DNA from: Agromyces allii
GTDB taxonomy: Bacteria > Actinomycetota > Actinomycetes > Actinomycetales > Microbacteriaceae
Length of the DNA: 64,000 nucleotides
Direction of reading: 5' to 3'
Assembly (NCBI RefSeq): GCF_009749385.1
Contig: NZ_WBIN01000008.1
Location: forward strand, 186,001 to 250,000
Part shown: positions 1 through 64,000 of the stretch, piece by piece
Layout of the letters: every line of letters begins with the position of its first letter
Numbering within the stretch: the first letter of the stretch is position 1
The notes under the pieces: model-generated
What the model was told of the DNA's origin: nothing
The model's input: only the letters and a program-made list of their open reading frames with translations
Databases searched by the model: none
Program-made: the position numbers and the translations under genes

Positions 1-351
1 GCGCACGCCCAGCGCCTCGAGCCGGTTCACGAGCTCGGGGATCGTGTCGACGAACGCCTCGCGCCTGGCCTGCGAGCTCGCGGGCCCGATCGCGTCGACG
101 GGCCCGATCGCGGACTCGAGGTAGGTCAGCGCCTCGGCGCGCGAGTCGGCGATGCCCCTGCGCTTCATGACGGGGTTGTTCGGCATCCACAGCCCGCCCC
201 CGCTGCGCATGGTGGTGCCGCCCCAGCGGTCGGTGCTCTCGACGATGAGCGTGGACAGCCCGCGATCGGCCGCGGTGATCGCGGCGGTCATGCCGGCGGC
301 ACCGGTGCCGGCGACGAGGACGTCGACTTCGCGGTCCCAAGATGCGGTCAT
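1..351 (-). CDS. FAD-dependent dehydrogenase, KstD-like (N-terminal part only)
   Basis: The first 117 codons of a flavoprotein run off the left edge. Residues 9-38 form an FAD Rossmann fold: GTGAAG at 15-20 and Glu38 closing the beta-alpha-beta unit. Residues 44-59 read GGTTMRSGGGLWMPNN, a stretch typical of 3-ketosteroid delta-1-dehydrogenases and related FAD-binding dehydrogenases. The family oxidises steroid-like or other alicyclic ketones, but the substrate cannot be read from this fragment. The ATG at 351-349 follows a strong GGAGGAGG ribosome site. The gene diverges from a TetR gene across a perfect palindrome, so control by that repressor is likely. The family is fairly sure; the exact enzyme is not. 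Confidence 0.8.
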   Translation of the reverse strand, partial: MTASWDREVDVLVAGTGAAGMTAAITAADRGLSTLIVESTDRWGGTTMRSGGGLWMPNNPVMKRRGIADSRAEALTYLESAIGPVDAIGPASSQARREAFVDTIPELVNRLEALGVR

Positions 352-365
352 TGCTTCCTCCTCCA

Positions 366-385
366 ACCGGACATCCTTGTCCGGT
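366..385. promoter_or_regulatory. Perfect palindromic operator between FAD dehydrogenase and TetR
   Basis: ACCGGACA-N4-TGTCCGGT is a perfect inverted repeat with 8-bp arms. It lies 15 bp upstream of the dehydrogenase start and just before the TetR -10 hexamer TACGCT (394-399). Position and symmetry suit a TetR dimer that represses both its own gene and the divergent enzyme. This is an inference from layout. Confidence 0.75.
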
Positions 386-406
386 AACGGTTGTACGCTA
401 ACACCC

Positions 407-1015
407 GTGCCCGAATCCCGGAAGAGCCCAGAACCGAGTGCGCACGGCGACGCCGCCTCGCCGGCGAAGGCCAACCGCGGCCCGGTCGCCGGCCCCGAGA
501 ACCGCCGCGCGATCATCGCCGCCGCCCGCGAGATCTTCGCCGAATCCGGCCTGCAGGCGCCGTTCAGCGCCGTCGCCAAGAAGGCGGGCGTCGGCCAGGG
601 CAGCCTCTACCGCCACTTCCCCGACAAGGCGGCGCTCGCGGTCGCGGTCTTCGACGAGAACCTCGACGCCCTCGAGGCATCCGTCGCCGACCCGGCGATG
701 ACGCTCGACGACCTCATCGACGCGATCATCGACCTCGCCGCCGTCTCGACAGCGCTCATCGACCTCATCTGGCAGCACCAGTACGAGGACCGCGTCGTGC
801 ACCTCAGCGCCCGCCTCGCCGTGATCGTCGGCACCGTCGTCGCACGCGAACGCGCCGCCGGCCGACTGGGCGACCACGTCGACGACAGCGACGTGCTGCT
901 CTCGATCACCATGCTCACCGACCTGCTCGCCCGAGCGGATGCCGCGGACCGGCGCCCGATGGCCGAGCAGGCGTGGGCGATCTTCCGCAGGTCGTTCGCA
1001 CCGCTGCCGGGCTGA
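407..1015 (+). CDS. TetR family transcriptional repressor
   Basis: A 202-residue regulator. Residues about 33-77 form the TetR helix-turn-helix, with the recognition stretch VGQGSLYRHFPDK. The rest is a helical ligand-binding domain without a recognisable ligand signature. I chose the GTG at 407 because it sits 7 nt after a -10 hexamer (TACGCT, 394-399) with no Shine-Dalgarno, which fits a leaderless mRNA. The open frame continues upstream through the operator, so earlier starts are unlikely. It is divergent from the FAD dehydrogenase and presumably represses it through the 366-385 palindrome. Confidence 0.85.
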   Translation: MPESRKSPEPSAHGDAASPAKANRGPVAGPENRRAIIAAAREIFAESGLQAPFSAVAKKAGVGQGSLYRHFPDKAALAVAVFDENLDALEASVADPAMTLDDLIDAIIDLAAVSTALIDLIWQHQYEDRVVHLSARLAVIVGTVVARERAAGRLGDHVDDSDVLLSITMLTDLLARADAADRRPMAEQAWAIFRRSFAPLPG

Positions 1016-1030
1016 GCGCCGAGGCTCGCG

Positions 1031-2221
1031 TCAGTCGACGTGCGCCGCGTCGGCCGACGCCACGAGCGGGTCGGCGAGGAGCGCGGCGAAGGCGAGTTCG
1101 GCCGCTCCGATGAGCAGGCGGTTCTCGCCGAGTTCGGCGACCCGGATGTCGAGTCCCTCGGAGGCCACGGGCAGCGCCTGCGCGGCGACGGCCGCATCGA
1201 GCGCCGCCGGATCCCACGAGGCGAGCGTGGCGAGGAACCCGCCGAGCACGATGAGCGACGGGTTCAGCACGTTGATGGCGTTGCCGAGCGCCGTCGCGAG
1301 GATGCGCTGCTGCCTCGCGAGCTCGTCGGCGACGCGGGGATCGTCGGATGCCGCGAGCAGTCCGGCGAGGGTCGGCTCATCGGCACTCGCGCGGCCGACC
1401 GCATCGAGCAGTCGCGCGCGGCTGACCTCGTCTTCGAGCACGCCCTCCGGCGCGCGCCGGTCGCCGTCGCGCGAGATGCCCGGACGGTTCTGGCCGAACT
1501 CCCCCGCGTACCCGTGCGCGCCGCCGACGAGCCGGCCCTCCACGACGAGCCCGCCGCCGATGCCGCTCGCGCCGCCGTTGAGGTACACGAGGTCGTCGAC
1601 GCCGCGCCCGGCGCCGAAGAGGTGCTCGGCCCTGGCGCCGAGCGTCGCGTCGTTCGCGACCTGGGTCGGCAGCCCGGTGGCGGCCTCGACGAGCGCCCGC
1701 ACCGGGGCATCCGTCCATTCGAGGTGGGGCGCCCAGCGCACGAGGCCGTCGGACTGGCGCACCTGGCCCGGCACCGCGAGCCCGGCGCCGATGAGCCGGA
1801 CGTCGGCGAGCTCGGCCAGGCGCCAGCGGGCGATGACCCTGGCGACGAGGTCGGCGGTCTCCTCGGGGGTCACGAGGTGGTCGACGTCGATGCGCTCGCG
1901 CACGACGATGCGGGCGTTGAGGCCGACGGCCGCGACGGTCACGGCGTCGACCTCGGGGTTGACGGCGATGGCCTGCACGCCGGGGTGCACCGCGACGACG
2001 GGTGAGGGGCGCCCGACGCGGTTGGTGGGGTCGGGCGCGTGCTCCTGGACGAGGCCGAGCTCGACGAGTTCCGCGGCGAGCGCGGCGACCGTCGAGCGGT
2101 TGAGCCCGGTCTCGGCGGTCAGACGGGCGCGCGAGAGCGGCCCCTCGCGGTGCGCGAGGGCCAGGAGTTTCGAGAGGTTTCGACGATGCACGCCGTCGAA
2201 GGTTCCGAGTCGGTCGACCAC
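1031..2221 (-). CDS. ROK family transcriptional repressor (XylR-like)
   Basis: A 396-residue ROK protein. It has an N-terminal winged helix (about 10-75, with LSRARLTAETGLNRSTVAAL) followed by an ASKHA sugar-binding domain (about 90-390) containing GAGLAVPGQV and NDATLGARAEHLFGAG. The family's CxCGxxGCxE zinc motif is absent: the region after GYAGEFGQNRPG carries no cysteines. The GTG at 2221 lies 7 nt after a -10 hexamer TAGAGT (2229-2234), so the mRNA is probably leaderless. The gene diverges from a xylo-oligosaccharide importer operon. By analogy with XylR it is expected to respond to xylose; its operator is probably the TGTTGG-N5-CCAACA site before xylA. The target assignment is inference. 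Confidence 0.88.
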   Translation of the reverse strand: MVDRLGTFDGVHRRNLSKLLALAHREGPLSRARLTAETGLNRSTVAALAAELVELGLVQEHAPDPTNRVGRPSPVVAVHPGVQAIAVNPEVDAVTVAAVGLNARIVVRERIDVDHLVTPEETADLVARVIARWRLAELADVRLIGAGLAVPGQVRQSDGLVRWAPHLEWTDAPVRALVEAATGLPTQVANDATLGARAEHLFGAGRGVDDLVYLNGGASGIGGGLVVEGRLVGGAHGYAGEFGQNRPGISRDGDRRAPEGVLEDEVSRARLLDAVGRASADEPTLAGLLAASDDPRVADELARQQRILATALGNAINVLNPSLIVLGGFLATLASWDPAALDAAVAAQALPVASEGLDIRVAELGENRLLIGAAELAFAALLADPLVASADAAHVD

Positions 2222-2281
2222 GGGAGCAACTCTATGTTCCCGCCCGGAGCGGGCGGGCGCGGCTCGCGGGATTTGTTGCTC

Positions 2282-2310
2282 TTGACGGCATATCCCCTCG
2301 CGGCTAGAGT
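2282..2310 (+). promoter_or_regulatory. Sigma-70 type promoter of the xylo-oligosaccharide operon
   Basis: TTGACG, a 17-bp spacer and TAGAGT form a near-ideal vegetative promoter. The predicted transcript starts near 2317, about 50 nt before the binding-protein start, so the leader carries the operator elements at 2328-2353. Confidence 0.75.
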
Positions 2311-2327
2311 TCCAACGTCCAGATCAC

Positions 2328-2353
2328 TTTCGGCGTTGAGGCCGAAACTTTCG
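2328..2353. promoter_or_regulatory. Overlapping operator elements (LacI/BxlR-like)
   Basis: Two inverted repeats overlap here. TTTCGGC-N6-GCCGAAA spans 2328-2347, and CGAAA-C-TTTCG spans 2343-2353. The second resembles the short CGAA/TTCG repeats described for the Streptomyces xylobiose regulator BxlR. A one-mismatch copy (CGAAAGTTGCG) lies at 10995-11005, between the local LacI gene and xylA. I infer that the LacI protein encoded at 9943-10977 binds both. Confidence 0.6.
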
Positions 2354-2365
2354 AGAGGTTCAATG

Positions 2366-3661
2366 ATGAACAGACGACGCATCGGCAGGTTCACCGCCAT
2401 CAGCGCCGCAGCAGCACTGGCCGTCGGCGCCCTGGCAGGATGCAGCGCCGGCAGCGACGAATCCGGAGACGGATCGGTCACCCTGACCTTCTGGCACAAC
2501 TCCACCACCGGCGACGGCAAGGCCTACTGGGAGGCGACCGCGGCCGACTTCGAAGCTGAGCACCCCGGCGTCAAGATCGAGATCCAGGCCATCCAGAACG
2601 AGGAGATGGACGGCAAGCTCCAGACCGCCCTCAACTCCGGCGACGCACCCGACATCTTCATGGCCCGCGGCGGCGGCAAGCTCGCGGCCGTGGTCGAGGC
2701 CGGCCAGGCGCAGGACCTCTCCTCCGCGCTCTCCGACGACACGAAGGCCGCGCTCGGCGACGGTGCGCTCTCGGCCTTCACGGTCGACGGCAAGCTCTAC
2801 GGCGTGCCCTCCTCGGTGCTGCCCGGCGGCATCTACTACAGCAAGGACCTGTTCGAGCAGGCGGGCATCACCGAGACGCCGACGACCTTCGACGAGCTCG
2901 GCGACGCCGTCGACAAGCTCAAGGCAGCGGGCATCGACCCCATCGCCCTCGGCGCGAAGGACGCCTGGCCCGCCGCGCACTGGTTCTACTTCTTCGCCCT
3001 CCGCGAGTGCTCGCAGGACGTGTTCGCCGGCCTGACCGACGACCCGAGCTTCACCGACGACTGCTGGCTGCGCGCCGGCGAGGACCTCGCGGACTTCGCG
3101 GGCACCGAGCCGTTCAACCAGGGCTTCCTCACCACGACGGCCCAGCAGGGCGCCGGCTCCTCCGCCGGTCTCGTCGCCAACCACAAGGCCGCCATGGAGC
3201 TCATGGGCGCCTGGGACCCCGGAGTGATCGCCTCGCTCACGCCCGACGAGAAGCCCCTCGCCGACCTCGGCTGGTTCCCGTTCCCGGCGGTCGACGGCGG
3301 CGACGGCGAAGCCGGCGCGATGATGGGCGGCGTCGACGGGTTCTCGTGCTACGTGGATGCCCCGAAGGAGTGCGGCGAGTTCCTCGAGTTCGCCTCGCAG
3401 AAGGAGTACCAGGAGGGCTACGCCAACGCGTTCGTGACGCTGCCCGCCAACAAGGACGCCCAGAGCGTCGTCACCGACCCGGCTCTCCAGGAGGTGCTCG
3501 CCGCGGTCAACGAGGCGCCGTACGTCTCGGTCTGGCTCGACACGCTCCTCGGCCAGAACGTCGGCAACGCGCTGAACGTCGGCGTCGTCGACCTGCTCGC
3601 CGGCAAGGGCTCGCCCCAGGGCATCGTCGACGCGGTCGACGAAGCCATCCAGAAGGGCTGA
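2366..3661 (+). CDS. CUT1 sugar ABC transporter, substrate-binding lipoprotein (xylo-oligosaccharide?)
   Basis: A 431-residue extracellular solute-binding protein of family 1. Basic residues and a hydrophobic stretch lead to the lipobox LAGC with Cys26, so it is a membrane-anchored lipoprotein. A mature domain with VTLTFWHNSTTGDG is typical of oligosaccharide receptors. ATG 2366 follows AGAGG by 7 nt; an in-frame ATG at 2363 is less well spaced. It is first in a tight operon with two permeases, a GH3 and a GH43 glycosidase, beside xylA/xylB. Xylobiose or xylo-oligosaccharides are therefore the likely ligands (inference; the family also binds many other oligosaccharides). Confidence 0.88.
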   Translation: MNRRRIGRFTAISAAAALAVGALAGCSAGSDESGDGSVTLTFWHNSTTGDGKAYWEATAADFEAEHPGVKIEIQAIQNEEMDGKLQTALNSGDAPDIFMARGGGKLAAVVEAGQAQDLSSALSDDTKAALGDGALSAFTVDGKLYGVPSSVLPGGIYYSKDLFEQAGITETPTTFDELGDAVDKLKAAGIDPIALGAKDAWPAAHWFYFFALRECSQDVFAGLTDDPSFTDDCWLRAGEDLADFAGTEPFNQGFLTTTAQQGAGSSAGLVANHKAAMELMGAWDPGVIASLTPDEKPLADLGWFPFPAVDGGDGEAGAMMGGVDGFSCYVDAPKECGEFLEFASQKEYQEGYANAFVTLPANKDAQSVVTDPALQEVLAAVNEAPYVSVWLDTLLGQNVGNALNVGVVDLLAGKGSPQGIVDAVDEAIQKG

Positions 3662-3674
3662 GGCCGAGCACATC

Positions 3675-4727
3675 ATGAGCGTTCGCACCAACTCACCCGC
3701 CGAAGGGCGAGTCGACGCGGACGACGTCACGGCCGGGGGCGGCACGCCGTCCCCGGCCCCCGGCCGGGTCGCCGCGACGTCGCCCCGCCCGGGACGTCGG
3801 CCCCGCCCCGACCGCCCCCGCCGCGACCACCTGAAGACGATCGAGATCGCGGTGCTCGTGGGCCCCGCCCTCATCGTCTTCCTCGCCTTCGTCATCTTCC
3901 CGGTCGTCATGGCCGGCTACTACGGGTTCTTCCGGTGGAAGGGCTTCGGGCCGCCCACCGACTTCATCGGCCTGCAGAACTACGTCACGATCCTGCAGGA
4001 CACCGCGTTCCACGAGGCGCTCTGGCACAACGCGATCATCGTCGTGATGTCGCTCGTGCTGCAGGGGCCGGCCGCGCTGCTGCTCGCCCTGCTCCTCAAT
4101 CGCCCGATGCGCGGCCAGTCCGTGATCCGGGTGCTCATCTTCGTGCCCTACGTGCTCGCAGAGGTCGTCGTCGGCACGGGCTGGAGCCTGATGCTGCAGA
4201 GCGAGGGCGCCCTGAACGGCCTCCTCGAGAAGATCGGGCTGGGCGGCCTCGCGCAGGACTGGCTCGCCGACCCCGACATCGCGATCTGGACCCTGCTCGG
4301 CATCATCACCTGGAAGTACATCGGCTTCGCCGTGATCCTCTTCCTGGCCGGCCTGCAGGGCATCCCGCAGGAGCTCACCGAGGCGGCCCAGATCGACGGC
4401 GCCTCCTACTGGCAGATCCAGCGCCGCATCACCCTGCCCCTGCTCGGGCCGACCCTGCGCATCTGGGCGTTCCTGTCGATCATCGGCTCGCTGCAGCTGT
4501 TCGACCTCGTCTACATCATCTGGGGCCAGTACGTGGCCTCGACGGCGGGCACGTCGACCATGGCGACCTACATGGTCGCCAACGGGCGCAACGCCGGCAA
4601 CTACGGGTACGGCAACGCCGTCGCCGTCGTGCTGTTCCTCATCTCGCTCGTCGTCGCCCTCGTCTACCAGCGCTTCGTGCTGCGTCGCGACACCGCCGGC
4701 GCCCTCACCGAACGGACTGGCCGATGA
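3675..4727 (+). CDS. CUT1 sugar ABC transporter, permease (MalF/UgpA-like)
   Basis: A 350-residue inner-membrane permease. The first 55 residues form a Pro/Arg-rich cytoplasmic extension; about six membrane helices follow. The EAA loop (EAAQIDGASYWQIQRRI, near residue 235) couples to an ATPase. No ATPase gene is present in the operon, as is usual for actinobacterial CUT1 systems that share a single MsiK-type ATPase encoded elsewhere. The start lies 13 bp after the binding-protein stop, and the end overlaps the next permease by 4 bp (ATGA), so the two permeases are translationally coupled. Confidence 0.9.
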   Translation: MSVRTNSPAEGRVDADDVTAGGGTPSPAPGRVAATSPRPGRRPRPDRPRRDHLKTIEIAVLVGPALIVFLAFVIFPVVMAGYYGFFRWKGFGPPTDFIGLQNYVTILQDTAFHEALWHNAIIVVMSLVLQGPAALLLALLLNRPMRGQSVIRVLIFVPYVLAEVVVGTGWSLMLQSEGALNGLLEKIGLGGLAQDWLADPDIAIWTLLGIITWKYIGFAVILFLAGLQGIPQELTEAAQIDGASYWQIQRRITLPLLGPTLRIWAFLSIIGSLQLFDLVYIIWGQYVASTAGTSTMATYMVANGRNAGNYGYGNAVAVVLFLISLVVALVYQRFVLRRDTAGALTERTGR

Positions 4728-5593
4728 CCGCATCGATCGCCCTGCCGCGGGCCAGGCGGCCTCGCGGGTCGGGCACCCTGCCATGGGGCAGCCCAGCCAT
4801 CTACTTCGTCGGCTTCGTCGTCGTCGCGCTCATGCTCGCGCCGATCGCGTACATCATCATCGGCGGCTTCCGCACGAACTCGCAGATCACCGCGGACCCG
4901 TCGGCGCTCCCCGCGCCGTGGGTGTTCGCGAACTACGCCGAGGTGCTCGTGAGCACCACGTTCTGGGGCGAGGTGCTGAACTCCACGGTCGCCGCGGTCG
5001 TCACCACGGTCGGCGTCGTCGCACTGGGCCTCATGGCCAGCTACGTGCTCGCCCGGTACCGGTTCAAGAGCCGGGGCCTGCTCTACGCCGTGTTCGCCGC
5101 CGGGCTCATGTTCCCGATGACGGTCGCGATCACGCCGCTCTACCTCGTGGTGCGCAACCTCGGCCTGACGAACTCGCTCGCCGGCGTCATCCTGCCGCAG
5201 ATCGCGTTCGCCCTGCCGACCACGATCATCATCCTCGTGCCCTTCCTGCGGGCGATCCCCGACGAGATCGAGGAGGCGGCCTCGATCGACGGCTGCTCGC
5301 GCCTCGGCTTCTTCTGGCGCATGGTGCTGCCGCTCGCCCTGCCCGGCGTCATCACGGTCGGCATCCTCGCGTTCATCGCGAGCTGGAACAGCTACATCCT
5401 GCCGCTGTTCATCCTGAACAACGAGGCGACGTACACGCTGCCGTTGGGCGTGCAGGCGTTCGCGTCGCAGTACTCGGTCGACACGGCCAAGGTGCTCGCG
5501 TTCACGTCGCTGTCGATGATCCCGGCACTCGTGTTCTTCAGCATCTTCGAGCGCCGCATCGTCGGCGGCCTGACCGGGGCGGTGAAGGGATGA
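4724..5593 (+). CDS. CUT1 sugar ABC transporter, permease (MalG/UgpE-like)
   Basis: A 289-residue permease with six predicted membrane helices and the EAA loop EEAASIDGCSRLGFFWRM. It pairs with the upstream permease to form the transmembrane channel. ATG 4724 overlaps the previous stop, and its own stop overlaps the GH3 start (both ATGA). The longer open frame upstream is shadow coding inside the previous permease. Its length and topology are normal for the family. Confidence 0.9.
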   Translation: MTASIALPRARRPRGSGTLPWGSPAIYFVGFVVVALMLAPIAYIIIGGFRTNSQITADPSALPAPWVFANYAEVLVSTTFWGEVLNSTVAAVVTTVGVVALGLMASYVLARYRFKSRGLLYAVFAAGLMFPMTVAITPLYLVVRNLGLTNSLAGVILPQIAFALPTTIIILVPFLRAIPDEIEEAASIDGCSRLGFFWRMVLPLALPGVITVGILAFIASWNSYILPLFILNNEATYTLPLGVQAFASQYSVDTAKVLAFTSLSMIPALVFFSIFERRIVGGLTGAVKG

Positions 5594-8064
5594 GCGCGCA
5601 CGAGCAGACCACCACGGCGACGGATGCCGCGGGCCTCGCGCCCTGGCACGACGTCACGCGTCCGATCGGCGAACGCGTCGAGGCGCTCATCGCCGAACTC
5701 GCCCTCGAGGAGAAGATCGCCCAGCTCTACGGCGTCTGGGTCGGCGCCTCGGCAGAGGGGCTCGACGTCGCCCCGAACCAGCACGAGATGAGCGGCGACG
5801 TCGATCTCGACGAGCTGCTGCCGAAGGGCCTCGGGCAGTTGACGCGCCCCTTCGGCACGGCGCCGGTCGACCCGGGCCTCGGGGCGCTGTCGCTCGCCCG
5901 CACCCAGCGGCGCATCGTCGCCGAGAGCCGGCTCGGCATCCCGGCGCTCGCGCACGAGGAGTGCCTCGCGGGCTTCGCGACGTGGGGCGCAACGGCCTAT
6001 CCCGTGCCGCTGTCGTGGGCGGCGACGTTCGACCCAGACCTCGTCGAGCGGATGTCGCGGCGCATCGGCGACGACCTGCGACGCGTGGGCGTGCACCAGG
6101 GTCTCGCCCCCGTGCTCGACGTCGTGCGCGACGCCCGTTGGGGCCGCGTCGAGGAGACGATGGGCGAGGACCCGTTCCTCGTCGGCACGATCGGGGCGGC
6201 CTACGTGCGCGGCATCGAGTCGGCCGGCGTCGTCGCGACCCTCAAGCACTTCGTCGGGTACTCGGCCTCGAAGGCGGGTCGCAACCTCGCACCGGTCTCG
6301 GTGGGGCCGCGCGAGCTCGCCGACGTGCTGCTGCCGCCGTTCGAGACGGTGCTGCGCGAGGGCCGACCGCGCTCGGTCATGAACGCGTACACCGACCTCG
6401 ACGGCGTGCCGACCGCGGCCGACGCCGCCCTGCTCACCGACCTGCTCCGCGACACGTGGGGCTTCGCGGGCACGGTCGTCGCCGACTACTTCTCGGTCGC
6501 CTTCCTGCAGACCCTGCACGGCACGGCCGGTTCGCTGGCGGATGCCGCGGCCGCGGCGCTCGTCGCCGGCATCGACGTCGAACTGCCGACCGTGCACGCC
6601 TTCGGGGCCCCACTCGTGCAGGCCGTCGCCGACGGGCGGCTCGACGAGGCGGTGCTGGATCGCGCGCTGCGCCGCGTGCTGGCGCAGAAGGCCGAGCTCG
6701 GCCTGCTCGACCCCGACTGGGACGCCACGCCCGAGGCCCTGGCCGGCCTCGCCGACGACCCCGAAGCGGTGCGCGGCGCGATCGACCTCGATCCCCCGGC
6801 GAACCGGGCACTCGCGGCCGAGGTCGCCGAGCGCGCCGTCGTGCTGCTTCGCAACGACGGCACCCTGCCGCTCGTCGGCGACGGCCGCACGAGCCCGGGC
6901 CGCACGCCCCCGGCCCGCACGCCCCCGGCCCGCATCGCGGTGATCGGCCCGACGGGCGACGACCGGTTCGCGGTGCTCGGCTGCTACGCGTTCCCGACGC
7001 ACGTCGGCGTGCACCATCCCGACTCCGGCGACGGCATCGAGCTGCCGACGCTCGTCGCCTCGCTGCGGGCGGAGTTCCCCGACGCGGTCGTCGAGTTCAC
7101 CGCAGGGACGAGCATCTCGGGCGGCGAGACCGACGGATTCGCCGCAGCGGCGGCCACGGCATCCGCTGCCGACCTCGTGGTGCTCGCCCTCGGCGACCGC
7201 GCCGGCCTCTTCGGCCGCGGCACGAGCGGCGAGGGGTGCGACGCCGAGACGCTCGCGCTGCCCGGCGCCCAGGCCGGACTGCTCGAGGCCGTGCTCGATG
7301 CCGGAACCCCGACGATCGTGACCCTGCTCGCAGGCAGGCCGTACACGCTCGGCACCGCGCCTGAGCGTGCGGCGGGCATCGTCGCGGCGTTCTTCGCCGG
7401 CGAGGAGGGCACCCGGGCGATCGCCGGCGTGATGAGCGGGCGTGTCGCCCCGAGCGGGCGCCTGCCCGTCTCGGTGCCCCGCTCCGCGGGCGTGCACCCG
7501 TCGACCTACCTCGCGTCGAGGCTCGCACGCAGCAACACCGTCTCGAGCATCGACCCGACCCCGCGCTACCCGTTCGGCCACGGCCTGACCTACACGGCGT
7601 TCGAGTGGACCGACCTCGTCGGCGACGCGCCGACGGTCGGCATCGGCGGAGAGGTCGTCGTGAGCCTGCGCGTGCGCAACTCCGGCGAGCGCACCGGCGT
7701 CGAGGTCGTGCAGCTCTACCTGCACGACCCCGTGGCCTCGGTCGTGCAGCCCGTGCAGCGCCTCATCGGGTTCGCACGGGTCGAGCTCGGAGCCGGCGAC
7801 GCCGCCGACATCCGCTTCGCCGTCCCGACCGACCTCGCGTCGTTCACCGGGCGCGACGGCGTGCGAATCGTCGAACCCGGAGCGCTCGTGCTGAGCGCGG
7901 GCCGTTCGAGCGACGACCTGGCGTCGGCCCACGAGGTGCAGCTGACCGGCGCCGTGCAGGTCGTCGACCACACACGTCGGCTGCGGCTCGAGGTCGAGAT
8001 CTCGGTCGGCGTCGTCGAGGTGGCGGGCGCGGGCGCTTCCGCAGGTGCGGGCGCCGTCGGCTGA
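5590..8064 (+). CDS. Glycoside hydrolase family 3, probable beta-xylosidase/beta-glucosidase
   Basis: An 824-residue intracellular GH3 enzyme; no signal peptide is visible. The (beta/alpha)8 domain carries the substrate-binding KHFVGY motif and the nucleophile Asp299 in VVADYFSV. The alpha/beta sandwich and a C-terminal fibronectin-III-like domain (about 690-800) follow. Residues about 435-450 contain a short repeat (RTPPART). It removes terminal beta-linked sugars from imported oligosaccharides. Operon and pathway context favour beta-xylosidase, but GH3 also includes beta-glucosidases and arabinofuranosidases. The ATG overlaps the permease stop, and the stop overlaps the GH43 start. Confidence 0.88.
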   Translation: MSAHEQTTTATDAAGLAPWHDVTRPIGERVEALIAELALEEKIAQLYGVWVGASAEGLDVAPNQHEMSGDVDLDELLPKGLGQLTRPFGTAPVDPGLGALSLARTQRRIVAESRLGIPALAHEECLAGFATWGATAYPVPLSWAATFDPDLVERMSRRIGDDLRRVGVHQGLAPVLDVVRDARWGRVEETMGEDPFLVGTIGAAYVRGIESAGVVATLKHFVGYSASKAGRNLAPVSVGPRELADVLLPPFETVLREGRPRSVMNAYTDLDGVPTAADAALLTDLLRDTWGFAGTVVADYFSVAFLQTLHGTAGSLADAAAAALVAGIDVELPTVHAFGAPLVQAVADGRLDEAVLDRALRRVLAQKAELGLLDPDWDATPEALAGLADDPEAVRGAIDLDPPANRALAAEVAERAVVLLRNDGTLPLVGDGRTSPGRTPPARTPPARIAVIGPTGDDRFAVLGCYAFPTHVGVHHPDSGDGIELPTLVASLRAEFPDAVVEFTAGTSISGGETDGFAAAAATASAADLVVLALGDRAGLFGRGTSGEGCDAETLALPGAQAGLLEAVLDAGTPTIVTLLAGRPYTLGTAPERAAGIVAAFFAGEEGTRAIAGVMSGRVAPSGRLPVSVPRSAGVHPSTYLASRLARSNTVSSIDPTPRYPFGHGLTYTAFEWTDLVGDAPTVGIGGEVVVSLRVRNSGERTGVEVVQLYLHDPVASVVQPVQRLIGFARVELGAGDAADIRFAVPTDLASFTGRDGVRIVEPGALVLSAGRSSDDLASAHEVQLTGAVQVVDHTRRLRLEVEISVGVVEVAGAGASAGAGAVG

Positions 8065-9797
8065 TGGCGCTCGCCCGCAACCCGGTGCTGCCCGGCTGCC
8101 ACCCCGATCCGAGCGCGTGCCGGGTCGGCGAGGAGTTCTTCGTCGTCACGTCGAGCTTCGAGCTGTTCCCCGGGCTCCCGGTGCACCGGTCGCGCGACCT
8201 CGTGCACTGGGAGCTCGTCGGACACGCGATCCACCGCGAGACGCAGGTCGACCTGTCGGGCGTGCCCGCGAGCGGCGGGCTGTTCGCCCCGACGATCCGG
8301 CACCACGACGGGCGGTTCCTCGTGGCGTGCACGCTCGTCGACGGCACGGGCCGTTCGGGCAGCTTCATCGTGACGGCCGCCGATGCGGCCGGCCCCTGGT
8401 CGGACCCGGTGTGGGTCGAAGGGGCCGAGGGCATCGACCCGTCGATCCTCGTCGATCGCTCGGGCCGGGCGTGGTGGAGCGGCACGCGGCTCGCCGACCC
8501 GCCGGCGTGGCCCGAGCAGACCGAGGTCTGGGTGCGCGAACTCGACCTCGCGACCCTGCAGCTCGTCGGCGAGGAGCGGGTCGTGTGGAACGGCGCGGTC
8601 ACCGGGGCGGTGTGGGCCGAGGGGCCGCACCTGTACGACCTCGACGACGGCATCCTGCTCCTCGCGAGCGAGGGCGGCACCGAGCGCCATCACGCGGTGA
8701 GCGTTGCGAGGGCCGATGCGCCGCTCGGCCCGTATCGCGGCAGCCCGGGCAATCCCGTGCTCACCCACCGGCACCTCGGGTCGACCGCTCCCGTCGCGAA
8801 CGTCGGCCACGCCGAGCTCTTCGACGACGGCCGCGGCGGATGGTGGGCGACCGCGCTCGCGACCCGGCGCGTCGACGGCCGCGAGGCGTTGCAGGCGCGG
8901 GAGACCTGGCTCGTGCCCGTGACCTGGGAGGACGGCTGGCCCGTGTTCGCGCCCGGGCTCGGCCGGCTCTCCGACACGGTCGAGGTGCCGTGGGCGGATG
9001 CCGCGGGCGAGGCGTCCGTCGGGGGCGAGCCGTTCGTCGGGGGCGAGCCGTTCGTCTCGGGCGGGCCGGATGCCGCGGGCCGGCGCTCCGGGCGACGGCT
9101 CGACGGTCTCGTCGACGGGGCCGTCCACCCGGAGCTCGCGCTCGTGCGCACGGCGCCCGGCCGGCTCCGCGTCACCGTGGATCCCGCCGCGGGCGCCCTG
9201 CTCCTGCATCCGTCGTCGCGATCGCTCTCGGAGGCCGCACCGCACGCGCTGCTCGCGTGGCGGCTCGAGGAGATGCACGCGACCCTGTCGGCCTCGGTCG
9301 CGCTGCCGGCCGGTTCGGCGGTCGATCCGGCGGCCGACCCGTCTGCCGACCCGTCTGTCGACCCGACGGCCGACCCGACGGCCGACGGCGACGGGGGCGG
9401 TCACGCCGGCCTGGTGCTGCGGCTGAGCGACGCCCGGTTCGTCACCCTCGCGGTGCACCGCGCGCCGGACAGTACCGCAGCGGCATCCGTCGTCCGCGTC
9501 GAATTCGTGCGGCACGTCGACGGCGTGGACGAGCCGCTGGGCACGGTCGTGCTGCCGGCCGGGACCTCCGACGCCGGGGCCTCCGACGCCGGGATCCCGC
9601 TCGCCCTCGAGATCGACGGCTTCACCTGCCGTGCGAGCGTCGCCGGCACGCCGCTCGGCGAGGCCGACCTCACGGCCCTGAGCCCGAGCGAGGGCGGCGG
9701 GTTCTTCGGCGTGCTGGCGGGTGCGTTCGCCACCGGGGACGCAGCGCAGGCCGGGCCGACCGCTTTGCGCGACCTCGGGCTCGCCCACCACGCCTGA
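8064..9797 (+). CDS. Glycoside hydrolase family 43 beta-xylosidase
   Basis: A 577-residue cytoplasmic GH43 protein. The five-bladed propeller has the catalytic triad in the right order: Asp15 in PGCHPDPS (base), Asp125 in GIDPS (pKa modulator) and Glu186 in WAEGPHLYD (acid). Residues about 310-330 and 415-435 hold Gly- and Asp/Pro-rich repeats (for example GGEPFVGGEPFV), probably linkers to a C-terminal beta-sandwich of the XynB type. It hydrolyses xylo-oligosaccharides from the non-reducing end. The start overlaps the GH3 stop (TGATG); it is the last gene of the operon. Confidence 0.9.
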   Translation: MALARNPVLPGCHPDPSACRVGEEFFVVTSSFELFPGLPVHRSRDLVHWELVGHAIHRETQVDLSGVPASGGLFAPTIRHHDGRFLVACTLVDGTGRSGSFIVTAADAAGPWSDPVWVEGAEGIDPSILVDRSGRAWWSGTRLADPPAWPEQTEVWVRELDLATLQLVGEERVVWNGAVTGAVWAEGPHLYDLDDGILLLASEGGTERHHAVSVARADAPLGPYRGSPGNPVLTHRHLGSTAPVANVGHAELFDDGRGGWWATALATRRVDGREALQARETWLVPVTWEDGWPVFAPGLGRLSDTVEVPWADAAGEASVGGEPFVGGEPFVSGGPDAAGRRSGRRLDGLVDGAVHPELALVRTAPGRLRVTVDPAAGALLLHPSSRSLSEAAPHALLAWRLEEMHATLSASVALPAGSAVDPAADPSADPSVDPTADPTADGDGGGHAGLVLRLSDARFVTLAVHRAPDSTAAASVVRVEFVRHVDGVDEPLGTVVLPAGTSDAGASDAGIPLALEIDGFTCRASVAGTPLGEADLTALSPSEGGGFFGVLAGAFATGDAAQAGPTALRDLGLAHHA

Positions 9798-9909
9798 CCG
9801 ATCCGCAGGCGTCACGCACCGGCGCGCCCCGCGCTGCGCCCGACCGCGCCACGGGCGTCCGACGCATCGGGGTGCCGTTCGTCCGCACCCGGATGGGTCG
9901 AACGCCCGT

Positions 9910-9941
9910 CGCACGCACCCGGAGATGCGGATGCGCGTGCG
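9910..9941. terminator. Possible bidirectional hairpin between GH43 and lacI
   Basis: CGCACGC and GCGTGCG form a 7-bp stem in the 145-bp gap between two convergent genes. There is no T-tract, so it is a weak candidate. I see no gene in the rest of this gap. Confidence 0.4.
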
Positions 9942-9942
9942 T

Positions 9943-10977
9943 TCAGGCCCGCGGCGGCGCCGTGCTCTCGCGCACGATGAGGTTCGTCGCGAGGTCCATG
10001 CGGGGCGTGCTCTCGGGGTGCGGCTCGCCGCTCAGGCGGATCGCGAGGCGCGCGGCCTCCTCGCCCATGCGCCGCAGCGGCTGGTGCACAGTCGTGAGCG
10101 GCGGACTCACCCACGGCGCGAGCGTGATGTCGTCGTAGCCGACGATCGAGAGGTCTTCGGGAACCGACAGCCCGACCTCGCGGGCGGCGTCGAGCACGCC
10201 GAGCGCCTGGAGGTCGCTCCCGGCGAAGATCGCGGTGGGGCGCCGCCCGGCCGGCAGCGCGAGCACGGCCCTGGCGTGGTCTCGGCCGCCGCCGACCGCG
10301 AAGTCGCCGAAGCGCACCCACCCCGGGTCGACCGCGAGACCGGCCTTGTTCATCGCGCTGCGGTAGCCGTCGAGACGGGCGAGCGAGCACATCATGTCTT
10401 CGGGCCCGGTGATCGCGGCGATGCGCCGGTGGCCGAGCTCGATCAGGTGCCTGGTCGCCGCGAGCCCGCCCGACCAGTTCGCCGAGCCGACGCTCGGCAC
10501 GTCGGGCGAGGGGTCGCCCGCCGGGTCGACGATGACGTACGAGATGCCGCGCGCGTGCAGCCGCTCTCGGTACTCGGGCGAGAGCTCGGAGAACACGAGC
10601 ACGACTCCGACGGGTCGGCGGCGGATGACGCCGTCGATCCACTCGGGGTCGGGCGCGTGCCGGTCGCCGCTCACGGTGAGCACGACGCTCAGTCCGTGCT
10701 CCTTGGCGACGGCCTCGACGCCGCCGATCAGCTCCATCGACCAGATCGGGTCGAGGCCGTGGAAGACCAGCTCGAGCAGTTCGGCCCTCGTGTCGGAGCG
10801 GCCGGCGCCCCGGCGCACGTAGCCGCGTTCGTGCAGGACGCGCTCGATGCGCTCCCGTGTCGGCTTGGACACGTCGGTTCGCCCGTTCAGCACTTTCGAG
10901 ATCGTCGACAGGCTGGCGCCGGTCGCTTCGGCGATCTCGGCGAGTGTGACCCGGTCTCCCTCGGCATCCGTCTTCAT
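9943..10977 (-). CDS. LacI family repressor of the xylan/xylose genes (BxlR-like)
   Basis: A 344-residue LacI-type regulator. The N-terminal helix-turn-helix is VTLAEIAEATGASLSTISKVLNG with hinge residues RTDVSKPTRERI, followed by a periplasmic-binding-protein-like effector domain (about 70-340). I chose ATG 10977 because a -10 hexamer TATGCT (10985-10990) lies 7 nt before it, giving a leaderless mRNA; an upstream in-frame ATG at 10989 overlaps that hexamer. It diverges from xylA. The CGAAAGTTGCG element at 10995-11005 and the near-identical CGAAACTTTCG before the importer operon are its probable operators. The effector is probably xylobiose or xylose (inference). Confidence 0.87.
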   Translation of the reverse strand: MKTDAEGDRVTLAEIAEATGASLSTISKVLNGRTDVSKPTRERIERVLHERGYVRRGAGRSDTRAELLELVFHGLDPIWSMELIGGVEAVAKEHGLSVVLTVSGDRHAPDPEWIDGVIRRRPVGVVLVFSELSPEYRERLHARGISYVIVDPAGDPSPDVPSVGSANWSGGLAATRHLIELGHRRIAAITGPEDMMCSLARLDGYRSAMNKAGLAVDPGWVRFGDFAVGGGRDHARAVLALPAGRRPTAIFAGSDLQALGVLDAAREVGLSVPEDLSIVGYDDITLAPWVSPPLTTVHQPLRRMGEEAARLAIRLSGEPHPESTPRMDLATNLIVRESTAPPRA

Positions 10978-10994
10978 GTTTCGAAGCATAGACG

Positions 10995-11005
10995 CGAAAG
11001 TTGCG
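10995..11005. promoter_or_regulatory. LacI/BxlR-like operator before xylA and lacI
   Basis: CGAAAGTTGCG is a one-mismatch copy of the CGAAACTTTCG repeat at 2343-2353. It sits just upstream of the lacI -10 hexamer and about 90 bp before xylA, so it could control both directions. Confidence 0.5.
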
Positions 11006-11016
11006 TGATTCGAGAC

Positions 11017-11046
11017 TTGCGCCGGGATGCGCGTCCGGTTTATGTT
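11017..11046 (+). promoter_or_regulatory. xylA promoter
   Basis: TTGCGC, an 18-bp spacer and TATGTT. The -10 hexamer is overlapped by the inverted repeat at 11043-11059, so a bound repressor would block polymerase. Confidence 0.55.
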
Positions 11047-11059
11047 GGGCGTGCCAACA
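11043..11059. promoter_or_regulatory. Probable ROK (XylR) operator before xylA
   Basis: TGTTGG-N5-CCAACA is a perfect inverted repeat with 6-bp arms, overlapping the xylA -10 region. The sequence and spacing resemble known ROK-family XylR operators, and the ROK gene of this locus is the obvious candidate to bind it. A lone CCAAC half-site lies near 2312, upstream of the importer operon. Confidence 0.6.
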
Positions 11060-11090
11060 AATCATCGAAGACGCTGAAAGGCGGATCTCC

Positions 11091-12284
11091 ATGGCCAGCG
11101 CGCCCACCCGCGACGACAAGTTCTCCTTCGGTCTCTGGACGGTCGGGTACAACGGCACCGACCCGTTCGGCGGCCCCACCCGCGAACCCCTCGACGTCGT
11201 GCACGCCGTCGAGAAGCTCGCCGAGCTCGGCGCCTACGGCCTGACGTTCCACGACGACGACCTGTTCGCCTTCGGCTCGACCGACGCCGAGCGCCAGAGC
11301 CAGATCGACCGCCTCAAGGGCGCGCTCGACGACACCGGCCTCATCATCCCGATGGTGACGACCAACCTCTTCAGCGCACCCGTCTTCAAGGACGGCGGCT
11401 TCACGGCCAACGACCGCGACGTGCGCCGCTTCGCCCTGCGCAAGGTGTTCCGCCAGCTCGACCTCGGCGCCGAGCTCGGCGCGAAGACGTTCGTCATGTG
11501 GGGCGGCCGCGAGGGTGCCGAGTACGACTCCGCGAAGGACATCCGCCAGGCACTCGAGCGCTACCGCGAGGCCGTCAACCTGCTCGGCGACTACGTCACC
11601 GACAAGGGCTACGACATCCGCTTCGCGATCGAGCCGAAGCCCAACGAGCCCCGCGGCGACATCCTGCTCCCCACCCTCGGCCACGCGATCGCGTTCATCG
11701 ACTCGCTCGAGCGCCCCGAGCTCGTGGGCCTCAACCCCGAGGTCGGACACGAGCAGATGGCGGGCCTGAACTTCGCCGCCGGCATCGCGCAGGCGCTGTA
11801 CCACGGCAAGCTCTTCCACATCGACCTCAACGGCCAGCGCGGCATCAAGTACGACCAGGACCTCGTGTTCGGCCACGGCGACCTGCACAACGCGTTCGCG
11901 CTCGTCGACCTGCTCGAGAACGGCGGCCCCGGCGGCGTGCCCGCCTACGAGGGCCCGCGCCACTTCGACTACAAGCCGAGCCGCACCGAAGACGAGAAGG
12001 GCGTGTGGGAGTCCGCCGCGGCGAACATGCGCACCTACCTGCTGCTCAAGGAGCGCGCCGCGGCCTTCCGCGCCGACCCCGAGGTGCAGGAGGCGCTCGA
12101 GGCGGCCAAGGTGTTCGAGCTGTCGACCCCGACCCTGAACCCGGGCGAGACCTACGACGAGTTCCTGGCCGACCGCTCGGCCTACGAGGACTTCGACGCC
12201 GACGCCTACCTCGGCGGCAAGGGCGGCGGCTTCGTGCGCCTGCAGCAGCTCGCGACCGAGCACCTGCTGGGCGCGAGGCCGTAG
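11091..12284 (+). CDS. xylA: Xylose isomerase
   Basis: A 397-residue TIM-barrel enzyme that interconverts D-xylose and D-xylulose (and glucose/fructose) in the cytoplasm, the first step of the isomerase pathway. Recognisable active-site residues are His54 and Asp57 in TFHDDD, metal ligands in [10 protein letters not shown] and NPEVGHEQM, the HIDLNGQ motif, and HFDYKPSRT near the C-terminus. Length and residues match actinobacterial type-I (Streptomyces-like) isomerases. ATG 11091 follows an AAAGG site by about 9 nt. It diverges from lacI and precedes xylB after an intervening terminator hairpin. Confidence 0.97.
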
Positions 12285-12407
12285 GCCTCGCGAAAGGCGG
12301 CAGCCGCAGCCCCATGAGGTGCGCCAGCACCGAAGGGCGTGCTGCGGCAGTCTCGGGTTCGTGACCTTTCATGCCGACCTCGAGAAGCCGACCAGCTGCT
12401 GAAGCCA

Positions 12408-12445
12408 CCCCTGCGCCGGGTTCGACGACTCGGCGCAGGGGTTTT
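12408..12445 (+). terminator. Intrinsic terminator after xylA
   Basis: CCCCTGCGCCG and CGGCGCAGGGG form a perfect 11-bp stem with a 12-nt loop, followed by TTTT. It lies in the 211-bp gap before xylB and should end or attenuate xylA transcription. A weaker 6-bp hairpin (CAGCAC/GTGCTG) lies at 12325-12344. Confidence 0.85.
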
Positions 12446-12495
12446 CCCGTACCTGCACCACCTCCACCTGCACCACCGACAGAAAGGGGCGGGCT

Positions 12496-13890
12496 TTGGC
12501 GCTCGTCGCAGGGGTCGACTCGTCGACCCAGTCATGCAAGATCGTCATCCGGGATGCCGCCACGGGCGCCCTCGTGCGCTCCGGGCGCGCACCGCACCCC
12601 GACGGCACCGAGGTCGCCCCTGCCGCGTGGTGGGGCGCGCTGCTCTCCGCGATCGGCGACGCCGGCGGACTCGACGGCGTCGAGGCGATCTCGGTCGGCG
12701 GGCAGCAGCACGGCATGGTCGTGCTCGACGCCGAGGGCCGCGTCATTCGCGACGCCCTGCTCTGGAACGACACGCGCTCGGCGCAGGCTGCGCTCGACCT
12801 CATCGCCGAGGTCGGCGCCGACGAGTACGCGCGCCGCACGGGCGTCGTGCCGGTCGCCTCGTTCACCGCGACCAAGCTGCGCTGGCTCCGCGATGCCGAG
12901 CCGGATGCCGCGGCGCGCGTGGCCGCGGTGGCCCTCCCCCACGACTGGCTGACGTGGCGCCTGCGCGGGTACGGCCCGGCGGGCGAGTCGCCCCTCGGCC
13001 CCGTGCTCGAGGAGCTGACGACCGACCGGTCCGACGCGAGCGGCACGGCCTACTGGGGCGCCGACGGCTACGACCGCGATCTGTTCGTGCGCGCCCTCGG
13101 GCACGACGCGATCCTGCCGCGCGTGCTCGGCCCGTCGGAGTCGGCGGGGCGCACGCCCGACGGCATCCTCGTGGGCGCCGGGGCGGGCGACAACGCCGCG
13201 GCCGCGCTCGGCCTCGACGCGGCATCGGGCGACGTCGTCGTCTCGATCGGCACGAGCGGCACGGTCTTCGCGGTGACGGATGCCGCCGTCGCCGACGCCT
13301 CGGGCACGGTCGCCGGGTTCGCCGACGCGACGGGCCGCTTCCTGCCGCTCGTGGCCACGCTCAACGCCGCCCGGGTGCTCGACGCGTTCGCGCGCGTGCT
13401 CGGCGTCGACCACGACGGGCTGGGCCGGTTGGCGCTCGAGGCCGACCCCGCGGCATCCGGCGCCGTGCTCGTGCCGTACTTCGAAGGCGAGCGCACGCCC
13501 AACCTGCCGAACGCGACCGCGCACCTCGACGGCTTGAGCCTCGCGAGCATGACCAGGCCGAATCTCGCGCGCGCCGCGATCGAGGGCATGCTGTGCGGCC
13601 TGGCCGACGGGCTCGAGGCCGTCGAGCGCCTCGGCGTGACCGTCGAACGCGTGCTCGTGATCGGCGGAGCGGCGCAGAACCGCGCCGTGCGCGCGATCGC
13701 CGCACAGGTGTTCGACGCCCCGGTCGTGATCCCGGAGCCGGGCGAGTACGTCGCCGACGGGGCCGCCCGACAGGCCGCCTGGGCGCTCGTCGGCACGCGT
13801 CCGGAGTGGCCGATCGAGCTCGCAGCGACCCTGCCGGGCGACCACCGCGCCGACATCCGCGAGCAGTACTCGCGGGTCTCCGGTCGCTGA
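12496..13890 (+). CDS. xylB: Xylulokinase
   Basis: A 464-residue FGGY-family kinase that phosphorylates D-xylulose with ATP to xylulose 5-phosphate, feeding the pentose phosphate pathway. It opens with [14 protein letters not shown] (phosphate-binding loop 1). GGQQHGMV and the catalytic-Asp region [10 protein letters not shown] follow, then the second ATPase-domain motif with SIGTSGTVF and a C-terminal [12 protein letters not shown] adenosine motif. The start is TTG at 12496, preceded by AGAAAGGGG at good spacing; no ATG or GTG fits better. It is separated from xylA by a terminator, so it may be expressed by read-through or from its own promoter. Confidence 0.95.
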
Positions 13891-13917
13891 ATCGATTCGA
13901 CTCCAAAGAAATCTCCG

Positions 13918-13951
13918 CCGCCGCGGGAGGCCGCCTCGGCCCCCGCGGCGG
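13918..13951 (+). terminator. Hairpin terminator after xylB
   Basis: CCGCCGCGGG and CCCGCGGCGG form a perfect 10-bp GC stem with a 14-nt loop, 28 bp after the xylB stop. There is no T-tract, as is common for actinobacterial terminators. Confidence 0.7.
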
Positions 13952-13962
13952 TCGTGATTCCG

Positions 13963-14043
13963 GGCATGTGACAGTCGCATGCCGCCACCCGGGCGGAACG
14001 CCCGATCGGGAACCGATTTCCCGATTTCGTGTGACGTGTCACA
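13963..14043. promoter_or_regulatory. Cluster of palindromes upstream of xylF
   Basis: Three symmetric elements lie in the 293-bp gap before xylF. A 21-bp near-palindrome GGCATG-N9-CATGCC spans 13963-13983; CGGGAA-N5-TTCCCG spans 14007-14023; TGTGAC-GT-GTCACA spans 14030-14043. The last resembles a Crp/GlxR half-site pair, but with 4 rather than 6 bp between TGTGA and TCACA. I could not identify a convincing -35/-10 pair; the region probably holds the xylFGH promoter and its control sites. Confidence 0.5.
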
Positions 14044-14183
14044 TCGCGATTCGCGTTACTCGATCGTTATCAGCGCGGCCCTCCGGCGGGGCTTACCGAG
14101 TCGTAAGTTTCGTCGTGCCGATGTCAGTGCAGACGCGGTAGCAGTGATTGTCCTGCACACTCACCAGTCAGAAGGGGAGAACG

Positions 14184-15245
14184 ATGAAGAAGGCTTCATT
14201 GATCTCGATCACAGCCCTCGCCGGAGCATCGATGCTGTTGCTCGCAGGCTGTTCCAGCAGCGGAGGCGACGGCGGAAGCACCGACGACGCCACCGCGACC
14301 CGCGCTTGCGTCATCCTGCCCGATGCCGCGTCCTCGCCTCGTTGGGAGAACGGCGACCGTCCGGCCCTCGAGAAGGCGATCACCGACGCCGGGTTCGAGG
14401 CCGACATCCAGAACGCCCAGGGCGACACCAGCAAGTACGCCACGATCGCCGACCAGCAGCTCAGCAAGGGCTGCGGCGTCATGCTCCTCGTCGACTACAA
14501 CGGTGCGGCCGTCGCCGTCGCCGCCAAGGCGAAGGACCAGGGCATCCCGGTCATCGCGTACGACCGTCCGATCGAGGGCGCCGACTACTACGTGTCGTTC
14601 GACAACGAGCAGGTCGGGGCGCTCGAGGGTCAGTCGATCCTCGACGGCCTCGCCACGGCCGGCAAGGACCCGAAGACCGCGGTCGTGGTCTACATGGGCG
14701 GCGACCCCGCCGACGGCAACGCGAAGATGTTCCACGACGGCGCCGTGAGCGTCATGGAGCCCGCCGGCATCAAGCCCGCGCAGGAGCCCCCGGGAGTCTG
14801 GGACGGCGACAAGTCGGCGACCAACTTCGAGCAGGCCCTGACCGCCCTCGGCGGCAAGGTCGACGCGGTCTGGGTCGCCAACGACACCAACGCCGCGGGC
14901 GTCATCACGATCCTCGACAAGAACGGCCTCACCGTTCCCGTCTCGGGTCAGGACGCCTCGATCGCCGGTCTCCAGAACGTGCTCCTCGGCAAGCAGACCG
15001 CCACGGTCTACAAGCCGTTCGCGCTCGAGGCCGACGCCGCCTCCGAACTCGCCATCCAGCTCCTGAACGGCGAGACCCCCTCGGTCGACAAGAAGCTCGA
15101 CGACGGCACCCCCTACATCGCCGTCACGCCGATCCTCGTCGGACCCGACGACGTGCAGACGGTCGTCGACGACGGCAACGCCGACGCCGCCGAGATCTGC
15201 ACGGCCGACGTGGCCGCAGCCTGCACCGAGCACGGCGTCGGATAA
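14184..15245 (+). CDS. xylF: CUT2 xylose ABC transporter, substrate-binding lipoprotein
   Basis: A 353-residue periplasmic-binding-protein type-1 receptor. The signal peptide ends in lipobox LAGC with Cys23, so it is a lipoprotein. The mature protein has DTSKYATIADQQLSKGC, the hallmark IAYDRPIEGADYYVSFDNEQVG (split over residues about 120-145) and VNDT-like ligand residues in WVANDTNAAG, all typical of D-xylose-binding XylF. ATG 14184 follows GAAGGGGA. It is first of a three-gene importer and separated from the ATPase gene by a strong hairpin, which suits the higher amount of binding protein needed. Confidence 0.93.
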   Translation: MKKASLISITALAGASMLLLAGCSSSGGDGGSTDDATATRACVILPDAASSPRWENGDRPALEKAITDAGFEADIQNAQGDTSKYATIADQQLSKGCGVMLLVDYNGAAVAVAAKAKDQGIPVIAYDRPIEGADYYVSFDNEQVGALEGQSILDGLATAGKDPKTAVVVYMGGDPADGNAKMFHDGAVSVMEPAGIKPAQEPPGVWDGDKSATNFEQALTALGGKVDAVWVANDTNAAGVITILDKNGLTVPVSGQDASIAGLQNVLLGKQTATVYKPFALEADAASELAIQLLNGETPSVDKKLDDGTPYIAVTPILVGPDDVQTVVDDGNADAAEICTADVAAACTEHGVG

Positions 15246-15259
15246 TCCCATCCGATCCG

Positions 15260-15301
15260 GCGGGAGGTTCCGGGGCGTTCATTCGCCCCGGGGCCTCCCG
15301 C
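15260..15301 (+). terminator. Intra-operon attenuating hairpin between xylF and xylG
   Basis: GCGGGAGG/CCTCCCGC and CCGGGGCG/CGCCCCGG stack into one long stem interrupted by a 2x2 internal loop, with a TTCATT apex. There is no T-tract. It lies 15 bp after xylF and probably stabilises xylF mRNA and lowers downstream expression. Confidence 0.65.
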
Positions 15302-15456
15302 TCCCGCACGACCGCACCACGCGGCGCCCGTCCGCTTCCCCGCTTCCCCTGCTTCCCGCTTCCCGCTCCGCCCGCGCCAGCGCACGCGTACGCACACCCC
15401 GAGCACTCGCACCGCAGCTTCCGGAACAGCGCAGTTCCCCACAGAAAGGACCCGGC

Positions 15457-16209
15457 ATGGACCAGCCGATCATCGAGCTGAGAGGGGTTGTGAAGAGCTT
15501 CGGCCCCGTGGATGTGCTGAAGGGCGTGAACTTCACGGCCTACCCCGGAAAGATCACCGCCCTCGTCGGCGACAACGGCGCCGGCAAGTCGACCCTCATC
15601 AAGGGACTCGCCGGTGTGCAGCCCTACGACGACGGCGAGGTGCTCTTCAACGGCGAGCCCGTGAACCTCCACACGCCGCGCGATGCCGCCCACCTCGGCA
15701 TCGAGGTCGTGTACCAGGACCTCGCGCTCTGCGACAACCTCGACATCGTGCAGAACATGTTCCTTGGTCGCGAGGAACTCGCGGCCGGCACGTTCGACGA
15801 GGGCGTCATGGAACGCGAGGCCGCCGAGACCCTGCGACAGCTCTCGGTGCGCACCGTCAAGTCGGTCCGGCAGAAGGTCTCCTCGCTCTCGGGCGGCCAG
15901 CGCCAGACCGTGGCCATCGCCCGCTCGGTGCTGAAGAAGGCGAAGGTCGTCATCCTCGACGAGCCGACCGCCGCACTCGGCGTCGCCCAGACCGCCCAGG
16001 TGCTCGCGCTGGTGAAGCGCCTCGCCGAGCAGGGCGTCTCGGTCGTCATCATCAGCCACAACCTGGTCGACGTCTTCGAGGTCGCCGACTACATCAGCGT
16101 GCTCTACCTCGGCCAGATGGTCGCCTCGGTCGAGACGTCGAAGACCACGAACGAAGACGTCATCGGCTACATCACCGGCGCGAAGACCTACGAAGGAGAG
16201 CACGCATGA
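15457..16209 (+). CDS. xylG: CUT2 xylose ABC transporter, ATP-binding protein
   Basis: A 250-residue ATPase that powers xylose import. Walker A GDNGAGKST is at 38-46, the signature is LSGGQRQ, and Walker B is VVILDEPTA followed by the switch His in ISHN. It has a single nucleotide-binding domain, half the size of classical CUT2 ATPases such as E. coli XylG (two fused domains), so it should act as a homodimer. Half-size forms are known in actinobacteria. The ATG follows GAAAGGA. The stop overlaps the xylH start (ATGA). Confidence 0.92.
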   Translation: MDQPIIELRGVVKSFGPVDVLKGVNFTAYPGKITALVGDNGAGKSTLIKGLAGVQPYDDGEVLFNGEPVNLHTPRDAAHLGIEVVYQDLALCDNLDIVQNMFLGREELAAGTFDEGVMEREAAETLRQLSVRTVKSVRQKVSSLSGGQRQTVAIARSVLKKAKVVILDEPTAALGVAQTAQVLALVKRLAEQGVSVVIISHNLVDVFEVADYISVLYLGQMVASVETSKTTNEDVIGYITGAKTYEGEHA

Positions 16210-17516
16210 GCGGCGAGCAGGGCACTTCGGCTCCGACGTCGACACCGCCCACCGATTCCACGACGGCCCTCTCGGCGCTCAGCACCGAGGCGCTCATCGG
16301 CAGCGGGCAGGAAGGCGGCCTGATGGATCAGGTCCGCGCCTGGCTGCAGCGCGTCCGCGGCGGCGACATGGGCGCACTTCCCGCCGTCGGCGGCTTCGTC
16401 GTGCTCAGCATCCTGTTCACGATCCTCAGCCCGTTTTTCTTCACCGAGCGCAACTTCGCGAACCTGCTCACGCAGGCGGCCACCCTCGTCATGCTCGGCA
16501 TGGCGCTCGTCTTCGTGCTGCTGCTCGGCGAGATCGACCTGTCGGCCGGTGTCACGGCCGGCCTCACGATGGTCATCTTCGTGGTGCTCATCGCGGTCGT
16601 GAACCTGAACTGGGTGCTTGCGCTCGCGATCGCCTTCCTCACGGGCATCGCGATCGGCACGTTCATCGGCTTCTTCGTGGCGAAGGTCGGCATTCCGTCG
16701 TTCGTGGTGACCCTGGGCCTGTTCCTCGGATTCCAGGGCCTCGAGCTCATCATCATCGGCGCCGGCGGCCTGTACCGCGTCGAGACCCCCGAGATCCTCG
16801 CGATTCAGAACGGCACGCTCCCGCCGTGGGGCGGATGGGTCATGCTCGCCGTCATGCTCGCGATCTCGGCCGGGACCTCGTTCCTCGACCGGTCGCGCCG
16901 CACGCGGGCCGGAGTGCCGAACCGAACGATCGCGCTCGTCTGGGCGAAACTCATCACGATCCTCGTGCTCGGCGGAATCGTCGTCGCGATCCTCAACCAG
17001 AACCGCGGCACGGGCTTCAAGGCCATCGAGGGCGTGCCGATCGTGGTGCCGATCACGCTCGCGATCCTGTGGCTCGGCACGTTCGTGCTCGACCGCACGA
17101 AGTTCGGCCGGTACATCTACGCGGTCGGCGGCAACGCCGAGGCCGCCCGTCGTTCCGGCGTCAAGGTCGCGACGATCCGCTGGTGCGCGTTCATCGTGTG
17201 CTCGTCGCTCGCGGTCGTCGCCGGCCTGTTCAGCATCAGCAAGGTCGGATCGGTCGATGCCGCGGCGGGCCGCGACATCGTGCTGAGCGGCGTGGCGGCG
17301 GCCGTCGTCGGCGGCGTCAGCCTCTTCGGCGGTCGCGGCCGTCTGATCCACGCGGCGATCGGCGCACTCGTGATCGCCGTCATCACCAACGGACTCGGCC
17401 TGCTCAACCTCCCGGCCGGCGTCAACTACGCGGTGACCGGCGGCGTGCTGATCCTCGCGGCCACGGTCGACGCGATCTCGCGCAAGCGCGCGGGCGGCTC
17501 GATCCTGCGCACCTGA
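16206..17516 (+). CDS. xylH: CUT2 xylose ABC transporter, permease
   Basis: A 436-residue membrane protein of the BPD_transp_2/RbsC-AraH-XylH family. Residues 1-45 are a hydrophilic cytoplasmic extension. About ten or more hydrophobic segments follow, with LGEIDLSAGVTAG after the first helices (the conserved motif of CUT2 permeases) and a conserved RRSGVKVATIRW segment. It forms the channel for XylF-delivered xylose. It overlaps xylG by 4 bp and ends 33 bp before a very strong terminator. Confidence 0.93.
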   Translation: MSGEQGTSAPTSTPPTDSTTALSALSTEALIGSGQEGGLMDQVRAWLQRVRGGDMGALPAVGGFVVLSILFTILSPFFFTERNFANLLTQAATLVMLGMALVFVLLLGEIDLSAGVTAGLTMVIFVVLIAVVNLNWVLALAIAFLTGIAIGTFIGFFVAKVGIPSFVVTLGLFLGFQGLELIIIGAGGLYRVETPEILAIQNGTLPPWGGWVMLAVMLAISAGTSFLDRSRRTRAGVPNRTIALVWAKLITILVLGGIVVAILNQNRGTGFKAIEGVPIVVPITLAILWLGTFVLDRTKFGRYIYAVGGNAEAARRSGVKVATIRWCAFIVCSSLAVVAGLFSISKVGSVDAAAGRDIVLSGVAAAVVGGVSLFGGRGRLIHAAIGALVIAVITNGLGLLNLPAGVNYAVTGGVLILAATVDAISRKRAGGSILRT

Positions 17517-17548
17517 CCTCCGGCGCTCCGAACCAGGCCTCCCGAGCC

Positions 17549-17585
17549 GAACGGGCCCGTGCGATGTCCCCGCACGGGCCCGTTC
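17549..17585. terminator. Strong hairpin terminator after xylH
   Basis: GAACGGGCCCGTGCG and CGCACGGGCCCGTTC form a perfect 15-bp stem with a 7-nt loop, followed on the + strand by TCTCGTGTCT. It separates xylH from the convergent DUF1648 gene and may work in both directions. Confidence 0.88.
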
Positions 17586-17628
17586 TCGTGTCTGGGGCAC
17601 GCCACTTCGAAGCGACGGATGCCGCGGC

Positions 17629-18663
17629 TCAGCGTTTCGCGGCCGCCAGCGCGTTCAGCAACGCGGCGCCCGTGCGGGCGTCGGCGACCGTCACGACAAG
17701 GGGCGCGGCACCTGTTCGCTCGACCTCGATGGCCTCGCCCGAACGGATGATGATGCCGCGCCGGCCGTGCATGTCGAACCGGAAGCCCCACCCGCCGAAC
17801 TCCGCCGGCAGCACGTCGACGTCGGCTGCGGAGATCACGCGGTCGAGCGGCACATGGGAGAGCGGGAACCCGAGCAACGTGCGCACGACGAGGCCGTTGC
17901 GGTCGACCGTGACGCGGATCCAGGCGGTCGTCGCGAGCAGCAGCACGAACACGAACAGCAGCACCCAGAGCCACCACGCCTCCGGCGCGAGCACGAGCGG
18001 TACGGCCGTCACCGCCAGCGCCAGGCCGATGAGGAACGCCACGAGCCATGGCGATGACGAGGTCTCGGTCCACACGGCCCGCTCGCCGGGCGCGAGGTCG
18101 AGCGCAGGCGTCGCCGCGGGAGCATCCGACGCCGAGCGATCGGGCGCAGGCAGCACGCGCCACGCGATCCATCCGACGAGTGCGCCGAGCAGCAGGCCGC
18201 CGATGATCGCGACGGGAACCGACCAGGCAGGCGCCTCGACCCCTTCGAGTTGCAGTCCGTACAGCGCGAGCATGATGCCGCTGACCGCGACCGTCGTCGC
18301 GGGGGCGAACACGGCGGTCGGGCGCACCCTCGCGAGGTAGCGCACGGGCCGGCCCTCGCCCTGCCGCATGGCCCTGGCTCCGCCGAAGGTCGCGATGGCG
18401 AGGGCGAGCACCAGGCTGAGCGAGATCACGGCCGAGCCGAGCACCGCCCGGCCGGGCGTGGTCCAGCGGTCTGGCTGGCCTGTCGCGTCGAAGTGCACGG
18501 CGATCTCGTCGGGCATGCGCGGAATCCAGAGCAGTTGCACGAGCGTGGTGACGGCGACGATCGCGAACGGGATCCAGACGACGACGGCCCAGACGAGGCG
18601 GCGTTCGCGGCGATCGCGTGCCTGGACGGTGGTCGTGTCAGCAGCGGTTCCGTGGTCGGTCAT
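17629..18663 (-). CDS. DUF1648 (SdpI-like) integral membrane protein
   Basis: A 344-residue membrane protein. A DUF1648 segment near the N-terminus contains MPDEIAVHFDATGQPDRW, the motif of SdpI-like immunity and related proteins. About six hydrophobic helices follow, then a C-terminal cytoplasmic domain of about 100 residues (ITVDRNGL-type beta-rich). The biochemical role is unknown; relatives are often co-transcribed with a small YtrA-type GntR regulator, as here, and respond to envelope stress. The start overlaps the regulator's stop by 4 bp (ATGA), so it is the second gene of a two-gene operon. Confidence 0.8.
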   Translation of the reverse strand: MTDHGTAADTTTVQARDRRERRLVWAVVVWIPFAIVAVTTLVQLLWIPRMPDEIAVHFDATGQPDRWTTPGRAVLGSAVISLSLVLALAIATFGGARAMRQGEGRPVRYLARVRPTAVFAPATTVAVSGIMLALYGLQLEGVEAPAWSVPVAIIGGLLLGALVGWIAWRVLPAPDRSASDAPAATPALDLAPGERAVWTETSSSPWLVAFLIGLALAVTAVPLVLAPEAWWLWVLLFVFVLLLATTAWIRVTVDRNGLVVRTLLGFPLSHVPLDRVISAADVDVLPAEFGGWGFRFDMHGRRGIIIRSGEAIEVERTGAAPLVVTVADARTGAALLNALAAAKR

Positions 18664-19022
18664 CGGTCGAGTTCCTCTCGGACGAGCGCCAGCACGGCGT
18701 CTGGGGCGATGCCGCGCTCACGGGCGGCGGTGACGAGTTCGGCGGCGAGGCGCCGCGTCTGCTCGAGTTCGGGTGACGCGGCGCGCACGACGGCTCCGCG
18801 CCCGCGGCGCAGTTCGAGCAGGCCCTCGTCGCGCAGGGTCTGATAGGCGTGCAGCACGGTGTGCTGGTTCACGTCGAGCGACTGGGCCAGGTCGCGTGCC
18901 GCGGGCAGGCGTTCGCCCGCGGCCACGCGGCCGGCGAGGATCTCGCCTCGGACCGCGCGCGCGAGCTGCTCGAACAGCGGCGTGCTCGAGGCGGGGTCGA
19001 TGCGGATGATCACGCGTTCCAT
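18660..19022 (-). CDS. GntR family regulator, YtrA subfamily
   Basis: A 120-residue regulator with the GntR winged helix (PLFEQLARAVRGEILAGR through DVNQHTVLHAYQTLRDEGLLE) and only a short C-terminal dimerisation tail, which defines the YtrA type. The open frame starts at ATG 19022, but a GTG at 19013 gives the conserved start MIIRIDPASSTPLFEQ and may be the real one. A perfect 9-bp-arm palindrome abuts the start codon, so autorepression of the regulator/DUF1648 pair is likely. The stop overlaps the next gene by 4 bp. Confidence 0.85.
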   Translation of the reverse strand: MERVIIRIDPASSTPLFEQLARAVRGEILAGRVAAGERLPAARDLAQSLDVNQHTVLHAYQTLRDEGLLELRRGRGAVVRAASPELEQTRRLAAELVTAARERGIAPDAVLALVREELDR

Positions 19023-19045
19023 TGTTCTAGTTGCAGCTAGAACAA
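19022..19045. promoter_or_regulatory. GntR (YtrA-type) operator
   Basis: TTGTTCTAG-N6-CTAGAACAA is a perfect inverted repeat touching the GntR start codon. A TTGACT hexamer lies just upstream on the minus strand (about 19046-19051). Position and symmetry indicate autoregulation. Confidence 0.7.
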
Positions 19046-19096
19046 GTCAAGTTGAGCACTCGAGCGGGCGGATGCCGCCGGCCGGCGTCGGCCGGG

Positions 19097-20242
19097 TCAG
19101 GAGCAGGCGAGGGCGGCACCCGCCGCCTCGAGCCAGCGCGCGGGGTCGGCCATGGCCGCGGCGCCGGATCCGGCGAGGTCGGTGAGCGACGCGGAGGCCG
19201 AGAACGCGGAGGCATCCGCGGTGATGGACCCCGCGACGAGTGCCACCGGAACCCCGGCCGCACGCGCGAGCGCCGCGACCTCGGTCGGCGCCTTGCCCGC
19301 CTCGGACTGCCCGTCGAAGCGGCCCTCGCCCGTGACGACGAGGTCGGCTCCGGCGAGGGCGTCGGCGAGCCCGACGGCCTCGGCGACGAGCCGGGCGCCG
19401 GCGCCCATGCTCGCGCCCCAGGCGAGGAGCCCGAAGCCCGTGCCGCCGGCTGCTCCGGCGCCCGGCGCCGAGGCGAGCGCGGCGCCCGGCGATGCACCGG
19501 GCGCCGCACCGTCGGACGATCCGGCCGGCAGGGCCGCGGCCACGGCGTCGGCGAGGCGCGCGAGGTTCGCCTCGAGCACCTCGACGGTCGCCGGGTCGGC
19601 TCCCTTCTGCGGTCCGAACACGGCCGCCGCGCCCAGCGGTCCGAGCAGCGGGTTCGTGACGTCGCCGAGGATCAGCACGCCGCCGGGCGGCAGCGCGCGC
19701 AGCCCCGAGAGGTCGACCGAGGCCACCGACGCGAGTCCACGCGAGCCGAGCAGCACGGGCCGACCGTCGCCGTCGAGGAACCGCGCGCCGAGCACCGCGA
19801 GGGCTCCAGTTCCGCCGTCGCTCGACGCACTGCCGCCGAGGCCGAGCAGCAGCCGGGTCGCCCCGGCGTCGAGGGCGGCCGCGATCGCCTCGCCGAAGCC
19901 GCTCGTGTGCGCGTCGAGCGGCTGCAACGGATCAACGAGGCCGAGGCCGCAGGTCGCGGCGAGCTCGACGACGGCGGTGCCGTCGGGCAGGCGCAGCCAC
20001 GAGGTGCCGACGGCGCGGGAGCCGGGGGCGGGCGGCGCGACGGTGAGCGCCACGCGCTCGGCGCCGGGCACCGAGGCCGCGAAGGCATCGAGCGTTCCCT
20101 CGCCGCCGTCGGCCATGGGCCGCTGCACGAGGTCGTCGCCGGGGCTCGCGCTGCGCCAGCCGCGGGCGAGCGCCGCTGCGGCGTCGGCCGCATCGACCGT
20201 GCCCTTGAACGAGTCGGGCGCGAAGACGACGCGGCGGCTCAT
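19097..20242 (-). CDS. glxK: Glycerate 2-kinase (GlxK/GarK family)
   Basis: A 381-residue type-I glycerate kinase: ATP plus glycerate gives 2-phosphoglycerate. Family marks are APDSFKGT at 7-14, PMADGGEGT, the GLGGSASSDGGTGAL glycine-rich stretch, GPQKGAD, and EGRFDGQSEAGKAP near the C-terminus. Residues about 235-260 are an Ala/Gly/Pro-rich insertion. ATG 20242 overlaps the beta-galactosidase stop by 4 bp, so the two are coupled; this links a galactosidase to glycerate disposal. The operator shared with the oxidoreductase operons suggests glycerate is an end product of that pathway (inference). Confidence 0.92.
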   Translation of the reverse strand: MSRRVVFAPDSFKGTVDAADAAAALARGWRSASPGDDLVQRPMADGGEGTLDAFAASVPGAERVALTVAPPAPGSRAVGTSWLRLPDGTAVVELAATCGLGLVDPLQPLDAHTSGFGEAIAAALDAGATRLLLGLGGSASSDGGTGALAVLGARFLDGDGRPVLLGSRGLASVASVDLSGLRALPPGGVLILGDVTNPLLGPLGAAAVFGPQKGADPATVEVLEANLARLADAVAAALPAGSSDGAAPGASPGAALASAPGAGAAGGTGFGLLAWGASMGAGARLVAEAVGLADALAGADLVVTGEGRFDGQSEAGKAPTEVAALARAAGVPVALVAGSITADASAFSASASLTDLAGSGAAAMADPARWLEAAGAALACS

Positions 20243-22248
20243 GCGGCTCCCTCGCGCACGATGGCCCACTCCCACGCTGCGAGCTCGACGCCGTCGACGG
20301 CCCCGCCCGTGACGAGGTCGGTGCCCGCGAGCGGCACGCCGGCCGTCGGCCCGCCGTGGTTGATCGCGGTCACGACGTCACCGCGGCGGGCGACCTCGAC
20401 GTGCTCTGGCAGCCCCTCCACGATCGGGGCGACGGATGCCGCGGCGAGCAGGTGATCGACGACGGACTGCGTTCCGCGCTCGTCGGGCACGGTCGCGAGG
20501 TAGCGGGCGGTTCCGGAGCCGTGGCGGCGGGCCGTGAGCGCGGGCCGGCCGGCGAGGCGCCCCCCGACGAACGAGGCCTCGACCGCGGCGTCCGTCACGT
20601 GGATCTCCTCGGCGAGCAGCGTGCCGGCGGACTCGTCGAGCACCCCGCCGCCACCGTGCGAGCCGCCGAACGGCGCGAACCGCTCGCCGGGCTCCCCGGC
20701 CGGCGCATCCGGCGCGACGAGGGCGCCGAAGTCCTCGAGGCGCACGCCGAACACGTCGCCGAGCTGGGTGAGGAACCCCCCGAGCCGGAATCGGTCGGCA
20801 TCGTCGACCACGTCGGTGTACGGCCCGGCGAGCAGGTGCCCGCCGCCCTCGACGAACGAGGCCAGCGCCGCGGCATCCGCTTCGCGCACGAGACCGAGGA
20901 GCGGTGCGACGACGAGGTCGTAGCGGTCGTCGACCCGGGCGGCCGGCACGACGTCGACCTGCACGTGCCGGCGGTGCAGCGCGCGGTGCCAGCGCTGCAC
21001 GACGGCCGGGTAGTCGATGCCGTTCATGGGGTGGTCGGAGGCCTCGACGGCCCACCAGTTCTCCCAGTCGAAGACGAGCGCGACCCGGGCGTCGCCGCTG
21101 GTCGGCGCGGGCAGCGACGGCAGGGCCGCGAGCGCCTCGCCGAGCGCCGTGACCTCGCGCCAGGTGCGCGTGTCGGTGCCGGCGTGCGGCAGCATCGCCG
21201 AGTGGAACTTCTCGGCGCCCGCGCGCGACTGCCGCCATTGGAAGAACAGGATGCCGTCGGCGCCGCGCCCGATCGCCTGGGCGCTGAGCGCCGCCATCTG
21301 GCCGGGGGCCTTCGGCGCGTTCGACGGGCGCCAGTTGAGCGCGTTCGTCGCCTGCTCCATGAGCACCCAGGGTACGTCGGGCTTGAACGAGCGCACGAGG
21401 TCTCGCTGGAACGCCGCCGTGCGGAAGCCCTCGGGGTCGTTCGGGTCGGGGTAGCAGTCGTCGCTCACGAGGTCGAGGTGCGGTGCCCACTGCTCGTAGT
21501 TCGCGGGCTTGAACGCGCCCATGAAGTTCGTCGTGATGGGCTGGGTCGCGCCCGCCGCACGGATGAGGTCGCGCTCCATGAGGTAGCACTCGAGCAGCAT
21601 GTCGCTCGTGAACCGGTGGTAGTCGAGCATCTGGCCGGGGTTCAGGCTGTACGGCGCCTTGCGCGGCGGGAACACCTCGTCGAACGAGCCGTAGCGCTGC
21701 GCCCAGAAGTTCGTGCCCCACGCGAGGTTCAGCGCGTCGACGTCGCCGTAGCGGTCGGCGAGCCAGCGACGGAACGCGTCGCGCGCGGCATCCGAGTAGT
21801 CCATGTTCAGGTGGCAGCCGTACTCGTTGTTGACGTGCCACATGACGACGGCCGGATGCCGCGAGTACCGCTCGGCGATGGCGCTCACGAGGTCGCCGGC
21901 GAGGCGTCGGTACACGGGCGACGAGGGCGCGAACTGCTGACGGCTGCCCGGCCAGTAGGTGGCGCCGTTCTCGTCTTGCGGGAGCAGCTCGGGATACGCG
22001 GCACTCGCCCACGGCGGCGGTGAGGCGGTGGCCGTGGCGAGGTCGACGGCGATGCCGCCCTCGTGCAGCAGGTCGATCACGCGGTCGAGCCAGGCGAAGT
22101 CGAACTCCCCCTCGCACGGCTGGATGCGAGCCCACGAGAAGATGCCGAGGCTGACCATCGTGACGCCGGCCTCGCGCATGCGCGCGACGTCGTCGGGCCA
22201 GACCTCTTCGGGCCACTGCTCGGGGTTGTAGTCGGCTCCGTAGTGCAC
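20239..22248 (-). CDS. Beta-galactosidase, GH42
   Basis: A 669-residue GH42 enzyme beginning directly with the barrel (YGADYNPEQWPEEVW), so it is cytoplasmic. The acid/base is Glu142 in HVNNEYG and the nucleophile is Glu298 in WVLMEQ. The trimerisation (about 400-600) and C-terminal beta domains are present, and length is normal. It hydrolyses beta-galactosides or, in some members, alpha-L-arabinopyranosides. The start is GTG 22248 with GGAGG 6 nt away. A LacI-type operator lies 22 bp upstream, matching those of the oxidoreductase and importer operons further on. It is first in an operon with glycerate kinase. Confidence 0.92.
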   Translation of the reverse strand: MHYGADYNPEQWPEEVWPDDVARMREAGVTMVSLGIFSWARIQPCEGEFDFAWLDRVIDLLHEGGIAVDLATATASPPPWASAAYPELLPQDENGATYWPGSRQQFAPSSPVYRRLAGDLVSAIAERYSRHPAVVMWHVNNEYGCHLNMDYSDAARDAFRRWLADRYGDVDALNLAWGTNFWAQRYGSFDEVFPPRKAPYSLNPGQMLDYHRFTSDMLLECYLMERDLIRAAGATQPITTNFMGAFKPANYEQWAPHLDLVSDDCYPDPNDPEGFRTAAFQRDLVRSFKPDVPWVLMEQATNALNWRPSNAPKAPGQMAALSAQAIGRGADGILFFQWRQSRAGAEKFHSAMLPHAGTDTRTWREVTALGEALAALPSLPAPTSGDARVALVFDWENWWAVEASDHPMNGIDYPAVVQRWHRALHRRHVQVDVVPAARVDDRYDLVVAPLLGLVREADAAALASFVEGGGHLLAGPYTDVVDDADRFRLGGFLTQLGDVFGVRLEDFGALVAPDAPAGEPGERFAPFGGSHGGGGVLDESAGTLLAEEIHVTDAAVEASFVGGRLAGRPALTARRHGSGTARYLATVPDERGTQSVVDHLLAAASVAPIVEGLPEHVEVARRGDVVTAINHGGPTAGVPLAGTDLVTGGAVDGVELAAWEWAIVREGAA

Positions 22249-22269
22249 GTGGTTCCTCCGTCGTTGGCG

Positions 22270-22283
22270 GGAAAGCGTATTCC
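22270..22283. promoter_or_regulatory. LacI-type operator (site 1 of 5) before the GH42 operon
   Basis: GGAAAGCGTATTCC, an imperfect palindrome of the GGNAANCG class, just downstream of a TAGGCT hexamer on the minus strand. It matches four other sites in the window. Confidence 0.7.
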
Positions 22284-22302
22284 AAGCCTACCCGAGGCGC
22301 GC

Positions 22303-24138
22303 TCAGGCGTGCACGCCTCCGCGCTGGAGTGCGAGGTACTGGTGCACGAACGCGATCGCCATGCCGCCCTCGCCGACGCCCGCCGCGACGCGCTTGACCG
22401 ACCCAGAGCGAACGTCGCCCACTGCGAACACGCCGGGCGTGCTCGACTCCAGCGCGAACGGGCGGCGCTCCTCGTGCCACGAACCGCCCGCTGCGGCATC
22501 CGCACCCGTCAGGATGTAGCCGCGGGCGTCGCGCTCGATCTCCGGCGGCAACCAGCCGGTCACCGCATCGGCGCCGATCATGACGAAGACGACCGTGAAC
22601 GGGCGCTCGGTCGTCACGGCCTGCTCGCCGGATGCCCCGGTCACGTCTGCACCGCCGCGCTCCCCCGCGGATCGCGCGCGCACGTCGACCGAGGTCAACG
22701 CCTCGGCGCCGTGCAGCCCGACGACCTCGCTGCGCGTCTCGACCTCGATGCCGCCGTGCGACTCGATCTGGTCGATCAGGTAGCGCGACATGCTCGCCTC
22801 GAGCGACTCGCCGCGCACGAGCATCGTCACCGAACGCGCGTGCCGCGAGAAGAACAGGGCCGCCTGGCCCGCCGAGTTGCCCGCGCCGATGATGCACACG
22901 TCGGCGCCCTTGGCCACGGCCGCGTCGCTGCGCGCGGCGCCGTAGTAGACGCCGTTGCCGAGGAACCGCTCGACGTCCGCCACCGGCAGGTCGCGCCACT
23001 CGACGCCGGTCGCGACGATCACGACCGCGGCACGCAACGTGTCGCCGCCGTCGAGCACGATCAGGTGGCCGGTGCCCTGGTCGGCGCCGGCCGCGCTCTC
23101 CGCGCCCTCGGCGTCGCCCGCGCCCGCCGGGCGGATCGCCTCGACCGTGCGCGTCACCACGATCTCGGCGCCGAGGCGCTTCGCCTGCTTCAGCGCCCGG
23201 CTCGCGAGGTCGTCGCCCGAGATGCCGAACGGGAACCCCGTGTAGTTCTCGATGCGCGTCGAGGTGCCCGCCTGCCCGCCGGGCGCGAGCGACTCGATGA
23301 TGACCGTGCGCAGGCCCTCGGCCGCCCCGTTCACCGCCGCGGTGAGCCCCGCGGGGCCCGCCCCGAGGATCACCACGTCGTACTCGTCGGCGGACGGCTC
23401 GACGTCGAGCCCCACCGCCACCGCGATCTCGCGCATGCTCGGGTCGACCAGTCTCGCCCCGCCGGCCGTCTCGAGCACCGGGAACGCGGATGCCGCGGCA
23501 TCCGCCCCGCCCTGATCGTGCGCGGCCCGATCACCGGCCGCACCGGCCGCACCGGCCGCACCGGCCGCACCGCCGGTCGCCTCGGTCGTGACCCGGTCGA
23601 ACGCGACCTGGTTGCGCGTGAGGAAGCGCGCGATGCGGTGCGTCCTCGCCTCGTTGCGCGGTCCGATGAGGCGGATGTCGGTCTCGGGCACCTCTGCGGC
23701 GATCACCTGCAGCGAGTCGAGGTAGCGGCGGGCGAGCGCGGCGACCCGCGCCGGAACCGACGGGGCCATCGCCGCGAGCGTGTAGAAGGCGGTCACGTCG
23801 AGCTTGATGATGCGCGACGCCTGCCCGGTCGAGCCGCCCGGCCCGCCCTGGGCCGCCCGCCCGCTCGCCGGGAACGGCGTGCTCAGGGTCATCGGCACCT
23901 CGCCGAAGAACTGCCCGGGCTTGCGCGTGCCGATGACGCGCTCGTCGCCGTTCACGACCTTCGTGATCTCGGCACCGCCCTCGACCACGATGAACAGGGC
24001 GCGCTCGTCGCCCTCGTGCGCGAAGTACTCCCCCGGCACGAGCTGGATGTCCTCGACCGCACCCGCCAGGTAGGCGAGCGTGGCGTCGGGCAGCGGCGCG
24101 AAGATCGGGATCGCGCGCAGCGCCTCCGCCGAGATCAT
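22303..24138 (-). CDS. Cyclic-nucleotide-binding domain / thioredoxin-reductase-like flavoprotein fusion
   Basis: A 611-residue protein. Residues 1-150 form a Crp-type cyclic-nucleotide-binding beta-barrel (LVPGEYFAHEGDE through FFGEVPM). A low-complexity Gly/Ala linker (about 190-235) follows, then a thioredoxin-reductase-like FAD/NAD(P)H module (about 255-605: VVILGAGPAGLTAA, GGQAGTSTRIENY, GAGNSAGQAA, VFAVGDVR). The redox CxxC of true thioredoxin reductases is missing (YYGAARSDAAVAKGADVC). The family is known in actinobacteria but its partner and reaction are not established. ATG 24138 has GGAGG 7 nt away; a good promoter lies at 24204-24233. Confidence 0.85.
   Translation of the reverse strand: MISAEALRAIPIFAPLPDATLAYLAGAVEDIQLVPGEYFAHEGDERALFIVVEGGAEITKVVNGDERVIGTRKPGQFFGEVPMTLSTPFPASGRAAQGGPGGSTGQASRIIKLDVTAFYTLAAMAPSVPARVAALARRYLDSLQVIAAEVPETDIRLIGPRNEARTHRIARFLTRNQVAFDRVTTEATGGAAGAAGAAGAAGDRAAHDQGGADAAASAFPVLETAGGARLVDPSMREIAVAVGLDVEPSADEYDVVILGAGPAGLTAAVNGAAEGLRTVIIESLAPGGQAGTSTRIENYTGFPFGISGDDLASRALKQAKRLGAEIVVTRTVEAIRPAGAGDAEGAESAAGADQGTGHLIVLDGGDTLRAAVVIVATGVEWRDLPVADVERFLGNGVYYGAARSDAAVAKGADVCIIGAGNSAGQAALFFSRHARSVTMLVRGESLEASMSRYLIDQIESHGGIEVETRSEVVGLHGAEALTSVDVRARSAGERGGADVTGASGEQAVTTERPFTVVFVMIGADAVTGWLPPEIERDARGYILTGADAAAGGSWHEERRPFALESSTPGVFAVGDVRSGSVKRVAAGVGEGGMAIAFVHQYLALQRGGVHA
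23532..23567. repeat. 9-bp tandem repeat inside the flavoprotein linker
   Basis: Four perfect copies of CACCGGCCG plus a partial fifth. On the coding strand it encodes repeated Gly-Ala-Ala in the interdomain linker. In-frame copy-number change would alter only linker length. Confidence 0.9.
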
Positions 24139-24203
24139 CGGCGGGCCTCCGGAATCGTCGCCTCGAACACCCTCGCCGCCTCGCCCGTCTCTCGCACCCT
24201 GCG

Positions 24204-24233
24204 ACCGTATCCGCGGGCGCGAGGCACCGTCAA
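24204..24233 (-). promoter_or_regulatory. Promoter of the cNMP/flavoprotein fusion gene
   Basis: On the minus strand TTGACG, 18 bp, TACGGT, ending 66 bp before the start codon. This is the only clear promoter in the 167-bp gap after the YesL-like gene. Confidence 0.6.
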
Positions 24234-24305
24234 TGACCGTTGGCACCCCCAGATCACGGGCGAGCGGATGCCGCGGGCGGGCCGCAGCGCGTCGGCCGAC
24301 GCCGG

Positions 24306-24950
24306 TCAGCGACGCGTGCGCCGCTCGCGCTCCCCCGTCGCGACGACGGCGAACACGAGACATCCGACGCCCGGAACGACGAGCGGCGGCAGCTGCCACG
24401 TGACGACCGCGGCCAGCCCGAGTGCGACGACGAGGTAGAGGGCGCCGACCGGGTCGCCGGCGAACCGCGCGGGCACCGATCGGAGCGCCGGGCGCCAGCC
24501 GCGCTCGGGCGTCCAGGCCGACGCGGCGAGCAGCAGCGCGACCGCCAGGGCGACCAGTCCGAGCGCGCCCACCGCACCGACGACCGGGCCGCCGGGCAGT
24601 GCTCCGGATGCCGCGAGGCGCACATCGAGCCACAGCACCGCCGCGAGCACGACCGCAGCAGCCCCGACGGCCACGCCGCCGGGGAGGCCACGGCGCACGT
24701 CGCCGAGGAAGAGCCTCACGCCCGACGCCTCGGCCGCGAGGAACCGGTGCAGGTGGCGGATGCCGGCGGCGAGCGCCGCCGGGAGCGTGACGATCGGCAG
24801 CGAGCACGCGACCACGAGGATGCCGACCCACAGCACCTCGCCGAAGAGCGCGAACCTGTTCGCCGCGCCCGGCCAGCGCAGGGTGCTGCCGTCGACCTCG
24901 GGGCGACGCGCCCGCTTCGGTCGACGACCGGCCCCCTGCACGGCGCTCAC
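24306..24950 (-). CDS. YesL-like (DUF624) membrane protein
   Basis: A 214-residue hydrophobic protein with four to five membrane segments and an early GEVLWVGILVVACSLPIVT helix, resembling YesL/DUF624 proteins. These typically sit at the end of CUT1 importer operons for plant-polysaccharide fragments; their function is unknown. GTG 24950 overlaps the permease stop (GTGA), so it is translationally coupled to the importer. The assignment rests on pattern and context rather than a diagnostic motif. Confidence 0.7.
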   Translation of the reverse strand: MSAVQGAGRRPKRARRPEVDGSTLRWPGAANRFALFGEVLWVGILVVACSLPIVTLPAALAAGIRHLHRFLAAEASGVRLFLGDVRRGLPGGVAVGAAAVVLAAVLWLDVRLAASGALPGGPVVGAVGALGLVALAVALLLAASAWTPERGWRPALRSVPARFAGDPVGALYLVVALGLAAVVTWQLPPLVVPGVGCLVFAVVATGERERRTRR

Positions 24951-25855
24951 CCCTTCAGCCCCTGCGTGGCCACGCCCTCGACGAGGAAGCGCTGGAAGAT
25001 GATGAAGAACGCCAGCACCGGCAGCAGCGCGAGCACCGAGACCGCGATCGTCGCACCGAGGTCGGAGGTCGACGTCTGGTCGTTGAAGATGCGCAGGGCG
25101 AGCGGCACGGGCTGCTTGTCGGGCGAGTTCAGGTAGAGCAGCGGCCCGAGGAAGTCGTTCCAGCTCCAGATGAACGCGAAGATCGACGACGTGATGAGCG
25201 CGGGCTTGATGAGCGGCAGCGTGATCGAGAAGAAGATCCGCGGATGCCCCGCTCCGTCGATGCGCGCCGCCTCGTCCAGCTCACGGGGCAGGTTGCGGAT
25301 GAACTGCACCATGAGGAACACGAAGAACGCCTCGGTGGCGAGGAACTTGCCGAGGAGCAGGGGGACGAAGGTGTCGACGAGACCCAGGTTCCGGAACAGC
25401 ATGTACTGGGGAATGATCAGCACGTGGAACGGCAGCAGCAGCGTGCCGATCATGATCGTGAAGAACACCGGGCGACCCCGGAAGTCGAGCCGGGCGAAGG
25501 CGTAGGCCGCCATCGACGACGACAGCACGATGCCGATGACCGAGCCGACCGCGAGGATCAGCGAGTTCGCGAAGAACTGCCAGAGCGGCACGCCCGCGAC
25601 GCCGCCGAGCACCGTGATGTAGTTGTCGATCGTCGGGTTCTCGGGCAGGAGTCCCATGTTCGAGCCGAACTCGGAGTGCGGCTTGAACGAGGCGGCGAAC
25701 ATCCAGATGAGCGGGTAGAGCACGACCGCGGTCAGGGCGAGGATGCCCACGAGCCAGGCGATCTTGCCGACGCGCCGTCGGGTACGGGCGCTCTTCGGGC
25801 GGGCTTGACGCAGCTCGCGCTCGTCGACCGCGAGCATCGCTCGGGTGGCGGTCAT
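24947..25855 (-). CDS. CUT1 sugar ABC transporter, permease (MalG-like)
   Basis: A 302-residue permease with six helices and the EAA loop DEAARIDGAGHPRIFFSI. It pairs with the upstream MalF-like permease, whose stop it overlaps by 4 bp. No ATPase is encoded in the operon, so a shared ATPase elsewhere is implied. It belongs to the second CUT1 importer of the window, which carries the LacI-type operator at 28292. Confidence 0.9.
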   Translation of the reverse strand: MTATRAMLAVDERELRQARPKSARTRRRVGKIAWLVGILALTAVVLYPLIWMFAASFKPHSEFGSNMGLLPENPTIDNYITVLGGVAGVPLWQFFANSLILAVGSVIGIVLSSSMAAYAFARLDFRGRPVFFTIMIGTLLLPFHVLIIPQYMLFRNLGLVDTFVPLLLGKFLATEAFFVFLMVQFIRNLPRELDEAARIDGAGHPRIFFSITLPLIKPALITSSIFAFIWSWNDFLGPLLYLNSPDKQPVPLALRIFNDQTSTSDLGATIAVSVLALLPVLAFFIIFQRFLVEGVATQGLKG

Positions 25856-26904
25856 CGGGAGTCACCTCCGTAGTGCACCCAGCGGTTCGAGGTGCGGAAC
25901 ATGATGAAGGCGATCACGCCGACGGCGAGCAGCAGCACCCAGGCCATGGCCGAGGCGTAGCCGAGCTGTCCGTCGCGGAAGGCCCGCGTGTACAGGTAGA
26001 CCGTGTAGTAGTTCGTGGCGCCGGCGGGGCCGCCCGTGCCCGAGCCGATGATGTACGCCGACGCGAAGATCTGGAAGGCGTGGATCATCTCGAGCAGCAG
26101 GTTGAAGAAGATGACCGACGAGAGCATCGGCAGCGTGACACTGCGGAACTTGCGCCACGGCCCTGCGCCGTCGACCGAGGCCGCCTCGTAGAGCTCGTTC
26201 GGCACGCCCTTGAGGCCCGCGAGGAAGATCACCATGGGGGCGCCGAACTGCCAGACGGCCAGCAGGATCATCATCGGCAGCACGAGCGCCGGGATGCCGA
26301 CCCAGCCGCCGATGTCGATGCCGAAGATGTTCAGCGTGTTGTCGACGGGGCCGTCGGTCGAGAACATGGCCCGCCAGACGATCGCGATCGAGACGCTCGC
26401 GCCGATGAGCGAGGGGGCGTAGAACGCCGAGCGGAAGAATCCGGTGCCGCGGTTGCGGGCGTTCAGCAGCATCGCGACGCCGAGCGCGGCGGCGAGCTTG
26501 ATGGGGGTGCCCACGAGCACGTAGAGCAGGGTGATCTGCACCGAGCCCCAGAACTTCTGGTCGTTCATCATGCGCTCGAAGTTGCCGAGGCCGATCCACT
26601 CGGGCGAGCTGAAGATGTTGTACGACGTGAACGAGAGGTACAGCGAGAACAGCATCGGACCGGCCGTGAGGCCGATGAAGCCGATGAGCCACGGCGAGAG
26701 GAAGACGTAGCCCGCGAGGGTGTCGCGGCGCGGCTTGCGGGGCCGGGGCGTGCCGGCCTTCGCATCCGTGCCGGCGGTGCCGCTGCCCGTGCCGCCCGAG
26801 GCGCCCGCCGGGCGGCCCGAGGCCGCCCGGGGGGCGCCGGAATCGGCGACCCGTGGTGCAGTCGGCGCTGTGGCAGTCGACACTGCCGCCGATTCCGTTG
26901 ACAT
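25852..26904 (-). CDS. CUT1 sugar ABC transporter, permease (MalF-like)
   Basis: A 350-residue permease with a 60-residue Ala/Thr/Gly-rich cytoplasmic N-terminus, then six membrane helices and the EAA loop YEAASVDGAGPWRKFRSV. The ATG at 26904 follows AGGAGTTCC. The gap to the binding-protein gene is 38 bp, and it overlaps the next permease by 4 bp. It forms the channel with the MalG-like partner. Confidence 0.9.
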   Translation of the reverse strand: MSTESAAVSTATAPTAPRVADSGAPRAASGRPAGASGGTGSGTAGTDAKAGTPRPRKPRRDTLAGYVFLSPWLIGFIGLTAGPMLFSLYLSFTSYNIFSSPEWIGLGNFERMMNDQKFWGSVQITLLYVLVGTPIKLAAALGVAMLLNARNRGTGFFRSAFYAPSLIGASVSIAIVWRAMFSTDGPVDNTLNIFGIDIGGWVGIPALVLPMMILLAVWQFGAPMVIFLAGLKGVPNELYEAASVDGAGPWRKFRSVTLPMLSSVIFFNLLLEMIHAFQIFASAYIIGSGTGGPAGATNYYTVYLYTRAFRDGQLGYASAMAWVLLLAVGVIAFIMFRTSNRWVHYGGDSR

Positions 26905-26942
26905 GGGAGGAACTCCTTCGTCCGTCAGACTTCGAGGGTCCG

Positions 26943-28241
26943 TCAGCCCGCGAGGATCACGTCGGCCTCGTCGAAGAACTGGGTGACCGCGTCGTCGACG
27001 CTGATCGCCCCCAGCCCGAGCGACTTGCCGAGGTCCCAGAAGGTCTGCTCGATCGAACCGTAACCCACGACGGGAACGGGCGGGGCATCGCCGATACGGT
27101 CGGCCACCGAGTCGAGGTAGTCGGCGACCTGCTTGTCGGCGCCCTCGAGCACGGCGCCCTCGAGCTTCGACGAGGAGGCCGGGAACCCGAGCGTGGTGCC
27201 GAAGATCTCACCGGCTTCGGGCGAGTTGACGACGTAGTCGAGGAAGATGGCCGCGGCCTCGGGGTGCTTGCTCGTCTTGGAGATCGCCATCTGCAGGCCG
27301 GCCTGGCGGTAGAGGTCCTTGGCCGAGTCGTCGGTGGTCGGCGGGGCGACCATCGAGAGGGTCGCGTCGCCCGTCTCGGCGAGATACCCGCCGAGGAAGT
27401 TCGACCACGTCATCTCGCTCGCGGTCAGCTTCGCACCGAGGCCCGAGGTGGGGGTGATCTCCTCGAGCTTGGACTGCGGAACGCCGACGCCGTCGCGGAC
27501 CGCGGCGCCCGACTCCCAGAAGTCGCGCAGCTGGTCCTCGTCGAATCCGAGCTCGCCGTCTTCGGTGAAGAGGTTGCCGCCCTCCTGGCGGAGGAGCAGC
27601 TCGAAGTTCTGGATGCGCTGGGTGACGTCGGTACCGCCGTAGACCGTGCCGCCCGAGGCATCCGTGACGCTCTTCATCCAGTCGTCGTACTCCTCGGGCG
27701 AGGTGCCGCCCTCGTACGGTGCGACGCCGACCTCGCCGAGGAGGTCGTCGTTCTGGAAGACCGACCAGGCGCTGTAGCCGGTCGGCAGCGAGAACTGGGT
27801 GCCGTCGAGCTGGCCCGTGCCGAGCAGCGCGTCCTCGAAGGTCGAGGTGTCGACGTAGTCGCTCACCTGGGCGAGGTCGAGCAGCATGCCGGGCTGGCCG
27901 TACTGGCGCAGGTAGGTGTCGGAGAACTGCCACACGTCGGGGAGCCCGCCGCCGGCGGCCTCGGTCTGGCGCTTCTCCCAGTAGCTCGGGAAGTCGGTGA
28001 AGCTGCCCTCGATCGTGATGTTCGGGTACTCCTCGTTGAACTTCTCGATGAGCTGGCCGTAGCGGTCGGCGCGGTCGTCGTTGCCCCACCAGGTGAAGGT
28101 CAGCGTGACCTTCTCGTCGGGGTCGTAGCTGCCGCCGCCCGAATCGCCGCTCGTGCCGGAGCAGCCGGTGAGCGCGAGGGCGCTGACGGCGGCGATCGCC
28201 GCTGCGGCGAGCCCGAACCGCTTGATACGTGAGTGGAACAT
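26943..28241 (-). CDS. CUT1 sugar ABC transporter, substrate-binding lipoprotein
   Basis: A 432-residue family-1 solute-binding protein. The signal peptide ends in the lipobox ALTGC, so it is membrane-anchored; the mature sequence begins with VTLTFTWWGNDDRADRYGQ. ATG 28241 follows AGGAGG by 6 nt; a longer open frame upstream has no ribosome site. It is first gene of the importer operon. Its promoter (28308-28336) has a LacI-type operator directly behind the -10, matching the operators of the GH42, Gfo/Idh and exporter genes. The ligand is unknown, probably a plant-derived glycoside (inference). Confidence 0.9.
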   Translation of the reverse strand: MFHSRIKRFGLAAAAIAAVSALALTGCSGTSGDSGGGSYDPDEKVTLTFTWWGNDDRADRYGQLIEKFNEEYPNITIEGSFTDFPSYWEKRQTEAAGGGLPDVWQFSDTYLRQYGQPGMLLDLAQVSDYVDTSTFEDALLGTGQLDGTQFSLPTGYSAWSVFQNDDLLGEVGVAPYEGGTSPEEYDDWMKSVTDASGGTVYGGTDVTQRIQNFELLLRQEGGNLFTEDGELGFDEDQLRDFWESGAAVRDGVGVPQSKLEEITPTSGLGAKLTASEMTWSNFLGGYLAETGDATLSMVAPPTTDDSAKDLYRQAGLQMAISKTSKHPEAAAIFLDYVVNSPEAGEIFGTTLGFPASSSKLEGAVLEGADKQVADYLDSVADRIGDAPPVPVVGYGSIEQTFWDLGKSLGLGAISVDDAVTQFFDEADVILAG

Positions 28242-28291
28242 CGTTGTCCTCCTGGAGACGTCGCTGTGATCCATGCCGGGGGTGCGCCTTC

Positions 28292-28306
28292 GGAAAGCGC
28301 ATTCCC
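28292..28306. promoter_or_regulatory. LacI-type operator (site 2 of 5) before the second importer
   Basis: GGAAAGCGCATTCCC lies 1 bp downstream of the -10 hexamer, across the predicted transcription start. A bound repressor would prevent promoter clearance. Confidence 0.78.
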
Positions 28307-28307
28307 G

Positions 28308-28336
28308 AATATAGTTTGAATCGAATCAAGCGTCAA
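28308..28336 (-). promoter_or_regulatory. Sigma-70 promoter of the second importer operon
   Basis: On the minus strand TTGACG, exactly 17 bp, TATATT. It is one of the strongest promoter matches in the window and lies in an unusually AT-rich patch. Confidence 0.82.
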
Positions 28337-28447
28337 CCGCGAGATTCCGGATGTCTCGGATCGCGCCGCTCCGATCGGCGCACATCCGCGGAGATCCGGG
28401 GCTGATCGGTCTCCGATTCGACCGGCCCACCTTCGAGGGTACCTGCT

Positions 28448-28461
28448 TGTGACCGGTCACA
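28448..28461. promoter_or_regulatory. Perfect palindrome TGTGACCGGTCACA
   Basis: A 14-bp perfect palindrome about 110 bp upstream of the importer promoter. It shares the TGTGAC-NN-GTCACA form with the element at 14030-14043 before xylF, so a common (possibly global) regulator is conceivable. Confidence 0.5.
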
Positions 28462-28541
28462 GGCCGTCGCTCGACGTCGTGTGGGTCACGATGCGGGGGC
28501 GCGAGCCGGGCGCGCAGGAGACGTCGGAGCGGCCGCCGCTC

Positions 28542-28647
28542 GACGCGATCGGAGAAGAGGCGTCCGGTCCGACGCGATCGAGAACGAAGCGTCCGGTCCG
28601 TTGCGATCGAGGACGGGGCGTCCGGTCCCTGCACGATCGGAGACGAG
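28542..28647. repeat. 29-bp tandem repeat in a 593-bp gene-free stretch
   Basis: Three consecutive 29-bp copies (28542-28570, 28571-28599, 28600-28628) share GCGATCG and end in GCGTCCGGTCC; a degenerate fourth copy runs into the inverted repeat at 28646. No gene is supported in 28242-28834; it holds only promoter, operator, palindrome and these repeats. Confidence 0.85.
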
Positions 28648-28713
28648 AAATTCAGGAGATCTCGCCCTCGAGGCCTCCCACCGGCCGTCCGACCCGGGAT
28701 CTCCTGAATTTCT
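28646..28713. repeat. Perfect 16-bp inverted repeat with a 36-nt loop
   Basis: AGAAATTCAGGAGATC and GATCTCCTGAATTTCT are exact reverse complements. The arms are AT-rich compared with the surroundings. It lies downstream of the GH43-like gene on the minus strand and could terminate that operon, but arm composition and loop length also suit a small palindromic mobile or REP-like element. Confidence 0.85.
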
Positions 28714-28834
28714 GCCCAACGGGCGCGCTCGAGCTGACCCCGTCTCGAGCTCGCCCCGTCCGGGTCCGAGCTCACCCCGCCTGGACCCGAGCGCAGCCGT
28801 CCGGGCCCGACCGTGACGCCGCCGCGGGCGGGCG

Positions 28835-29815
28835 CTACTCCGCGGCGAGCGGCAGCGGCTCCACGTCGCGATCGCAGAGGAGTTCGTCGTCGACGACCGT
28901 GAGCCGTGCGACGTGCACAGCGGTGCGGCGGGCGGCGACACGCGCCGCGCCGTCGGCGGCACCGCCGGCGGCACCGTCGGCCGCGGCATCCGCCCCCGCG
29001 TCGGCGAGTTCGAACCCGTCCCAGCCGGGGTGCGTGAAGTAGAAGAGCACGGCGTGGTCGCCCTGCACGACGGCGTCGGCGTGCCGCCCGACCTGCCGGT
29101 CGTCGGGATGCGCGCCGGGCCGGTCGAGCACGAGTCCGCGTCGCTCCCACTCGACGCCGTCGCGCGACCGGTGCACGCGCTGTCCGCGCCACTCGTCGGT
29201 GAGCATCCACTGCCACCCGCCGAGCTCGAAGACGTTCGGACCCTCGTGCGGCGGTCCGCCGATCGCGATGCCCTCGCGGGTCCAGGTCACGAGGTCGTCG
29301 CTCACGGCGGCGAACGTGGACGATCCGGCCGCCTCGTCCTTGCCCCACAGGCGCCAGCGCCCGTCGGGGGTCCGCGCGACCGCGGCGTCGATGACGAAGT
29401 CGGATCCGACGTCGACCCGGCCCTCGTGCCGCCAGTTCCAGAGGTCGTCGCTCGTGAAGTGCTCGATGCGTCGCGGATGCCCGCCCCACTCGGCGGGCAC
29501 GCCCGCGATCCAGCTGAGCCACAGGTGGTAGCCGTCGTCGTGGCGGATCACCTCGGGCGCCCAGTGCGTGTGCTGCCCCGGGCCGGCATCCGCGGGGTCG
29601 AGCCCGGGCAGCGTGCCGCGGTACTCCCACTGCACGCCGTCGGGCGAGACGGCGACCGCGATCGCGCTGCCGTGCACCCAGGCCACGCCCGGCCCCTCGT
29701 CGTCGGGCCTGCGCTGCGTGGTGAGCATCCACCACTCGCCGCGCTCGACGTTGCGGATCACCACGGGGTCGGCCGCGCCATCCGTCACCGGATCGCGGTA
29801 CACGGGTGCGCTCAT
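28835..29815 (-). CDS. GH43-like five-bladed propeller glycosidase
   Basis: A 326-residue protein with the clan-F pattern of acidic residues: Asp in VYRDPV near the start (with DGAADPV), Asp in FVIDAAV mid-protein, and Glu in HEGPNVFELGGWQW. This fits a GH43-like or related beta-propeller hydrolase; no signal peptide, so cytoplasmic. Residues about 275-300 are Ala/Gly-rich with repeats. ATG 29815 overlaps the DUF6807 stop (ATGA). It is the last gene of a three-gene operon with a Gfo/Idh oxidoreductase. The substrate cannot be deduced; the exact GH family is uncertain. Confidence 0.72.
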   Translation of the reverse strand: MSAPVYRDPVTDGAADPVVIRNVERGEWWMLTTQRRPDDEGPGVAWVHGSAIAVAVSPDGVQWEYRGTLPGLDPADAGPGQHTHWAPEVIRHDDGYHLWLSWIAGVPAEWGGHPRRIEHFTSDDLWNWRHEGRVDVGSDFVIDAAVARTPDGRWRLWGKDEAAGSSTFAAVSDDLVTWTREGIAIGGPPHEGPNVFELGGWQWMLTDEWRGQRVHRSRDGVEWERRGLVLDRPGAHPDDRQVGRHADAVVQGDHAVLFYFTHPGWDGFELADAGADAAADGAAGGAADGAARVAARRTAVHVARLTVVDDELLCDRDVEPLPLAAE

Positions 29816-30816
29816 GCGCCCGGGCCCGCGCCCGGGTCCAGGCGAGGGCGGGGGTCGCCATTGTCGCCGAGGCCGTCGGTTCCGGATGCCGCGGCCGCGA
29901 GCTCCTCGACGTCGGGCCGCCCGTCGAACACGGCGACGCGCCAGCGCCACTCGGCGGTGCCGCCCGCGGGCAGCCGCCAGACCTCGTCGAAGAAGGGCGC
30001 CGCGCAGAGCATCACGGTGTCGCCCGTGCGCACGAACCACGGCGTCGGCGCGACGGGATTCTCGGCCGACGCGGCGAGCAGCACGGTGCGGTCGTGGCCG
30101 CGCAGGGCGGCCCACGTGCCGCGGCGCCCCATGGCCGCCTCGGGCGTGACGACCTCGCCGTCGAGCAGCACCTCGGCCTCGCCGAGCTCGGGCGCGGCGC
30201 GCAGGAAGAGTCCGCCGTAGCCGGCGCCCGGGCGCCCGGCGGTGGTCGGGCTGCCGAAGCCGAGTTCGTCGCCGGCGGTGTTGCGCCAGTCGCTGCGCCA
30301 GTCGAGCACCCAGCCCGCTGGGCCGCCGTCATCGGACCGACCGACCGGCCCGCCGTCCGCCCGTCCCCGGATCAGCGAGAACGACAGGTCGCGACGCTCG
30401 GCCAGCACGGCACGCCCGCCGGGCGTCTGCCATTCGAGCTCCGCGCGGTACCTCGCATCCGTCTCGTCGATGCGGGCCTCGCGGAGCACCTGACGACCGT
30501 CGTTGTCGAACTGCCGGTACTCGCCGTGCTCGAAGGTCGGGCCGCCCCAGAAGTTCACGCCGTGCGGCTCGCCCGCCAGGGCGACGTTCGCGATCGCGAG
30601 CGAGAGCCCCCAGTGCCAGTCGTGGTCGGCCGGACGGAACGCGCTGACCTCCCGCCCACCGGGCGTCCGGATCGGGTGCAGGTACGGCCGCGGCGACTCG
30701 ATCGCGGGTGCCCCGTCGCCGCGCTCGATGCGCGCGAGCTCGGCGCCCCCGGCTTCGAGCAGGAAGGCGGATGCCGCGCGCCGCAGTCGCACGTCGGCAG
30801 GTGCCTCGCGGCTCAT
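29812..30816 (-). CDS. DUF6807 (PmoA-like) family protein
   Basis: A 334-residue protein with SAFRPADHDWHWGLSLAIANV and GVNFWGGPTFEHGEY, which mark the DUF6807 family (sometimes labelled PmoA, although unrelated to methane oxidation). Members occur with Gfo/Idh oxidoreductases in sugar and 3-keto-glycoside gene clusters; the reaction is unknown. The conserved His-rich segment HDWHW suggests a metal or catalytic site (inference). Both ends overlap neighbours by 4 bp, so it is tightly coupled between the oxidoreductase and the GH43-like gene. Confidence 0.75.
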   Translation of the reverse strand: MSREAPADVRLRRAASAFLLEAGGAELARIERGDGAPAIESPRPYLHPIRTPGGREVSAFRPADHDWHWGLSLAIANVALAGEPHGVNFWGGPTFEHGEYRQFDNDGRQVLREARIDETDARYRAELEWQTPGGRAVLAERRDLSFSLIRGRADGGPVGRSDDGGPAGWVLDWRSDWRNTAGDELGFGSPTTAGRPGAGYGGLFLRAAPELGEAEVLLDGEVVTPEAAMGRRGTWAALRGHDRTVLLAASAENPVAPTPWFVRTGDTVMLCAAPFFDEVWRLPAGGTAEWRWRVAVFDGRPDVEELAAAASGTDGLGDNGDPRPRLDPGAGPGA

Positions 30817-31907
30817 CGCACCTCCACCGGGGCGTGCAGCGGCCCGCGCAGGGCGGGATCTGCGAGCTCGGATCGTCGCAGCGGACGCCCGGTCGCCGCC
30901 GCCACGTGCATCGCGGTCACGATCTCGAACGCACGCGCCGGGTCGGCGAGCACGGGCGGCACCGGGTCGCCGGCCGCGATGGCGCGGTAGACCTCGCCGA
31001 GCAGGGCGTCGTGGCCCGACGCCTCCTCCTCGGCCGGGAACGCCCAGGTCGCGGCGAGCGCCGGGTCGACACCGGCCGCGGGCGTGATGCGCCAGTTCGC
31101 GTTGGCGTGGCCGTAGAGGTGCTCGAGCTCGAGGGTCGCGAGCTCGGTGTCGATGCGCAGCCGGCTCGTCTCGCGCGCGGCGAGCGTCGTGGTGACGGCG
31201 TTCGCGACGACGCCGGACTCGAACACGATCGTGCCGCGCGAGACGTCCTCCATCTCGAGGTCGTTGGCGATGCGCCAGAAGCGGCCGTCGGCCTCGGACC
31301 ATTCGCCGAGCAGGTGCGCGAGCAGGTCGAGCTGGTGCACCGCGAGCCCGAACGTCGGCCCGCCGCCCTCGGCGGCCCACGTGCCGCGCCACGGCACGGC
31401 GTAGTAGTCGGCGCCCCGTCGCCAGAGCGTCTCGCAGAGCGCGACGAGCGGGCGGCCGAGCGCTCCGTCGTCGAGCAGGCGCTTGACGTGGCGCACGGCG
31501 CTGCCCGAGCGCTGCTGGAAGACGACGGCCAGCCGGCGGCCCGCGACCCGGGCGTCGGCCTGCATGCGGTCGAACTCGACGAGGGAGAGGGCCGGGGGCT
31601 TCTCGACGATGACGTCGGCGCCGGCCGCGAAGGCGGCGGCGGCCTGGCCGGCGTGTCCGGCGGGCGGCGTGCAGAGGTGCACGACGTCGGGCCGGGCGCC
31701 CTCGAGCAGCGCGGCGAGATCGGGATGCACCGAGGGGCCGCCGTGCCGGGCGGCGAACTCGGCCGCGCGCTCGAGCGAGGCATCCGCGACGCCGACGAGT
31801 TCGACGCCGTCGAGGCCCGCGACGGCCTCGGCGTGCAGCCGGGCGACGCCGCCGGTGCCGAGGATCGCGGCCCGCACGGGGTGGGCGGGCGTCAGGTCTT
31901 CAGGCAT
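30813..31907 (-). CDS. Gfo/Idh/MocA family oxidoreductase
   Basis: A 364-residue NAD(P)-dependent sugar dehydrogenase. The N-terminal Rossmann fold has AAILGTGGVARLHAEAV; the family motif EKP is in VIVEKPPALS; the C-terminal alpha/beta domain carries FGLAVHQLDLLAHLLGEW with the catalytic-type His. It should oxidise or reduce a sugar or cyclitol derivative. ATG 31907 follows AGGGAGA. It is first of a three-gene operon with a LacI-type operator at 31943 beside an extended -10 (TGCTAGGCT), and divergent from the LacI gene. The substrate is unknown. Confidence 0.88.
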   Translation of the reverse strand: MPEDLTPAHPVRAAILGTGGVARLHAEAVAGLDGVELVGVADASLERAAEFAARHGGPSVHPDLAALLEGARPDVVHLCTPPAGHAGQAAAAFAAGADVIVEKPPALSLVEFDRMQADARVAGRRLAVVFQQRSGSAVRHVKRLLDDGALGRPLVALCETLWRRGADYYAVPWRGTWAAEGGGPTFGLAVHQLDLLAHLLGEWSEADGRFWRIANDLEMEDVSRGTIVFESGVVANAVTTTLAARETSRLRIDTELATLELEHLYGHANANWRITPAAGVDPALAATWAFPAEEEASGHDALLGEVYRAIAAGDPVPPVLADPARAFEIVTAMHVAAATGRPLRRSELADPALRGPLHAPVEVR

Positions 31908-31942
31908 CCGATCTCCCTCGTTCGTGCCGGTCAGCCTAGCAG

Positions 31943-31956
31943 GGAAAACGCTTACC
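31943..31956. promoter_or_regulatory. LacI-type operator (site 3 of 5) between lacI2 and the Gfo/Idh operon
   Basis: GGAAAACGCTTACC, immediately upstream on the minus strand of an extended -10 TGCTAGGCT. The intergenic position could also serve autoregulation of the divergent LacI gene. Confidence 0.78.
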
Positions 31957-32130
31957 AAGGGCGGGTCGCCCACTCCGGCGCCCCTCGGCCATGCAAGGAT
32001 GTCTCGCACGGTCGGCGAGGATCCGCGCTTCGCCGCGACATCCGCACGTCGAAGACCGGGCACCTCGAGGCACGTCAGCGCATCTCGGGCACCGAAGACC
32101 ACCGCCGGATCCCGGCGAAGAGGAGGAACG

Positions 32131-33159
32131 ATGGAACGCGACCCCGTTCGCGCAGCCGTCACGCTGCACGACGTCGCACGTGAAGCCGGCGTCTCGCTCG
32201 CGACCGCCTCCCGCGCCCTCAACGGCAGCACGCGCAAGGTCAACGACGCGTACCGCGAGCGCGTGCTCGCCGCCGCGGCCCGCCTCAACTACTCCCCCAA
32301 CCTCTCGGCCCAGGCGATCGCACGCGGCACCACCACGACCGTGGCACTGCTCGTCGCCGACATCGCCGACCCCTACTTCTCGCAGATCGCCGCGGGCGTC
32401 GTGCGCGAGGCCGACAGCCAGGGCCTCATCGTCACGATGGCCGCCACCGAGCGCGACGCAGAACGCGAGCTCGAACTCGTTCGCGCCCTCCGCGGGCAGC
32501 GCCCGCGCGTCATGATCCTCGCCGCCTCCCGGCGCGACGACGACCCCAGCGCCGAGGCGCTCGCGGCCGAGCTCGCGGCCTACGAATCCACCGGCGGACG
32601 CGTCGCGTTCATCAGCGAGAGCGGCGCAGCGTTCCGCGAGGTCCGCCTGGAGAACCGCGCCGGCGGCGAGGCGCTCGCCCGCGCACTCGTGGCACTCGGC
32701 TATCGGAGCTTCGCGGCGATCGGCGGCGCCGAGGGCATCCGCACGGCCGACGACCGCCTGGCCGGCTTCCGCGCAGGCCTCGAGTCGGAGGGCGCGACCC
32801 TCGACCGCGTCGTGCGACCGGACTTCACGCGCGACGGCGGCTACGCCGGCATGCAGCAGCTCATCGCCGACGGGCTCGAGGGCATCGAGGCCGTGTTCGC
32901 GGTGAACGACGTGATGGCCGTCGGCGCCATGTCGGCCCTGCGCGACGGCGGCCTCGTGCCCGGCGTCGACGTCGCGGTCGCCGGCTTCGACGACATCCCG
33001 ACCGTGCGCGACGTCACGCCCGCGCTGACGACCGTGCGGCTTCCGCTCGAAGAGATCGGGCGCCGCGCCCTGCAGCTCGCGCTCGGCGAGGCCGGCGACG
33101 ACGGGACGCCGCTCGCGACCGAGGTCGTGGTGCGGGCGTCCACCCCGGCGCGCGGCTGA
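32131..33159 (+). CDS. LacI family repressor, probable master regulator of the five-operator regulon
   Basis: A 342-residue LacI protein with helix-turn-helix VTLHDVAREAGVSLATASRALNG, hinge and a sugar-sensing domain ending in AGFDDIPTVRDVTPALTTVR. ATG 32131 follows GAGGAGGAACG. It lies between two divergent/convergent catabolic operons. The five GGNAANCG-type palindromes at 22270, 28292, 31943, 33466 and 38989 all fall at operon starts in this neighbourhood, and this is the only LacI gene nearby, so I infer it binds them. The inducer is probably the imported glycoside or a derivative; that remains open. Confidence 0.88.
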   Translation: MERDPVRAAVTLHDVAREAGVSLATASRALNGSTRKVNDAYRERVLAAAARLNYSPNLSAQAIARGTTTTVALLVADIADPYFSQIAAGVVREADSQGLIVTMAATERDAERELELVRALRGQRPRVMILAASRRDDDPSAEALAAELAAYESTGGRVAFISESGAAFREVRLENRAGGEALARALVALGYRSFAAIGGAEGIRTADDRLAGFRAGLESEGATLDRVVRPDFTRDGGYAGMQQLIADGLEGIEAVFAVNDVMAVGAMSALRDGGLVPGVDVAVAGFDDIPTVRDVTPALTTVRLPLEEIGRRALQLALGEAGDDGTPLATEVVVRASTPARG

Positions 33160-33162
33160 CCT

Positions 33163-33258
33163 TCGGGCGCACCCAAGCTCGGACGCATCCAGGCCCGGGC
33201 ACATCGAGGCTCGGGCGCATCCAGGCGCGGGCGATCCCGCAGCCGGGCGATCCCGCAG
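33163..33258. repeat. 16-bp tandem repeat downstream of lacI2
   Basis: Six head-to-tail 16-bp units related to TCGGGCGCATCCAGGC start 4 bp after the LacI stop; the last two have drifted to a GCGATCCCGCAG form, and a degenerate seventh follows. It fills the first third of the 367-bp gap 33160-33526, which otherwise holds only the promoter and operator of the next operon. Confidence 0.88.
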
Positions 33259-33465
33259 CTCGGTGTCTCCCGCAAGCGGACCCTTCCCGGTCGATCCACC
33301 CGGACGCCGACGCATCGGACGAGCCCGCGCACTGACGGACGGATGCCCCGGCAGCGGCCCGTCGGCACTGCACGCGTTGCTCCGACATCCGTCGCCTCCG
33401 ACCCCGCGCCGTTCTGAACGTTGCAACTTTCGGTTGCGCGAACCGCAGCGCCCGTGTCAGACTCG

Positions 33466-33479
33466 GGTAAACGCTTTCC
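33466..33479. promoter_or_regulatory. LacI-type operator (site 4 of 5) before the Gfo/Idh-DUF993 operon
   Basis: GGTAAACGCTTTCC within a longer symmetric frame CTCGGG...CCCGAG (33462-33483). A TGTCAGACT extended -10 lies directly upstream, with TTGCGC 18 bp before it. Confidence 0.8.
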
Positions 33480-33526
33480 CGAGTGGCGGCATCGCAGCCG
33501 CACTCCCGGACGAACAGGAACACACC

Positions 33527-34819
33527 GTGGCAGAGCAGACCGCCCCGCAGACCTCGCAGCCGCAGCCGATCGGCATCATCATGAACGGCGTCTCCGGCCG
33601 CATGGGCTACCGCCAGCACCTCGTGCGCTCGATCCTCGCGATCCGCGAGCAGGGCGGCGTGCTCCTCGCCGACGGCGAGACGCGCGTGCAGGTCGAGCCG
33701 ATCCTCGTCGGTCGCAGCGAGAAGAAGCTCGCCGACCTCGCAGCCAAGCACGGCATCGAGCACTACACGACGAACCTCGACGAGGCGCTCGCCGACGACC
33801 GCTGGCAGATCTACGCCGACTTCCTGGTGACGAAGGCGCGGGCCGTCGCGATCAGGAAGGCGATCGCCGCGGGCAAGGCGATCTACACCGAGAAGCCCAC
33901 CGCCGAGTCCTTCGAGGAGGCCCTCGACCTCGCCCGCCTGGCCGACGAGGCCGGCATCAAGAACGGCGTCGTGCACGACAAGCTGTACCTCCCGGGCCTG
34001 CAGAAGCTCAAGCGCCTCATCGACTCGGGCTTCTTCGGCCGCATCCTCAGCGTGCGCGGCGAGTTCGGCTACTGGGTGTTCGAGGGCGACTGGCAGCCCG
34101 CCCAGCGCCCCAGCTGGAACTACCGCGCCGAAGACGGCGGCGGCATCATCGTCGACATGTTCCCCCACTGGAACTACGTGCTCGAGAACCTCTTCGGCCG
34201 CGTCGAGTCGGTCTACGCGAAGGCCGTCACCGAGATCCCGGCGCGCGTCGACGAGCACGGCGAGACCTACCCGGCCACGGCCGACGACGCCGCCTACGCG
34301 ATCTTCGAGCTCGAGGGCGGCGTGATCGCGCAGCTCAACTCCAGCTGGACCACGCGCGTGAACCGCGACGAGCTCGTCGAGTTCCAGGTCGACGGCACGC
34401 ACGGCTCGGCCGTCGTCGGCCTGTTCGGCTGCAAGATCCAGCCGCGCAACGCGACGCCCAAGCCCGTCTGGAACCCCGACCTCGCCGACGCGCACGACTA
34501 CGCCGGCGACTGGATCGAGAGCCCCGGCAACCGCGAGTTCGAGAACGGCTTCAAGACGCAGTGGGAGGAGTTCATCCGCCACGTCGTCGAGGATGCGCCG
34601 AACGAGTTCGACTTCCTCGCCGGCGCCCGCGGCGTGCTCCTCGCCGAACAGGGCCTCGCCTCGAGCCGCGAGGGCCGCCGCATCGAGATCCCCTTCGTGA
34701 CGCTCGAGACCGGCACGGCATCGGCCACGAGCGCCGGCACTGCGGATGCCGCGGCCGACGCCCCCGCATCCGACGCCGCCCTGCACGACGCCGCGTCCGA
34801 GCTCGCGGCGGCCCGCTGA
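33527..34819 (+). CDS. Gfo/Idh/MocA family oxidoreductase
   Basis: A 430-residue dehydrogenase. The Rossmann motif is unusual, IIMNGVSGRMGYRQHLV, resembling the DapB-type GRMG loop; EKP is present in AIYTEKPTAES; the C-terminal domain includes IIVDMFPHWNYVLENLFG with the probable catalytic His. A 30-residue Ala-rich tail follows the fold. GTG 33527 follows AGGA. It is first of an operon with DUF993 and a TIM-barrel isomerase, a recurrent actinobacterial trio, and has a LacI-type operator 48 bp upstream. It probably oxidises an imported sugar or cyclitol; the substrate is not known. Confidence 0.87.
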   Translation: MAEQTAPQTSQPQPIGIIMNGVSGRMGYRQHLVRSILAIREQGGVLLADGETRVQVEPILVGRSEKKLADLAAKHGIEHYTTNLDEALADDRWQIYADFLVTKARAVAIRKAIAAGKAIYTEKPTAESFEEALDLARLADEAGIKNGVVHDKLYLPGLQKLKRLIDSGFFGRILSVRGEFGYWVFEGDWQPAQRPSWNYRAEDGGGIIVDMFPHWNYVLENLFGRVESVYAKAVTEIPARVDEHGETYPATADDAAYAIFELEGGVIAQLNSSWTTRVNRDELVEFQVDGTHGSAVVGLFGCKIQPRNATPKPVWNPDLADAHDYAGDWIESPGNREFENGFKTQWEEFIRHVVEDAPNEFDFLAGARGVLLAEQGLASSREGRRIEIPFVTLETGTASATSAGTADAAADAPASDAALHDAASELAAAR

Positions 34820-34821
34820 CC

Positions 34822-36129
34822 ATGACCACGCTCAGCCTGCTCGACCCCGACGGCGGACGGCGCGCCGCCGACCTCGTCGAGGCGCCCTCGTTCGCCCGCC
34901 CGCGGCATCCGCTCACGAGCCGGGTCGCCTACGCGGCCGCGCACGTGGTGCCGAAGGCGCACGCCGACAACACGCCGGGGCAGCCGGCCGAGATCGACTG
35001 GGACGCCACGCTCGCGTTCCGCCACCACGTGTGGTCGTGGGGGCTCGGCGTGGCCGACGCCATGGACACGGCCCAGCGCAACATGGGGCTCGACGCCGCG
35101 GCCACGCGCGAGTTGATCTCGCGCAGTGCGGTCGCGGCGGCATCCGTCGGCGGAAAGCTCGTCGTCGGCGTGAACACCGACCACGTCGACGACGAGCACC
35201 TGACGCTCGACGAGGTCGTCGATGCCTACAAGGCGCAGCTGCACCTCACCGAGGACGCGGGCGCGGGCGTCGTGCTCATGGCCAGCCGTCACCTGGCGCG
35301 CGCCGCGCAGACCGCCGACGACTACCGCCGCGTGTACCGCGAGGTGCTCGCCGCCGCGAGCGGGCCGGTCGTGCTGCACTGGCTCGGCACCGCGTTCGAT
35401 CCGGCACTGGCCGGGTACTTCGGCTCCGACGACACGGATGCCGCGGCCGAGACGCTGCTCCAGGTCATCGAGTACAACCGCGACAAGGTGCAGGGCGTGA
35501 AGATGAGCCTGCTCGACGCCGACGCCGAGATCGCCGTGCGGCGGCGCCTGCCCGAGTCGGCGCGCATGTTCACGGGCGACGACTTCCACTACGTGGGCCT
35601 CATCGAGGGCGACGACCAGGGGCACTCCGACGCGCTGCTCGGCGCGTTCTCATGCCTGGCGCCGAACGCGTCGGCCGCGATCCAGGCGCTCGACCGCGGC
35701 GACGTCGACGCCTACCGCGCGATCCTCGCCCCGACCGAGCCGCTCTCGCAGCAGGTCTTCGCCGCGCCCACGTACTACTACAAGACGGGCGTCGCGTTCC
35801 TGTCGTGGCTGAACGGGCACCAGTCCGCGTTCCAGATGGTGGGCGGCCTGCACGCCGCGCGCGGCCTGCCGCACCTCTCGCGCATCGTCGAGCTCGCGAA
35901 CGGATCGGGCGCCCTCGAGCGGCCCGAGCTCGCGGCGGCGCGCTGGCACTCGCTGCTCACGCTGAACGGCGTCGACGTGTCGTCGGCCGCGGTTCCGAGC
36001 TCGACCCCTGCCCCCGTGCCACCCGCCACTGAGGCGACGACGGATGCCGCAGGCAGCCCGGTCGCCGACGGCTCCGACTCGGCGGGTGCCGTCGACGCGG
36101 CATCCGTCGACGAGGAGGTGCTCGCGTGA
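34822..36129 (+). CDS. DUF993 family protein (aldolase-like TIM barrel)
   Basis: A 435-residue member of DUF993, distantly like dihydrodipicolinate-synthase-type aldolases. Conserved-looking stretches are WSWGLGVADAMDTAQRNMGL, VVGVNTDHVDDEH, LHWLGTAFDP and VQGVKMSLLDADAE; the Lys in KMSLLD is where class-I aldolases form a Schiff base (inference). Residues about 395-435 form a low-complexity Ala/Ser/Pro tail. It starts 2 bp after the oxidoreductase and overlaps the isomerase (GTGA), so the three products should act in one pathway, possibly carbon-carbon cleavage of a keto-sugar acid. No DUF993 reaction is known to me. Confidence 0.85.
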   Translation: MTTLSLLDPDGGRRAADLVEAPSFARPRHPLTSRVAYAAAHVVPKAHADNTPGQPAEIDWDATLAFRHHVWSWGLGVADAMDTAQRNMGLDAAATRELISRSAVAAASVGGKLVVGVNTDHVDDEHLTLDEVVDAYKAQLHLTEDAGAGVVLMASRHLARAAQTADDYRRVYREVLAAASGPVVLHWLGTAFDPALAGYFGSDDTDAAAETLLQVIEYNRDKVQGVKMSLLDADAEIAVRRRLPESARMFTGDDFHYVGLIEGDDQGHSDALLGAFSCLAPNASAAIQALDRGDVDAYRAILAPTEPLSQQVFAAPTYYYKTGVAFLSWLNGHQSAFQMVGGLHAARGLPHLSRIVELANGSGALERPELAAARWHSLLTLNGVDVSSAAVPSSTPAPVPPATEATTDAAGSPVADGSDSAGAVDAASVDEEVLA

Positions 36130-37004
36130 GCGCCCACCCCCGCTTGTCGATGAACCAGGCCACGATCAAGTACGCGCCGCTCGACGACGCCCTGCGGGTC
36201 ACGGCCGAGGGCGGCTACGAGTCGATCGGGCTCTGGCGCGAGCCCGTGCAGGCCGTCGGGCTCGACGAGGCCGCGCGCCGCTTCGCGAACTCGGGCCTGC
36301 GCCTGTCGACGTACTGCCGCGGCGGCTTCTTCACGATGCCGGAGGGCCCCGCCCGACGGGCGTCCATCGACGACAACCGCCGGGGCATCGACGAGGCCGC
36401 GACGCTCGCCGCGGCCGGCGCACCCGGCAGCACCCCCGTGTTCGTGCTCGTGGCCGGCGGACTCCCGGAGGGATCCACCGATCTCGTCGGCGCCCGCTCG
36501 CTCGTGGCCGACGCCCTCGCCGAGCTCGCCCCGCACGCGGCATCCGCCGGCGTCACGCTCGCGATCGAACCGCTGCACCCGATGTACGCGTCGGACCGCG
36601 CGGTCGTCTCGACGCTCGGGCAGGCGCTCGACCTCGCCGAGCCGTTCGAGCCGTCGGTGGTCGGCGTCACGATCGACACGTTCCACGTGTGGTGGGACCC
36701 GGATGTCCTGCCGCAGATCGCCCGCGCCGGGGCATCCGGCCGCATCGCGACCTACCAGGTGTGCGACTGGAACACGCCGATCGCCGCGGACGCCCTGCTC
36801 TCGCGGCACGAGCCCGGCGACGGGGTGATCGACTTCGCGAGCCTCACGTCCGCCGTCGAGGCCACCGGCTACGACCGCGACATCGAGGTCGAGATCTTCA
36901 ACCAGGAGATCTGGGATGCCGCGTGGCCCGACGTCGTCGACCGCACCGCACGCGCCTTCGGGGCCGTCGTCGCGCCCCACCTGCGCGCCTCGGTCACCGC
37001 GTAG
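36126..37004 (+). CDS. Sugar phosphate isomerase/epimerase (AP-endonuclease-2-like TIM barrel)
   Basis: A 292-residue Xyl-isomerase-like TIM barrel. Metal-site residues are recognisable: Glu in LAIEPLHPMY, Asp and His in TIDTFHVWWDPD, and Glu in EVEIFNQEIWD. The family isomerises, epimerises or dehydrates sugars and keto-sugars (for example IolE, IolI and levoglucosan-pathway enzymes). GTG 36126 overlaps the DUF993 stop. It ends the operon before a perfect 15-bp terminator stem. The specific reaction is unknown. Confidence 0.87.
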   Translation: MSAHPRLSMNQATIKYAPLDDALRVTAEGGYESIGLWREPVQAVGLDEAARRFANSGLRLSTYCRGGFFTMPEGPARRASIDDNRRGIDEAATLAAAGAPGSTPVFVLVAGGLPEGSTDLVGARSLVADALAELAPHAASAGVTLAIEPLHPMYASDRAVVSTLGQALDLAEPFEPSVVGVTIDTFHVWWDPDVLPQIARAGASGRIATYQVCDWNTPIAADALLSRHEPGDGVIDFASLTSAVEATGYDRDIEVEIFNQEIWDAAWPDVVDRTARAFGAVVAPHLRASVTA

Positions 37005-37087
37005 CCGCGCCCGCCGCGCCCTCGCGCGCTCGCGCGCGCTCGCCTCACGCCGCTCGCTGGCGCCGCCGCTCGCGCGCCGCACCACCC

Positions 37088-37122
37088 CGATCCCCTCCCG
37101 TCACACCGACGGGAGGGGATCG
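37088..37122. terminator. Bidirectional terminator between isomerase and ABC genes
   Basis: CGATCCCCTCCCGTC and GACGGGAGGGGATCG form a perfect 15-bp stem with a 5-nt loop in the 208-bp gap between convergent genes. A partial copy (CTCCTCCCGTC) follows at about 37170. Confidence 0.87.
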
Positions 37123-37212
37123 TCGCGCGCGGAGGACCTGCTCGCCCGAAGCGTCCTCCCCTCGCGCCGATCTCCTCCCGTCGGGTACTCCCGTCAGGTG
37201 CTCCGGCCGGCT

Positions 37213-39009
37213 CTACGCCGACTGCACGCGGTCGAGCTCGGCGTAGCGCCCGCCGGCGGCGATGAGCTCGGCGTGCGACCCGACCTCGACGATGCGCCCC
37301 TGCTCGAGCACCACGATGCGGTCGGCCGAGCGGATCGTCGACAGGCGGTGCGCGACGACGAGGGTCGTGCGTCCGCGCATGAGGTGCTCGAGGGCGACCT
37401 TGATCTTCGCCTCCGACTCGGGGTCGAGCGCGCTCGTCGCCTCGTCGAGCAGCAGCACACGCGGGTCGCGCACGAGCGCGCGGGCGATCGAGAGCCGCTG
37501 CCGCTGGCCGCCCGAGAGCCTGGCACCGCGTTCGCCGACGACCGTGTGCCAGCCGTCGGGCTGGGCGTCGACGATCTCGAGCGCGTTCGCGTCGCGCAGG
37601 GCGTCGAGCACGCGGGCGTCGTCGACCTCGCCGAGCCCGTACGCGATGTTCTCGCGGATGCTCCCTTCGAACAGCACCGAATCCTGCGGCACGACCGACA
37701 CGAAGCTGCGGAACGTGCGCAGGTCGAGCTCCTCCATGTCGGCGCCGTCGAGCAGCACGCGTCCGCTCGTCGGTCGCAGGAACCCGAGCACGAGGTTCAG
37801 CAGCGTCGACTTGCCCGATCCGGACGAGCCGACGAACGCGATCGTCTCGCCGGCACGGATGTCGAGGTCGAGGCCGGCGAGCGCGGGCCGGGCCGGGCGC
37901 GCGCCCGCGGCATCCGCACCTCCGTCGTCGTATCGGTACCCGACGCCTTCGAGCGTGAGGTCGCCGTGCACCGAAGCGACCGGCCGCTTGCCCTCGTTGC
38001 GTTCGAGGTCGGGGTCCTGCATGACCTCGCCGATCGACCGGATCGACTCGGTGCCGCGCGCGATGATCGGCAGCAGCATGAGCAGGTTCGTCGCGGCGCC
38101 CGTCAGCAGCGCGAAGTACGAGCTGAGGAGCACCACCTGGCCGGGCGTGATCGGGATGAGGCCGGTGATCGAGACCCAGGCGGCGAGCACGAGGCATCCG
38201 ACGCCGAGCAGTTGCAGGCTGACCCACGAGAGCGATGCGAAGCGCCCGTTCAACAGATCGAGCTGGAACCCGGCGGCGCGCACGCCCTCGGCGCCGTGCG
38301 CGACCCGGCTGACGGCGGTCTGCTCGAGCCCGTGTGCGCGGGTGATGGGCAGCAGCGTCGCCATCTCGCCGACGCGGGCCGAGAACTGCTCGACCTCGCG
38401 GCGGAACGAGGCGTTGCGCATGGCGCTGCGGCGGTTGAGGATCGCGCGAAGCAGCACCGCGAGCGGAATCGCGAGCGCGTAGACGGGCAGGAACGCGGGC
38501 ACGTTGATCGCCGTCATGACGACCGCGCCGACGAGCACCATGGTCGCCGAGAGCAGCGGATGCGCGGCCTGCTGCAGCATGACCTCGACGTTCTCGACGT
38601 CGCGCACGACCTTGGTCTGCACGACCGCGGAGTTCGCGCGCGAGTGGAAGCCGATCGAGAGCGCCTGCAGCCTGGCGGCGAGGGCGTTGCGCAGGTCGGC
38701 GCCGATCTCGCGCACGGCGCCCATGAACAGCCGCGTGTACTGCACGTGGTTCGGGTAGTTCTGGGCGAGCGCGACGACCGCGACGCCGGCCCAGATCATG
38801 AGGGTCGAGACGGGCCCGCCGGCGACGACCACGTCGATGATCGCCGCGGTGATGACGGGCAGCAGCCACAGCGGCGTGTCCTTGACCGTGAAGAACGCGA
38901 CGGCCGCGAGCACGCTGCCGCGGTGCAGGTCGAGCAGCCGGAGCACCGAGCGTGCCGGACGCTGTCCGTCGATCGCGTGCTCGATTCGGGAAAGCGCTTG
39001 CCCATTCAT
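37213..39009 (-). CDS. ABC exporter-type protein, fused permease-ATPase
   Basis: A 598-residue half-transporter: an ABC-type-1 membrane domain (about 30-315, six helices) and a nucleotide-binding domain (about 345-590) with Walker A GSSGSGKST, signature LSGGQRQ, Walker B VLLLDEATSALD and switch His in AHRLS. It should homodimerise and export an unknown compound. ATG 39009 is 6 nt from a -10-like CAGAAT (39016-39021), suggesting a leaderless mRNA. A LacI-type operator covers codons 3-7, so expression is probably co-regulated with the glycoside operons. Confidence 0.88.
   Translation of the reverse strand: MNGQALSRIEHAIDGQRPARSVLRLLDLHRGSVLAAVAFFTVKDTPLWLLPVITAAIIDVVVAGGPVSTLMIWAGVAVVALAQNYPNHVQYTRLFMGAVREIGADLRNALAARLQALSIGFHSRANSAVVQTKVVRDVENVEVMLQQAAHPLLSATMVLVGAVVMTAINVPAFLPVYALAIPLAVLLRAILNRRSAMRNASFRREVEQFSARVGEMATLLPITRAHGLEQTAVSRVAHGAEGVRAAGFQLDLLNGRFASLSWVSLQLLGVGCLVLAAWVSITGLIPITPGQVVLLSSYFALLTGAATNLLMLLPIIARGTESIRSIGEVMQDPDLERNEGKRPVASVHGDLTLEGVGYRYDDGGADAAGARPARPALAGLDLDIRAGETIAFVGSSGSGKSTLLNLVLGFLRPTSGRVLLDGADMEELDLRTFRSFVSVVPQDSVLFEGSIRENIAYGLGEVDDARVLDALRDANALEIVDAQPDGWHTVVGERGARLSGGQRQRLSIARALVRDPRVLLLDEATSALDPESEAKIKVALEHLMRGRTTLVVAHRLSTIRSADRIVVLEQGRIVEVGSHAELIAAGGRYAELDRVQSA
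38989..39002. promoter_or_regulatory. LacI-type operator (site 5 of 5) inside the first codons of the ABC exporter
   Basis: GGAAAGCGCTTGCC, with flanking G and C, is the most symmetric of the five sites. It falls within codons 3-7 of the exporter. If the mRNA is leaderless this is positions about +7 to +20, a usual place for a repressor roadblock. Confidence 0.75.
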
Positions 39010-39054
39010 GCAACCATTCTGCCCCGAACACGCGCCCATGGGTACGCTGGGATG

Positions 39055-40458
39055 ATGTTCGATCCCCGCAGCATCCCGGCCGATCAGTCCACGATCGACG
39101 CCCTCAGAAGCCGCGGGCTCGACTACCGCCAGGTCGACCCCGCCGACGACGCCGCACTCCAGTCCTGGGCGCAGGCCGAGACCCGCGGGTTCCACCACGC
39201 CAGGCCCGAGCCGGCCGAGCTGCGCCGCGAGCTGCGCGTCGCGAAGCAGCGCAGCCTCCGCGGGGTCTACGACCCCACCGCGCACGACGCAGGCGTGCCC
39301 GTCGCGACGGTCGACGGCTGGCCCTCCGGCCTCAGCGTGCCCGGGGGGCGCAGCGTCGACGCCTGGGCCGTGAGCGCCGTCACGGTCTCCCCCACGCACC
39401 GCCGACGCGGCATCGCCCGTGCGCTCCTCGAGGCGCAGCTGCGCTACGCGAGCGAGGCCGGCGCAGCCCTCGCCATGCTCACGCTCACCGAGGCCACCAT
39501 CTACGGGCGCTACGGGTTCGGCCCCGCGGCATCCGCGGCCACGATCAAGGTCGACCGGCGACGCGTGAGCTGGATCGGCCCCGACGCCCCCGGCCGCGTG
39601 CAGTTCGTCGAACCCGCCGACCTCATCGCGAAGGCGCCCGCCATCGCGCGCCGCGCCGTCTCGCGCACGCCCGGCGAGATCGACCGCTGGCCGGGGCTCC
39701 TCGAGCGCCACCTCGGCCTCGTCGACCCCGACAGCGCCGCATCGCGCGCCCTGCGCGTCGCCCGGTACGACGACCGGTCCGGACAGGCCCAGGGGTTCGT
39801 CGCCTTCACGGTCGGGCGCGAGCCCAACCTGCCCGGCATCGTCGAGGCCGACGTGTTCGTCGCCGCGACCGACGAGGCCGAGCGCGCACTCTGGCGCTTC
39901 CTCGTCGAGATGGACTTCGTCACCGAGATCCGCTCGCGGCTGCGCAGCGTCGACGAGCCGCTCGGCTGGCTCCTCGAAGACCCGCGCGCCGTGAGCATGC
40001 ACGACGTCGTCGACCACCTCTGGCTGCGCGTGCTCGATCCGGTCGTGGCGCTCTCGGCGCGCGAGTACGGTGCGTCGGGCACGCTCACGCTCGAGGTCGG
40101 CGACGCGCTCGGGCATGCGGCCGGCAGCTACGTGCTCGATGCCTCCGGCGACGGTCGCGCCGAGGTGCGTCGAACCGACGACCCCGGAGTCGACGAGCGC
40201 AGGACCGACGAGCGCAGGGCCGACGAGGGTGCGGATGCCGCGGCCGCCGGCTCCCGTTCGGGCCGGCGTTCGCGCGGCAAGGCGACGCACGGCCTGCGGC
40301 TCGACGTGCGCGAGCTCGGATCGATCTACCTCGGCGGCGTGCGCCCGTCGGTGCTGGCCCGGGCCGGACGCATCGAGGAGCTCTCGCCTGGCTCGCTCGC
40401 CCTCGCCGACCGGCTCTTCGCCGCACCCCGAACCCCGCACCTCAGCATCTGGTTCTGA
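39055..40458 (+). CDS. Eis-like GNAT N-acetyltransferase
   Basis: A 467-residue protein of the Eis family. The N-terminal GNAT domain has VSAVTVSPTHRRRGIARALL (acetyl-CoA loop RRRGIA) and EATIYGRYGFGPAA; a second GNAT-like domain and a sterol-carrier-like C-terminal domain follow, ending in HLSIWF (terminal carboxylate as catalytic base in Eis proteins). Residues about 370-400 are an Arg/Asp-rich insertion. ATG 39055 is 6 nt after the -10 hexamer TACGCT (39043-39048); ATG 39052 is the alternative. Mycobacterial Eis acetylates amines such as aminoglycosides; the substrate here is unknown. It diverges from the ABC exporter by 45 bp. Confidence 0.87.
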   Translation: MFDPRSIPADQSTIDALRSRGLDYRQVDPADDAALQSWAQAETRGFHHARPEPAELRRELRVAKQRSLRGVYDPTAHDAGVPVATVDGWPSGLSVPGGRSVDAWAVSAVTVSPTHRRRGIARALLEAQLRYASEAGAALAMLTLTEATIYGRYGFGPAASAATIKVDRRRVSWIGPDAPGRVQFVEPADLIAKAPAIARRAVSRTPGEIDRWPGLLERHLGLVDPDSAASRALRVARYDDRSGQAQGFVAFTVGREPNLPGIVEADVFVAATDEAERALWRFLVEMDFVTEIRSRLRSVDEPLGWLLEDPRAVSMHDVVDHLWLRVLDPVVALSAREYGASGTLTLEVGDALGHAAGSYVLDASGDGRAEVRRTDDPGVDERRTDERRADEGADAAAAGSRSGRRSRGKATHGLRLDVRELGSIYLGGVRPSVLARAGRIEELSPGSLALADRLFAAPRTPHLSIWF

Positions 40459-40507
40459 GGGCCGACCCGGCCAGGAGAAGCCGGCCGGCGATCTGCTCCA
40501 CCCCACC

Positions 40508-40523
40508 TCAGTGTCCGCACTGA
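40508..40523. promoter_or_regulatory. Inverted repeat upstream of the haem peroxidase
   Basis: TCAGTG-N4-CACTGA is a perfect repeat with 6-bp arms in the 175-bp gap before the peroxidase. It is a candidate operator with no obvious regulator gene nearby. Confidence 0.4.
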
Positions 40524-40633
40524 TGAGCATTTCTCACCTCAGCGTTACGTTCGCCGTGTTCACCCCCGCAGCCGCCGCGATGGCGTCGCCGAGCCGTCGT
40601 TGCGCACGGGCCCATCGCTGGAGGGCGAGAACC

Positions 40634-42205
40634 ATGCAACACGCGAGCAAGCACTCGATCGTGCCCCTGAACGTGCCCCACTCCCGCAGCCACGAAGGGC
40701 GCTTCGGGCGCCTCTTCGGCCGCGGCTTCACCCCGTGGTCGCCTCCAGGGGCCACCGACGCCGAGAAGGAGGCGGCGATCCGCACCTTCGCGATCGACGA
40801 GATGTTCGCCGTCGGCGCCCCGCCCGACAGCGCCACGCCCGTCGGCTACACGTATCTCGGCCAGTTCATCGACCACGACATCACGTTCGACCCGCAGTCG
40901 AGCCTCACGAGGCACAACGACCCCGACGGCCTGCAGAACTTCAGGTCGCCGAGGTTCGATCTCGACAGCCTCTACGGGCGCGGCCCCGACGACCAGCCGT
41001 ACCTCTACGACCACGTCCGCGTGCTGCCCGACGGGTTCCCGGGGTTCCTCAAGGTCGGCACGGGCGAATCCCCGAAGGAACCCGATGTGCAGCGCAACGC
41101 CGACGGCGTCGCGCTCATCGGCGACCCGCGCAACGACGAGAACCGCATCGTCTCGCAGCTGCAGCTGGCGTTCGCGCTCGCGCACAACAGCACGCTGCAG
41201 AAGCTGGCGGACGCCCCCGTGCCGGCGGGTGAGATCGCGCCGTCCGGACGGAAGCTGTTCCTCGAGGCGCAGCGCATCACCGTGTGGTTCTACCAGTACG
41301 TCGTCTGGAACGACTTCGTCTCGCGCATCGTCGACGAGAAGGTCTTCGCCAAGGCAATCGCGTTCGACGAGGACGGCGGCGACGCCGGCGGCCCGTTCTA
41401 CTCGGTCACCTACGGACTCCAGGACGTGTACGACTGGAGCGAGAACCCGTTCATGCCGGTGGAGTTCTCGGTGGCCGCGTACCGCTTCGGCCACTCGATG
41501 ATCCGGGCGGAGTACCAGATCAACATCGAACTGCAGCGCAGCGTCGGCGTATCGCCGCCCATCGGCACGCAGTTCGGCAAGCCCATCTTCTCGACGCCCG
41601 GCGTGGCCCAGCCGTCGGTCCCGGTGCCCGGCCCGCCCGACCTGCGCGGCGGATCGCCGTTGCCCGACCGGCACTCGCTGCAGTGGGACTGGTTCTTCGA
41701 CTTCCCGTCCTCGGGCGGCCCGTTCCCGCAGCGGGCGCACAAGATCGACACGCACCTCAGCAAGTCGGTGTTCACGATTCCGGGCGGGCCCACGCCGAAC
41801 CCGCTCGCGGAGCTCAACATCCGGCGAGGCTGGCGCATGGAGCTGCCGTCGGCCACCGACGTCGCGCACGCCCTGCACATCCGCCCGATCGAGAACCTGA
41901 AGCCGCTCGAGGAGTCGCTCTGGGTCTACATCCTCAAGGAGGCCGCCGAGCAGGCCGACGGAGAGCACCTCGGCGCGGTCGGGTCCACGATCGTCGCGGC
42001 GGTTTTCTCGGGCCTGCTGCGAGGAGACGCGTTCTCGTACCTGAACCGCGATCCGCACTGGACGCCGGCCAAGGAGAAGGCCGGTGGCGTCGCGCTCTTC
42101 GAGAAGGTCTCGACGGCCGATCCCGAGAAGTGGGAGATCAGCGACCTGCTCGCGGCCGCTGGGGTTCCGGTCGACGGCCAGGACATCGCCGACCTGTTCT
42201 CCTGA
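40634..42205 (+). CDS. Animal-type (peroxidase-cyclooxygenase superfamily) haem peroxidase
   Basis: A 523-residue An_peroxidase protein. The distal haem His is in YLGQFIDHDITFD, with the following FDP/RSPRFDLDSLYG segment; substrate-channel residues follow; the proximal His is in AAYRFGHSMIRAEY. There is no signal peptide, although such peroxidases are often exported. It uses H2O2 to oxidise halides or organics; the physiological substrate is unknown in bacteria. The longer open frame upstream lies in shadow of the Eis-like gene; ATG 40634 has GGAGGG upstream. It stands alone between Eis-like and SulP genes. Confidence 0.88.
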   Translation: MQHASKHSIVPLNVPHSRSHEGRFGRLFGRGFTPWSPPGATDAEKEAAIRTFAIDEMFAVGAPPDSATPVGYTYLGQFIDHDITFDPQSSLTRHNDPDGLQNFRSPRFDLDSLYGRGPDDQPYLYDHVRVLPDGFPGFLKVGTGESPKEPDVQRNADGVALIGDPRNDENRIVSQLQLAFALAHNSTLQKLADAPVPAGEIAPSGRKLFLEAQRITVWFYQYVVWNDFVSRIVDEKVFAKAIAFDEDGGDAGGPFYSVTYGLQDVYDWSENPFMPVEFSVAAYRFGHSMIRAEYQINIELQRSVGVSPPIGTQFGKPIFSTPGVAQPSVPVPGPPDLRGGSPLPDRHSLQWDWFFDFPSSGGPFPQRAHKIDTHLSKSVFTIPGGPTPNPLAELNIRRGWRMELPSATDVAHALHIRPIENLKPLEESLWVYILKEAAEQADGEHLGAVGSTIVAAVFSGLLRGDAFSYLNRDPHWTPAKEKAGGVALFEKVSTADPEKWEISDLLAAAGVPVDGQDIADLFS

Positions 42206-42219
42206 TCCGTCGGGCGGAT

Positions 42220-42252
42220 GCCGGGACTCGCCGCTCGTGCGGCGGGCCCGGC
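42220..42252. terminator. Bidirectional terminator between peroxidase and SulP genes
   Basis: GCCGGG..CGCCGC and GCGGCG..CCCGGC form a 14-bp stem with one internal mismatch and a TCGT tetraloop, filling the 48-bp gap between convergent genes. Confidence 0.75.
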
Positions 42253-42253
42253 G

Positions 42254-44023
42254 TCAGTGCCGCTCCGGGTCCTCGTGCACCCAGGTGCGGGCCTCGTGCA
42301 CGGCCATGCGGACGCCCGCGCCGATCCACTCGGTTCCGCGCACGATGCCGCCGTCGCCGAGCTCGGCCGTGAGCCCGGTGAGCTCGAGCTGCTCCATGAC
42401 GCGGTCGTTCGACACGACGAGCACGAGCCGCGAACCGCGCGCCTCGAGGTCGCGTCCGTAGCGCTTCAGCACCTCGATCGACGAGAACCCGAGCTGGTCG
42501 ATGCCGCGCAGCCGCAGCACGACGGCGGATCGCACGGTGCGCTCGTCGACCGTCGGGAGCTGCGACTCGAAGCGGGGTGCGCTCGCGAAGAAGAGGCTGC
42601 CGTACGGCTGGAGCGCGACGACCTGGTTGGCCCCGATGTGGTCGACGGGGTCGAGCTCTCGGATGCGGCCGTCGTCGACGAGGTCGAGCTGGCGGACCCG
42701 CACCGAGTTCGACTGGTCGGCGACGAAGAGCACGATGCCGAGGGCGACGCCGACGAGCACCGCGAACTGCAGCGGGATGAGCAGCGTCAGCACGAACGTG
42801 ACGGCCATGATCGTGAGCGGGAAGATGCCCGACCGGGCGACCGAGTTCACCCGCGCGGGCTTGATCGCGCCGAACCCGACCACGATGAGCAGCGCCGCGA
42901 GCGCGGGCATCGCGACGTAGCCGACCAGCCCGGAGAAGAGCATCAGCGTGAGCGCCATGACGGTGCCGGCGACGAAGAGCGCGAGGCGCGTCTTCGCCCC
43001 GCCCGCGACGATGAGCCCCGTGCCCGACATCGAGCCGCCGACCGGCATGCCCTGGAAGACGCCCGCGACGAGGTTGCCCGCGCCCTGGCCGAAGAAGTTG
43101 CGCGAGGGAGGAACCGGTCGCCCGTCGGGGTTCGGATAGGCGGCCGCGACCGCCGCCCCCTGCACGAGCCCGACGAACGCCAGCGACACCGCTGGCACGA
43201 GCAGGAAGAGCACGTCGTCGAACGACGGTGCGACGGGGGCCGGGAGCCCGCCCGGCACATCGACGAGGTCGTCGAGCACCGCGACGGAGGCGCCGGACCA
43301 GGCGTCGAGCGCCGCGGCGAGCGCCGAGCCGAGCACGATGGCGACGACGAGTCCGAGCGCGCGGAGCCTCGTGCGCTGCAGCACGACGATGAGGCCCACG
43401 GTCACGAGCCCCACGATGGTCGTCGGCAGGTCGATGCGCCAGATGTGGAGCAGCAGGTCGAAGGTGCGCGTGACGCGGTTGGCCCCCTCCGCGGCGTACC
43501 CGGTGAAGTTGGCGAGCTGCCCGAGGATGATGTTGACCCCGACCGCGGTGATGAAGCCGGTCATGACCGCCGTCGGCACGAACCTCAGCAGGCGTCCGCC
43601 GTTCAGCAGGCCGGCGATGACCATCACGACGCCCGTCATCAGGGCGAGGGTCGAGAGCGCCCGATCCGGGTCGGGGAGCGTCTCGAGGCCGCTGTCGGCG
43701 ACGATGAGCGACATCGCGCCGGTGGCCTGCACCGCCATGAACATGCTCCCGGTCGCGAACGCCGCACCGACCATGCCGAAGAGGTAGGCGTAGAGACCGG
43801 CGAGCGGGTTGACGCCGGCCAGCAGGCCCGCGGCGAGCCCGTCGGGCACGGCCTCGAGCCCCAGCACGAGGCCCGACGAGACATCCGACTTCAGCGTCCT
43901 CCGATCGAAGAGCGCTCGCACCGGCCTCGTGGCGCGCCCGAGGCGGCTCCGGAATCCGGAACCGCCGCTGCGGGCCTCGCCCGCTTGCCCGGGGCCTTCC
44001 GGGGTCGGGTCGTCAGTGGGCAT
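42254..44023 (-). CDS. SulP family anion permease with STAS domain
   Basis: A 589-residue inner-membrane transporter. It opens with the SulP signature region (DVSSGLVLGLEAVPDGLAAG), has about 12-14 helices, and ends in a cytoplasmic STAS domain (about 460-560, VVLRLRGIDQLGFSSIEVL). The NTP-binding-type STAS loop suggests regulation. SulP proteins carry sulfate, bicarbonate or dicarboxylates; the substrate here is not predictable. The start lies inside the end of the AI-2E gene (11-bp overlap), so the two membrane proteins are one transcription unit. Confidence 0.9.
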   Translation of the reverse strand: MPTDDPTPEGPGQAGEARSGGSGFRSRLGRATRPVRALFDRRTLKSDVSSGLVLGLEAVPDGLAAGLLAGVNPLAGLYAYLFGMVGAAFATGSMFMAVQATGAMSLIVADSGLETLPDPDRALSTLALMTGVVMVIAGLLNGGRLLRFVPTAVMTGFITAVGVNIILGQLANFTGYAAEGANRVTRTFDLLLHIWRIDLPTTIVGLVTVGLIVVLQRTRLRALGLVVAIVLGSALAAALDAWSGASVAVLDDLVDVPGGLPAPVAPSFDDVLFLLVPAVSLAFVGLVQGAAVAAAYPNPDGRPVPPSRNFFGQGAGNLVAGVFQGMPVGGSMSGTGLIVAGGAKTRLALFVAGTVMALTLMLFSGLVGYVAMPALAALLIVVGFGAIKPARVNSVARSGIFPLTIMAVTFVLTLLIPLQFAVLVGVALGIVLFVADQSNSVRVRQLDLVDDGRIRELDPVDHIGANQVVALQPYGSLFFASAPRFESQLPTVDERTVRSAVVLRLRGIDQLGFSSIEVLKRYGRDLEARGSRLVLVVSNDRVMEQLELTGLTAELGDGGIVRGTEWIGAGVRMAVHEARTWVHEDPERH

Positions 44024-45134
44024 CCTGCCTCGGGAAGATCACCTTCTCGACGATGATGATGAGCGAGGCGGCCACGGGGATCGCGACGAGCGCGCCGAGC
44101 ACGCCGCCGAGCGTGCCGCCCGCCACGGCCGCGATGACCACGAGCGCCCCGGGCACGGCGACCGCGCGGTTCATGATGCGGGGGCTCAGCACGTACGCCT
44201 CGACCTGCATGTAGATCAGGTAGTAGATGATCGCGGCGAGCGCGGTGGCCGGCGACGCGGCGAGGCAGACGAGCGAGATGATCACGGCGCCCGTGAGCGT
44301 TCCGACGAGCGGCACGAGCGAGAGCAGGAACGCGATGAAGGCGAGCAGGATGGGGGCCGGCGCGCCGATGATCGTCAGGTAGATGAGGCTCAGCAAACCG
44401 TTGACCGCGCCGAGGCTGAACTGCCCGATCACGTAGCGACCCACGGAACCGGTGATCTCCTCGGTCACCTCGCGGTACTTGCCGCGCGAGCTGGCCGGAA
44501 CGAACTTGGTCGAGTAGCGCTTCATCGAGTCGAGCGAGGCGAGGAAGTACAGGGTGAGGATCAGCACGATCGTGGCCCCGGTGAATCCGCCCGCGATCCC
44601 GACGCCGACCGCGAGGATGCCGCCGCCGAGCGCGCCGAGGTTCGCGGGATCGGCGAGCCAGTCGCCGGCCGAGGCGATCGCGTCGTCGATCGCGTGGTCT
44701 CCGCCGCCGAGCGCGTTCAGCCAGGCCACGAAGTCGCTGTTGAGCACGTTGTCGCGGATCTCGTCCCAGTTCTCGACGATGATCTTGGTCTGCTCGACGA
44801 TGATCGGCACGATCGTCGCGATGAGCCCGACGAAGATGCCGATGACGCCGACGAAGACGATGAGGATCGCCGCCCAGCGCGGCAGGCTGCGGCGTTGCAG
44901 CCAGCTGACCACCGGGTCGAGGCCGAGTGCCAGGAAGAGCGCGAGCGCGACGTAGAGGAGCACGGTCCCGAGCTGGGAGACGATCCCGCCGAGCAGGATG
45001 GCGAGCAGCACGCCGAGCGCGCCGACGAACCCGATGCGGAACGAGCGGATCTTCACCTCAGGGGCGTTCGCCGTGGCATCCGTCGTGATCTGGGTCGCCA
45101 CCGGCGCTTGGCGTACTCGTGCTCGTCTCCACAT
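44013..45134 (-). CDS. AI-2E family (PerM/YhhT-like) transporter
   Basis: A 373-residue membrane protein with the Pfam AI-2E_transport pattern: early helices RIGFVGALGVLLAI and SQLGTVLLYVALALFLA, a long extracytoplasmic helix region (about 100-190), and the conserved LSLVPLVGT loop with GGxLGGVLGALVAIP near the end. ATG 45134 is 7 nt after TAGCGT (45142-45147), a leaderless arrangement; longer upstream frames are rejected. Family functions include Na+/H+ exchange and signal export; not assignable here. Co-transcribed with the SulP gene; divergent from an MFS exporter. Confidence 0.88.
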   Translation of the reverse strand: MWRRARVRQAPVATQITTDATANAPEVKIRSFRIGFVGALGVLLAILLGGIVSQLGTVLLYVALALFLALGLDPVVSWLQRRSLPRWAAILIVFVGVIGIFVGLIATIVPIIVEQTKIIVENWDEIRDNVLNSDFVAWLNALGGGDHAIDDAIASAGDWLADPANLGALGGGILAVGVGIAGGFTGATIVLILTLYFLASLDSMKRYSTKFVPASSRGKYREVTEEITGSVGRYVIGQFSLGAVNGLLSLIYLTIIGAPAPILLAFIAFLLSLVPLVGTLTGAVIISLVCLAASPATALAAIIYYLIYMQVEAYVLSPRIMNRAVAVPGALVVIAAVAGGTLGGVLGALVAIPVAASLIIIVEKVIFPRQDAH

Positions 45135-45192
45135 GGGAGCGACGCTACGCGTCGGCGCGCCCTCAGGAAAGGGTGCCGCGCCGAAAGCAATC

Positions 45193-45211
45193 TTACTAAC
45201 TTGGTTAGCAA
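45193..45211. promoter_or_regulatory. Candidate operator upstream of the MFS exporter
   Basis: CTAAC-TTG-GTTAG (extended TT..AA) is a 13-19 bp palindrome overlapping the likely -35 region of the MFS promoter (extended -10 TGCTAGGAT at 45218-45226). It resembles TetR/MarR operators found before DHA2 exporters. No regulator gene for it is in the window. Confidence 0.5.
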
Positions 45212-45348
45212 CTTCGGTGCTAGGATTCCGCGCCGCACGCGCCGGACATCCTCGTCGCGGCGCGGGAAGTCGCGGATGCGGAATGAATCCCGGTCGAGCG
45301 CGTTGCTCTTCTGTGTGCCGGCGACCGCGCTCGCACGCGAGGAGGAAC

Positions 45349-46800
45349 GTGACCGACCAGACCGCCGTGGGGTTCCGTTCCGAGCGGGGCCCCGTGCTCA
45401 TCGCGCTCATGCTGTCGACCGCGCTCGTCGCGATCGAGTCGACGATCCTCGCGACGGCGGTGCCCTCGATCGTCGCCGACCTCGGCGGGTTCTCGCAGTT
45501 CCCGTGGCTGTTCTCGATCTTCCTGCTCGCACAGGCCGTCTCGGTGCCCGTCTACGCGAAGCTCGCCGACACGGTCGGCCGCAAGCCGATCATGCTCGTC
45601 GGCATCGGCGCGTTCCTCGTGGGCTCGATCCTCGCGGGCTTCGCGTGGGACATGACCTCGCTCATCGTCTTCCGCGCGATCCAGGGGCTCGGTGCCGGCG
45701 CCGTGCTGCCCGTGTCGATCACCATCACGGGCGACCTGTACTCCGTGCGCGAGCGGGCCAGGGTGCAGGGCTACATCGCGAGCGTCTGGGCCGCGTCCTC
45801 CGTCATCGGCCCCTCGCTCGGCGGGCTGTTCGCCGAGTACGCGTCATGGCGCTGGATCTTCTTCGTGAACATCCCGCTGTGCCTCATCGCGGCCTGGATG
45901 CTGATCCGCAACTACCACGAGAAGGTCGAGCGCCAGCGGCACCGCATCGACTTCGGGGGCGCGCTGGTGCTCACCGTCGGGCTCACCCTGCTCATCCTCG
46001 CCGTGCTCGAGGGCGGCCAGGCGTGGGCATGGAACTCCTGGCAGAGCATCGGGGCGTTCGCGCTGGCCGCCGCGCTGCTCGCGGTGTTCGTGCTCATCGA
46101 ACGTCGCGCCGCCGAGCCCGTGCTGCCGCTGTGGCTCTTCTCCCGACGGCTGCTGCTCACGACCTCGCTCATCTCGTTCGGCGTCGGCGCGGTGCTCATC
46201 GGACTGACCTCCTACGTGCCGACGTTCCTCGAGATGTCGGCCGGCGCATCCCCGCTCGTCTCGGGCCTCTCGGTCGCGGCGCTGACGCTCGGCTGGCCGA
46301 TCTCGGCCTCGCAGTCGGGGCGCCTGTTCCTCCGCATCGGGTTCCGCAACACCGCGTTCATCGGGCTCGGCATCGCACTCGTCGGCACGGCCGGCCTCGT
46401 CGCCGCGAGTCTCGTGCCCAACCCGATCACGAGCGCGCTCGCCTGCTTCATCGTCGGCCTCGGCCTCGGCCTGGTCGCCTCCCCCACGCTCATCGCCGCG
46501 CAGTCCTCGGTCGCATGGTCGGATCGCGGCGTGGTCACGGGCGCGAACATGTTCCTCCGCTCGATGGGCAGCGCCGTCGGCGTCGCCGTGTTCGGCGCCG
46601 TCGCGAACGGCATCATCGACCGTTCGGGCCTCGGCGAGCAGTCGGGCGCCGCGATCCAGGCGGCCACCACCGCCGTGTTCATCGGCGTCGTCATCGCGAC
46701 GGTCGCCACCTTCGCGGGCGCCATCGGCATGCCGCGCGTGCACGTCGACGACGTGGAGCACCGGCCCTCCGAGACATCCGACGCGGTGAACCCGGCCTGA
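45349..46800 (+). CDS. MFS drug exporter, DHA2 (EmrB/QacA) family
   Basis: A 483-residue, 14-helix-type major facilitator. Motif C-like IQGLGAGAVLPVSITITGDLY and motif A-like KLADTVGRKPIMLVG are present, and STILATAVPSIVADLGG marks the first helix of DHA2 pumps. GTG 45349 is preceded by GGAGG; the upstream part of the open frame is non-coding. It probably exports hydrophobic cations or drugs with proton antiport. A palindrome in its promoter suggests repression by an absent TetR/MarR protein. It ends 7 bp before the convergent NUDIX gene. Confidence 0.9.
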   Translation: MTDQTAVGFRSERGPVLIALMLSTALVAIESTILATAVPSIVADLGGFSQFPWLFSIFLLAQAVSVPVYAKLADTVGRKPIMLVGIGAFLVGSILAGFAWDMTSLIVFRAIQGLGAGAVLPVSITITGDLYSVRERARVQGYIASVWAASSVIGPSLGGLFAEYASWRWIFFVNIPLCLIAAWMLIRNYHEKVERQRHRIDFGGALVLTVGLTLLILAVLEGGQAWAWNSWQSIGAFALAAALLAVFVLIERRAAEPVLPLWLFSRRLLLTTSLISFGVGAVLIGLTSYVPTFLEMSAGASPLVSGLSVAALTLGWPISASQSGRLFLRIGFRNTAFIGLGIALVGTAGLVAASLVPNPITSALACFIVGLGLGLVASPTLIAAQSSVAWSDRGVVTGANMFLRSMGSAVGVAVFGAVANGIIDRSGLGEQSGAAIQAATTAVFIGVVIATVATFAGAIGMPRVHVDDVEHRPSETSDAVNPA

Positions 46801-46807
46801 TCGCGGG

Positions 46808-47542
46808 TCAGAACCCGGCGCCCAGCGTGTTCGTGTAGATCCAGGGCAGCCGGTCCATGATGAGCCGGTGGCGCGTGCCGTGCGCGTCGGGGCCCTCGTC
46901 GGGCACCGCGTGCGTGCCGTCGTGCTCGGCGTCGGAGTCGAACGCCTCGTCCTCCTGCCAGATGACGGCCGTGCGATCGTCGTTGAACCGCGAGATGTAG
47001 GGCGTGATCTCGCCGCTGCCCAGGGCCGCGAGGGCTTCGTCGACGGATGCCGCGTCGGTCAGTCCGTGCACCGTCACCCAGGTCGGCGGCCACAGGGTCA
47101 TCGCGCCGACCGCGTGCCGTTCGAGCACGTCGATCGGGCGCAACCACTCGGCCTGCAGCACCTCGTCGGGAGCGAGCACGAGCCGGCCCTCGGGAACCCG
47201 GGCCGCGAAGAACCACGTGCGGCGGGGCTTGGGCGTGCCGGGCGGCGGGGTCCAGTGCGCGAACGGCACGAGGTCGTGCGGACTCAGCACGAGGCCGACC
47301 TCCTCGTGCGTCTCCCTGACGGCCGCCCGCCGAGCCGCGCCTTCGTCGTCGAACGAGCCGCCCGCGGCATCCACCGGTTCGACGACCCCGCCCGGGAACA
47401 CCCAGGCGCCCGGGAAGCGACCGCTGTGCGGGCGTTCCGCGAGGAGCACCTCGACTCCGCGCTCGCCGTCGCGCAGCAGCACGACCGTGGCCGCGTGCCC
47501 CTCATCGGCATCATCCATCAGTGCGTCGAGCTCGCCGGACAT
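46808..47542 (-). CDS. NUDIX hydrolase
   Basis: A 244-residue NUDIX-fold protein. The NUDIX helix reads AARRAAVRETHEEVGL, of the RETxEE kind seen in CoA- and nucleotide-diphosphatase relatives. FPGGVVEP precedes it. A C-terminal extension of about 90 residues contains an acidic stretch. It hydrolyses a nucleoside-diphosphate-X compound; the exact substrate is unknown. ATG 47542 is 7 nt after TACTCT (47550-47555), so it appears leaderless. It diverges from the metallo-beta-lactamase gene across 234 bp in which I see only two 18-bp direct repeats (47720-47756). Confidence 0.87.
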   Translation of the reverse strand: MSGELDALMDDADEGHAATVVLLRDGERGVEVLLAERPHSGRFPGAWVFPGGVVEPVDAAGGSFDDEGAARRAAVRETHEEVGLVLSPHDLVPFAHWTPPPGTPKPRRTWFFAARVPEGRLVLAPDEVLQAEWLRPIDVLERHAVGAMTLWPPTWVTVHGLTDAASVDEALAALGSGEITPYISRFNDDRTAVIWQEDEAFDSDAEHDGTHAVPDEGPDAHGTRHRLIMDRLPWIYTNTLGAGF

Positions 47543-47776
47543 GCCCCCCAGAGTAGAACCGTGCGCGCGAAACCGCACCCTGCGACCGGACCCCCGTCCG
47601 GGCGGCAGGAGGAGTTCGCGCCCACGGGAGGGCCGATTCCGGGGAACGCTCCTCCCATGGCTCCCTTCCCCTCCCGCGGGTGAGTCCTGCGGCCACGCGA
47701 GGCGAGGGCGCCGGATGCCGCGTGCAGGCCGCACCGGCGCGTGCAGGCCGTGCCGGGCCGCGCGTACACTTCGGGC

Positions 47777-48610
47777 ATGGCCGACCCGCTGCCCCACCAC
47801 GTCCGCCGCGGCATCCGCCCCACGTCCGTCTCGCGACTGGCCACGTGCCTGCTCGCGCCGAACCCCGGACCGATGACGCTCGACGGCACGAACTCGTACG
47901 TGCTGCGCGCGCCGGGCGCCGCGGGCGCCGTGGTCGTCGACCCGGGCCCGCTCGACGAGGGGCACCTCGAGCACCTCGCCGCGCTCGGCCCGGTCGAGCT
48001 CGTGCTGCTGACCCACCACCACGCCGACCACCGCGACGGGCTCGCACGCTTCGCCGAACTCGTCGGCGCCCCGGCGCGCGCGATCGACCCGGCGTTCTGC
48101 ATCGGCGGCGAGCCGCTGGTCGACGGCGAGCGGATCGAGGCGGCGGGCCTCGCGATCGAGGTGCTGGCGACGCCCGGCCACACGGCCGACTCGGCGTGCT
48201 TCGTGCTCGCCGACGATGCGCCGCACGGTTCGGTGCTCACGGGCGACACGATCCTCGGCCGCGGCACCACGATCATCGCCGACCCCGACGGGGCGCTCGG
48301 CCCGTACCTCGACTCGCTCGAGCGCCTGCGCGCGATCGGCCGTTCGTCGAGCGGCCACGTCGCCGTGCTACCGGGCCACGGCCCGGTGCTGCGCGACCTC
48401 GGCGAGATCTGCGACGAGTACCTGGCCCATCGCGCCGAACGCCTCGCCCAGGTGCGCGCGGTGCTCGCCGCGCTCGGCGCCGACCCCGCAGACCCGGCCA
48501 CGGTCGGGCGCGTGGTCGACACGGTCTACGCCGAGACGGATGCCGCGGTCAGGCCGGCCGCCGAGGCATCCGTCCGCGCCCAGCTGGCCTACTTGCGCGA
48601 GCACGGCTAG
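47777..48610 (+). CDS. Metallo-beta-lactamase fold hydrolase (LACTB2-like)
   Basis: A 277-residue cytoplasmic hydrolase with the zinc motif THHHADH, a downstream His in TPGHTADS, Asp in LTGDTILG and final His in LPGHGP. The C-terminal winged helix (about 215-277) makes it like LACTB2/glyoxalase-II-type proteins, some of which are RNases. ATG 47777 lies 6 nt after TACACT (47765-47770) with no ribosome site, so it is probably leaderless. The substrate is unknown. Confidence 0.9.
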   Translation: MADPLPHHVRRGIRPTSVSRLATCLLAPNPGPMTLDGTNSYVLRAPGAAGAVVVDPGPLDEGHLEHLAALGPVELVLLTHHHADHRDGLARFAELVGAPARAIDPAFCIGGEPLVDGERIEAAGLAIEVLATPGHTADSACFVLADDAPHGSVLTGDTILGRGTTIIADPDGALGPYLDSLERLRAIGRSSSGHVAVLPGHGPVLRDLGEICDEYLAHRAERLAQVRAVLAALGADPADPATVGRVVDTVYAETDAAVRPAAEASVRAQLAYLREHG

Positions 48611-48753
48611 ACGCCCCGAGGCGCACCGGCCGATCACCGGGACGGCGCCGCGCACCGGCCTCCGAACACCGCGGAACCCGGCGTGCTCGCGCAGGCCGGG
48701 TCCGGGGGTGTTCGTCGGGACGGTTCGGTCGGGTCGCTCGGCGGAGGCGTCGG

Positions 48754-49059
48754 TCAGGCGACCGCGTAGGTCAGGCAGTCGGCGTCGTCGGACGAGCCCG
48801 CACCGATGCGCACCGACGGCGCGGTGCACTCGAGCGAGCTGTTGTGCACGCACTCGGCGCGCTGGCAGGCGCCGACGTGGGTGACGACCTTGTCGAGGCC
48901 CCCGCGGGTGCCGAGCGGGATGAACGTGGCGCACTCGGCATCGCCCACCGCACCGCCGATCGTGACGGCCGCGGCGTGGCAGTGCGAGTGGTCGTTGTAC
49001 GAACAGCCGCTCACCGAACACTCGGCGACGGCGGGCAGTTCATCGAGGGTCATGCTCAT
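48754..49059 (-). CDS. DUF1540 cysteine-rich protein
   Basis: A 101-residue protein with two DUF1540 units: CSVSGCSYNDHSHCHA and CQRAECVHNSSLECTA, each with the CxxxxC...C spacing plus a later Cys (CATF, CLTY). The eight cysteines and clustered His suggest metal binding, but no function is established for the family. ATG 49059 follows GGAGG by 5 nt. A DtxR/IdeR iron box lies 107 bp upstream, so it may be iron-controlled; the small + strand gene on the other side is the alternative target. Confidence 0.85.
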   Translation of the reverse strand: MSMTLDELPAVAECSVSGCSYNDHSHCHAAAVTIGGAVGDAECATFIPLGTRGGLDKVVTHVGACQRAECVHNSSLECTAPSVRIGAGSSDDADCLTYAVA

Positions 49060-49165
49060 GGTGGCCTCCACGTGACTCGGCTGGGTACCGAGATGGTACG
49101 CCCGCACCTCCGGGATCCGCCACGAAGAAGTGCCGCTTTTGCGCAGATCACAGGCGGTTTTCTTC

Positions 49166-49184
49166 TTAGGCGAGGCTCACCTAT
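49166..49184. promoter_or_regulatory. DtxR/IdeR-type iron box
   Basis: TTAGGCGAGGCTCACCTAT matches 15 of 19 positions of the consensus TTAGGTTAGGCTAACCTAA. It lies in an AT-rich stretch between the DUF1540 gene (minus) and a small membrane-protein gene (plus). It predicts repression by an iron- or manganese-loaded DtxR-family regulator encoded elsewhere. Confidence 0.72.
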
Positions 49185-49279
49185 CCGGATGCCGCGGCTC
49201 CCGGGATCGGGCGATTCCGGGCCTTTACCGCGGCGGGCCCGCGCACCAGAATGGGACCACGATCTCGAAGGAGTGCGCC

Positions 49280-49384
49280 ATGTCGACTGAAGCCGTGATC
49301 TGGTCGGTGCTCGGAGTCATCGCCGCGGTGGGCGGCATCGGGCTGCTGGCCTCGATCCTCGCCCTGATCCGCGCTCCGCGCTGA
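49280..49384 (+). CDS. Small single-helix membrane protein (34 aa)
   Basis: A 34-residue frame: a short polar N-terminus (MSTEAVIW), one hydrophobic helix rich in Val, Ala, Ile and Gly, and a basic C-terminus (RAPR). GAAGGAG precedes ATG 49280 by 6-7 nt, good evidence for translation. It resembles in size the small subunits of transporters and small stress proteins, but I recognise no family. It lies about 96 bp after the iron box and may be iron-regulated. Confidence 0.6.
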   Translation: MSTEAVIWSVLGVIAAVGGIGLLASILALIRAPR

Positions 49385-49419
49385 GCACGCCTCGCTCCAC
49401 GCTGAGCACCGATCGTCGC

Positions 49420-49827
49420 TCAGCCCTTGCGCGGTGACGTCGACCAGATCGCGAGCGCGACGAGCAGCGGCTGGAAGAACAGGCGCACCAACCGCGAACG
49501 ATCGGTCGTGAGCCCGAACGCGTCGCGGCGCTCGCGCCACTGCGCGAGGTTGCCAGGAAAGACCGCGACGAAGAACGCCGCGACGATCCAGCCGATGCGA
49601 CGACGCTCCTTGGGCAGCACGATGAGCGCCTTGCCGAGCGCGACCTCGACGACGCCCGAGGCGACGACGACGCCGTCGGCGTCCATCGGCACCCAGGTCG
49701 GCACCTGTGCCCGGAACTCCTTGCGCGCCCAGAACAGGTGGCTCACCCCCGCGAACACGAGGCCGCCGGCCAGGAGCCAGCGGGCGATGCTGCGGGGAAC
49801 CGTGGAGGTGCGTGCGTCTGACGTCAT
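49420..49827 (-). CDS. DoxX-like small membrane protein
   Basis: A 135-residue protein with four predicted helices in DoxX/MauE-like style: ARWLLAGGLVFAGVSHLFW, VVASGVVEVALGKALIV and IVAAFFVAVFPGN, with the conserved small polar residues facing a bundle. The function of such proteins (quinone or electron-transfer related in some) is not established. ATG 49827 is 6 nt after TAGCGT (49834-49839), so the mRNA is probably leaderless. It is monocistronic. Confidence 0.8.
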   Translation of the reverse strand: MTSDARTSTVPRSIARWLLAGGLVFAGVSHLFWARKEFRAQVPTWVPMDADGVVVASGVVEVALGKALIVLPKERRRIGWIVAAFFVAVFPGNLAQWRERRDAFGLTTDRSRLVRLFFQPLLVALAIWSTSPRKG

Positions 49828-50029
49828 GCTCCGACGCTAGGGCGGCGAGACCCCGCGTGTCACCCCCCTTGCGCCGGGTCGCGCCCGGCCACGTCGGGCC
49901 GTCGTCGCCGCGTCCGCCGCTCGTCATCGCGTCGCCCGCGTCGTCGCGGACTCGGTGCCCGGGTTACGCTGGCGGAGCCGCGCACGTCGCTGCCGCGGCA
50001 TCCCACCCCTGCGCTTTCCGGAGGCCACC

Positions 50030-51115
50030 GTGCACGATTCGACGACCGCGACGCCCGCGCTGCACCCCGAGACGCGGCTCATCATCGCCGGGCGTCCGCC
50101 GCACGTGCCCGACCAGCCGATGAACGTGCCCGTGCACCTCACGTCGACCTACGTCGCGGGCGGCGACCTCGAGTACGCGCGCTACGCGAACCCGTCGTGG
50201 ACGGCGTTCGAGGAGGCGCTCGGTGGCCTCGAGGGCGGCCGCGCGGTCGCCTTCGCATCGGGCATGGCTGCGATCACCGCGGTGCTCGACCTGGTGCCCG
50301 AGGGCGGCACGGTCGTGGCGCCCCGCCACTCGTACACGGGCACGGTGGCGCAGCTCGACCAGCTCGCCGTGAAGGGCCGGCTCTCGGTCGTCTACGTCGA
50401 CATCAGCGACACCGCGGCCGTCGCCTCCTCGATGGAGGGCGCGGCGCTCGTGTGGATCGAGTCGCCCACCAACCCGGCGCTCGAGCTCGCCGAGATCCCG
50501 GCGCTCGTCGCCGCGGCGCACGCGCACGGCGCGCTCGTGGCCGTCGACAACACCTTCGCGACGCCGCTGCTGCAGCGTCCGCTCGAGTCGGGCGCCGACC
50601 TCGTCGTGCACTCGGCCACCAAGTACATCTCGGGTCACAGCGACGTGCTCATGGGCGCCGTGGTCGCGGCATCCGACGAGCTCGTGGAGAAGATCACCGC
50701 GTACCGCTCGCTGTTCGGCGCGATCCCCGGCCCGTTCGAGACCTACCTCGCACTGCGCGGGCTGCGCACGCTGCCCGTCCGCCTCGAGCGCGCGCAGGCC
50801 ACGGCCGCCGAGCTCGCCGCGCGCCTGCACGACCACCCTGCACTCGACGAGGTGCGCTACCCCGGCTTCGGCGCGATCATCTCCATCGTCGTGCGCGGCG
50901 GCAAGGAGCCCGCCGACCGGCTCGTGCAGGGCACGGCGCTGTGGGTGCACGCGACGAGCCTCGGCGGCGTCGAATCGACCTTCGAGCGCCGCCGCCGCTG
51001 GCAGCTCGAGCAGCCGACGATCCCCGACGGCCTCGTGCGCCTCTCGGTCGGCCTCGAGCACGTCGACGACCTGCACCGCGACCTCGTGCAGGCGCTCGAC
51101 GCGCTCGACGCGTAG
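50030..51115 (+). CDS. Cys/Met-metabolism PLP-dependent enzyme (cystathionine gamma-synthase/lyase-like)
   Basis: A 361-residue fold-type-I PLP enzyme. The PLP lysine is in [21 protein letters not shown] holds the phosphate-binding segment; SYTGT stacks on the cofactor; DNTFATPL contains the pyridine-nitrogen Asp. It catalyses gamma- or beta-elimination or replacement on cystathionine, homocysteine or methionine; synthase and lyase activities cannot be told apart here. It is slightly shorter than typical MetB (about 380). GTG 50030 has GGAGG 5 nt upstream; the frame continues further but lacks a ribosome site. Confidence 0.87.
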
Positions 51116-51145
51116 CGCGGCGGGAGCCCGGCGACCGGGTCGGGC

Positions 51146-52408
51146 CTACGACTCCCCCGCACGGCCACGACCGCGGAGCAGTGATGCGGCCGCCGCGCCC
51201 ACGACGAGCACGGCCGGCATCGACCAGAGCACCGCCTGGTAGTCGGCGAGCACCGGGTCGGCGGGCATCAGCATCGACGGGATCACGGCCAGCAGCCCGC
51301 CGACGAGGAAGCACACCCCGTTCACGATGGCTGCGGCGCTGCCGATGTGACTGCCGTCGACGGACTCCCCCGCGACGGTGAACCCGAGCATCTGCACGCC
51401 CGAGAACAGGCCGACCGCGAACATGAGGGCGATCGCGACGCCGTGCGAATCGACCGGCAGGTAGATCACGAGGGCGATCGCGGCGGCCTGCAGCAGCAGC
51501 CATGCCACGGCGGGCGCCTTGCGGCTGCGCCACCGGTCGGAGACGACGTTCACGAGCGGCGCGCCGACCGCGAGCCCGAGCCACGCGAGCGCGGTGAGCG
51601 CGGTCGCGAAATCGGCCGACGCACCCCTGGCCTCCATGATCCGCGGGCCCCACAGGGTGCCGACGGCCAGCATCGTGCCGAACGCGGCACCGGCGAACAC
51701 GGCCGAGAGCACGACGTCACGCATGCCGAAGCAGTGCCCGAGGTCGCGGAGGATCGCCGTGATCACGTTGATGCGCGGTCGCTCGACCGGGGTCTCCGCG
51801 ACGATCGGATCGCGCACGATCACGGCGAACAGGATCGCGAGCAGCAGGCCGAAGCTCGCGAAGGCGAGGAGCAGCTGCTGCCAGCTGAGCGCGTCGAGCA
51901 GCACGAGGATGACCGGCTGTCCGATCGCGGAGCCGAGGCTCGCCGCCGCCTGCACCAGGCCGAACATCAGCCCGTACCTCGCCGCGGCGAACCACCGGCC
52001 GCCGATGTACCCGGCACCGACGAAGCCGAACGACGCTCCGACCGCGAGCACCGCCTGCGCCAGAGCGAGGGTCGCGAAGTCGGTCGTGCCCGCATAGAGG
52101 AACGCGCCGACGGCGACGAGCGCCACGGCGACGGCGAGCAGGGGCCGGCTGCCGAAGCGGTCGAGGAGCGCGCCCGAGAAGAACTGCACGAGCGCGAACA
52201 CCCAGGTGTAGATGGAGGCGGCCAGGCCGATCTGCGCCAGCGTGAGGCCCGCCGACTCCTGGATCGCCGGCGAGACCACGGCGTATCCGGTCTGGATCGC
52301 GAACAGCCACACCACGAACGTCGTCGCGAGCACCCAGACGAGCCAGGCCTCGGGGCCGCCGATGCGACTGAGGCGAGGTGCCCGGGCCTGCGCGACCGGA
52401 TCGCTCAT
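51146..52408 (-). CDS. MFS transporter
   Basis: A 420-residue 12-helix major facilitator. ALLDRFGSRPLLAVAVAL is motif A after helix 2, and the second half repeats the fold. The opening AWLVWVLATTFVVWLFAIQTG resembles carboxylate/nitrate-type MFS families rather than drug pumps, but no substrate is identifiable. The start at 52408 is the first ATG after a short gap; no clear ribosome site is seen. It converges with the PLP-enzyme gene across 30 bp. Confidence 0.85.
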   Translation of the reverse strand: MSDPVAQARAPRLSRIGGPEAWLVWVLATTFVVWLFAIQTGYAVVSPAIQESAGLTLAQIGLAASIYTWVFALVQFFSGALLDRFGSRPLLAVAVALVAVGAFLYAGTTDFATLALAQAVLAVGASFGFVGAGYIGGRWFAAARYGLMFGLVQAAASLGSAIGQPVILVLLDALSWQQLLLAFASFGLLLAILFAVIVRDPIVAETPVERPRINVITAILRDLGHCFGMRDVVLSAVFAGAAFGTMLAVGTLWGPRIMEARGASADFATALTALAWLGLAVGAPLVNVVSDRWRSRKAPAVAWLLLQAAAIALVIYLPVDSHGVAIALMFAVGLFSGVQMLGFTVAGESVDGSHIGSAAAIVNGVCFLVGGLLAVIPSMLMPADPVLADYQAVLWSMPAVLVVGAAAASLLRGRGRAGES

Positions 52409-52470
52409 GCACGTATCAAACACCCTCGACGGCCCGGCCGACCGGAGACGCGGCGAGGTGCCCGGCCGAC

Positions 52471-53328
52471 TCAGCGCGCGAGCAGCCAGTCGAGCGCATC
52501 GGGCACGACGTCGAGCACCGAGACGTGCCCGTCGTCGAGGCGCATCCACAGGGTCGCGTCGGGCAGGTGCGCGAGCATCCACGACGCGTGGGTCCGCGGC
52601 ACCACGCGGTCGCCCTCGCCCTGCACGACGAGCACGGGCACGCGCACGTCGGCGAGCTCGAATCCCCATGGCCTCGCGAAGGCGACGTCGTCGTCGATGA
52701 GGCCGTCGTCGCCCCACTCGGCGGCGCGCGCGACATCCGCCCCGAGATCCGACCACGCGCCGTCGAGCGCCGCGAAGTCGACGGGCAGGAACTGCTCGGG
52801 GTCGAACTCGTCGGTCTGCGCGAAGCGCTCCCGTGCGGCGCGGCCCTCGCGTGCGGCGTGCAGCGCTCCGGGCGCGCGCATGCCCGCGAACCAGTCGAAG
52901 CGGTCGGTGAACGGCGCGATGCCGGCGAGGGTCGCGACGCCGAGCACGCGATCCGGATGCCGCGCCGCGCCCGCGAGCGCATGGGGCCCGCCGCCCGACG
53001 CGCCCATCGCGTGGAACGTGTCGACGCCGAACGCGTCGGCCACCGCCACGGCATCGTCGGCCGCCGAGACGACGTCGCGGCCGGGCCGCGGCGACGAGCC
53101 TCCGTACGAGGGTCGGGCGTACGAGATCACGCGGATGCCGCGCGCGGCCGCCGCGGCGACCACGGGCGCGAGCGGGGCCCCGGTCTGCGGCGAGCCGTGG
53201 TGCCACATGAGCACCGGGCCGCCCGCGGCATCCGCTCGCCCGTCGGAACCGCCGGGCGCGACCCCGCCCGTGTCGTGGGCGCGCAGCACGCGGCCGTCGG
53301 GCAGGTTCACGTCGATCGAGGTCGGCAC
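52471..53328 (-). CDS. Alpha/beta hydrolase
   Basis: A 285-residue cytoplasmic hydrolase. The oxyanion-hole HG is in MWHHGSPQTG; the nucleophile Ser is in AMGASGGGPHAL; the acid Asp is in GEGDRVVP; the base His is in DDGHVSV. The substrate class is unknown. GTG 53328 is 6 nt after TATGCT (53335-53340), so it is probably leaderless; the long upstream frame is antisense to the neighbour. It starts only 24 bp from the divergent EI24 gene and shares overlapping promoter DNA with it. Confidence 0.85.
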   Translation of the reverse strand: MPTSIDVNLPDGRVLRAHDTGGVAPGGSDGRADAAGGPVLMWHHGSPQTGAPLAPVVAAAAARGIRVISYARPSYGGSSPRPGRDVVSAADDAVAVADAFGVDTFHAMGASGGGPHALAGAARHPDRVLGVATLAGIAPFTDRFDWFAGMRAPGALHAAREGRAARERFAQTDEFDPEQFLPVDFAALDGAWSDLGADVARAAEWGDDGLIDDDVAFARPWGFELADVRVPVLVVQGEGDRVVPRTHASWMLAHLPDATLWMRLDDGHVSVLDVVPDALDWLLAR

Positions 53329-53334
53329 CGGGCC

Positions 53335-53344
53335 AGCATAGGCT
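53335..53344. promoter_or_regulatory. Back-to-back overlapping -10 elements of two divergent leaderless genes
   Basis: AGCATAGGCT contains TAGGCT (53339-53344, plus) and, on the minus strand, TATGCT (53335-53340). They share two base pairs and drive genes whose start codons are 24 bp apart. Each -35 region must lie inside the other gene. Confidence 0.65.
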
Positions 53345-53352
53345 GATCGACG

Positions 53353-54120
53353 ATGATCGAACGGTTCCTGCTCGGGGTGCGCACGCTGCTGCGCGGCTTC
53401 GGATTCTGGCGCCGGCAGCCCGGTGCGATGCTGCTCGGGCTCGTGCCCGCCGCGATCGTCTGGGTCGTCGTGCTCATCGGGCTCGTGGCGCTCGGCGTGA
53501 GCCTGCCGAGCATCACCGTGTGGGCGACGCCGTTCGCCGCCGGATGGGTCGAGCCGTGGGCCTCGCTCACGCGCACGGCCATCGGCGCCCTGCTGCTCGG
53601 CGGCGCGATCGTGCTCGCCGCCGTGACCTTCACGGGGCTCACCCTGCTCGTCGGCGACCCGTTCTACGAGCGCATCTGGTTGGCCGTCGAGCAGGACCTG
53701 GGCGGCGAACCCACGGGCCGCGGCATCGGGTTCTGGCGTTCGGCCGGCGATGCGGTCGCGTTCATCGCGCTCGGCGTGCTCGTGTCGATCGGGGTGGGCC
53801 TCAGCGGCTTCATCCCCGTCATCGGCGGCGTGCTCGCGCCCGTGCTCGGCGTGGTGCTCTCGGGGCGTCTGCTCGCTTGGGAGCTCACCGGCCGCGCGTT
53901 CGAGTCGCGCGGCATCCCCGCCGACGAGCGCCGGGCGCTGCTGCGCTCGCACCGCGCGCGCCTGCTCGGTTTCGGCGTGGCCACCCAGCTCTGCTTCATG
54001 GTGCCGCTCGGCGCGGTCTTCACGATGCCCGCGGCCGTCGCCGGAGCCACGATGCTCGCACGCGGCGTGCTCGACGACGCGGCGGCGACGGCCGCGGCTG
54101 CGCATCCGCCGGTCGAGTAG
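53353..54120 (+). CDS. EI24 domain (CysZ-like) membrane protein
   Basis: A 255-residue membrane protein with four main hydrophobic helices and the EI24/CysZ pattern: N-terminal LLRGFGFWRRQP, LLVGDPFYERIWLAVEQDLGG between helices, and a long C-terminal hydrophobic pair with AWELTGRAFESRG. CysZ supports sulfate uptake in proteobacteria; actinobacterial members are unassigned. ATG 53353 lies 8 nt after TAGGCT. The final codons Pro-Val-Glu-stop are formed by a repeat arm shared with the convergent methyltransferase gene. Confidence 0.83.
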   Translation: MIERFLLGVRTLLRGFGFWRRQPGAMLLGLVPAAIVWVVVLIGLVALGVSLPSITVWATPFAAGWVEPWASLTRTAIGALLLGGAIVLAAVTFTGLTLLVGDPFYERIWLAVEQDLGGEPTGRGIGFWRSAGDAVAFIALGVLVSIGVGLSGFIPVIGGVLAPVLGVVLSGRLLAWELTGRAFESRGIPADERRALLRSHRARLLGFGVATQLCFMVPLGAVFTMPAAVAGATMLARGVLDDAAATAAAAHPPVE

Positions 54121-54197
54121 CGAAGCGTATCGAGACCAGCCGCCTTCGCCCGCACGATGAGCCTCGAGACGGTGCCGGGGCGCCTACTCGACCGGCG
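54107..54197. terminator. Inverted REP-like arms supplying both convergent stop codons
   Basis: CGCCGGTCGAGTAG (54107-54120) and CTACTCGACCGGCG (54184-54197) are perfect 14-bp reverse complements. Each contains the TAG stop of the gene it ends (EI24 on plus, methyltransferase on minus), so both proteins finish Pro-Val-Glu. Inside, GCGAAGCGTATCGAGACC and CTCGAGAC belong to the GGTCGAG...CGAGACC repeat type I associate with related actinobacteria. It probably serves as a bidirectional terminator. Confidence 0.75.
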
Positions 54198-54774
54198 AGG
54201 GCGCGACGCCCTCGTAGAGCAGCACGGGCACCGGACCGAACGGTATCGAGCGCACGCGAAGGCGACGCACCTCGACGCCGGTGAACCCGGCCGCCTCGAG
54301 CTCGGGCTCGGGGTCGCGGTTCCAGTGGCATCCGTGATCGAGCCACGTCGTCACGGGCGTCGCCACGTTCTGCACGAGGCGCTTGAGCGTGCCGCGCGGG
54401 GCCGCGACGTGATCGACGAACACGACCCGGCCGCCCGGCACCAGCACGCGGCGAACCTCGGCGACGGCGGCCGCGACATCCGTCACCGAGCAGAGCACGT
54501 AGGTGCCGACGACCGCGTCGACCGAGCCGTCGGGCAGCGGGATGCGCTCGGCCGTCGCATCGAGCGGGGTCGTCGTGTGACGCCACTCGCGCGCCCGCTG
54601 CGCCAGCTCGGCGCGACGCCCGGCGTCGGGCTCGAGACCGGTCCACGAGACCTCGGGATGGAATGCGCCGAAGTTCTCGCCGTCGCCCGCGCCGATCTCG
54701 AGCACGCGGCCGCGCACGCGACCGATGAGCTCGCGCTCGAGGTCGTCGAGGTCGTCGTTGCTGATGGGCTCCAC
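54184..54774 (-). CDS. SAM-dependent methyltransferase (UbiE/Methyltransf_11 type)
   Basis: A 196-residue class-I methyltransferase. SAM motif I is VLEIGAGDGENF, followed by GLEPD, motif II-like LPDGSVDAVVGTYVLC and motif III RVLVPGGRVVFVDH. The substrate is probably a lipid or quinone-like small molecule (family level). I chose GTG 54774, 7 nt after TATCGT (54782-54787), consistent with a leaderless mRNA; GTG 54783 is the alternative. The C-terminus PVE comes from the repeat arm shared with the EI24 gene. Confidence 0.85.
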   Translation of the reverse strand: MEPISNDDLDDLERELIGRVRGRVLEIGAGDGENFGAFHPEVSWTGLEPDAGRRAELAQRAREWRHTTTPLDATAERIPLPDGSVDAVVGTYVLCSVTDVAAAVAEVRRVLVPGGRVVFVDHVAAPRGTLKRLVQNVATPVTTWLDHGCHWNRDPEPELEAAGFTGVEVRRLRVRSIPFGPVPVLLYEGVAPSPVE

Positions 54775-54860
54775 GTGCGGCACGATACCCGCACGCACCG
54801 ACGGCGGCACCGAGACCGGCGCCTGCACCGGTGCCCAGGCCGACGGCCAGGGCGAACGCC

Positions 54861-55802
54861 TCAGCCGCGGACCGTGCCGCCCTTGGCTGCGATGCGCTTC
54901 AGGAGCGGCGGCTTCGCGAGCACCCAGGCGACCGCCATCACGATGACCGAGAACGCGAACACCGCGAACCCGAGCCAGTCGTCGGCGTCGCGGGCGGTGT
55001 ACATCTGGTTGAGCTTGCGCACGGCTCCGGTGGTGAGCACGAGCACGACGTGCACGAACACGAACCCGAGGAAGAAGATCATCGTCGGGTAGTGCAGGCG
55101 GCGCGCCAGCTTCTCGGGGAACGCCCGCACGAGCGCCCCCTCCGGCGGCCAGACCGACGAGAGGCGCAGGCCCGTGAGGATCGCGAGCGGCGACGCGATG
55201 AACACGATCGCGAAGTACGCGATCTGCTGGAGCGAGTTGTAGACGACCCAGGAGTTCTCGGTCGGCCAGTCGAGCGACGCGTACTGCAGTGCGGCCGAGA
55301 TCGCGTTCGGCACGACCGCCCAGTCGGTGGGCACGATGCGCAGCCACTGGCCGGTCGCGAAGAGCAGCACGACGTAGACGACGCCGTTCAGCACCCAGAG
55401 CGCGTCGAGCCAGAGGTGGAACCAGAGGAAGATGCCGAGGCGGCGCGGCGCGCGCTTCGTGCGCGGCCAGCGCGTGTTGTCACGCGTGAAGAACCCGGGA
55501 GGCCGCTGCTTCGAGCGGAGCTGGAACCCCGTGCGCACGACGAGCAGGAGGAAGAACGAGTTCAGGAAGTGCTGCCAGCCGAGCCAGGCCGGGATGCCGA
55601 CGGGCGTGCCCGCGGGCGGTTCGACGATGCCCGGGTAGGTCTCGATGAAGTCTGCACCGCCGGGCGTGCCGCGCAGCCAGCGCGCGACGAGCACGACGAC
55701 GACCACGGCGGCCACCGAGATCAGCGCGGTCCAGCCGACGAGGCGTCGTCGTTCGCGCACCCAGTCCGCGACGCGGGAGGCCTTCGAGGTGGTCTCGGTC
55801 AT
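54861..55802 (-). CDS. Cytochrome b561/b6-like membrane protein
   Basis: A 313-residue membrane protein with about six helices and histidines placed as haem ligands: GWQHFLNSFFL, FLWFHLWLDALW, RRLHYPTM and FVHVVLV. It matches the cytochrome b/b6 (formate-dehydrogenase gamma or molybdopterin-oxidoreductase anchor) class, which passes electrons through the membrane. No partner oxidoreductase is adjacent, which is unusual. The ATG at 55802 has GGAAGGA some 14 nt upstream, rather far. Haem binding is inferred from residue pattern. Confidence 0.78.
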   Translation of the reverse strand: MTETTSKASRVADWVRERRRLVGWTALISVAAVVVVVLVARWLRGTPGGADFIETYPGIVEPPAGTPVGIPAWLGWQHFLNSFFLLLVVRTGFQLRSKQRPPGFFTRDNTRWPRTKRAPRRLGIFLWFHLWLDALWVLNGVVYVVLLFATGQWLRIVPTDWAVVPNAISAALQYASLDWPTENSWVVYNSLQQIAYFAIVFIASPLAILTGLRLSSVWPPEGALVRAFPEKLARRLHYPTMIFFLGFVFVHVVLVLTTGAVRKLNQMYTARDADDWLGFAVFAFSVIVMAVAWVLAKPPLLKRIAAKGGTVRG

Positions 55803-55908
55803 CGCGCGGTGGAGTCCTTCCGAAGGGGTGGGATGCCTCGACGATAGCGCCGCGACCTGAGCGGCGCGAAGTCGACGCGAAACAGGGTGCCACAGATCAG
55901 GAGCGCGT

Positions 55909-56490
55909 TCAGGCCGCGAGCCCCGCGGCCTGTCGCGCCGCGCCGACGAAGGCGGGACGCACGCGCTCCCAGCCGTCGAGGTAGCCGCCCACCATGGCGG
56001 CGTCGCGGAGCAGCACGAGCTGGCCGGCCGCGACCTCGGGGTCGCTCGAGCCGGCGCCGGTGAGCAGCGCCTCGAGCGTGCCCCTGAACCAGGCGCGGTG
56101 CTCCCCCACGGCGACGCGCACGCCGCTGTCGGCCTCGGGGTACTCGGCGGCCGCGTTGATGAAGGGGCAGCCGCGCGTGTGCAGTCTGGCGACGTCGTCG
56201 GCCAGGCCCTCGATCACGAGTTCGAGGAGCTGCCCGGGGTCGTCGGTCGCCTCGCCCGCGCGGTCGAACGCGTCTCGGATCGTCGCGTCCTCAACCCCGA
56301 GGTAGGCCTCGACGAGGTCCTCCTTGCTCGGGAAGTGCCGGTAGAACGTGGCGCGCGTGACGCCGGCCTCGCCGATGATGCGGTCGACGCCGACGGCGTG
56401 GATGCCCTCGCGGTAGAAGAGCTCGGAGGCAGTGGCGAGCAGCTTCTCGCGGGCGACGGAGGTGCCGGTAGCGGTCGTTCGTATTGCCAT
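55909..56490 (-). CDS. TetR family repressor of the adjacent hydrolase
   Basis: A 193-residue TetR protein. The helix-turn-helix spans residues about 13-58 (AREKLLATASELFYREG through TRATFYRHFPSKEDLV); the C-terminal domain has the RGCPFINAAAEYP motif of the TetR_C_47-like/YcdC-related group. ATG 56490 is 7 nt after TATCAT (56498-56503), a leaderless layout. ATCGTTCTA half-sites lie on both sides of the divergent intergenic region, so it should repress itself and the alpha/beta hydrolase at 56625. Confidence 0.87.
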   Translation of the reverse strand: MAIRTTATGTSVAREKLLATASELFYREGIHAVGVDRIIGEAGVTRATFYRHFPSKEDLVEAYLGVEDATIRDAFDRAGEATDDPGQLLELVIEGLADDVARLHTRGCPFINAAAEYPEADSGVRVAVGEHRAWFRGTLEALLTGAGSSDPEVAAGQLVLLRDAAMVGGYLDGWERVRPAFVGAARQAAGLAA

Positions 56491-56501
56491 GTTGTAAATG
56501 A

Positions 56502-56510
56502 TAGAACGAT
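56502..56510. promoter_or_regulatory. TetR half-site near its own promoter
   Basis: TAGAACGAT, the reverse complement of the ATCGTTCTA core in the 56568-56589 operator, directly upstream of the TetR -10 hexamer. Confidence 0.5.
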
Positions 56511-56524
56511 CTTTCTCTTTTTGC

Positions 56525-56554
56525 TTGACACGGGCTGTGAATCTGGTCTACCTT
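56525..56554 (+). promoter_or_regulatory. Promoter of the alpha/beta hydrolase
   Basis: TTGACA, an 18-bp spacer and TACCTT. The -35 is a perfect consensus hexamer. Transcription should start near 56561, just before the operator. Confidence 0.7.
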
Positions 56555-56567
56555 GAGATCCATCAAG

Positions 56568-56589
56568 AAGTAGACCAATCGTTCTACTT
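56568..56589. promoter_or_regulatory. TetR operator before the alpha/beta hydrolase
   Basis: AAGTAGACC-AATC-GTTCTACTT has 9-bp arms with one mismatch, placed just after the predicted transcription start. It shares ATCGTTCTA with the half-site at 56502-56510. Confidence 0.65.
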
Positions 56590-56624
56590 ACATCGCAGTC
56601 AGTTCGAATTCAGGAGAAGGCATC

Positions 56625-57455
56625 ATGACCACCACCGACAAAACCCCGATCGTCCTCGTCCACGGCCTCTGGATGACCCCCAAGAGCTGGGACACCTGGG
56701 CCGAGTACTTCGAAGCCCGCGGTCACCGCGTGATCCGCCCGGGATGGCCCGGCATCGACGACCGCGACGTCGCCGACATCCGCTCGAACCCCGACGCGCT
56801 GAAGGGCATCGGCCTGTTCGAGATCGCCGACCACTACGAGCGCATCATCCGCGAACTGCCCGTCAAGCCGATCATCATGGGCCACTCGTTCGGCGGCGTG
56901 CTCATCCAGATGCTCGCCGACCGCGACCTCGGCTCCGCCTACGTCGCCGTCACGCCCGGCCAGACCGCCGGCATCACGACGCTGCCGCCGTCGACGCTCC
57001 GCACCGGCTTCCCGATCCTCTCCAACCCGTTCGGCAAGAACGGCGCCAAGCCGATCTCGAAGGCCCACTTCCACTTCACGTTCGGCAACGACCTCAGCCG
57101 CGAGGCGTCCGACGCGCTCTGGGAGCAGTACGCCGTGAACTCCTACAACCGGGTGTTCTTCGAGGGCGTCGCGGCCGCGTTCAACGAGAAGGGCGGCGTC
57201 ACGCACGTGAACTACGGCAAGACCGACCGCGCTCCCCTGCTCATCATCACGGGCGAGATCGACCACGTCGTGCCGCCGGCCATCGGCAAGGCGATCCTCA
57301 AGAAGTACCGCGACTCGGGCAGCCCCTCGCTCGTCGAGTACAAGGAGTACGCCGGCCGCACCCACCGCATCGTCAGCCAGGACGGCTGGCAGGAGGTCGC
57401 CGCAGACGCCCTCGCCTGGGCCGAGGCGCACGACACCAACGCCGCCACCGTGTGA
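56625..57455 (+). CDS. Alpha/beta hydrolase under TetR control
   Basis: A 276-residue cytoplasmic hydrolase. HG in IVLVHGLWMTPKSW forms the oxyanion hole; nucleophile Ser in IIMGHSFGGVLI; acid Asp in TGEIDHVVPP; base His in GRTHRIV. It resembles non-haem chloroperoxidase/esterase-like hydrolases often induced by xenobiotics. ATG 56625 follows AGGAGAAGG. The consensus promoter, operator and divergent TetR gene make this a self-contained inducible detoxification unit (inference). Confidence 0.88.
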   Translation: MTTTDKTPIVLVHGLWMTPKSWDTWAEYFEARGHRVIRPGWPGIDDRDVADIRSNPDALKGIGLFEIADHYERIIRELPVKPIIMGHSFGGVLIQMLADRDLGSAYVAVTPGQTAGITTLPPSTLRTGFPILSNPFGKNGAKPISKAHFHFTFGNDLSREASDALWEQYAVNSYNRVFFEGVAAAFNEKGGVTHVNYGKTDRAPLLIITGEIDHVVPPAIGKAILKKYRDSGSPSLVEYKEYAGRTHRIVSQDGWQEVAADALAWAEAHDTNAATV

Positions 57456-57491
57456 GCGGATGCCGCGTCGCACCGCTCGCACCGAACCACA

Positions 57492-57526
57492 CGATGCCCG
57501 CACCGGCCGCGCCGGGGCGGGCATCG
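57492..57526. terminator. Hairpin between hydrolase and hypothetical gene
   Basis: CGATGCCCGC and GCGGGCATCG form a perfect 10-bp stem with a 15-nt loop between two convergent genes. Confidence 0.7.
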
Positions 57527-57551
57527 GCGCGTCGCCGGAGATTGCTGGCGC

Positions 57552-58106
57552 TCAGGCGCCCTCGGCCGACTGGTCGGCTGACGGGAGCCCGACCAGGTCG
57601 GGCACCGACATCGGCACGCGCGGCAGCCACGCCTGCACCTCGGGCCACGCCCGCCCCGTCGGCAGCCGCCGCAGCAGGGCGGCGAGCGAGGCATCGGCCG
57701 ACGGCCACGGGATGACCCGGGTCGGCGACTCCGCGGCGAGCACGCCCAACCACCAGTGCTTCCACGTCACGGGCAGCACCTCGGGGTGCAGCACCACGTA
57801 GTAGTCGGGCACGCTGATCTCACGCCGGCCCGCGGCATCCATCGCCCGTTCGATCTCGAGCTCGAGCACGCCGAACGTCGACTGGTCGTCGAAGAACTCG
57901 ACCCACGCCGCGGCGACATGGCCGAGCGGATCGTGGTCGTGCACCACGTACGGCGCCGACGTCGACGCCGACCAGCGGGCGACCTCGTCATCGGTCGCAT
58001 CGGCCAGGCTCGCGGCCTGCACGTTCGCGAACCGCTCGATCGAGCGGATGGCCTGCGACGCCTCGTCGCCGACCACGACCAGGGTCGTGCTGCCCGGTGG
58101 CTCCAT
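57552..58106 (-). CDS. Hypothetical cytoplasmic protein, 184 aa
   Basis: I do not recognise a family. It has no signal peptide or membrane segment. The sequence has an acidic, Trp-rich middle (YVVHDHDPLGHVAAAWVEFF, PVTWKHWWLGVL) and a proline-containing C-terminus. ATG 58106 is 6 nt after TAGACT (58113-58118), consistent with a leaderless gene. Base composition is like its neighbours, so no sign of recent transfer. Confidence 0.7.
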   Translation of the reverse strand: MEPPGSTTLVVVGDEASQAIRSIERFANVQAASLADATDDEVARWSASTSAPYVVHDHDPLGHVAAAWVEFFDDQSTFGVLELEIERAMDAAGRREISVPDYYVVLHPEVLPVTWKHWWLGVLAAESPTRVIPWPSADASLAALLRRLPTGRAWPEVQAWLPRVPMSVPDLVGLPSADQSAEGA

Positions 58107-58191
58107 TTTCGGAGTCTACGTCTGCGCCCCGGCCGTGACACCACCGGCGCGCGATCCGACTCCGAACCGAAACACGGCCGACGCAGGAGGG

Positions 58192-58803
58192 CTACGCGGC
58201 GCGCTCGGCCTCTGCGGCACGGCGCTCGATCGCGACCGCGGCCTCGAGGTACGGAACGCCGCCGATCGAGCGCACATGCCACGCGGCGTTCGCGTACTGC
58301 ACGACCGAGGACGACAGGTTCTCGAACCGCGGGTAGTGCCGCGGTTCGTGACCGGAGATGGCCGCAAGCGTCTGCCGGATGAACCCGCCATGGGCGACGA
58401 CGAGCACGTGCCGGCCCTCGTGGTCGGCGGCGATGCGGTGCAGCCCGCGCATGCCGCGCGCCGAGACCTCGTGGTCGGGCTCCTTGCCGGGGATCACCCG
58501 GTCGGGCCAGTGCGTCGCGACCTCGCTCCAGCTGATGCCCTCGGCCTCGCCGTACTCCTGCTCGAGCAGTTCGTCGTAGGTGCCCGTGATCGGCAGGTCG
58601 AGCGCGTCGGCGAGGATCTCGGCGGTCTCGCGGGCACGGCCGAGCGGCGAGCTCACGACGGCCTCCCAGTAGCCTCCGGCGTAGGCGGATGCCGCGGCTC
58701 GCGCCTGCGCACGGCCAACGGCGTTCAGCGGGATGTCGGTGCGTCCCTGCAGTCGTCCGGCGAAGTTCCAATCGGTCTGACCGTGGCGGATGAGGGCGAG
58801 CAT
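58192..58803 (-). CDS. Histidine phosphatase family protein (phosphoglycerate-mutase-like)
   Basis: A 203-residue phosphatase with the phosphohistidine motif LIRHGQTDWN (His8), then SSPLGRARETAE, Glu in EQEYGEAEGIS and the second catalytic His in VVAHGGFIR. It removes phosphate from small metabolites; substrate not identifiable. ATG 58803 lies 6 nt after TATGCT (58810-58815), so it is probably leaderless. It stands alone between the hypothetical and the VOC gene. Confidence 0.9.
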   Translation of the reverse strand: MLALIRHGQTDWNFAGRLQGRTDIPLNAVGRAQARAAASAYAGGYWEAVVSSPLGRARETAEILADALDLPITGTYDELLEQEYGEAEGISWSEVATHWPDRVIPGKEPDHEVSARGMRGLHRIAADHEGRHVLVVAHGGFIRQTLAAISGHEPRHYPRFENLSSSVVQYANAAWHVRSIGGVPYLEAAVAIERRAAEAERAA

Positions 58804-58901
58804 CGTTCCAGCATATGAGCGTGCGGCTGAGCGGATCCTGCGCACGGGCGCGCGCCCGGAGGTCGTTGCACGACCGTGACCCGGCTCGCCGAACCGGGTG
58901 C

Positions 58902-59342
58902 TCAGTCGGAGCCGCCGCCCATCGTGTTCGTGCCGTCGGAGAGGATCGGCGAGATGAGCCCGAACACGTTGTGGTCGGGGTCGAGCAGGTAACCGACGCG
59001 TCCGATGCCCTGCATGTCGTCGAGCGGGAGCGCCTCGATCGCGCCGAGCTCGAGGCCCTTCGCGAAGACCGCGTCGATGTCCTCGACGCCGATCACGATG
59101 TCGGCGCCGGTGACGGGTGCGCCCACCTCGGGTTGCGGCCCCATGCGCTGCGTGAGCCCGCCGTTGATGCCGAGGCCCGGTTCGCCGGCGGCGTTGCCGA
59201 TGGCGCCCTCGCCCGTGTCGATCGACCAGTACGGGATGTCGCCGAACTGGGTGAATCGCCACCCGAGCAGTTCGGAGTAGAAGTCGATGAGCTTCTGCGG
59301 CTCCGACGCGTGGATCTCGAAGTGCACGACGAGGCTGGCCAT
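58902..59342 (-). CDS. VOC family protein (glyoxalase/bleomycin-resistance fold)
   Basis: A 146-residue protein of two beta-alpha-beta-beta-beta modules. HFEIHASEPQKLIDFYSELLGW opens module 1 and DIDAVFAKGLELGAIEALPLDD opens module 2, with GYLLDPDHNVFGL at the end; His/Glu positions are compatible with a metal centre. ATG 59342 follows GGGGGAGA. The exact activity is unknown. The upstream part of the open frame is Ala/Gly-rich and lacks a ribosome site. Confidence 0.85.
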   Translation of the reverse strand: MASLVVHFEIHASEPQKLIDFYSELLGWRFTQFGDIPYWSIDTGEGAIGNAAGEPGLGINGGLTQRMGPQPEVGAPVTGADIVIGVEDIDAVFAKGLELGAIEALPLDDMQGIGRVGYLLDPDHNVFGLISPILSDGTNTMGGGSD

Positions 59343-59450
59343 GATCTCCCCCAGTGTCCGGTCGGGCGCGGCCCCCGCCGCCGCCCGATACGCGCAGGGT
59401 ACGCCCGACGCGCCCCGGCGGCCACCCGCCGCGGCGGCCACCCGCTGCGG

Positions 59451-60980
59451 CTACCCGCGGAGGAGTGCGCGCAGCGTCTGGATGGTGTCGGCCTCGGCGG
59501 CGGGCTTGTCGTCGCGGTAGCGCTTGACGCGCGCGAAGCGCAGCGCGATGCCGCCCGGGTAGCGGCTCGACCGCTGCACGCCGTCGATCGCGATCTCGAC
59601 CACCGTGACGGGTTCGACGAACACCGTGCTCGCGGTGCGCCGGGTCTCGATCTCGGGGAACCGCTCGGTCTGCCATCGCAGCAGTTCGTCGGTGAGCCCC
59701 TTGAACGTCTTGCCGACCATGACGAAGGAGCCCGGCTCGCCGAACTCGCCGACCGGATCGAGCGCCCCGAGGTGCAGGTTCGAGAGCAGGCCCGTGCGCC
59801 GACCCGAACCCCATTCGCACGCGAGCACGACGAGGTCGTAGGTGAGCACGGGCTTGACCTTGATCCAGCTCGCGCCCCGGCGGCCGGCGGCGTAGGGCGC
59901 GTCGATCGCCTTCACGACGACGCCCTCCTGACCGGCGGCGAGCGCCTCGCGCGACACCCGCTCGGCGACCTCGGGCTCGGCCGTGATCTCGCCGGGGATG
60001 CGGTGCTCGGGGGCGATGCGCGCGAGCTCGGCGATGCGCGTCGAGAGCGGCTCGTCGAGCAGGTCGCGTCCGTCGACGTGCAGCACGTCGAAGAACCACG
60101 GATGCAGCAGGGTCTCGCGCGCGGCATCGGCGCCGAAGCGCGACATGGTCTCTTGGAACGGTCGCGGCCCGCCGTCTTCGTCGAGCGCGAGCGTCTCGCC
60201 GTCGAGGATCACGTCGCGCACGGGCAGCGCGCGCACGACGTCGACGACCTCGGGCAACCGATGCGTCACGTCGGCGAGGTTGCGCGTGAACACGCGGACG
60301 TCGTCGCCCCGGCGGTGCACCTGGATGCGCGCGCCGTCGAGCTTGTACTCGACCGACGCCTCGCCCGTGGTCTCGACGGCCGCCGCGGCGCTCGGCGCGG
60401 TCGCCGCGAGCATGGGCTGCACCGGTCGCCCGACCACGAGTCCGACGGCCTCGAGGTCGTCGATCGTGCCCGTGAGGGCGAGCAGCGCCGTGGCGCCGAG
60501 GTCGCCCTGGAGCATGGCCGCCCGTCGCACGCTCGCGGCCGGGCGGTCGGCGGCCTTCGCGACCGCGTCGGCGAGCACGCCCTCGAGCGCGCCCGTGCGC
60601 ATCTCGCCGAGCAGCGCCCTGGCGATGAACTCCTGCTCGTCGGCCGTCGCCGCCGCGAGCAGGTCGTGCAGCTCGCGGGTGCGGTCGAGGCTCGATCCGG
60701 TTCCGGATGCCGCGGCCAGCCGTTCGAACGCGGCGTCGAGGTCGCCGATGGTCAGCGTGGCCTCGGCCGCCGGTTCGACCGACGCCGTGGCCGACGCGAC
60801 GCCGCGCCACCCGACGCCGAGCCGCCCCTGACGCGGCTTGCCCACGAGCAGGCCCACCGCGGGCTCGACCTCGTCGGGCTCGAGCCGCGCCAGCACTGCG
60901 GCGAGCGCCTCGATCTTCGCCAGCCGCGAGCGGGTCGCGGTGACGGTCTGGGCGGTGGTGACGAGCTCGGCGAGCAGCAC
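59451..60980 (-). CDS. ligB: ATP-dependent DNA ligase (LigB type)
   Basis: A 509-residue ligase that seals nicks with ATP. An N-terminal DNA-binding domain comes first (LLAELVTTAQTVTATRSRL). The adenylation domain has catalytic Lys213 in motif I EYKLDGAR, motif III-like FDVLHVDGRDL, motif IV EGVVVKA and motif V WIKVKP. An OB domain ends with RYPGGIALRFARVKRYRDDK. I prefer GTG 60980 to 61022: it gives the conserved N-terminus and a length near mycobacterial LigB (507), and a -10-like GAGACT lies 6 nt upstream. No Ku gene is nearby, so this is an accessory repair ligase beside the NAD-dependent LigA. Confidence 0.9.
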   Translation of the reverse strand: MLLAELVTTAQTVTATRSRLAKIEALAAVLARLEPDEVEPAVGLLVGKPRQGRLGVGWRGVASATASVEPAAEATLTIGDLDAAFERLAAASGTGSSLDRTRELHDLLAAATADEQEFIARALLGEMRTGALEGVLADAVAKAADRPAASVRRAAMLQGDLGATALLALTGTIDDLEAVGLVVGRPVQPMLAATAPSAAAAVETTGEASVEYKLDGARIQVHRRGDDVRVFTRNLADVTHRLPEVVDVVRALPVRDVILDGETLALDEDGGPRPFQETMSRFGADAARETLLHPWFFDVLHVDGRDLLDEPLSTRIAELARIAPEHRIPGEITAEPEVAERVSREALAAGQEGVVVKAIDAPYAAGRRGASWIKVKPVLTYDLVVLACEWGSGRRTGLLSNLHLGALDPVGEFGEPGSFVMVGKTFKGLTDELLRWQTERFPEIETRRTASTVFVEPVTVVEIAIDGVQRSSRYPGGIALRFARVKRYRDDKPAAEADTIQTLRALLRG

Positions 60981-61119
60981 GGGGTCAGTCTCGCACCGAC
61001 CGCCGACGTCGGCAGCGGCCACGGACGGCGGCGCCCCGCCGGACGACGTTCACCGACATCCACTCGCCCGACGAGCGCCGCCGCCACTACTCTGGGCGAA
61101 CCCGATCTGAGGAGTCGAC

Positions 61120-61587
61120 ATGTCCGATCTTCCCGTCTTCAGCGTCGCCGACCTCGAAGCCCAACCGCAGCTCGACGTCGACTCGTTCGTCAACGACGAC
61201 GCCGTCGACCTCGGGGTCACCGCGATCGAGGTGATCCGCCAGCGGCGGCTCAACCTCGCGGTGCGCATCGTGCTGCGCGGCGACGTCGTGTTCCAGGCGA
61301 AGCTGCGCGAGACCGGGCGCGACAACGACGAGTGGCTGGCGGGCAAGGCCGCGGTCGTCGAGCGCTTCGGCGAGCCGTCGCTGCTCGTACGGCGGCGTCA
61401 CGAGGAGGCCGGCACGCCGTTCGGCGAGCGCAACGACGTCGACCACGACGTGTACCGGGCGCACGGCGGCTCGCTGCCGATCCGGGTCGACGGCGAGCTC
61501 GTCGGCACGATCACGGTCTCGGGCGAGCCCGACGTCATCGACCACGAGGTCGCGACCGAGGCCGTGCGCCGCTTCCGCGCCCGCTGA
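61120..61587 (+). CDS. Haem-degrading/UPF0303 (HbpS-like) protein
   Basis: A 155-residue protein of the DUF336/UPF0303 type. It has the LGVTAIEVIRQRRLNLAVRIVLRGDVVFQAKL region (here described in part), AGKAAVVERFGEPSLLVR and the C-terminal GTITVSGEPDVIDHEVATEA motif, conserved in HbpS-like haem/cobalamin-binding proteins and in PduO-C domains. It is cytoplasmic with no signal. ATG 61120 follows GAGGAG. The function of this subgroup is unproven. It diverges from ligB. Confidence 0.83.
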   Translation: MSDLPVFSVADLEAQPQLDVDSFVNDDAVDLGVTAIEVIRQRRLNLAVRIVLRGDVVFQAKLRETGRDNDEWLAGKAAVVERFGEPSLLVRRRHEEAGTPFGERNDVDHDVYRAHGGSLPIRVDGELVGTITVSGEPDVIDHEVATEAVRRFRAR

Positions 61588-61633
61588 GCCCCGGCGCCCG
61601 CCACCGGCATCCGCCCCTCGGAGCCGGCGGGGC

Positions 61634-62515
61634 TCACACCCCGATCGTGAGCGCCGCCGTGTACCCGGCCGCCGCCGAGCCCGACATGTTCGCGATCTGG
61701 TGGATGCCGCCGTCGTCGCTGAACACGTTGTCGGTCGACAGGCTGACCTGCGAGGCGTTGCGCACGCTCTGCTCGTATCCCGCGGTCGCGTACACGGCGT
61801 CGTTCGCCTCCTGCGGCAGGGCGATCTGCGAGGTCTTCACGATGGGACCGCTCGCGACGGCCGTCGCGACATCCGAGTAGACCTCGAAGTGGATGTGCGG
61901 CCAACGCCCCGTGTAGCAGGCCGGGTAGATCGAGGTGAAGGTCACCGTGCCGTTCGCGTCGGTCTCCTGCACGCCGCGCAGGTAGTTCTCGCTCTCGAGC
62001 CCGTTCGAGTAGAGCGAGTAGCCGCCGTCGCGGTCGCAGTGCCAGAGGTACACGCCCGCGCCGACGAGTGCGCTGCCCGTCGCGGCATCCCGCACCGTGA
62101 GCGCGATCGTGAGCGGCACGCCCTGCGCCACGGTCGACGACGACCCGAACGACGAGCGGATGTCGCTGCGCACGATGCCCGAGTCGTCGAGCACGTTGAC
62201 GCCGTTCGAGCCGTCGCCGGGGTACGGGCCGCCGGTCTCGTCGGGCACTTCGTCGAGCGGGCCGGTCGCCGCGGCGCTGGCGCTCGGTGTGGGCGTCGGG
62301 GTCGCGGATGCCGATGCCGAAGCGCTCGGCGAGGCGGTCGCCGTCGGCTCGGGGTCGGCCGAGCACGCTGCGAGCAGCGCCGTGAGTCCGACGCCGCCGA
62401 AGATTCCGAGCGCGCGCCGGCGGTCGACGAGCGTGCGGATGTCGTAGACGAGACCGCGGTGGTCCTCGTCGATCTCGTCGCCGTGCTCGTCGATCCAGCG
62501 GGGGTCGGTCGCCAT
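61634..62515 (-). CDS. Secreted intradiol ring-cleavage dioxygenase-like lipoprotein
   Basis: A 293-residue protein. After an unusually long 42-residue cytoplasmic start comes a twin-arginine-like signal (DRRRALGIFGGVGLTALLAAC) with a lipobox Cys near residue 63, then a Ser/Thr/Pro/Ala linker and an intradiol dioxygenase domain. Possible iron ligands are Tyr in CDRDGGYSLYS and two His in RWPHIHFEV. Bacterial surface intradiol-like proteins are poorly characterised; they may act on phenolics from plant material, fitting the polysaccharide-degrading theme (inference). ATG 62515 follows AAGGAG. Confidence 0.83.
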   Translation of the reverse strand: MATDPRWIDEHGDEIDEDHRGLVYDIRTLVDRRRALGIFGGVGLTALLAACSADPEPTATASPSASASASATPTPTPSASAAATGPLDEVPDETGGPYPGDGSNGVNVLDDSGIVRSDIRSSFGSSSTVAQGVPLTIALTVRDAATGSALVGAGVYLWHCDRDGGYSLYSNGLESENYLRGVQETDANGTVTFTSIYPACYTGRWPHIHFEVYSDVATAVASGPIVKTSQIALPQEANDAVYATAGYEQSVRNASQVSLSTDNVFSDDGGIHQIANMSGSAAAGYTAALTIGV

Positions 62516-62626
62516 GTCGTGCTCCTTCCGGCTTGCCCGGGCCGGATGCCAGGGGCGGAATGCCTGCGTGGCGCCCAGTGTGACGCGGACGTCCTGCAAC
62601 CCCCTGTGGATGTCCGATGGGATTCC

Positions 62627-62632
62627 TATGAT
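62627..62632 (+). promoter_or_regulatory. -10 hexamer for the RibD-like reductase
   Basis: TATGAT, about 57 bp before the start codon at 62689. No convincing -35 hexamer was found. Confidence 0.45.
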
Positions 62633-62688
62633 GGTCGCGCCGGACGCCGCACGTGCGGCCGGCCATCCGCATTGCGAGGGAGCACACC

Positions 62689-63306
62689 ATGGGAACCGTC
62701 TCGGTCGACCTGTTCATCACGCTCGACGGCGTCTACCAGGGGCCGGGCGGCCCCCAAGAAGACGTCGCGGGCGGGTTCGACGTCGGCGGGTGGCAGGGCG
62801 CCTTCCTCGACGAGGAGGCCGGCGGGGCGATCATGGCCGGCATCGAGGGCATGGACGCGCTGCTGCTCGGCCGCCGCACCTACGACATCTTCGCCGGGTA
62901 CTGGCCGCACCAGGGCGACGACCCGATCGCCGTGAAGTTCAACGCGATGCCGAAGTTCGTCGTGTCGCGCACGCTCACCTCGGCGGGGTGGGAGGGCACC
63001 ACGGCCTTGGCGGAGGTCGCGGAGGTGCGTTCGCTCAAGGACCGGTTCGACGACATCCACGTGATCGGCAGCGGCGACCTCGTGCGTTCGCTGCTCGAGG
63101 CGGGGCTCGTCGACCGGCTGAACCTGTACCTCTACCCGGTCGCCCTGGGCAAGGGCAAGCGACTGTTCGACGGCGAGGGCGACGGCTTCGTGCCGACCGC
63201 GTTCGCGCTGGCCGAGCCGCCGCGCGCGTTCCCGAGCGGCGCGATGCTGCTCGTCTACACGCCCGCGGGCCCGGCGGTCACGGGATTCGACATGTCGGCG
63301 CAGTAG
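62689..63306 (+). CDS. Dihydrofolate reductase/RibD C-terminal-like protein
   Basis: A 205-residue RibD_C-fold reductase (DHFR-like superfamily): VSVDLFITLDGVYQGPGG at the start, LLLGRRTYDIFAGYWP, DIHVIGSGDLVRSLLEAGLVDRL-type NADPH site (given in part) and YLYPVALGKGKRLF. It probably reduces a pyrimidine- or folate-like compound with NADPH; true folate reduction is unlikely from this subgroup. ATG 62689 follows GAGGGAG. Monocistronic. Confidence 0.88.
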   Translation: MGTVSVDLFITLDGVYQGPGGPQEDVAGGFDVGGWQGAFLDEEAGGAIMAGIEGMDALLLGRRTYDIFAGYWPHQGDDPIAVKFNAMPKFVVSRTLTSAGWEGTTALAEVAEVRSLKDRFDDIHVIGSGDLVRSLLEAGLVDRLNLYLYPVALGKGKRLFDGEGDGFVPTAFALAEPPRAFPSGAMLLVYTPAGPAVTGFDMSAQ

Positions 63307-63347
63307 CGCGGCGAGCGCCGCGACCCCGCGTGCCCGATGATGGGGTG

Positions 63348-63773
63348 ATGCGCCCCGGATTCCGCTTCTCGACCGACCGCGACGACCTCGACCGCGAGCG
63401 CGTGCACCACTGGCTCTCGACCGACGCCTACTGGGCGCTCGGCCGCCCGCGCGAGCGGCAGGACGCCGCGATCGACGCGTCGCGCAACTACGGCGTCTAC
63501 GACGAGGCGTCGGGTGCACAGGTCGCATACGCGCGCGTCATCACCGACGGCGTGACGTTCGCGTGGCTCTGCGACGTGTACGTGGATCCGTCGGTGCGCG
63601 GGCACGGCGTCGGGGTCGCGCTCATCGAGGGCGTGGTCGCCGACCTCGAGCCGCTCGGGCTGCGCCGCACGATGCTCGCGACGGCCGACGCGCACGGCCT
63701 CTATGCGAAGTTCGGCTTCGAGCCGCTCGCCGAGCCCGGTCGGTGGATGGCGCGCCTCGCACCGACGGAGTAG
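63348..63773 (+). CDS. GNAT family N-acetyltransferase
   Basis: A 141-residue acetyltransferase with the acetyl-CoA loop VYVDPSVRGHGVGVALIEG (R-G-H-G-V-G) and the C-terminal HGLYAKFGFEPL motif. The substrate is unknown. ATG 63348 lies 6 nt after a weak GATGAT hexamer and has no ribosome site; GTG 63345 is possible. The stop codon TAG overlaps the -10 hexamer of the next gene. Confidence 0.85.
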   Translation: MRPGFRFSTDRDDLDRERVHHWLSTDAYWALGRPRERQDAAIDASRNYGVYDEASGAQVAYARVITDGVTFAWLCDVYVDPSVRGHGVGVALIEGVVADLEPLGLRRTMLATADAHGLYAKFGFEPLAEPGRWMARLAPTE

Positions 63774-63782
63774 CGTCGCCCC

Positions 63783-64000
63783 ATGGACGATCGCGAGCGG
63801 GGGCTCGAGCGGCTCGACGCCGTCACCGACGAACTCCGAGGGCATCCGGATGTCGCGGTGGGCCGCATGTTCGGATCCGAGGGCTACTCGGTGCGCGGCA
63901 AGCTCTTCGCCTTCGTCTCCACCGACGGCCGGCTCGTCGTGAAGCTGCCCGAGGCGCGCATCGAGGAGCTGCGGCTCGACAACATGGTCATGCGCGGCCG
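63783..64000 (+). CDS. TfoX N-terminal-domain-like protein (cut by window edge)
   Basis: The first 72 codons are present. VGRMFGSEGYSVRGKLFAFVS and LVVKLPEARIEEL match the TfoX_N/MmcQ-like fold of small proteins common in actinobacteria, annotated as TfoX-N but with no proven role in competence. ATG 63783 lies 6 nt after TAGCGT (63771-63776), which itself contains the stop codon of the preceding GNAT gene, so a leaderless promoter is embedded at that gene's end. Nearly the whole domain is visible. Confidence 0.78.
   Translation, partial: MDDRERGLERLDAVTDELRGHPDVAVGRMFGSEGYSVRGKLFAFVSTDGRLVVKLPEARIEELRLDNMVMRG

Follow-up and report, generated by a model that had tools for sequence, protein, structure and literature searches.

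A conserved core of overlapping -10 hexamers, probably a bidirectional promoter, between divergent EI24 and alpha/beta hydrolase genes in Agromyces allii

In Agromyces allii an EI24/CysZ-family membrane protein gene and an alpha/beta hydrolase gene diverge from a 10-bp core in which each strand carries one -10 hexamer, TAGGCT towards EI24 and TATGCT towards the hydrolase, the two overlapping in a common TA (Table 1). Judging from the sequence comparisons described below, we consider it quite probable that this core is a conserved bidirectional promoter serving both genes, and that the hydrolase has lost its leader in this species. The pair was found in the window, that is, the whole stretch of 64,000 nucleotides analysed here, which belongs to contig C20 of the 4.36-Mb genome designated G000. 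The presence of one -10 hexamer per strand within a 10-bp core and the 24-bp distance between the start codons had both been claimed in an earlier note on this DNA, and both were confirmed by direct reading.

Table 1. Features of the divergent EI24–hydrolase region in window coordinates
Feature	Positions	Strand	Remarks
Shared core AGCATAGGCT	53335..53344	.	two opposite-strand -10 hexamers, common TA 53339-53340
-10 element TAGGCT for EI24	53339..53344	+	8 nt, then ATG 53353
-10 element TATGCT for hydrolase	53335..53340	-	6 nt, then GTG 53328
24-bp inter-start-codon region	53329..53352	.	read from sequence; separates GTG and ATG
Alpha/beta hydrolase gene	52471..53328	-	start GTG 53328-53326, stop included; PF00561
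EI24/CysZ-family membrane protein gene	53353..54120	+	start ATG 53353-53355, stop included; PF07264

Under the proposed mechanism, the two opposite-strand TANNNT hexamers share their TA, and a polymerase carrying the presumed sigma factor would melt the same short run of base pairs whichever way it faces, the core being used in one orientation at a time. One orientation would produce an EI24 mRNA that is leaderless or nearly so, and the other would produce the hydrolase mRNA, with a leader bearing a Shine–Dalgarno (SD) sequence in the relatives. In A. allii a deletion would have removed this leader together with its SD, so that the GTG lands at the reverse +1 and the hydrolase is probably leaderless. 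The predicted distance between the two transcription start sites is 22–25 bp.

The family assignments have E values of 1.9e-35 for EI24 and 5.6e-20 for the hydrolase. The best named matches of the EI24 protein are from Agromyces species, and a match was found in 35 of the 60 relatives searched (the L112 row was excluded from the EI24 identities, the comparison being ungapped). The hydrolase is under purifying selection, with dN/dS of 0.21–0.28 against four relatives and 0.21–0.29 among the relatives themselves. Its reading frame stays open for 544 codons across EI24 (window 52471–54105), and automatic annotation could therefore set the start far too early. For this reason our start call rests on homology: the GTG at 53328 lines up with the hydrolase starts of most relatives.

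The strongest evidence for a shared promoter comes from the conservation of the core. The hydrolase search gave 39 matches, spread over 38 of 60 genus genomes; 30 of the loci were fetched, and 16 of these (the window included) are adjacent divergent pairs with a gap of less than 150 bp. TANNNT hexamers on both strands with a common TA are present in all 16 of them; the reverse arm reads AGC in 15, and the core mostly takes the form of a perfect 10-bp palindrome, AGCCTAGGCT, with the information content falling just outside positions -6 to +6. Conservation in relatives had been named beforehand as a check in the earlier note, and the overlapping hexamers came through it in every adjacent pair. 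For comparison, there are 81 EI24 loci without an adjacent hydrolase, of which 58 have TANNNT 5–9 nt before a start (the other 23 were excluded, and some of the 58 are near-duplicates). Here the reverse A is kept in only 7 of 58 and the reverse AGC in 1 of 58. The difference gives a Fisher p of 3.6e-11, a value uncorrected for the relatedness of the 16 pairs. Several EI24 loci with a different divergent ORF have no reverse arm, and therefore the shared core goes with the EI24–hydrolase pair and not with divergence as such.

Individual loci illustrate what happens to the second arm. At L013/L125 (L125, with a gap of 565 bp, is outside the 16 adjacent pairs) an extra ORF, which we take to be lipoprotein-like from its lipobox-like start, sits between EI24 and the hydrolase, and the reverse hexamer is TAGGCG. 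L012 keeps the reverse TANNNT without a hydrolase; the sequence beside its EI24 resembles, by eye, the strand opposite the window ORF 49955–51115, which suggests a recent deletion. The sole AGC case among the 58 is L051, from a Microbacterium MAG, where another divergent ORF, presumably related to DUF3817, lies behind GAGGAG; with its AGCCTAGGCT palindrome, this locus may have come to the same design independently. TATGCTGGCCCG followed by RTG also precedes EI24 in L025, L056, L060, L095 and L101. Taken together, the loci suggest that the second arm persists as long as there is a gene for it to serve, and that in other cases it is usually lost.

The reading of the hexamers as -10 elements is supported by their spacing from start codons across the genome. 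TAGGCT precedes RTG at a gap of 6–8 nt in 119 places and at a gap of 14–16 nt in 18, TATGCT at the gap of 6 is found nine times against nine over three control gaps (only about threefold over background), and in a 450-kb sample of G000 a start codon follows TANNNT at gap 6 in 49 and at gap 7 in 37 of 392 cases, compared with about ten at most other gaps. In the same sample TANNNT is rare, the 392 occurrences on both strands comparing with 1552 of ATNNNA, and nearly one quarter of them sit 6–7 nt before ATG or GTG. The genome thus characteristically places -10 elements at the spacing of leaderless genes, in agreement with published work on other Actinobacteria (PMC3898074, PMC3160421). The comparison relied on is that between gaps, because the control built into the genome search is the pattern read backwards, which has another base order. 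This reversed pattern gave 138 places at gaps 6–8 (real 119) and 145 at gaps 14–16 (real 18) for TAGGCT, and was thus unchanged by the gap, unlike the real counts; it gave 39 against 11 for TAGGCT at gap 8, 11 and 20 against 9 and 9 for the TATGCT patterns, and 103 against 5 for AGCNTANGCT. TAGGCT itself shows no enrichment in the window (3 occurrences, 3.9 expected).

The bare arrangement of two overlapping hexamers is, by comparison, weak evidence, and it is the conservation that decides the case. AGCNTANGCT occurs once in the window, with 0.14 expected, and in five places genome-wide. The looser ANNNTANNNT cores number 3 in the window, fewer than the 8.8 expected under a first-order Markov model, and a general excess of symmetric -10 cores in the genome was rejected on this count. 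In the 450-kb sample, start codons at gaps of 5–9 nt on both sides accompany 2 of 20 ANNNTANNNT cores, barely more than the 2, 0, 0 and 0 found in four control gap ranges. It is for these two reasons that little weight is placed on the arrangement. A second double-start candidate, a divergent pair on overlapping TANNNT hexamers, was seen in G000 on contig C12 near 121480 (L159, around 1480). Both its ORFs are open, one of 305 codons (gap 6), presumably LysR-like, and one of 338 codons (gap 8), whose start call is doubtful because an in-frame ATG lies 19 codons further on. L141, with start codons at gaps 5 and 6, was discarded as a double-start pair, its ORFs having only 33 and 2 codons.

It could be argued that EI24 alone has a genuine promoter here, that the reverse hexamer is a by-product and that the hydrolase is served by an undetected promoter elsewhere, for example inside EI24. 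TAGGCT alone does precede EI24 in many loci that lack the hydrolase, and some other palindromes in the genus serve a single evident gene. The contrast between 16 of 16 adjacent pairs and 7 of 58 other loci in keeping the reverse hexamer, together with its broken form where an ORF separates the genes (L125), nevertheless makes this explanation unlikely. Still less credit, and the least of any alternative considered here, is given to the idea that a dimeric regulator binds the palindrome and in this way controls both genes. The perfect 10-bp symmetry in most pairs would suit such a site, but each half of the palindrome is the -10 motif itself. Moreover, AGCCTAGGCT is rare: 56 sites were found, in 39 of 60 genus genomes, with 0–3 per genome and none in G000. 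In 26 of the 30 sites fetched and inspected, an ATG or GTG with an ORF of at least 100 codons lies at a gap of 6–8 nt, while gaps of 14–16 nt gave 2 of 30. The EI24 locus accounts for six of the 30, and elsewhere 20 of 24 have the start codon at gap 6–8. An operator of a regulon is accordingly not favoured, given the rarity of the palindrome and its usual position at -10 spacing from start codons. The bidirectional promoter design may also occur elsewhere in the genus: the palindromes of L167, L184, L189 and L194, all away from EI24, combine a leaderless-type start with an SD-like start on the opposite side (mechanical matches), and can be regarded as candidate bidirectional promoters.

A further proposal, made in the earlier note, concerns expression: the overlap would by itself make the cell express either EI24 or the hydrolase, with no regulator needed. 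The elements do share two base pairs, such promoters do not admit two opposing polymerases simultaneously, and in E. coli bidirectional promoters one side is repressed once the other is substantially activated (PMC12825309). A block on simultaneous binding is, however, not the same as alternation. Warman et al. (2026) tested five bidirectional promoters of E. coli and describe little competition at basal activity in any of them, all five being too weak at that level for it to be substantial (PMC12825309). In M. tuberculosis, where closely juxtaposed divergent promoters are called common, starvation is reported to raise the expression of both members of the divergent prpD/Rv1129c pair, each of them leaderless (PMC3898074). 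The sigma-70 consensus pair of TTGACA and TATAAT is not present in 53200–53500 (the scan covers the pair and not a -35 alone), so that nothing points to unusual promoter strength. Strict mutual exclusion is therefore very unlikely and this part of the earlier note is not upheld. Given the E. coli basal tests and the M. tuberculosis pair, independent low-level expression of both genes would be expected, with competition only if one side is strongly active.

The suggestion that both genes are leaderless holds in part. An SD site is absent before both window genes, and both -10 hexamers lie at or near leaderless distance. For the hydrolase the signs are those of a leaderless gene, namely TATGCT, a gap of 6 and a GTG with no SD-like stretch in the preceding 22 nt. 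For EI24 the gap of 8 is barely above background in the genome (11 sites against about 6 per gap, i.e. 18 over three gaps), and its mRNA may for this reason begin 1–3 nt before the ATG. Such a short leader would matter: for leaderless initiation in mycobacteria, a start codon (ATG or GTG) placed exactly at the 5' end is reported to be both necessary and sufficient (PMC4633059). What does not extend to the relatives is the leaderless hydrolase: in the other 15 adjacent pairs the distance between EI24 and its aligned start is 38–98 bp, and in all 15 this start has 4–7 SD-like bases ahead of it (two have only 4). Double leaderlessness, as far as it can be predicted, is thus confined among the 16 adjacent pairs to A. 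allii.

These comparisons indicate that A. allii has probably lost the hydrolase leader, which placed the GTG at the reverse +1. That the gene passed from SD-led to leaderless initiation in one deletion step, its coding start being fused to a pre-existing bidirectional promoter, is a proposal for which we find the case evenly balanced. A possible route can be drawn from G075 (L113/L192). There GCCCGGTG lies next to the core, with GCCCAGTG 57 bp (19 codons) away at the coding start, and deleting one repeat copy with the interval reproduces the window arrangement. This exact route is a conjecture, and it is weakened by the fact that G026, which is closer to the window by hydrolase dS (0.297, against 0.344 for G075), was read by eye as having no GCCCRGTG repeat. 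Two in-frame starts are possible for the G075 hydrolase: a GTG of leaderless type at gap 6 and, 15 codons downstream, an SD-led ATG. It is this ATG that the SD-like stretch precedes, and the aligned GTG follows four codons after it. If the one-step passage is true, symmetric promoters could let neighbouring genes switch their mode of initiation without losing transcription.

The locus offers a minimal conserved bidirectional promoter in a very GC-rich genus, together with natural variants that can be compared, namely loci with the pair intact, with an ORF inserted, without the hydrolase and without the leader, and it may be a useful case in which to study how the initiation of a gene changes from leadered to leaderless. 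By its sequence, the core appears to add a new case to a class of promoter that was described only recently. Our literature search for a bidirectional promoter with leaderless genes in Actinobacteria listed a single review, on synthetic biology; this is not meant as a claim of absence from print. Bidirectional promoters with shared -10 elements have been described in E. coli and are said to occur in all prokaryotes (PMC12825309, PMC10268837); they are defined by divergent transcription start sites 7–25 bp apart (PMC10268837), with 23 bp as a common class (PMC12825309). The core studied here resembles this Warman/Grainger class, as the cited passages present it, in having overlapping -10 elements on opposite strands between divergent genes, and its start-site distance, here a prediction only, falls within the 7–25 bp range and near the 23-bp class. 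It differs in that it belongs to a GC-rich actinobacterium, has TAGGCT-type hexamers and places one or both genes at leaderless distance. In Actinobacteria, in turn, leaderless genes are described whose start codon follows TANNNT at a distance of about 7 nt (PMC3898074, PMC3160421, PMC4633059), and the present genes are like them in carrying TANNNT some 6–8 nt before ATG or GTG with SD absent. Compared with those genes as characterised in the cited passages, the EI24–hydrolase pair is distinguished by -10 elements that share bases and by a hydrolase that is SD-led in the other 15 pairs.
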